From: Anaerolineales bacterium
Lineage (GTDB): Bacteria > Chloroflexota > Anaerolineae > Anaerolineales > DRMV01
DNA: 33,163 nt
Direction: 5' to 3'
Assembly: GCA_026985995.1 (NCBI GenBank)
Contig: JALSPJ010000170.1
Span: forward strand, 1 to 33,163
Below, one piece after another: positions 1 through 33,163 of the stretch; position 1 is the first letter of the stretch, and each line of letters starts with the position of its first letter. The notes beneath the pieces were generated by a model, which saw only the letters and a list, made by a program, of their open reading frames with translations, ran no database searches and was not told the origin of the DNA. Position numbers and translations under genes: made by a program.

Positions 1-1
1 G

Positions 2-115
2 ACGCCCAGCCTGACGCCCACGCCCACGGTGCCCTCGCCCACGCCGACGCCCAGCCTGACACCCACGCCCACCGTACCTTCGCCCACGCCCACGCCCAGC
101 CTCACCCCTACCCCT
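2..115 (+). repeat. 45-bp in-frame tandem repeat (2.5 units)
   Basis: acgcccagcctgacgcccacgcccacggtgccctcgcccacgccg repeated with a few silent changes; encodes the 15-aa unit TPSLTPTPTVPSPTP. Confidence 0.85.
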
Positions 116-118
116 TGA
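2..118 (+). CDS. C-terminal end of a Thr/Pro-rich repeat protein (5' partial)
   Basis: Frame 2 reads TPSLTPTPTVPSPTP x2 + TPSLTPTP* with stop TGA at 116-118; low-complexity surface/lipoprotein-like tail. Confidence 0.6.
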   Translation, partial: TPSLTPTPTVPSPTPTPSLTPTPTVPSPTPTPSLTPTP

Positions 119-143
119 CCCCGTTGCCCGGAGAAGCACGCTC

Positions 144-1226
144 ATGGCGGCCCTGACTTTCGACCTGTGCACCTGGTTGCCCGAGCTTTTGCGCACGCCT
201 GGCGTTTCGGGCCACGAGGCCCCGGTGCGAGCCTGGCTGCAGGAACACTGGCAGCCCCTGGCCCACGAGGTTTGGACTACGCCTTTGGGCAGTCTGGTGG
301 CCCGGCGCTACGGCACCGGCCCCGAACCGCGGCCCCGGCTGCTTTTGGCCGCGCACATGGACACCATTGGCCTCATGGTGGCCCATGTGGACGACGCCGG
401 ATGGCTGGCCGTGGCGCCGATAGGCGGGCTGGATTTGCGGCTGCTGCCCAATCAGGCGGTGTGGGTGTGGACCGAGGACGAACGGCCGCTTTACGGCGTG
501 TTACGCGCCTGGCCCCGGGAGATGGTCCCCGAGGTGCCCGCGGACAAACCCCTGCCCCTGGAAGCCTTGCGGGTGGAAACCGGCCTGCCCCCGCAGCAGG
601 TGGCCCGCCGGGTGCGCCCCGGCGCGTTGATTTCTTTCGCCCCGCAGCCTGAGTGCCTGGACCAGCGTTTCATCGTCGGCCCGGGGCTGGACAACCGGGC
701 CTCGGTCGCCGCGCTCAGCCTCACTTTGCTGGCCCTGAGCCGTCGCGAACACGCCTGGGATGTGGATGTGGTGGCCACGGTGCAGGAAGAAACCACCATG
801 GCCGGCGCGGCCACCGCGGGCTACGATTTGGCCCCCCAGGCCGCGGTGGCCGTGGATGTGACTTTTGGCCGCGGGCCCGGCGTGGCCGAGCACCAGGGCT
901 TCCCCTTAGACGGCGGGGTGGCCCTTGGTATGGGGGCCAACATTCACCCCAAAATCTACGCCGCGTTGCAAGAGACGGCGCGCGCTTTCGACATCCCCCA
1001 TCACACCGAATATTTGCCTTCGTATTCGGGAACCGACGCGGCCGCGCTGCAGGTGGCTGGTCGGGGGGTGCCCACGGGCCTGATGAGCATTCCTTTGCGC
1101 TACATGCACACGCCGGTGGAAATGGTGGCCCTGGACGACATTCGCCGGGTGGCTCACCTGCTGGCCGCCTGGATTGGCGCCCTGCCGCGCGCGTTCGCAG
1201 CCGAGCTGCACGCGTGGGAAGACTGA
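144..1226 (+). CDS. M42 family metallopeptidase (glutamyl aminopeptidase/endoglucanase-like)
   Basis: 360-aa ORF; GVSGHE, AAHMDTIGLMV, GPGLDNRASVAAL, QEETTMAGA, SYSGTDAAALQ and TGLMSIPLRYMHTPVE match M42 metal-binding/catalytic motifs. Confidence 0.9.
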   Translation: MAALTFDLCTWLPELLRTPGVSGHEAPVRAWLQEHWQPLAHEVWTTPLGSLVARRYGTGPEPRPRLLLAAHMDTIGLMVAHVDDAGWLAVAPIGGLDLRLLPNQAVWVWTEDERPLYGVLRAWPREMVPEVPADKPLPLEALRVETGLPPQQVARRVRPGALISFAPQPECLDQRFIVGPGLDNRASVAALSLTLLALSRREHAWDVDVVATVQEETTMAGAATAGYDLAPQAAVAVDVTFGRGPGVAEHQGFPLDGGVALGMGANIHPKIYAALQETARAFDIPHHTEYLPSYSGTDAAALQVAGRGVPTGLMSIPLRYMHTPVEMVALDDIRRVAHLLAAWIGALPRAFAAELHAWED

Positions 1227-1269
1227 GCCGGGCGGGCCGAAGCCCGGGCTGCACGCGCCCGGCCCCGGT

Positions 1270-3482
<2,213 letters not shown>

Positions 3483-3503
3483 ATGCGCATGGGCCATAGA
3501 AAA

Positions 3504-3538
3504 AACGCCGCGCGGCGGAAGGCCCGTCGCGCGGCGTT
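3504..3538. terminator. Bidirectional terminator-like hairpin between convergent genes
   Basis: Perfect 11-bp stem AACGCCGCGCG/CGCGCGGCGTT between convergent genes 2079..3482(+) and 3577..4305(-); A-run on the 5' side gives a T-tail for the minus strand. Confidence 0.7.
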
Positions 3539-3576
3539 GTGTTCCCCCTAAAACCGAGTGCCGCGGCCGGCCGGTG

Positions 3577-4305
3577 TTACGGCACCGGCACTGTCGCGGT
3601 GTTGTTGTAGAACCAGTTGTAGGCGTAGTACCCGCTGGTGGGGCTTTGCAGGCGAATGGCAATGCGATACTGCCCCTGCAGCGCGGCGGGGATGTTGAAG
3701 GTGGTGGCACTCAGCGCACCGCTGGCGTCGGTGGTCACCGTGGCCACCTTCCAGCCGCCCACGCCCTTGGTGCCCATGTAGTTCATGTACACATCAAAGG
3801 TGTCGTTGGGCGGGAAGTTGTAGCCTTTGATGGTGACGCTGGTGTCTTTCACCACCGACTGAATGAAGAAGAAGGGGAAGCCGTAATACCCCGGCGGGCC
3901 CCCGCTGCCGCCGCTGGAGGTGGTGCTGCGGTTGTAGAACCAGTTGTAGGCGTAGTACCCGCTGGTGGGGCTTTCCAACCGAATGGCCACCTGGTAGTAG
4001 CCCCACACATAGGGGTGAATGGGAAACTTGGTCTGGCTCAGATTCCCGCTGGCGTCGGTGGTTACCGTGGCCACCACCCAGCCGCCTACGCCTTTGGTGC
4101 CCATGGGGCCCATGCGCACCACGAAGGTGTCGTTGGGTGGGAAGTTGTGGGGCTCGATTTCCACCCAGTGGGCGGCGGTGTCGACCGCGCTGATGTAGAA
4201 AAAGGGAAAGCCGCTGTAAGCCCAGGCCACGCTCAAGGGCACCGCGGCCAACAGCAGCGTCAACACCATCAGCCCCACCATGCGTTTGCGATTGCGTTTC
4301 ATCAT
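3577..4305 (-). CDS. Secreted protein with two tandem ~100-aa 'NFPPNDTF..MGTKGVGGW..SPTSGYYAYNWFYN' domains
   Basis: N-terminal signal peptide (MMKRNRKRMVGLMVLTLLLAAVPLSVAWA) followed by two homologous repeats. Confidence 0.8.
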   Translation of the reverse strand: MMKRNRKRMVGLMVLTLLLAAVPLSVAWAYSGFPFFYISAVDTAAHWVEIEPHNFPPNDTFVVRMGPMGTKGVGGWVVATVTTDASGNLSQTKFPIHPYVWGYYQVAIRLESPTSGYYAYNWFYNRSTTSSGGSGGPPGYYGFPFFFIQSVVKDTSVTIKGYNFPPNDTFDVYMNYMGTKGVGGWKVATVTTDASGALSATTFNIPAALQGQYRIAIRLQSPTSGYYAYNWFYNNTATVPVP

Positions 4306-4444
4306 CGCCCTCCTTCACGACAGGCCCGAGCGAAACCTCGCCCGGCCGGGCTGTACGGGGTTCGTTTGCCCCGTGCTTGGGGGAGCACGGCGTCGCGGCC
4401 TCGCATCATGGCGGCTCTCGCTGGCCGCGCAATTTACATTTCTC

Positions 4445-4452
4445 ACTATACC
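4445..4452 (-). promoter_or_regulatory. Extended -10-like motif upstream of 3577..4305
   Basis: GGTATAGT on minus strand, about 140 bp from the start codon. Confidence 0.45.
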
Positions 4453-4510
4453 TGAAAACCCACAAAAAAGCAAGCGAATAAAACAACTTGTCTCTTTCTG
4501 GCGCATCCTG

Positions 4511-4519
4511 TGGTATCAT
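4511..4519 (+). promoter_or_regulatory. Extended -10-like motif upstream of 4594..5553
   Basis: TGGTATCAT. Confidence 0.5.
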
Positions 4520-4593
4520 TAGCGACAAAGGAACCCTTATGCGCCGTGGGCCGCGCATCGGCCCGGCCGGTCCCCTTGCCCAGGAGAGGATCG

Positions 4594-5553
4594 ATGAGCG
4601 ACGCTTCTGCCGCTGCCGAACGTGATGATTTGCCCCAGGATGGGCTGTTGCCCCCCGCGCCGGAGGACCTGCTGCCCGAGAACCCCAACCTGCCCCGCCC
4701 CACCCGCGACAAAGGGCTGGGCGCGGTAGAACCGGTGGGCCATCCCGGGCCCGATGCCGGGGACGACGCCGACGATTGGGGCGCTTCGTTGGTCACCCGG
4801 CCCGACTTGCAAACCCTGTGGCGCTGGGCCAATGTGCTCACCAAACGGGTCAATCGGGAAGTCAATCGCACGACCCTGGCCAGGCAATTGCTCAATCAAA
4901 TTCTCGATGCGCGCAACCTGCTGCGTCGCGGGCCCGATTACTACGAAGAGGCCGAGCGCCTGCTCAACGAGGTGGCCTATCGCTTAGAGTTGCAACGCCG
5001 CGTGCGCACCTGGGCCCGGCAATATGGCTGGAAGCTGTTTGCCTACGAGCTGGCCTGGGTCATCGCGCTGGTCAGCGCCATGTTCCTCGCGCCGGCCGTG
5101 TTGCTGCGCTGGGCCCCTGTGTTGGGCTACAACCCCGACCCCCAGGCCGGCGTCGATAGCGTGCAATGGCTCATCTTGGGCATCAAAAGCGCGATTTGGG
5201 GCGGCCTGGGCGGGGCTACCGGCGCACTGTACGCCCTGTGGCGGCACATCGCCCGGGACCAGGATTTCGACCCCCTCTATAGCATCTGGTATTACGCCAG
5301 CCCCCTCATGGGCACCATGCTGGGCGCGTTCGCCTATCTGGCCATCCAGGCCGGGCTGTTTTCCCTCACCGCCGGCGTCGACAGCCGCATCAATTCCGCT
5401 GCCGTGGTCTTTTTGCTGGCCTGGATGAGCGGCTTTCAGCAAAATGTGGTGTACAATATCGTACGCCGCATCTTGAAAGCCGTGGGTCTGGACCGGGCCG
5501 GTACGGAAAGCGCCGTGGCGCCGGACAAGCCCAACGACCCAGGCGAACACTAA
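4594..5553 (+). CDS. Hypothetical multi-TM membrane protein
   Basis: ATG 4594 preceded by CAGGAGAGGA; about four hydrophobic helices in the C-terminal half, acidic/Pro-rich N-terminus. Confidence 0.75.
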   Translation: MSDASAAAERDDLPQDGLLPPAPEDLLPENPNLPRPTRDKGLGAVEPVGHPGPDAGDDADDWGASLVTRPDLQTLWRWANVLTKRVNREVNRTTLARQLLNQILDARNLLRRGPDYYEEAERLLNEVAYRLELQRRVRTWARQYGWKLFAYELAWVIALVSAMFLAPAVLLRWAPVLGYNPDPQAGVDSVQWLILGIKSAIWGGLGGATGALYALWRHIARDQDFDPLYSIWYYASPLMGTMLGAFAYLAIQAGLFSLTAGVDSRINSAAVVFLLAWMSGFQQNVVYNIVRRILKAVGLDRAGTESAVAPDKPNDPGEH

Positions 5554-5607
5554 CCGCACGGCAGGAGGAAGGTTGCTTTCAGTGCAGGGCGCGCTTCGGC
5601 TTCGCTT

Positions 5608-6111
5608 TTGAGTTTGCCGGTGTTGGTGCTCAACGCCAATTACGAACCCCTCAGTGTGTGCAGCGTGAGGCGGGCCGTGGGGTTACTGTTTGCCGCCAAA
5701 GCCCATCTGGTGCTCAACGGCCGCGGTTGGCTGCGCACCATGGGCGAACCCTTCCCCGTGCCCTCGGTCATTCGGCTCACTTACATGATTCGCCGCCCGC
5801 GGCCCACCATTCCCCTGACCAAGCGCGAAATCTTCCGCCGCGACGGCTACATTTGCCAGTATTGCGGCCGCCTGACCACCCGCCCGACCATCGACCATGT
5901 CATCCCGCGGCAACGAGGGGGCGGCTACACCTGGGAAAACCTGGTCACCGCCTGCCCCGAGTGCAATCAGCGCAAGGGGAACCGCACCCCCGAAGAGGCC
6001 CACATGCCCTTGTTGCGCCGCCCCGCACCGCCGCCGCGCAGCGCGCTGTATCGCTTTCGGCGCTATTTGGCGCAGCATGAAGAATGGCGGCCTTTCCTGG
6101 AGGGCTGGTGA
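5608..6111 (+). CDS. HNH endonuclease family protein
   Basis: VLVLNANYEPLSVCSVRRAVGLLFAAKAHLV N-terminus; RDGYICQYCGRL...TIDHVIPRQRGGGYTWENLVTACPECNQRKGNRTPEEA HNH motif. TTG start. Confidence 0.9.
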   Translation: MSLPVLVLNANYEPLSVCSVRRAVGLLFAAKAHLVLNGRGWLRTMGEPFPVPSVIRLTYMIRRPRPTIPLTKREIFRRDGYICQYCGRLTTRPTIDHVIPRQRGGGYTWENLVTACPECNQRKGNRTPEEAHMPLLRRPAPPPRSALYRFRRYLAQHEEWRPFLEGW

Positions 6112-7109
6112 ACGACCTCGACACCCCACCGCAAACCTTCGCCCCACCGCCGCGCTGGGCGCGGTTGTACGGCCTGGGCGCTCTGCTCGCCCTGGCCGTT
6201 TTTGGCTGGACCGCGTGGCAGGCCTGGCTGGCCCGGGGGCAAAGCGACTTCGCCCTGTGGCTGGCCGCGGCTGCGGTCAGCGCCTTTCTGCTGCCGTGGC
6301 TGGCCTTTGGCTGGTGGTGGCTGCGCCGGGTGCGCTACACCCTGACCCCCCAGGCCTTGCACTTAGCCGGGCCGGGCGCGCAGGCCACCGTGCCCCTGGA
6401 AAGCATCGTGTGGGCCGGGGTGCAACAGCACTACGACCGCCCCCTGCCCTCGCCGCCCCGAGGCTGGCCCGGCCTGCAAGTGGGGCTGGCCGCACCGGCC
6501 CAAGGCCCCACCGTGGCCTTCTACGCGGTGAGCCGCAGCCGGTGGGTGGTGGTGGAAGACGCGGAGGGCCGGGTCTTCGTGCTCACCCCCGCGCGCCCGG
6601 CCGCCTTTCTGACCGCGCTGGCCGCGCGTTTGGAGGCCCACGGCCCTGCCACAGCCGAAGCCCAGGCAGCGGCGCTTGAGGAACCGGCGTCGGCCCCGGC
6701 CGCGGCCACAGCGCTGGCCACAACCGCCCCCGCGGCCCCCGAGCCTTCCGCCGCGTCCCCCGGGGACGCGGAAGACGCCAGCCCCGGGCCCGCGCCGGCG
6801 ACGGTTCCCCCTGAAACACGCGCCGCGGCCCCGGACCGACGCGCGGCGCTTGGGATGTGGGGCCTGGTGCTGGGCGCCTGGCTGGCCACCCTGCTCACCG
6901 TGGCCGCCGCGTGGCAGGGCTGGCCCCTGCTCGGGGCCGGGCTGCAATACGCGCTGTATGGCCACCTGGTGCTGGAAGGCGCGGAAACGGGCCTGGGCTT
7001 CGTGCTGGCCGGTCGCGGGCAAAAGGGCCCGGCTTATGCGCTGTGGGCCGCGGGGCTGCTGAGCGGGTTGGGCTTTTTGTGGGCCGTGGCGAGCCACCTC
7101 TGGCTGTGA
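6108..7109 (+). CDS. Hypothetical membrane protein (PH-like segment between TM pairs)
   Basis: GTG start overlapping the upstream stop (GTGA); TM pairs at both ends with an Ala/Pro-rich central region. Confidence 0.65.
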   Translation: MNDLDTPPQTFAPPPRWARLYGLGALLALAVFGWTAWQAWLARGQSDFALWLAAAAVSAFLLPWLAFGWWWLRRVRYTLTPQALHLAGPGAQATVPLESIVWAGVQQHYDRPLPSPPRGWPGLQVGLAAPAQGPTVAFYAVSRSRWVVVEDAEGRVFVLTPARPAAFLTALAARLEAHGPATAEAQAAALEEPASAPAAATALATTAPAAPEPSAASPGDAEDASPGPAPATVPPETRAAAPDRRAALGMWGLVLGAWLATLLTVAAAWQGWPLLGAGLQYALYGHLVLEGAETGLGFVLAGRGQKGPAYALWAAGLLSGLGFLWAVASHLWL

Positions 7110-7120
7110 GCGAGGCGAAC

Positions 7121-7936
7121 ATGGACCCCTTCGGCGTCGCATGGCACGCACCGTTGGGTTGGTGGGGGGTGGCGTGGGCCGCGGGCATCGCCTGGGCCGC
7201 CTACCGGGCCCGCAGTTTGAGCCCTTCGGGCGCGTGGGCGGCCTGGGGGGTGGGCAGCGCGATTTTGGCCTTAGGCGGTTGGGCCTGGGGTGTGTTGCTG
7301 TTGGCCTTTTTCGTTTCGTCCAGCGGGTGGTCCCGCTGGGCCGCGGCGCGCAAGCGGGCCACTGCGGAAAAGTTCGCCAAAGGCAGCCGCCGCGATGCGG
7401 GGCAGGTGCTGGCCAACGGCGGTTTGGCCGCGGCGCTGGCCGTGGCTTATGCCTGGCAGCCCGCGGCGCGCTGGTGGGCGGCCTTTGCCGCGGCGCTGGC
7501 GGCCGCCGCGGCCGACACCTGGGCCACCGAAATCGGCGTGCTGCACCCTCGGCCCCGGCACATCCTCAGCGGGCGGGTGGTGGCCCCGGGCACTTCGGGC
7601 GGCGTTTCGCCCTGGGGGTGGGCCGCGGCCGCGGGGGGCGCGGGCCTGTTGGCCGCGCTGGCCGGGCTCCTGGCCCCGGGGGAACCGAACGGGCGGCTGG
7701 CCTTGAGCGTGTGGCTGGGCGGGCTGGTGGGCAGCGCGGTGGATTCCCTGCTGGGCGCCACGGTGCAGGCCATGTACTACTGCCCCGCCTGCGCCAAAGA
7801 AACCGAGCAGCATCCTTTCCACCGCTGCGGCGCCCGCACCCAACACCGCCGCGGGTGGCCCTGGCTTCACAACGACGGGGTCAACGCCGCGTCCATCGCG
7901 GTGGCCGCGCTGGTGGGCTTCCTGCTGGGAGGGTGA
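7121..7936 (+). CDS. DUF92 family membrane protein
   Basis: SSSGWSRWAAARKRATAEKFAKGSRRDAGQVLANGG, AAADTWATEIGVL and TSGGVSPWGWAAAAGG are typical of the DUF92 family. Confidence 0.85.
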   Translation: MDPFGVAWHAPLGWWGVAWAAGIAWAAYRARSLSPSGAWAAWGVGSAILALGGWAWGVLLLAFFVSSSGWSRWAAARKRATAEKFAKGSRRDAGQVLANGGLAAALAVAYAWQPAARWWAAFAAALAAAAADTWATEIGVLHPRPRHILSGRVVAPGTSGGVSPWGWAAAAGGAGLLAALAGLLAPGEPNGRLALSVWLGGLVGSAVDSLLGATVQAMYYCPACAKETEQHPFHRCGARTQHRRGWPWLHNDGVNAASIAVAALVGFLLGG

Positions 7937-7938
7937 CC

Positions 7939-8196
7939 ATGCCGCGGCGCAAAACGCGGCCCATCGCGGCTTCGGAAATCGGCGCGTATGTGTATTGTGC
8001 GCGCGCCTGGTGGTATCGCCGACAGGGGGAGACGCCGGCCAACGAGGCCGATTTGGCCGCCGGGCGCCGGGGGCACACGGCCCACGGCCGGCTGGTGCGG
8101 CGGGCCTGGCTGCTGCGCGTCGCGGGGTATGGGCTGCTGGCCGCGGCCATCGTGCTGTTGGCCGTCTACGGCGCTTTGGCCCTGGTGAGCCGCTGA
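7939..8196 (+). CDS. 85-aa protein: Cas4/PD-(D/E)XK N-terminus-like segment plus C-terminal TM helix
   Basis: ASEIGAYVYCARAWWYRRQGETPANEADLAAGRRGHTAHGR resembles Cas4-family N-termini; then LLRVAGYGLLAAAIVLLAVYGALALV hydrophobic helix. Confidence 0.6.
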   Translation: MPRRKTRPIAASEIGAYVYCARAWWYRRQGETPANEADLAAGRRGHTAHGRLVRRAWLLRVAGYGLLAAAIVLLAVYGALALVSR

Positions 8197-8230
8197 GCCA
8201 CGCGGCCGGCTTTCGTACCGCGCGCCTGCC

Positions 8231-9349
8231 TCACTCCGCGTAGTAGCTCATGCTGTGCAGGGTGTAGAAGGCCAGCGCCTCCCGGTTGACCCGCACGCCC
8301 AGGCCCGGGCCCTGGGGCACGGTGATGGTGCCGTCGTCGTTGAGCGCGAAGCGCTCGTGGGTGATGTCCAGCCGATAGTAGCGGTCCGTGGCCGAAATAT
8401 CCCCCGGCAGACGGAAGTTGGGCAGCGAGGCCAGGGCCAGATTGGCAGCCCGGCCAATGCCGGTTTCCAACATGCCCCCGCTCCACACGGGCACTTTGTT
8501 GGCCGCGGCCAAATCGTGAATGCGCACCGCCTCGGTCAGGCCGCCCACCCGGCCTACTTTGATGTTGATGACTCGGGCGGCGTCCATTTCCATGGCCTTG
8601 CGGGCCTTTTCCGCGGAAGTGATGCTCTCGTCCAAGCAAATGGGCGTGCGAAATTCCTTCTGCAGCTTGTGGTGGTCCCACAAATCGTCGTAGGCCAGGG
8701 GCTGCTCGATGAGCAGCAGGTTCATGTCGTCCAAAGGCCGCAGCGCAGTGCGGGCCGTTTCCAGGTCATAGGCGCTGTTGGCGTCCACCTGCAGGGGCAC
8801 ATCGGGGAAGGCCTCCCGCACCGCGCGCACGAACATGACATCCTGGCCGGGCTTGATTTTCAGCTTGATGCGACGATAGCCCTGCTCCAGGTAGGCGGCC
8901 ACCACCTGCACCAGGGCCTGAGGGCTTTCCTGCAGGCCTACCGAAACGCCCACGGGCACCCGTTCCCGGGTTCCACCCAGCAAATCCCGCAGGGAGCGGC
9001 CCAAACGCTTGCCGTAAAGGTCCCACAAGGCCATTTCCAGCCCGGCCTTGGCCATGTTGTGGTTCCGCACCCAGGCCACCCGGTCCAGAAAATCGCCGGG
9101 GTGGTGCACCGGCCCATCGAACAGCGCGGGAATGAGAAAGTCGGCCAGCACATGCTCAGCGGTGATGGTGGTTTCGGGGGAGTAGTGGGGTGCGAAGCCG
9201 GCCACCACTTCGCCCCAGCCGATGTAGCCGTCGGTATCGCGCACTTCGACGATGAGCGCGTCCCGTTGGTCGCGGCTGTGGGTGGAAGTGGCGAAGGTGG
9301 CCACCAGGGGCATTCGCACATGGTAGAGGGTGACGCTGTGAATGCGCAT
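8231..9349 (-). CDS. menC: o-Succinylbenzoate synthase / N-succinylamino acid racemase-like (enolase superfamily)
   Basis: RIKLKIKPGQD (KxK), VDANSAYD, LIEQPLAYDD, CLDESI, INIKVGRVGGL and GGMLETGIGRAANLALASL active-site motifs. Confidence 0.85.
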   Translation of the reverse strand: MRIHSVTLYHVRMPLVATFATSTHSRDQRDALIVEVRDTDGYIGWGEVVAGFAPHYSPETTITAEHVLADFLIPALFDGPVHHPGDFLDRVAWVRNHNMAKAGLEMALWDLYGKRLGRSLRDLLGGTRERVPVGVSVGLQESPQALVQVVAAYLEQGYRRIKLKIKPGQDVMFVRAVREAFPDVPLQVDANSAYDLETARTALRPLDDMNLLLIEQPLAYDDLWDHHKLQKEFRTPICLDESITSAEKARKAMEMDAARVINIKVGRVGGLTEAVRIHDLAAANKVPVWSGGMLETGIGRAANLALASLPNFRLPGDISATDRYYRLDITHERFALNDDGTITVPQGPGLGVRVNREALAFYTLHSMSYYAE

Positions 9350-9358
9350 AAGAGCTCC

Positions 9359-10030
9359 TCAGGGGGAAGGTGGGGCGGCCGAAGCCGTGGGAAAGTCGTT
9401 GGGTTCGGCGCGCAGCCAGGTCGCGGTCCATTGCACCGCGGCCCGCTGGGCCAGCAGCAGGGCCAGCAGTACCGCGGCGAAGTGCAACTGCATGGCCAGC
9501 ACCCCGCGCGAGGTGAACATGGGCGCCGGTGGGTGCATGACCTGCTGGGCCGTCACGATGGCATAGACCAGGGCGACGAAAAACCCGATGTTAATCCCGG
9601 CCGCGGCCCAGGGCGGCAAGAACCAGGTCGCCAGCTGCAACAGCACCCCGGTCACCGCGAAGGCCAGGCCGACCCGCCAGCGGGGCTCGGCCAAAAACAG
9701 GCCGTTCCAGTTGACCTGCATGGCCCACAAGGAAACGGGAAGATAGGTGACCCAAAAGAAGGTGGCCACCCAACCCCAAACCCGGGTGGCCCGCGAATGC
9801 GGGGCTGTCGCATCGCGCTCGCGGGCTTTGAGGGCCAGCAACCCCTGCCACGCGGCCCAGGCATAGCCCAGCAACGCGGTCCACACCCACGCGCCGTGCA
9901 AATACACGGCCCGAATGCCGGGCCCCAAGGTGCGCTCGGGTGGCCCAATCAGCGCCAAAAGCACGGCCAGAAGCAACCACAAGCCGAACTGAAGGCCAAA
10001 ACGCCAGCGGGGGGAGAGATAAGGACACAT
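9359..10030 (-). CDS. Hypothetical polytopic membrane protein
   Basis: About 224 aa with several TM segments (HGAWVWTALLGYAWAAW etc.); ATG at 10030. Confidence 0.65.
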   Translation of the reverse strand: MCPYLSPRWRFGLQFGLWLLLAVLLALIGPPERTLGPGIRAVYLHGAWVWTALLGYAWAAWQGLLALKARERDATAPHSRATRVWGWVATFFWVTYLPVSLWAMQVNWNGLFLAEPRWRVGLAFAVTGVLLQLATWFLPPWAAAGINIGFFVALVYAIVTAQQVMHPPAPMFTSRGVLAMQLHFAAVLLALLLAQRAAVQWTATWLRAEPNDFPTASAAPPSP

Positions 10031-10105
10031 GGGCAACCCCTTGCCGACCGGCTACACGATGGACGCCTGAACGCCGCTACCGGCCCGAAATCAACGACGC
10101 TGCCG

Positions 10106-10114
10106 ATTATACCA
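10106..10114 (-). promoter_or_regulatory. Extended -10 motif upstream of 9359..10030
   Basis: TGGTATAAT on minus strand. Confidence 0.55.
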
Positions 10115-10128
10115 GCCTTGAGGGACCG

Positions 10129-10137
10129 CGGTACAAT
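10129..10137 (+). promoter_or_regulatory. Extended -10-like motif upstream of mfd
   Basis: CGGTACAAT. Confidence 0.55.
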
Positions 10138-10185
10138 ATATCTTTGCCTCTGGCCCGGCATGTTCGAGGGAGGCCGCAGTCCGAT

Positions 10186-13638
<3,453 letters not shown>

Positions 13639-13654
13639 GGGGAAGTGGTTGGGG

Positions 13655-13912
13655 GCTGGTGGTGGGAAGTTGGCAGGGGGCACGCTTGCTGACCGCTGAG
13701 CCTCACCGCTCATTGCTCCCTGCTGACTGCTGTTGTTCATCCGCGGCTTCATCCCCCGGGCGCAGCACGCTGCGCCCCTACCGCGACGGGCGACCAGCCG
13801 GTCGCCCCTACCCACATTCCCTCCCCGCTGTTTTTCATCCGTGTTTTTCCGTGTTTATCCGTGGTTTTTTCATTTTATCCGCGTTTATCCGCGTTATCCG
13901 AGGCTTCATTCT
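13655..13912 (+). repeat. Composite intergenic repeat, copy 1 (modules D-C-A-B)
   Basis: GGTTGG-like G/T tract, tgctgactgctg, gcgcagcacgctgcgcccctac, and catccgtgtttttccgtgtttatccgtggttttttcat; modules recur at 16.3 kb and, inverted, at 19.2 kb. Confidence 0.75.
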
Positions 13913-13919
13913 CGGGAGA

Positions 13920-14320
13920 CCAGCCGCAGTGTTGGGGTCGTTCACACAGCGGTCAAAATCCGTAAACGACCCAAAGGGCACAATGCCCCCGCCCGCGTCG
14001 ATGCCGTACAGATACACCTGCCAGAATACCTTAGTAGTCGGGTCCCACACCCGCTGCCGCGTAATGCCATAGCCGCCAATCAAAAGCGGAATATCCTGCC
14101 CCGTAGGCCCATCCAGATACACTGCAATGGCATTTTCCGCGGCCCAGGCGTTCAGGTTCAGGCCCTGGTTGCCGTTGGCGTCTCGCACAACCAACGCCAA
14201 GCGCAGTATATTGTGGTCACTGGCCAGATACTGCTGCACCTGCACCCGTTGGTCCGCCGGGGGCAAATCTTGCGTGGGGGAACCAGCATTCACCAGCGGC
14301 ACACCCGCGGGGGCGAGTTC
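13920..14320 (-). pseudogene. Probable remnant of a secreted/surface protein C-terminus between repeat elements
   Basis: Minus-strand ORF 13835..14497: the protein-like core (VPLVNAGSPTQDLPPADQRVQVQQYLASDHNILRLALVVRDANGNQGLNLNAWAAENAIAVYLDG...) is flanked at both ends by translated repeat sequence; frame differs from the upstream ORF 14460..15287. Confidence 0.45.
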
Positions 14321-14517
14321 TTTTCCTGCACATATCGGCGGCGGGCCGGTGGAGCGGCCATGCGGCTCAAAATCCCCCTCCCCAACCCCTCCCCCTTCGT
14401 AAGGGGGAAGGGTTGTGTGCGGCTGTGGCCTCTTCGTTGCGGCTCGTTTTCCCCCTCCCCTACAAGGGGAGGGGGTTCGGGGGAGGGGTTTTGGCAAGCC
14501 GCCCCCACCCTTTCGGA
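14321..14517. repeat. C/G-tract palindromic repeat element, copy 1
   Basis: ttttcctgcacatatcggcggcgggcc...aaaatccccctccccaacccctcccccttcgtaaggggga...gggaggggttttggcaagccgcccccaccctttcgg aligns along its length with 25574-25768. Confidence 0.85.
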
Positions 14518-15287
14518 TACACCGCGGAAAGCCGGGGTCGGGGGTAGCGCACCTGGATGGACTTGCTACAACTGGCCGTACCGCCGTTGCCGTCGGAGAC
14601 CTGCGCGGTCAGCGTCACCGTGCACACATTGGAAGTCGGGCCGTCCAAGGTCGGGGTTTTGCCCGTGACCGCACCCTGGGGCGTGAGGGTCACCTGCTTG
14701 CCGCTGCGAGTCGCCGCCAGACAATCGGGTTTGTCCACCGAAAAGTCGGTGATGCTGACACTATCGCCGTCGGGGTCACTGGTGGCAATGGCATAAGTGT
14801 TGCTGGAGGGCATGAGCACCTGGTCGGTGCCCGAGTTGGGGTCGATGAAGGCCTTGCCGTCGTAGTCGATGGCATTGGGGAAGGCGTCGAAGTTACAGGA
14901 GGGCGGGTTGTTGCCCCCACCACCGCCGCCGCCACCGCTACAAGGTGCGCAGTAATTCCCACCCGGTGAGGCGTAACAGCATTCCCCCGCGGGGCATTGC
15001 GAGTCGACAACACACTCATCGCTGGGAGGTGGCGTAGGCGTAGGGTCGCAGGGCCAGGTATCGCAGACTTCACCCGGACCAATAGGCGCACTACGGCATA
15101 GAGAAGTACACCTGCCAGGGTCGGTGGTTTGGAAGGCGCCGCAGCGTCTTGCCCGCGGGCCACATTGGGGAACACAACATTCACAGAAGAAACAACCCTG
15201 CGCAAAGATAGGGGATTTATACAACCAAAAAAGTACGATCAAACCTGTGATTAACAAAAACGAATTGCGTAATAGATGCCAGCGCAT
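14460..15287 (-). CDS. Secreted Cys-rich protein with Ig/cadherin-like domain, probably 3'-truncated by repeat insertion
   Basis: Signal peptide, Cys-rich segment (CFFCECCVPQC...ECVVDSQCPAGECCYASPGGNYCAPC), poly-Gly, then NPPSCNFDAFPN...SDPDGDSVSITDFSV...VTLTAQVSDGNGG; last ~20 aa are translated repeat DNA. Confidence 0.55.
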   Translation of the reverse strand: MRWHLLRNSFLLITGLIVLFWLYKSPIFAQGCFFCECCVPQCGPRARRCGAFQTTDPGRCTSLCRSAPIGPGEVCDTWPCDPTPTPPPSDECVVDSQCPAGECCYASPGGNYCAPCSGGGGGGGGNNPPSCNFDAFPNAIDYDGKAFIDPNSGTDQVLMPSSNTYAIATSDPDGDSVSITDFSVDKPDCLAATRSGKQVTLTPQGAVTGKTPTLDGPTSNVCTVTLTAQVSDGNGGTASCSKSIQVRYPRPRLSAVYPKGWGRLAKTPPPNPLPL

Positions 15288-15310
15288 AGCGAATTATAAC
15301 ATTTATGCCG

Positions 15311-16222
15311 CTATGGCATAGGTAGGTTCACACATTGCTTCACATACTCCTCAAGTTTTGCGGGAACATTGTTTGTATATGGAGTTATAAAAATGTTGAA
15401 TCTCCCCTCTTCTCCTTCTTTACGGAACTCATTAGGGTCATTATCCTGTACGGTTCGCAGATGAACAGCGCCTTTGACCTCTCCATCAACAAGTACTATT
15501 AAGTCATGTTCTGCTTGAATATCGACCGCCTCACCAGTATGTGCGGAGCGCCCCCGTGTTCCGAAGATATCCCAAGCAATTGCATTACGCCGCGAAATTG
15601 GTACCCCTTTATCCCGCAAGAAAAAATCTGCCGAATTGTTCACAGGCATCACTTCTTTCGCTATAAAACGCCCTCTGGCCATAGCATATTTGGTGTCAGG
15701 AAATAAACAGAAAGCTGCCACCCCTTGTAGGGGATGACCATAACTACCTTTAGAATACCACCAATTCTTCCCTACCCACACGATGCGCACATCGTGCCCC
15801 TGCTTGACCAGTTGCGCCAAATCATAGTTGATGCCCAAGGCTTCGGTGAGCTTCAGATTGCCCCATACCAAAATATCTTTGTATGCACTGCTGCCACGCA
15901 GTTTGACCCACATATCATTGCGATACACCTGCTGCTCCTGGCTCAGTTTCTCCCGTATCCGCTGCACAATAGCCTCGGCATCCGGCGTGGGCGTGGCTTC
16001 GGGCGTCGGCGTCGAAGTTTCCGTCGGCGTTGCTGTGGGCTCGGGCGTGGGCGTTTCGGTAGGCTCGGGCGTGGCGCTCAGCACCACCGGCTGGGCGGGC
16101 GCCTGCCCCTCGGCCTCGCGCATAGCCTCGGCGGGGGTGGGGGCCGCGCCCGCGCAGCCGTTCAGCAGGAGCAGCGCGGTCAGTCCCAGCAGCATCACCA
16201 GAGGCAAACGCGTCTTCCGCAT
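15311..16222 (-). CDS. Lipoprotein with TP-rich linker and uncharacterised C-terminal domain
   Basis: MRKTRLPLVMLLGLTALLLLNGCAG lipobox, TPEPTETPTPEPTATPTETSTPTPEATPTP linker, then ~220-aa domain. Confidence 0.75.
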   Translation of the reverse strand: MRKTRLPLVMLLGLTALLLLNGCAGAAPTPAEAMREAEGQAPAQPVVLSATPEPTETPTPEPTATPTETSTPTPEATPTPDAEAIVQRIREKLSQEQQVYRNDMWVKLRGSSAYKDILVWGNLKLTEALGINYDLAQLVKQGHDVRIVWVGKNWWYSKGSYGHPLQGVAAFCLFPDTKYAMARGRFIAKEVMPVNNSADFFLRDKGVPISRRNAIAWDIFGTRGRSAHTGEAVDIQAEHDLIVLVDGEVKGAVHLRTVQDNDPNEFRKEGEEGRFNIFITPYTNNVPAKLEEYVKQCVNLPMP

Positions 16223-16268
16223 GGCAACATCCTCCCATCGAAGCGCAGCAAAGCGGCTCAACGGCTAC

Positions 16269-16277
16269 ATTATACCG
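16269..16277 (-). promoter_or_regulatory. Extended -10-like motif upstream of lipoprotein 15311..16222
   Basis: CGGTATAAT on minus strand. Confidence 0.55.
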
Positions 16278-16314
16278 TGCCATCGATGGGTTGAATAAGG
16301 GCGTTCCAACGGGA

Positions 16315-16384
16315 GGTTGGTAGCTGGAGGCTGGTGGTTGGAGGTTGGAGGTTAGAGGTTGGTGGTTGGAAGTTGGCGGGTGGC
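16315..16384 (+). repeat. Heptameric tandem repeat, consensus GGTTGGA (10 units)
   Basis: GGTTGGT AGCTGGA GGCTGGT GGTTGGA GGTTGGA GGTTAGA GGTTGGT GGTTGGA AGTTGGC GGGTGGC. Confidence 0.9.
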
Positions 16385-16445
16385 GGGGGCTGCGCTTGCT
16401 CCCTGCTGTCTGCTGACTGCTGACCGCTGTTTTTCATCCGCGGTT
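16385..16445 (+). repeat. Composite intergenic repeat, copy 2 (modules C and B' after the heptamer array)
   Basis: ttgctccctgctgtctgctgactgctgaccgctgtttttcatccgcggttttgttc; TGCTGACTGCTGACCGCT (16411-16428) is the exact reverse complement of 19352-19369. Confidence 0.75.
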
Positions 16446-16519
16446 TTGTTCTATCGCCAAATGCCCTGCGCCGCGCGGCTGCAGCCAATGGGTAGTAACC
16501 CCCCGTGGCACGCCCGCGC

Positions 16520-16528
16520 GGGTATAAT
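16520..16528 (+). promoter_or_regulatory. -10 motif upstream of the SBP gene
   Basis: GGGTATAAT. Confidence 0.55.
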
Positions 16529-16582
16529 CGCCCTGGTGCGGGAGAGGGGGCGCGCACACCCCATCTCGCCAAGGAGCGCAAC

Positions 16583-19183
16583 ATGTTGGTCCAACTTCGC
16601 GGGTCTTGGGCAACCGCGCGTCACAGCCTGGCCCCCCTGGCCCTGATGCTGGCCATGGCGCTGGCCGCCTGCACCGCACGCACCGCGCCAGCCACCCCTA
16701 CCGCCGGCGCGCTTTCGCCCACGCCCATCTCGGCGACCGCGTCCCCGGCCCACCCCACCGCCACAGCAGAACCTTCGCCCACCCCCGTGGGCCGCTGCCC
16801 TGGCTTGGGCGTCGAAGAAGTGGTCTTCGTGGCCGACCCCAACCCCGGCACGGCCATCGCCCGCCTGCAGGCCGGCGACTACGACATCTACGCCTACAGC
16901 CTGGCCGACCCCGCCCTCTTCCGCCAGGTGCAGGAGGACCCGGCCCTCACCTATGTCCAGTTCTACGGCTCCAACCGGGAGCTCACCCTCAACCCCGCGG
17001 GGCCCATCTTCGAAGGCAACGGCAAGTTCAACCCCTTCGCCCTGCCTCGCATTCGCGAGGCTCTCAACTGGCTCATCGACCGCGAGTACATCGTGGGCGA
17101 AATTTTGGGCGGTTTGGGCGTCCCCAAATGGGTCCCCCTGCTCAGCGCCTTCCCCGATTATGCCCGCTATATCGACCTCATTCGCCCTCTGGAGCGGCAA
17201 TATGCCTACGACCCCGACCGGGCCCGGCAGGTCATCACCGAGGAAATGGAAAAGGCCGGCGCAGAATGGCGTGACGGACGCTGGTTCTACGCCGACGAGC
17301 CCGTCACCCTCATCTTCGTCATCCGCACCGAGGACGAACGCAAAGCCATTGGCGATTATGTGGCCGGGCAGCTGGAGCAAGTGGGTTTCACCGTGGACCG
17401 GGTCTATACCACCGCCCGGGAGGCTTTCGCCCGCATCGGCGGCGACCCCCACGAAGGTCAATGGCACCTCTACACCGCCGGCCGCTTGAGCACCTTAGTG
17501 GAACGCGACCAGGGCTATGTGTTCGAACTCAACTACACCCCCCGGGGCCGACCTTACCCCCTGTGGCAGGCCTATCAGCCGGCCGAAGCCTTCGCGGCCG
17601 TGGCCTATCGCCTGGCCGACCACGATTACACCGACCTGGCCGAACGCCGCGCCCTCTTCGCCAAAGCCCTGCCCTACGCGCTGCAAGATTCGGCCCGGGT
17701 GTGGCTGGTCGATAAAATCTCCTTCAGCCCCCTGCGCACCGAGGTCGATGTGGCCTACGACCTGGCCGGTGGCATCGCCGGTTCCCGCTTGTGGCCCTAC
17801 ACCCTGCACCGCAAACCCGACACCGCCGCCGACCGGGTGGTCATCGCCCAGCCCAACCTGCTCACCGGCCCGTGGAACCCCCTGGGCGGCTCGTCGCAAA
17901 TCTACGACCTCATGCCTTTGCGGGGAACCGTCGATTGGGCCGTGCTGTTGGACCCTTACACCGGCCTGGCTCAACCCCAGCGCCTGCTGCGGGCCACGGT
18001 GACCGTCGCGCCGGGCGTCGCGGTGCAGCGCACCCTCGATTGGGTCACGGTGGAACCGGCCGCTGGGCCCATCCCCGTGCCGGAAGACGCCTGGGCCGAT
18101 TGGGACCCGGCCACGGGCCGTTTCATCCCCGCGGGCGAGCGCTTCCCCGAGGGCGCGACCGCGCGCGCCCGCATTGTGGTGGCATATCCGCCGGACCTGT
18201 TCGAGACGGTCACCTGGCACGACGGTTCCCCCCTCTCGGTGGCCGACTTCGTGATGACCATGATTATGCAGCTTGCACCGGGCAAGGAAGGCAGCCCCAT
18301 TTACGACCGGGCCCTGGCCGGTCGGGTGGAAGGGTTCCTCAGCACCTTCAAAGGCGTGCGCATCGTTTCGACCCAACCCCTGGTCATCGAAACCTACACC
18401 GACGCGCTCAGCTTAGACGCGGAAAACCTGGTGGCCTGGGAAGGCACCTGGTTCCCCACCCTGCGTTTGGGCCCGGCCGCGTGGCATGTGCTGGGCTTGG
18501 GCGTGCACGCGGTGGCCGCGGGTGAGGCCGCGTTTTCTCGCAGCCAGGCCGACGCGGACGGCGTGGAATGGCTGAATTACATCGACGGCCCCGCGCTGGC
18601 CCTGCTGGCCCGCCATTTGGACGCGGCCGCGGCCGAGGCGTATGTGCCTTTCCCCGCGTTGGAACCGTACCTGACGCCCCAAGAGGTGCAGAGCCGCTGG
18701 GCGCGCTATCGCCAATGGTACGCCGAACACGGCCACTTTTGGGTGGGCAGCGGGCCCTTCTACCTGGCCCAGGTCAACGGCCTGGAAGGCAATCTGGTGC
18801 TGCGCTGCGCGCCTGCGTTCCCCGACCCGCCCGACAAGTGGGACCGCTTCACCGCGCCCCTGTGGCCCGCGGTGCGCATCGACGGCCCCACCCGCATTCG
18901 GGCCGCGGAAGGCGGCGCGTGGACGGTGAGCATCACCACCCGCGACCGCGCGGCCTACCCCGCGGACCAGGTGGCGGAGGTGCGCTACTTCTTCTGGCAG
19001 GGCGCGGCGCTGCGGGCCCAGGGCACGGCCACCCGTACCGGCCCCGGCGAATATACGGTGGAGGCCCGGCCGGGTCTCTTCCCGTCCGACACGGCTGAAC
19101 CCGCGACTTTGGAAGTGGTGGTCACCGTGCGTCCGGTGAGCAAGCCCACGGTGGTGCAATACGAATTCGTGGTTGCGCCATAA
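16583..19183 (+). CDS. Extracellular solute-binding protein family 5 (peptide/oligosaccharide ABC-type SBP), lipoprotein
   Basis: Lipobox LALMLAMALAACTA, TP-rich linker, RIREALNWLIDREYIVGEILGGLGVP, FETVTWHDGSPLSVADFVMTM. ATG 16583 preceded by AAGGAG. Confidence 0.88.
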   Translation: MLVQLRGSWATARHSLAPLALMLAMALAACTARTAPATPTAGALSPTPISATASPAHPTATAEPSPTPVGRCPGLGVEEVVFVADPNPGTAIARLQAGDYDIYAYSLADPALFRQVQEDPALTYVQFYGSNRELTLNPAGPIFEGNGKFNPFALPRIREALNWLIDREYIVGEILGGLGVPKWVPLLSAFPDYARYIDLIRPLERQYAYDPDRARQVITEEMEKAGAEWRDGRWFYADEPVTLIFVIRTEDERKAIGDYVAGQLEQVGFTVDRVYTTAREAFARIGGDPHEGQWHLYTAGRLSTLVERDQGYVFELNYTPRGRPYPLWQAYQPAEAFAAVAYRLADHDYTDLAERRALFAKALPYALQDSARVWLVDKISFSPLRTEVDVAYDLAGGIAGSRLWPYTLHRKPDTAADRVVIAQPNLLTGPWNPLGGSSQIYDLMPLRGTVDWAVLLDPYTGLAQPQRLLRATVTVAPGVAVQRTLDWVTVEPAAGPIPVPEDAWADWDPATGRFIPAGERFPEGATARARIVVAYPPDLFETVTWHDGSPLSVADFVMTMIMQLAPGKEGSPIYDRALAGRVEGFLSTFKGVRIVSTQPLVIETYTDALSLDAENLVAWEGTWFPTLRLGPAAWHVLGLGVHAVAAGEAAFSRSQADADGVEWLNYIDGPALALLARHLDAAAAEAYVPFPALEPYLTPQEVQSRWARYRQWYAEHGHFWVGSGPFYLAQVNGLEGNLVLRCAPAFPDPPDKWDRFTAPLWPAVRIDGPTRIRAAEGGAWTVSITTRDRAAYPADQVAEVRYFFWQGAALRAQGTATRTGPGEYTVEARPGLFPSDTAEPATLEVVVTVRPVSKPTVVQYEFVVAP

Positions 19184-19196
19184 GGAGAGCAGGGAG

Positions 19197-19422
19197 CCCG
19201 GTAGGGGCGCATGGCAGTGCGCCCGCGGCGGTAGGGGCGACCCGGTGGGTCGTCCGGGGAATGAAACCGTGGATGCACGCGGATGAACGCGGATGAAATG
19301 AAAAAACCACGGATGAACACAGATAAACACGGATGGGCACGAAAGGAAAAGAGCGGTCAGCAGTCAGCAAGCGCGCCCCCTGCCAACTACCAACCACCAA
19401 CTTCCAACCTCCAACTTCTCCC
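19197..19422 (-). repeat. Composite intergenic repeat, copy 3 (inverted: A-B-C-D)
   Basis: gtaggggcg...gcgcccgcgg; atgaaaaaaccacggatgaacacagataaacacggatg; agcggtcagcagtcagca; ccaactaccaaccaccaacttccaacctccaactt. Confidence 0.75.
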
Positions 19423-19474
19423 CTCTCCGTGTTCTCCGTGTGCGCCCTTTCTTTGCCATCGCCGGGGCAGGCCG

Positions 19475-19483
19475 CGGTACAAT
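19475..19483 (+). promoter_or_regulatory. -10-like motif upstream of the MBL hydrolase gene
   Basis: CGGTACAAT. Confidence 0.5.
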
Positions 19484-19509
19484 GGAAGGGCGCGTTGAGG
19501 AGGCTGTCG

Positions 19510-20154
19510 ATGAGCCTGGAAATCGTGCCGCTGACCGTGGGGCCCTTGCAGACCAACGCCTATTTGCTGGCCGACACCGCCACCCGGCTGGCCGCGGTGG
19601 TGGACCCGGGCGCGGAAGGGGAGCGCATCGCGGCCGAGGCCCAACGCCGGGGTTGGCGCATTCGCCATGTGTGGATTACCCACGCGCACTTCGACCACAT
19701 CGGTGGGCTGGCCGCGTTGGCCGAGGCCCTGCCCACCTGGCCCATCGTGGCCATGCACCCCGACGACCTGTGGCTGTGGCGGCTGGAAGGCGGCGCACCG
19801 CTGTTCGGCTTCCGCTTAGACCCCGGCCCCGAGCCCAGTGTGTTTCTGGAACACGGCCAGCGCCTGCGGTTGGGTTCCACCACCTTTGAAGTGCGCCACG
19901 CGCCGGGGCACACACCCGGCCATGTCATGTTCTACGCGGCCGAGCCCGGTGTGCTCCTGGCCGGCGATGTCATCTTCCGCGAGGGCATTGGCCGCACGGA
20001 CCTGCCTCAGGCCGATTTCCAAACCCTGCTGCACAGCATCGCCACCCAGGTGCTGCCCCTGCCCGACCAAACCCGCATTCTGCCCGGCCATGGGCCCGAG
20101 ACCACGGTGGGGCACGAGCGACGCTTCAACCCCTTTTTGGTCGGGGGCCTGTAG
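19510..20154 (+). CDS. MBL-fold metallohydrolase (glyoxalase II-like)
   Basis: VGPLQTNAYLLAD, VDPGAEGERI, ITHAHFDHIGG, HAPGHTPGHVMFY, AGDVIFREGIGRTDLPQAD, ILPGHGPETTVGHERRFNPF. Confidence 0.93.
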   Translation: MSLEIVPLTVGPLQTNAYLLADTATRLAAVVDPGAEGERIAAEAQRRGWRIRHVWITHAHFDHIGGLAALAEALPTWPIVAMHPDDLWLWRLEGGAPLFGFRLDPGPEPSVFLEHGQRLRLGSTTFEVRHAPGHTPGHVMFYAAEPGVLLAGDVIFREGIGRTDLPQADFQTLLHSIATQVLPLPDQTRILPGHGPETTVGHERRFNPFLVGGL

Positions 20155-20170
20155 CCCCAGGAGGAACCCG

Positions 20171-21304
20171 ATGACCACCCCGCCGCCTGAAGCCATCACC
20201 TGGGCCGAAGTGGATTTGGCCGCCTACCGGGCCAATGTGCACGCGTTGCAGCAGTGGGTGGGCCCGCGGGTGCAGGTGTTCGCGGTGGTCAAGGCCAATG
20301 CCTACGGCCATGGCCTGGTGCCCGTGGCCCGGGCCGCGCTGCAGGCCGGCGCCGCGCGGCTGGTGGTGCACCGCCTGGAAGAGGGCCTGGCCCTGCGCGC
20401 GGCCGGCATCACCGCGCCCATTTTGCTGCTGGGTTATGTGCCCCTGGCCGCGGCCGAAACCGTGGCCCGGGCGCGCCTCATCCCCACGGTGATTACCCTG
20501 GACTTCTTGCGCGCCCTGGGGGCCCACGCCCCGGCCGACGCGCCGCACCCGGTGCACATCAATGTCGATACCGGCATGGGGCGCTATGGCCTGCTGCCCC
20601 ACGAGGTCGTGGATTTCTTGCGGGCCGCGAGCGGCATCCCCGGAGTGCAGGTGGAGGGCATCTACACCCACTTCGCCACCGCGGACGAGGCCGACACCAC
20701 CTACCTGCGCCATCAGTGGCGGGTGTTTGGGGAAGTGCTGGCCGCGGTGCAGGCCGCGGGGCTCATGCCCCCTTTGCGTCACGCGTGCAACAGCGCGGCC
20801 ATCTTTGCCCTGCCCGAGGCCCATCTGGACGCGGTGCGGCCCGGCATCGCCACCTATGGCCTGCAACCCTCGGCCGCGTGGCCCGCGCCGGTTCCCCTCA
20901 AGCCCGTGCTCACCTGGAAGAGCCGGGTGGCCCGGGTGCGTACCCTGCCGGCCGGCAGCAGTATCGGCTATGGCCGGACCTTCGTCACCCAAAAGCCCAC
21001 CACCGTGGCCCTGGTGCCCGTGGGCTACGGCGACGGCTATGTGCGCCGGCTTTCCAACCGGGCCCAGGTGCTGGTGCGCGGGCAGCGCGCGGCCGTGCTG
21101 GGACGGGTGAGCATGGACCAAATCGTGGTCGATGTCTCGCACATCCCGGGGGTGCGGCTGGAAGACGAGGTGGTGCTGGTGGGCTGCCAGCGGGGGGCAT
21201 GCATCCCCGCGGAGGAGGTGGCGGCCTGGGCCGAGACCATCAACTACGAAGTGACCACCCTGCTGCTGCCCCGGGTGCGGCGGGTGTATGTCGACGGAGG
21301 CTGA
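20171..21304 (+). CDS. alr: Alanine racemase
   Basis: FAVVKANAYGHGLVPVARAAL (PLP lysine), NVDTGMGRYGL, HACNSAAIFALPEAHLDAVRPGIATYGL, VPVGYGDGYVRRLSN, GRVSMDQIVVDVS. Confidence 0.96.
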   Translation: MTTPPPEAITWAEVDLAAYRANVHALQQWVGPRVQVFAVVKANAYGHGLVPVARAALQAGAARLVVHRLEEGLALRAAGITAPILLLGYVPLAAAETVARARLIPTVITLDFLRALGAHAPADAPHPVHINVDTGMGRYGLLPHEVVDFLRAASGIPGVQVEGIYTHFATADEADTTYLRHQWRVFGEVLAAVQAAGLMPPLRHACNSAAIFALPEAHLDAVRPGIATYGLQPSAAWPAPVPLKPVLTWKSRVARVRTLPAGSSIGYGRTFVTQKPTTVALVPVGYGDGYVRRLSNRAQVLVRGQRAAVLGRVSMDQIVVDVSHIPGVRLEDEVVLVGCQRGACIPAEEVAAWAETINYEVTTLLLPRVRRVYVDGG

Positions 21305-21307
21305 GCC

Positions 21308-21724
21308 ATGCCCCGCCTGGCGCGCCTTTACATCAAAGCCGCCTGGGTCTACCTGCTGCTGGCGTGGGCCCTCGAGGCCGTGCCCGGCGGCTGGTGGAAC
21401 CGCTTACGGCCCACCGCGTGGCATCTCTTCTTGGTGGGTTGGGTGACGCAAATGATTTTCGGCGCCGCGTATTGGATGTTCCCCATCGTGGGGCATGGGC
21501 CCACCAAGCGGGGCGACGAACGGCCCGTCTGGGCCGCGTGGTTCCTGCTCAACGCCGGGCTGCTGCTGCGCACCGTGGCCGAGCCGTGGCAGGCCCGGAA
21601 CCCCGGCCCCTTGTCGGCGGGGTTGCTCGTGGCGGCTGCGTGGTTGCAGTGGCTGGCGGGGGTGGCCTTTGTGGTGCACATCTGGCCCCGCATTCGGGGC
21701 TGGTATCGCCGGGGAGGGGCGTGA
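21308..21724 (+). CDS. Small 4-TM membrane protein, paralog of the next gene
   Basis: WHLFLVGWVTQMIFGAAYWMFP...RPVWAAWFLLNAGLLLRTV...IWPRIRGWYRRGGA. Confidence 0.7.
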   Translation: MPRLARLYIKAAWVYLLLAWALEAVPGGWWNRLRPTAWHLFLVGWVTQMIFGAAYWMFPIVGHGPTKRGDERPVWAAWFLLNAGLLLRTVAEPWQARNPGPLSAGLLVAAAWLQWLAGVAFVVHIWPRIRGWYRRGGA

Positions 21725-22155
21725 TGCCGCGCGTGAGCCAATGGATGGTGCGCACCGCGTGGGGGCATTTTCTGGTGGCCATCACCTGGGGCGCGCTGCT
21801 GCTCACTTTCAAGGCCTGGCCCGGCCTGGGCGCGTGGGTGTGGCGCTTGCGGCCCTGGCACATCGAGGCCCTGCTGGTGGGCTGGGTGGCGCAGCTGGTT
21901 TTGGGTGTGCTGTTTTGGTGGCTGCCCAAACTGCCCGGCGGCGTCAGTCGGGGGCCCGAGGCGCCCGTGTGGGCCGCGTATGGGCTGCTCAACGCGGGGG
22001 TGGCCGTGGTGGTGCTCGGCTCGCTGTTGGGTTGGGGGGAAGGGCTCCGCTGGGGCCGGGCCCTGGACCTGGCGGCCGGGGGGCTGTTCCTGACCAACGC
22101 TTGGCCGCGCATTCGGCCCCTGTTGCGGGCCCGGCCTTCGGGGGGCGGGCCATGA
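21724..22155 (+). CDS. Small 4-TM membrane protein, paralog of the previous gene
   Basis: IEALLVGWVAQLVLGVLFWWLPKLPGG...APVWAAYGLLNAGVAVVVLGS...AWPRIRPLLRARP; start overlaps upstream stop (GTGATG). Confidence 0.7.
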   Translation: MPRVSQWMVRTAWGHFLVAITWGALLLTFKAWPGLGAWVWRLRPWHIEALLVGWVAQLVLGVLFWWLPKLPGGVSRGPEAPVWAAYGLLNAGVAVVVLGSLLGWGEGLRWGRALDLAAGGLFLTNAWPRIRPLLRARPSGGGP

Positions 22156-22541
22156 GCCGCGCGGCCTTGCGCTGGCGCGAGGTGTTGGCCGCGGCCGCAT
22201 TGCTCAGCGGGTTGGGGTTGGGCACCCTGGCCTATGTGGTGCGCTATCACTATCCCACGCTGCCGGCCCGGTGGGTTTTCTTTTGGGCCCTCATCGTGGC
22301 CGTGGCCGGGCTGAGCCTGACGCCCCTGGCCCTGCTGCATCGCCGTTTCACCGGGCATTTGCCCCCGCGGCCTACCCTGGCCCGGGAAGGGCTGCTGGCG
22401 GGGGCCTTCGTCGCGCTGTGGGCTTGGCTGCAAATGGACCGCTTAGCCTCGCCGGGGGTGGTGGCGGCCTTGGGCGCGGCCTTCGTGCTGGTGGAGCTGG
22501 CCGGGCTGCTGTGGGGCGGGCGGCGGACCAGCGGCCGTTGA
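22152..22541 (+). CDS. Small membrane protein, third gene of the coupled operon
   Basis: ATG overlaps upstream stop (CCATGAGC, ATGA); about 4 hydrophobic segments. Confidence 0.65.
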   Translation: MSRAALRWREVLAAAALLSGLGLGTLAYVVRYHYPTLPARWVFFWALIVAVAGLSLTPLALLHRRFTGHLPPRPTLAREGLLAGAFVALWAWLQMDRLASPGVVAALGAAFVLVELAGLLWGGRRTSGR

Positions 22542-22595
22542 CGCTTCCCCGCGCGGCGGGGCCGGACGCCGGTTCCCCCACACCCCACGCCGACG

Positions 22596-22604
22596 CGGTA
22601 CAAT
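22596..22604 (+). promoter_or_regulatory. -10-like motif upstream of the ABC exporter gene
   Basis: CGGTACAAT. Confidence 0.5.
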
Positions 22605-22647
22605 TTGACAAATCGTTTGCCAAAACTTCATCGCCGAGGTGCATCGC

Positions 22648-24462
22648 ATGAGCTTCTTCGCCGGCCTGGGATACGAATCTTACGACCGCCAGTATTCGGA
22701 CCGGGAACTGGCCCGCCGCTTAGCCGGGTATTTTCGGCCCCACGCGTGGCGCCTGGCCGGGGCCGCGCTGCTGGTGGCCGCGGCTTCGGTGCTGGCCGCA
22801 GGCACGCCCGTGCTCTTCGCCCGCATGGTCAACGCCATGGCCCAGCAGCTGGACTGGGCTGAGGTGTATTTTCTGGCCGGGCTGATGACCCTGTTGGGCT
22901 TAGGGGTGTGGCTGGTCAACTGGGGCCGCCGCCATCTGCTGGGCACGGTCATCGCGGATGTGACCTACGCCATGGCCGCGGATGCCATCCGCGCGGTGCT
23001 GGGGCACGATATGGCCTTTTTCGACCGCCACGCGTCGGGGCGGGTGGCTTCCCGCATCGTCAACGACACCAAGGAAATCGGCCAGGTGGTCACCCTGCTG
23101 GCCGACTTCGTGGCCCAAATGCTGCATGTGGCCGTGCTGGCCGTGTATCTGGTGGCCATTGAGTGGCGCTTAGGGCTCACGGCCATCACGCTGATGCCGG
23201 TGCTGTTTTTGCTGGCCTGGGCCTTTCGGCGCTGGGCGCGGCGGGTCACCTTCGCCGGCATGCGGGCCCTGGCTACGGTCAATAGCACCATCAAGGAAAC
23301 CTTAGCCGGCATTGCCACGGCCAAGGTCTTTCGTCAGGAAGCCGCCATTTACGCCGAATTCGAGCAGGCCAACCGGCAGTCGTACCGGGTCAACCTGGTG
23401 CGGGGGTGGAGCCTGGCCATCGTCTTCCCGGTGCTGAGCGTGGTCAGCGGCTTTGGCAGCGCGCTGCTGCTTTATTTGGGCGGCCGGGGCGTGCTGCACG
23501 GTTCCATCACCGCCGGCGACTGGATGCTCTTTCTGCTCAGCCTGGAGCGCTTCTGGTTCCCCATGGCCAGTTTGTCGGCTTTTTGGTCCCAGGTACAGGG
23601 CGGCTTGGCCGCGGCCGAGCGGGTGTTCGCGCTCATGGATGTGCCCCGCCAGGTGCGGCAGGTGGCTCGGGACCCCGTGCCCCGGCTGCAAGGCGACATT
23701 CGCTTCCAGCGGGTGACCTTTGCCTACGAACCCGGCCGGCCCGTGCTGCAAGATTTCTCGCTGCACATTCGCCCCCGGGAAACGGTAGCCCTGGTGGGCC
23801 ACACGGGCGCGGGCAAGAGCTCCATCGCCCGGCTGGTGGCCCGGCTTTATGAGTTTCAGGGCGGGCGCATTCTGGTCGACGGCTACGACATTCGCACCTT
23901 CGACCTCACCCAATATCGCCGTCAGCTGGGCTATGTGCCCCAGCGTCCTTTTCTGTTCGCCGGAACCGTGCTGGACAACATCCGCTACGCGCGGCCTCAG
24001 GCCACCGAGGAAGAAATCTTGGCCCTGGCGCGGCAAATCGGCGGGGGCGCGTGGCTCGACGCGCTGCCCCACGGCCTGCACACCCAGGTGGGGGAACGGG
24101 GCAGCGGTCTTTCCATGGGCCAGCGTCAGCTGGTGGCGTTGCTGCGCATTTTGCTGCAAAAGCCGGCCATCTTCATCCTCGACGAAGCCACGGCCAGCAT
24201 CGACCCCTTCACCGAGCGCCAGATTCAAGAGGCCCTGGAGCTGATTTTGGCCCGCAGCACCAGCATCCTCATCGCCCACCGCCTGTTCACCGTGCAGCGG
24301 GCGGACCGTATTCTGGTGCTGGACCACGGGCGCATCATCGAAGAAGGCGACCATGCCACGCTGCTGGCCCGGGGCGGGCATTACGCGCACCTCTATAACA
24401 CTTACTTCCGCCACCAAAGTTTGGCCTATGTCGAGGCCGCGCGGCGCTTTTTGGAGCCGTAG
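22648..24462 (+). CDS. ABC transporter, fused permease/ATPase (MsbA/BmrA-type exporter half)
   Basis: TMD plus Walker A GHTGAGKSS, Q-loop YVPQRPFLFAGTVLDNIRY, signature GLSMGQRQLVALLRIL, Walker B ILDEATASID, H-loop IAHRL. Confidence 0.95.
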   Translation: MSFFAGLGYESYDRQYSDRELARRLAGYFRPHAWRLAGAALLVAAASVLAAGTPVLFARMVNAMAQQLDWAEVYFLAGLMTLLGLGVWLVNWGRRHLLGTVIADVTYAMAADAIRAVLGHDMAFFDRHASGRVASRIVNDTKEIGQVVTLLADFVAQMLHVAVLAVYLVAIEWRLGLTAITLMPVLFLLAWAFRRWARRVTFAGMRALATVNSTIKETLAGIATAKVFRQEAAIYAEFEQANRQSYRVNLVRGWSLAIVFPVLSVVSGFGSALLLYLGGRGVLHGSITAGDWMLFLLSLERFWFPMASLSAFWSQVQGGLAAAERVFALMDVPRQVRQVARDPVPRLQGDIRFQRVTFAYEPGRPVLQDFSLHIRPRETVALVGHTGAGKSSIARLVARLYEFQGGRILVDGYDIRTFDLTQYRRQLGYVPQRPFLFAGTVLDNIRYARPQATEEEILALARQIGGGAWLDALPHGLHTQVGERGSGLSMGQRQLVALLRILLQKPAIFILDEATASIDPFTERQIQEALELILARSTSILIAHRLFTVQRADRILVLDHGRIIEEGDHATLLARGGHYAHLYNTYFRHQSLAYVEAARRFLEP

Positions 24463-24472
24463 GAGGTGGGTC

Positions 24473-25393
24473 ATGCGCACCTGGCGTTTGTGGGGAACCG
24501 GCGTCGCGGCCGTGGCCGTGCTGTTGGCCCTGGCCTGCACCGCGCCCCTGGCCCTGAACGGCACCCCCACGCCCGATTTGACCCTCACCGCGCTGTTCGC
24601 GGAAGTGCCCACCTGGATTCCCACCGTGGCCGGGGGGACCCTGCCGCCGCCGCCCCTGACGGTGCACCCGGCCACCTCGACGCCCGGCGCGACGCCCACC
24701 CCCGTGCCCCCCGCGGGCCCGCTGCACCCCACCGCGGTGGTGTGGGCCCTGCCCTTTGCGGGGGAACCGGCCATCGACGCCGCGTTCGACGATTGGCCCG
24801 CGCAGCCCTGGTACACGGCCGCGGAGGTCATCTACGGCGCGGCCCAGTGGTCCGGCCTCGAAGACGCCAGCGCCACCTTCGCCGTGGGGTGGAACGCGGA
24901 CGCGCTCTTCCTGGCCGTGCAGGTGACCGACGACACCTATGTGCAGCAGGCCGCGGGGTTCCGCCTGTTCCAGGGCGACGCGCTGGAAATCGTGTTCGAC
25001 GGCGACCTGTTCGGCGATTTCGATGTGGCGGCCATGAACGCCGACGATGTACATTTGGGCCTGTCGCCGGGGTTTGGCCAGCCGGGGCAGCGCACCGAGG
25101 CCTACCTGTGGTTCCCCGAGGCGCTGCGGGGGCCGCGCACCACCGCGGTGCGCATTGCGGCCCGGCCCACGCCCGAGGGCTACGCGGTCGAAGCCCGGGT
25201 GCCCTGGGAGGTGCTGCTGGTCGAGCCCCAGGCCGGGGGCTACTATGGCTTTGCCCTGCGGGTGTCGGACAACGACGCGGTGGGGCAGACCGAACAGCAG
25301 AGCATGGTCTCCAATGTGCCTTTGCCGCACATCTACAACAACCCTACCACCTGGGGGAACCTGTATTTGCAGCCGGGCGTGGGCGGTCGGTGA
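24473..25393 (+). CDS. Lipoprotein with CBM9-like C-terminal domain
   Basis: Lipobox VLLALACTAP; P/T linker; AIDAAFDDWP...ATFAVGWNADALFLAVQVTDDTYVQ...GDALEIVFDGDL...YAVEARVPW typical of CBM9-like domains. Confidence 0.8.
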   Translation: MRTWRLWGTGVAAVAVLLALACTAPLALNGTPTPDLTLTALFAEVPTWIPTVAGGTLPPPPLTVHPATSTPGATPTPVPPAGPLHPTAVVWALPFAGEPAIDAAFDDWPAQPWYTAAEVIYGAAQWSGLEDASATFAVGWNADALFLAVQVTDDTYVQQAAGFRLFQGDALEIVFDGDLFGDFDVAAMNADDVHLGLSPGFGQPGQRTEAYLWFPEALRGPRTTAVRIAARPTPEGYAVEARVPWEVLLVEPQAGGYYGFALRVSDNDAVGQTEQQSMVSNVPLPHIYNNPTTWGNLYLQPGVGGR

Positions 25394-25415
25394 GGGGGCG
25401 TGGGGAGGCCCTGAT

Positions 25416-25555
25416 CTTACTTTTGCACCCATCTTCTTCGCCAGCATTGGAGGCAGTTCGTTGCCCGGCGTCAAAATCCCCCTCCCCCTGCGTAAGGGGG
25501 AGGGGCTGAGCGCGGCCCTCGTCCCTCTCGGCGGCCAGGTTCCCCCTCCCCTATG
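25416..25555. repeat. C/G-tract palindromic repeat element, copy 3 (partial)
   Basis: acttttgcacccatcttcttcgcc...tcaaaatccccctccccctgcgtaagggggagggg...gcggccaggttccccctcccctatgagcc; lacks the gggggttagggggtgggg arm. Confidence 0.75.
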
Positions 25556-25573
25556 AGCCTACTTTTACACACA

Positions 25574-25768
25574 TTTTCTGCCCACATCGGCGGCGGGCCG
25601 TTTGCTCGGCCGTGCAGTTCAAAATCCCCCTCCCCAACCCCTCCCCCTTCGTAAGGGGGAGGGGCAGAGTGCGGCTCCGGCCCTTCGCGGCGGCCCAATT
25701 CCCCCTCTCCCACGAGGGGAGGGGGTTAGGGGGTGGGGTTTTGACAAGCCGCACCCATACCCCTTTGG
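25574..25768. repeat. C/G-tract palindromic repeat element, copy 2
   Basis: ttttctgcccacatcggcggcgggcc...tcaaaatccccctccccaacccctcccccttcgtaagggggagggg...gggggttagggggtggggttttgacaagccgcacccataccccttt. Confidence 0.85.
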
Positions 25769-25877
25769 CCTTTGGCAAAATGCTCTTTGCCCTTGATGAC
25801 GCGAGGTGTAAAAATAAGGGGCGTATTGTGTGGCTGGGGGGATTGTTGGACGGGCAGTCGGCGGATGTCGAAGGTAA

Positions 25878-25894
25878 TGTTCCAACTTGAAACA
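25878..25894 (+). promoter_or_regulatory. Putative distal operator (17-bp near-palindrome)
   Basis: TGTTCCA-ACT-TGAAACA; one mismatch from a perfect 7-3-7 palindrome; 15/17 identical to 25910-25926. Confidence 0.65.
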
Positions 25895-25909
25895 CATGCC
25901 GCAAGTTTG

Positions 25910-25926
25910 TGTTTCATCTTGAAACA
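25910..25926 (+). promoter_or_regulatory. Putative proximal operator (17-bp palindrome)
   Basis: TGTTTCA-TCT-TGAAACA, perfect 7-bp inverted repeat, 32 bp centre-to-centre from the distal site. Confidence 0.7.
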
Positions 25927-25942
25927 TAATACGGCCTGGGTG

Positions 25943-25971
25943 TTGACCCCCAGCCAGGTTTAGCCTACGAT
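25943..25971 (+). promoter_or_regulatory. Putative sigma70-type promoter of the glycerol operon
   Basis: TTGACC - 17 bp - TACGAT. Confidence 0.5.
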
Positions 25972-26071
25972 GAGAAAAGAACCGACGCGCGTCGCTGACC
26001 GTGTAGAGGGTGGTTGGCGCGGGTCGGGCGTATGCTCGCCTCTTTCCCTCACCCAAAAAGGAGCAGGTGGT

Positions 26072-26869
26072 ATGAAGCCCAAAAGTTTGACCGGCGAACT
26101 GTTGGCCGAGGCCTTCGGCACTTTCATCCTCATTCTGCTGGGCGATGGTGTGGTGGCCAATGTGGGCCTGGCGCCGCGCCTGGCCCCTCCGGGCTATGAC
26201 TGGAACACCATCGTCTGGGGCTGGGCCTTCGCGGTGGTGGTGGCCGTGTATGTGGCCGGCGGCGTCTCGGGCGCGCACATCAACCCGGCCGTGACCATCG
26301 CCCTGGCCGCGACCAAGCGCTTCGAGTGGTCCAAGGTGCTGCCCTTCATCGTCGCCCAGGTCATCGGCGCGTTCTTGGGCGCGCTGGGCGTGTATCTGGT
26401 CTATCGTGAGGGCCTGGTCGCCGCGGGGATGCCCAATGTGTGGTGCACGGGCCCGGGCTCGGTATTTGGCCAGACTTTCTGGGGCGCGGCCACCACGGGC
26501 GAAGCCGTGGGCGCGTATTCCTTCGGCAACGCGTTCATCGCCGAAATTTTCGGCACCGCCACCCTGCTGTGGGGCGTGCTGGCCATGACCGACGAGGACA
26601 ACCTGGCCCCCCAAAGCAACCTGGCGCCCTTGCTCATCGGCTTCGTGGTGCTGGCCGTGGGCCTCTCCTTGGGCGGCCCCTCGGGCTATGCCATCAACCC
26701 GGCCCGTGACTTCGGCCCCCGGGTGTTCGGCGCGCTGGTGGGCACCCAGGGCCTGTTCGATGGCGCGTATTGGTTCGGCCCGCCCGTGCTGGGCGCCATC
26801 ATCGGCGGCGTGCTGGGCGCGTTTTCCTACGACTGGCTCATCAAGCCCTTCTTGAGCAAGAAGGCGTGA
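26072..26869 (+). CDS. glpF: MIP/aquaporin-family glycerol uptake facilitator
   Basis: AEAFGTFILILLGDG, SGAHINPAVTIALA (NPA), GYAINPARDFGPR (NPA with GlpF-type NPARD). RBS AAAAAGGAG. Confidence 0.95.
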   Translation: MKPKSLTGELLAEAFGTFILILLGDGVVANVGLAPRLAPPGYDWNTIVWGWAFAVVVAVYVAGGVSGAHINPAVTIALAATKRFEWSKVLPFIVAQVIGAFLGALGVYLVYREGLVAAGMPNVWCTGPGSVFGQTFWGAATTGEAVGAYSFGNAFIAEIFGTATLLWGVLAMTDEDNLAPQSNLAPLLIGFVVLAVGLSLGGPSGYAINPARDFGPRVFGALVGTQGLFDGAYWFGPPVLGAIIGGVLGAFSYDWLIKPFLSKKA

Positions 26870-26896
26870 GCCCCGGCCTTACGGCAGGAGGATACG

Positions 26897-27970
26897 ATGA
26901 AAAAACTGATTAATTCCCCCGAAACCTTCGTCAAAGAAAGCCTGGAGGGGATGGCCTTAGCCCACCCGGACCTGGTCAAAGTGCACTTCGACCCCAACTT
27001 CGTCTATCGGGCCGATGCGCCCGTGGCGGGCAAAGTGGCCGTCATCTCCGGCGGCGGCAGTGGGCACGAACCCATGCACGGCGGCTTCGTGGGCCGCGGC
27101 ATGTTGGACGCGGCCTGCCCCGGCGAGGTGTTCACTTCCCCCACGCCCGACCAAATGCTCGAGGCCGCGCGCACGGTCAACAGCGGCGCGGGGGTGCTCT
27201 TCCTGGTGAAGAACTACAGCGGCGATGTGATGAACTTCGAGATGGCCGCGGACCTGGCCCGAGCCGAGGGCATTCGGGTGCTCAACATCCTCATCGACGA
27301 CGATGTGGCCGTCAAGGACAGCCTCTACACCCAGGGCCGTCGCGGCACCGGCACCACGGTGCTGGCCGAAAAAATCGTCGGCGCGGCCGCGGAGCGGGGC
27401 TATGACCTCAAGCGCCTGGCCGACCTGGCCCGCCGGGTCAACATCAACGGTCGCAGCATGGGCATGGCCCTCACTTCGTGCACGGTCCCGGCCAAGGGTA
27501 CGCCCACCTTCGAGCTGGGCGAGAACGAAATCGAAATCGGCATCGGCATCCACGGCGAGCCGGGCCGCGAGCGCATCCCCTGGAAGCCGGCCGACGAAAT
27601 CACCGAAATGCTGGCCCTGTCCATCATCGAAGACCCGGCCTACACCCGCACCGTGCGGGAATTCGACGAAGAGAAGGGCGAATGGGTCGATGTGGAGCTC
27701 ACGGACCCGCCCTTCCAACCCGGCGACCGGGTGATTGCCATGGTCAACGGCATGGGCGGCACCCCCATCGCCGAGCTGTATGTGGTCTATCGCAAGCTGC
27801 ATTTCATCGCCGAGGCCAAGGGCCTCAAGATTGTGCGCAACCTGGTGGGCAACTACATCACCTCCCTGGAAATGCAGGGCGTGATGATTACCTTGTTGCG
27901 CGTCGACGATGAGATGATTGAACTGTGGGATGACCCTGTGCACACGCCCGCCCTGCGCTGGGGCGTGTAA
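26897..27970 (+). CDS. dhaK: Dihydroxyacetone kinase subunit DhaK
   Basis: [66 protein letters not shown] (substrate-binding His), [26 protein letters not shown]. Confidence 0.96.
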
Positions 27971-27990
27971 TCTCGCCGGTGGTCATGGCG

Positions 27991-28055
27991 GGTGGCCCCG
28001 CCTCGGGGTGGGGCCACCGCCCTCCTTCGCGCCCGAAGGAGGGCCAAACCTTTTT
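27991..28055 (+). terminator. Tandem hairpins with T-run between dhaK and dhaL (attenuator/processing candidate)
   Basis: GGTGGCCCC...GGGGCCACC (27991-28018) and GCCCTCCTTCG-cgcc-CGAAGGAGGGC (28019-28044), then TTTTT at 28051-28055. Confidence 0.6.
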
Positions 28056-28071
28056 GCGCGGAGGAGATAAA

Positions 28072-28707
28072 TTGCAAACGCTCACTCGTGACCACATCGT
28101 GCGTTGGATTACCCATGCGGCCGAGGTCCTGGAGGCCAACAAGGAGTACCTCACCCAACTGGACGCGGCCATTGGCGACGCGGACCACGGCATCAACATG
28201 GACCGGGGCTTCAAGAAGGTCCTGAGCCAGTTGCCGTCGGTGCAAGACAAAGACATCGGCACCATCCTCAAGACCGTGGGCATGGCGTTGATTTCCAGTG
28301 TCGGCGGCGCGGGTGGGCCCCTCTACGGCACGCTGTTCATGCGCGCCGGCATGGCCGTGGGTTCCAAATATGAACTCACCCCCGACGATTTGGTGGCCAT
28401 GTGGCGCGCCGCGGTCGAAGGCGTCATTCAGCGCGGCCGGGCCCAGCTGGGCGACAAGACCATGGTCGACGCGCTGCTGCCCGCAGTGGATGCCATGCAA
28501 AAGGCCCTGGAACAAGGCGGCGACATCGTGGCCATTTTGCAGGCCGGCGTGGCCGCGGCCGAAAAAGGACGCGACGCTACCATCCCCTTGGTGGCCCGCA
28601 AAGGCCGCGCCAGCTATTTGGGCGAGCGCAGTGCCGGTCACCTGGACCCGGGCGCGACCTCTTCTCATTTGCTGCTCAAGACCCTGTTGGATGTGGTGAC
28701 CGAATAA
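28072..28707 (+). CDS. dhaL: Dihydroxyacetone kinase subunit DhaL
   Basis: TTG start after GGAGGAGATAAA; LDAAIGDADHGINMDRGFKKV, GGAGGPLYGTLFMRAG, ATIPLVARKGRASYLGERSAGHLDPGATSSHLLL. Confidence 0.94.
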   Translation: MQTLTRDHIVRWITHAAEVLEANKEYLTQLDAAIGDADHGINMDRGFKKVLSQLPSVQDKDIGTILKTVGMALISSVGGAGGPLYGTLFMRAGMAVGSKYELTPDDLVAMWRAAVEGVIQRGRAQLGDKTMVDALLPAVDAMQKALEQGGDIVAILQAGVAAAEKGRDATIPLVARKGRASYLGERSAGHLDPGATSSHLLLKTLLDVVTE

Positions 28708-28752
28708 GCCTGAGGCCCTTCGGGGCCCCTGCTCCGCGAAAGGAGTGAAACG

Positions 28753-30264
<1,512 letters not shown>

Positions 30265-30289
30265 GACGCAGCCGGTTTTGTCCGCCCAC

Positions 30290-30385
30290 CGACGGGGAGG
30301 GGCCCGCGTTCCGCGACCTCCCTCAAGCCGGCCCCCCTCTCTTCCTCCCTCCTCCCCCAGCGTGGGATGGGGCCCTTCCCCGTCG
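30290..30385 (+). other. Long-range inverted repeat in the glpK-glpA intergenic region
   Basis: CGACGGGGAGGGGCCC (30290-30305) pairs with GGGCCCTTCCCCGTCG (30370-30385): 16-bp stem with one G-U wobble around a 64-nt C/T-rich loop. Confidence 0.65.
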
Positions 30386-30436
30386 CGGCGGTTCTCCTAC
30401 CCGGCACGCGCCGGCACGCGTGGCAAGGAGCGAAGC

Positions 30437-31597
30437 ATGTCGGCCTATCATGTGGTCATCATCGGCGGCGGCGCGACGGGCGCGGCCCTGGCCCACGATT
30501 TGACCCTGCGCGGGGTGCAGGTCACTTTGGTGGAACGCGGCGAGGTGACTTCGGGCACGACCGGCCGGCATCACGGCCTGCTGCACAGCGGCGCGCGCTA
30601 CGCGGTCAAAGACCCCGAATCGGCCCGGGAATGCATCCAGGAAAACACCATCCTGCGCCGCATCGCGCCCGGTTCCTTCGAGCTCAACGATGGCCTGTTC
30701 GTGGCCATCACCGATGAAGACCTGGCCTATTACGACGATTTCATGGAAGGCTGCGCGGCCACGGGCATCCCCACCCGCACCCTGAGCCGGGAAGAAGCCC
30801 TGCGTTTAGAGCCCAACCTCAACCCGGACCTCAAACTGGCGGTGCAGGTGCCCGATGGCACCATGGACGCCATGCGCCTGCCGCTGCGCTTCCTGGCCAC
30901 GGCCAAACACAACGGCGCGCGCATTCTGCCCTTCCACCGGGTGACCGGGCTGCGCTTTCACGGTCGCACCGTGGTAGGCGTGCAGGGCCGCGATTTGGTC
31001 CGCAACCGCGATTTCACCCTCGACGCGGACCTGGTGGTCAACGCGGCCGGGCCCTGGGCCGAACAAATCGCCCGCATGGCCGATGTGGATGTGCCCGTGG
31101 TGCCCTCGCCGGGCGTGCTGGTGGCCGTGTATGGCCGCTGGACCAACATGGTCATCAACCGCCTGCACCGGGCCGGCGACGGCGACATCGTGGTGCCACA
31201 GCGCACCCTGTCGGTCATTGGCACCAGCTCCTGGGTGGTCGATGACCCCGACCATCTGGATGTGCCCGAGGAGCACATCCGCCTCATGTACGAAAAAGGC
31301 GCGGAGATGATTCCCGCGCTGGCCCACGCGCCCATGCGGGCCGCCTGGGCCGCCGCCCGGCCCCTGGTCGGTTCCCGCCAGGCCCAAAGCGGCCGGGAGC
31401 TCAGCCGCACTTTCAAAGTCTTCGACCACGCGGAAGAAGGCGTGGAAGGCTTCGTGACCATCGTGGGTGGCAAAGCCACCACGGCCCGGGCCATGGCCGA
31501 AGTCACCGCGGACCTGGTGGTGCGCAAATTGGGCCTCGACGCACCTTGCCGCACCCGGGAAGTCGTGCTCTTGCCCCACACGGCTTATTACGCCTGA
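30437..31597 (+). CDS. glpA: FAD-dependent glycerol-3-phosphate dehydrogenase, GlpA-type catalytic subunit (short form)
   Basis: VVIIGGGATGAALAHDLTLRGVQVTLVERGEVTSGTTGRHHGLLHSGARYAVKDPESARECI, NAAGPWAEQIA, FVTIVGGKATTARAMAE. 386 aa, lacks an extended BFD-type C-terminal domain. Confidence 0.9.
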   Translation: MSAYHVVIIGGGATGAALAHDLTLRGVQVTLVERGEVTSGTTGRHHGLLHSGARYAVKDPESARECIQENTILRRIAPGSFELNDGLFVAITDEDLAYYDDFMEGCAATGIPTRTLSREEALRLEPNLNPDLKLAVQVPDGTMDAMRLPLRFLATAKHNGARILPFHRVTGLRFHGRTVVGVQGRDLVRNRDFTLDADLVVNAAGPWAEQIARMADVDVPVVPSPGVLVAVYGRWTNMVINRLHRAGDGDIVVPQRTLSVIGTSSWVVDDPDHLDVPEEHIRLMYEKGAEMIPALAHAPMRAAWAAARPLVGSRQAQSGRELSRTFKVFDHAEEGVEGFVTIVGGKATTARAMAEVTADLVVRKLGLDAPCRTREVVLLPHTAYYA

Positions 31598-31611
31598 GCG
31601 CGGAGGTTGCC

Positions 31612-32739
31612 ATGAGCACCGTCACCCTGCGTGTGTTCCGCTTCAAACAAGGCGACGCCGCGCCGCATTACGACACTTTCACCGTGACCGCGGGCCCGCG
31701 CACCACCGTGCTCGAAGCCCTGCAAGCCGTGCGCCGCGACCAGGACCCCAGCCTCATCCTGCGTCATTCGTGCCATCACGCTTCGTGCGGCACCTGCGGC
31801 ATGCGGGTCAACGGCCATGAAGTGCTGGCCTGCGTCACCCCTCTGGCCGACCTGGGCCCGGTGGTCACCGTCGAGCCGCTGCAAAACGCGCCCCTGGTGG
31901 CCGACCTGGTGGTCGACATGCACCCCTTTTACGCCACCTTCACCCAGGCCGGTATGCCCCTGGTGCGCACCAGCGACAATCTGGCCGGTTCCCACCCCGC
32001 GCCCGGCATCGAAACCCTCACCCGCTTCGAGAATTGCCTGGAATGCGGCCTGTGCCTTTCGGCTTGCCCTGTAGTCGCCACCGACCCCCTCTACTTGGGC
32101 CCCGCGGCCATGGCCGCAGCCTGGCGGGTGGTGCAGGAACCCCGGGGCGCGGACCCGGCCCAGGCGCTGGCCTGGGTGGACCAGGAGCACGGCTGCTGGC
32201 GCTGTCACCTGGCCTTCGAGTGTTCCACCGTGTGCCCCAACGATGTGCAGCCGGGGCAGGCCATCGCCGCGCTGCGCCAGCGCCTGGTGCAAGGGGAACC
32301 GGCTCCGCCGCGGCCGCGCCCCGCCGCGGCCGAACCCGCGCCTTCCCCCGCCCGGGCCGCGCGCCGCGGGCTGCGGGCCTGGTTCGACCCCCGGGGCCGG
32401 GATGTGGGCTATTGGGCCTTTGTGCTGCATCGGGTCACAGGCCTGGCGCTGGTGTTCTACCTGGTGTTGCACCTGTGGGTGCTGCGTTTGCTGGCCCGCG
32501 GGCCCCAGGCCTGGGACGATTTCATCGCCCTGGCCCGCAGCCCCTTGTTTCTGGCCTTGGATGGCGTGCTGCTGTTCGGCATCCTTTTCCACGGCTTGAA
32601 CGGGCTGCGGGTGGCCCTGGTGGGGCTGGGCCGGGGCGCGGCGCGGCACAAGGCCCTGTTCTGGGCCCTCATGGCCGTGCTGGTGGTCGCGCTGCTTGTG
32701 GGCGTGGCCGCGCTGGTGGCCGTGGTCCACGGGGCATAA
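31612..32739 (+). CDS. Fusion of SdhB/FrdB-type iron-sulfur subunit with SdhC-type cytochrome b subunit
   Basis: HSCHHASCGTCGMRVNGHEVLAC (2Fe-2S), CLECGLCLSACP (4Fe-4S), CWRCHLAFECSTVCP (third cluster), P/A-rich linker, then GYWAFVLHRVTGLALVFYLVLHLWVL...LFHGLNGLRVALVGLG (Sdh_cyt). Confidence 0.88.
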   Translation: MSTVTLRVFRFKQGDAAPHYDTFTVTAGPRTTVLEALQAVRRDQDPSLILRHSCHHASCGTCGMRVNGHEVLACVTPLADLGPVVTVEPLQNAPLVADLVVDMHPFYATFTQAGMPLVRTSDNLAGSHPAPGIETLTRFENCLECGLCLSACPVVATDPLYLGPAAMAAAWRVVQEPRGADPAQALAWVDQEHGCWRCHLAFECSTVCPNDVQPGQAIAALRQRLVQGEPAPPRPRPAAAEPAPSPARAARRGLRAWFDPRGRDVGYWAFVLHRVTGLALVFYLVLHLWVLRLLARGPQAWDDFIALARSPLFLALDGVLLFGILFHGLNGLRVALVGLGRGAARHKALFWALMAVLVVALLVGVAALVAVVHGA

Positions 32740-32751
32740 GGGAGGCGCGTC

Positions 32752-33099
32752 GTGAACCGCGATGCAGGCAAATTCTGGTGGTTGGTGCAGGCCTTTTCGG
32801 GCGTGGCCCTGGTGCTCCTGCTGGGTATGCACTTCATCGCCCAGCACTATGTCGCCCAGGGTGGCCTGCGCACTTATGCCGATGTAGTGGCTTATCTGGA
32901 CTCGCCCTGGGTGCTGGCCCTGGAAACGCTGTTTTTGGTGGTGGTGGCGGTGCACGCGGCCCTGGGTTTGCGGGCCGTGGCCCTCGATTTGGGCCTGGCC
33001 CGGGGCCAACAGCGCCTGGTCGATGGGGCCGTGGCCGGTTTCGCCCTGGCCGTGGTGTTTTACGGCCTGTGGCTCTTCACCCGTATCGGAGGCGGATGA
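32752..33099 (+). CDS. SdhD-type membrane anchor subunit
   Basis: GTG start 13 bp after the fusion gene; three TM helices with FSGVALVLLLGMHFIAQHY and VVAVHAALGLRAVALD (candidate heme/quinone His). Confidence 0.75.
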   Translation: MNRDAGKFWWLVQAFSGVALVLLLGMHFIAQHYVAQGGLRTYADVVAYLDSPWVLALETLFLVVVAVHAALGLRAVALDLGLARGQQRLVDGAVAGFALAVVFYGLWLFTRIGGG

Positions 33100-33100
33100 C

Positions 33101-33163
33101 ATGACTTCTTCGGGTTGGCTCAGCCCCGCGGCCGGGCGGCGCATTTTGACCGGCGTGTGGGTG
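33101..33163 (+). CDS. Unknown protein, 3' partial (runs off window)
   Basis: ATG 33101 after ATCGGAGGCGG; MTSSGWLSPAAGRRILTGVWV... too short to assign. Confidence 0.6.
   Translation, partial: MTSSGWLSPAAGRRILTGVWV

Follow-up and report, generated by a model that had tools for sequence, protein, structure and literature searches.

A complex of the glycerol-3-phosphate dehydrogenase subunit GlpA with the complex II subunits SdhB, SdhC and SdhD has been proposed, on the basis of gene order, for Thermofilum-related archaea such as T. pendens (PMC11962113, Commun Biol 2025). The same study states that canonical bacterial glpA co-occurs consistently with glpB and glpC. In the complex II Sdh2 of M. 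smegmatis (PDB 6lum), the residues that ligate the hemes have been identified (PMC7447783). Here, we describe a glycerol operon from a bacterium of the order Anaerolineales, contained in a contig of 33,163 nucleotides (the window), in which a GlpA-type enzyme is encoded next to SdhB, SdhC and SdhD, and SdhB and SdhC are joined into one polypeptide. Since the archaeal proposal came earlier, the new elements are the bacterial distribution of GlpA-SdhBCD and the B-C fusion. No publication on a bacterial GlpA-SdhBCD module or on an SdhB-SdhC fusion was found in a search that excluded most subscription literature, and this absence is no proof.

The operon is located on the forward strand, with the gene order glpF-like, dhaK, dhaL, glpK, truncated glpA, sdhB-sdhC, sdhD. 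The glpF-like gene (26072–26869) encodes an MIP channel, a glycerol channel or aqua-glyceroporin (Pfam MIP, E 7e-49; TIGR00861, 188 bits, cut-off 171). Its open reading frame is listed from 25970, and the probable start is the ATG at 26072, preceded by a ribosome-binding-like AAGGAG. The two dihydroxyacetone kinase subunits are encoded by dhaK (26897–27970; Dak1; TIGR02363, 474 bits) and dhaL (28072–28707; TIGR02365, 252 bits), both scoring above the cut-offs; the TTG start of dhaL is suggested by an upstream GGAGGAG. The glycerol kinase gene glpK (28753–30264; TIGR01311, 761 bits, cut-off 590) is followed by a truncated glpA (30437–31597), the fused gene (31612–32739), and sdhD (32752–33099), which starts with GTG and encodes a second membrane anchor of 115 residues (Sdh_cyt, E 2.5e-10). 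The next open reading frame (33101–33163, forward strand) is cut by the contig end and, judged by its relative in the congeneric genome G004, encodes a short hydrophobic protein. In G004 (locus L038, 1–1900), the sequence 3' of sdhD encodes this short hydrophobic protein, a methyltransferase-like protein, the match of which to the Erm family is weak and far below the cut-off, and DhaM, so that the operon there holds a complete PTS-type dihydroxyacetone kinase. Upstream of the glpF-like gene of the window, a perfect inverted repeat TGAAACACA-N11-TGTGTTTCA (25888–25916), followed by TTGAAACATAA, is positioned just ahead of a sigma-70-like promoter (25943–25971). This repeat is a possible operator for the glycerol genes.

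The fused gene runs from the ATG at 31612 to the stop codon at 32737–32739 and encodes 375 residues with no internal stops. The initial annotation had described it as one uninterrupted reading frame carrying the motifs of three iron-sulfur clusters, a Pro/Ala/Arg linker and a cytochrome b region, and all three quoted motifs are present. The predicted order of SdhB and SdhC domains was borne out by the domain search, which identified Fer2_3 (residues 5–107, E 5e-28), Fer4_8 (140–212, E 5e-10) and Sdh_cyt (265–364, E 5e-12) in Pfam, and dhsB (8–222) and succ_dehyd_cytB (265–363) in NCBIfam, both above the curated cut-offs. The protein is composed of an SdhB part with all 11 of the 11 cluster cysteines, a disordered linker of about 25 residues, and a three-helix SdhC part.

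The SdhB part (31612–32295, residues 1–228, supported by the Pfam and NCBIfam matches) combines the Fer2_3 domain with a dicluster domain and has SdhB and FrdB as its nearest solved relatives. The ligands are C54, C59, C62 and C74 for the 2Fe-2S cluster, C142, C145, C148 and C208 for the 4Fe-4S cluster, and C152, C198 and C204 for the 3Fe-4S cluster, with H199 adjoining a 3Fe-4S ligand. The cluster cysteines and H199 are invariant in 19 aligned relatives. The motif previously assigned to a third cluster comprises two 3Fe-4S ligands and the fourth 4Fe-4S ligand, as in ordinary SdhB. The Pro/Ala/Arg-rich linker (32296–32370, residues 229–253) evolves with near-neutral dN/dS and was modelled as disordered, with a pLDDT of about 30–35, in a prediction of the fusion alone that was weak overall (pLDDT 67.7, from 12 sequences). 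The SdhC part (32371–32739, residues 254–375) has the Sdh_cyt domain, three membrane helices and a bis-histidine pair, H287 and H327, predicted as heme ligands by alignment to 6lum; in profile comparison, its closest solved structure is 6lum_C (E 1e-21). The sdhD product is likewise formed by three helices, matches both 6lum_C and 6lum_D, and contains the predicted heme ligands H27 and H68, which are invariant in 15 relatives.

The flavoprotein encoded just upstream of the fused gene is of the GlpA type and not SdhA, in agreement with the initial annotation, which had suspected a non-native flavoprotein partner. GlpA is 386 residues long and consists of the DAO domain of an FAD-dependent glycerol-3-phosphate dehydrogenase catalytic subunit. 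It covers positions 1–378 of the 530 in model TIGR03377 and scores 463 bits, below the equivalog cut-off of 552.8, which fits its missing C-terminal domain. Fer2_BFD is absent from it and was detected in the full-length GlpA of genome G027, which served as a control. The protein is not part of a GlpABC complex of the usual kind, since the C-terminal BFD [2Fe-2S] domain is missing and no GlpB or GlpC scored above the cut-off in the own genome, which is 94% complete and contains a single GlpA match at E<=1e-40. In a search of 61 relatives, a GlpC above the cut-off was found in 11 genomes, and each of these also has a full-length GlpA above the cut-off. The residues R54, Y55, R308 and K346 of GlpA are invariant and align with residues of solved GlpD and GlpO; by reference to E. 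coli GlpD, we take them to be substrate-contacting positions. Gene order and exclusion suggest that GlpA and SdhB are in physical contact. In genome G002, glpA and the fused sdhB-sdhC are in frame with one stop between them, and a model of the corresponding read-through chain reached a pTM of 0.60 with an unusable interface.

Judged from sequence, the fused protein very probably serves a respiratory glycerol-3-phosphate:quinone oxidoreductase as the subunit that transfers electrons and anchors the enzyme in the membrane. Glycerol would enter through the channel and be phosphorylated by GlpK to glycerol-3-phosphate, which the truncated GlpA would oxidize to dihydroxyacetone phosphate on its FAD. 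From FAD, the electrons would travel along the [2Fe-2S], [4Fe-4S] and [3Fe-4S] clusters of SdhB to two b hemes, bound by SdhC and SdhD, before reaching a quinone, probably menaquinone. The four membrane histidines, H287 and H327 of the fusion and H27 and H68 of SdhD, are invariant and align exactly with the M. smegmatis Sdh2 ligands C47, C87, D65 and D107; two b hemes are therefore expected, as in the menaquinone-reducing diheme complex II. Both this electron path and the quinone type are predictions. The quinone site must differ from that of E. coli, because SdhC Ser27 and SdhD Tyr83, quinone-site residues of the E. coli enzyme, are not conserved here.

A named scan with an alignment of glp-type SdhB sequences identified 80 loci, most of them from Chloroflexota (Anaerolineae, Thermoflexales, Thermoflexus, Promineifilum), with some from Actinomycetota and one from Bacillota. 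The gene order glpA, sdhB, sdhC, sdhD is found in the window and its kin; in this genus, sdhB and sdhC are joined. GlpA is encoded directly upstream of SdhB in 74 of the 75 loci with at least 300 bases of upstream sequence, glpK lies further upstream in 54 of the 61 loci with 2.5 kb upstream, and SdhC is present in 65 of the 74 loci with 900 bases downstream. In a tree, the glp-type SdhBs are united in a single clade, separate from five canonical SdhBs that come from the same order (support 100/100). The fusion is limited to three of the 80 loci plus the window, representing this genus and one orphan gene (G009), and no further fused gene was found when 397 genomes from the class and 399 from the phylum were surveyed, in samples that overlap. 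The module is thus common and the fusion rare. No fused SdhBC was seen beside sdhA in the Chloroflexota genomes sampled, where the 61-genome search alone had the sensitivity to reach canonical SdhB. The orphan fused gene is located on a short contig without glpA (L010), with no sdhD seen beside it, and glpA of this genome is on another contig without sdhB (L182). In genome G027, one locus (L056, 2114–8638) contains a full-length glpA in addition to the module of truncated glpA and sdhBCD, and a GlpC above the cut-off is encoded just downstream on the same contig.

The membrane anchor is not universal, as about nine Chloroflexota loci belonging to one clade (L114, L118, L120, L121, L122, L127, L131, L136 and L138) keep glpA-sdhB without sdhC or sdhD nearby. 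Where enough DNA could be read, genes for an ApbA-like reductase and a PlsY-like protein follow in these loci. The quinone-site histidine of SdhB (H199) is replaced by arginine in five of the nine, in contrast to none of the 65 loci with SdhC; this is a hint only, because the affected loci belong to one clade. The anchor-less loci possibly encode a soluble derivative of the module that uses another electron acceptor.

Two other readings of the enzyme have to be considered. The fusion and SdhD could belong to an additional succinate dehydrogenase or fumarate reductase, with SdhA borrowed from a distant locus and the adjacency of glpA being incidental: the domains belong to the Sdh/Frd family, the best solved relatives are SdhB and FrdB, and the genome does encode an SdhA. 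However, this SdhA is the only one in the genome and is encoded at another site within a complete canonical sdhCDAB, which supplies it with its own SdhB, SdhC and SdhD, and the glp-type SdhBs are a distinct clade that adjoins glpA almost without exception. The flavoprotein next to the fused gene being GlpA, the locus does not encode a succinate dehydrogenase holoenzyme. Because the only SdhA has an operon of its own, we dropped the succinate dehydrogenase paralogue with a borrowed SdhA as the leading idea; among the alternatives that concern the enzyme it is marginally the less probable, and we regard it as very improbable. Little more probability attaches to a GlpA-like protein whose substrate is a different hydroxy acid or phosphate ester and whose electrons take the same complex II-like path. 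Substrates vary among DAO-superfamily enzymes, and the score of the window GlpA falls short of the equivalog cut-off, a shortfall that fits the missing domain; yet the neighbouring genes encode a glycerol-type channel, glycerol kinase and dihydroxyacetone kinase, and the four invariant GlpA residues align with those of GlpD and GlpO. Near the canonical sdhCDAB (L006, 1526–2434, reverse strand), we also observed a strongly repetitive stretch with a unit of about ...PPDGPARKPRPPAELA... in one frame.

The SdhB-SdhC fusion is real. The assembly is metagenomic and the linker is GC-rich, so that chance stops are rare in it, and a single frame might on these grounds be an assembly or sequencing artefact that joins two genes. 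Against this stand the independently assembled congeneric genomes G002 (82% identity) and G004 (81%), which contain the same uninterrupted frame, and G009 from another, neighbouring genus (56%), in which the fused gene has no stop either. The linkers of the three congeneric genes differ by whole codons only, with the frame kept and no stops. A frameshift or lost-stop artefact, including the sequencing error in the linker that would restore two reading frames, is thereby excluded in practice, and we give it a negligible probability. The dN/dS among the three congeneric genes is about 0.17–0.19 for SdhB, 0.23–0.46 for SdhC and 0.8–0.9 for the linker; purifying selection acts on SdhB and SdhC, and the linker diverges almost neutrally. 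SdhC might still be made separately, by internal initiation or by proteolysis in the linker, the fusion then having no structural consequence. A disordered, near-neutral linker could be cleaved, and a GTG is present near the linker start in two of the three congeneric genes. This GTG is, however, missing from G004, none of the three congeneric linkers contains an in-frame ATG, whereas unfused SdhC genes in relatives begin with a start codon of their own, and the AAGGGG at the linker start is not followed by a suitably placed start codon. We consider a separately made SdhC unlikely, if the least improbable of the alternatives, and prefer a single SdhB-SdhC chain.

The fusion most likely arose when the stop codon that separated neighbouring sdhB and sdhC genes was lost. 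In the near unfused relative L068, the two genes are in the same frame and separated by one stop, the loss of which would create the fusion. The fused genes of this genus fall into a single clade, and the G009 gene groups with unfused kin on well-supported branches. A single origin was considered; the tree calls for two changes on well-supported branches, yet an AU test does not reject a single clade of fused genes (p 0.115); two origins are thus likely but unproven. The initial annotation had proposed that the fusion compensates for a non-native partner, which is contradicted by more than 70 loci that pair the same GlpA with an unfused sdhB: the fusion is not needed for this pairing. The suggested benefit of a forced 1:1 stoichiometry adds little, because the subunits of complex II are already present at 1:1. 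The fusion is most likely a lineage variation and no requirement of the enzyme.

We think it probable that a class of respiratory glycerol-3-phosphate dehydrogenase not described before is widespread in bacteria. In this class, SdhB-SdhC-SdhD would be a portable electron-transfer module, its SdhA-family flavoprotein would have been replaced by a DAO-family GlpA that lacks an Fe-S domain of its own, and B and C would later have fused independently in two lineages. This points to an iron-sulfur and membrane half of complex II that may serve another dehydrogenase and is not tied to succinate. Such an enzyme would give bacteria without GlpBC a respiratory route for glycerol-3-phosphate. For GlpA-type enzymes at large, our data contradict the statement in PMC11962113 about bacterial glpA and glpBC. 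Genes of this kind are probably labelled by automatic annotation as subunits of succinate dehydrogenase, and such labels would mislead metabolic reconstructions of Chloroflexota and Actinomycetota. The fused B-C chain would offer a simple handle for purification of the complex.

The module described here resembles the Thermofilum GlpA-SdhBCD in gene order: sdhB, sdhC and sdhD come after the gene of a GlpA-type catalytic subunit, and glpBC is absent. It differs in being bacterial and widespread in Chloroflexota and Actinomycetota, in its association with glpK, dhaKL and a channel gene, and in the fusion of sdhB with sdhC. M. smegmatis Sdh2 (6lum, PMC7447783) shares with it the three Fe-S clusters, the two anchors and the four aligned heme-ligand histidines, whereas the flavoprotein here is a DAO-family GlpA instead of SdhA, and SdhB and SdhC are one chain. 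The Sulfolobus GlpA-CoxG pair (PMC11962113) also combines a GlpA-like enzyme lacking GlpB and GlpC with an unrelated partner as membrane attachment; CoxG, however, anchors only, in contrast to the full Fe-S and heme relay of the partner here. The anaerobic glycerol-3-phosphate dehydrogenase GlpABC has a homologous catalytic GlpA and, as expected here, reduces menaquinone, whereas the present module has no C-terminal BFD [2Fe-2S] domain and no GlpB, and SdhB-SdhC-SdhD replaces GlpC. The TfrB subunit of the methanogen CoM/CoB fumarate reductase, the model of which (PRK06259) matches the SdhB part of the fusion, likewise contains SdhB within a fusion protein, but there SdhB is fused to an HdrB-like domain and not to a cytochrome b subunit.
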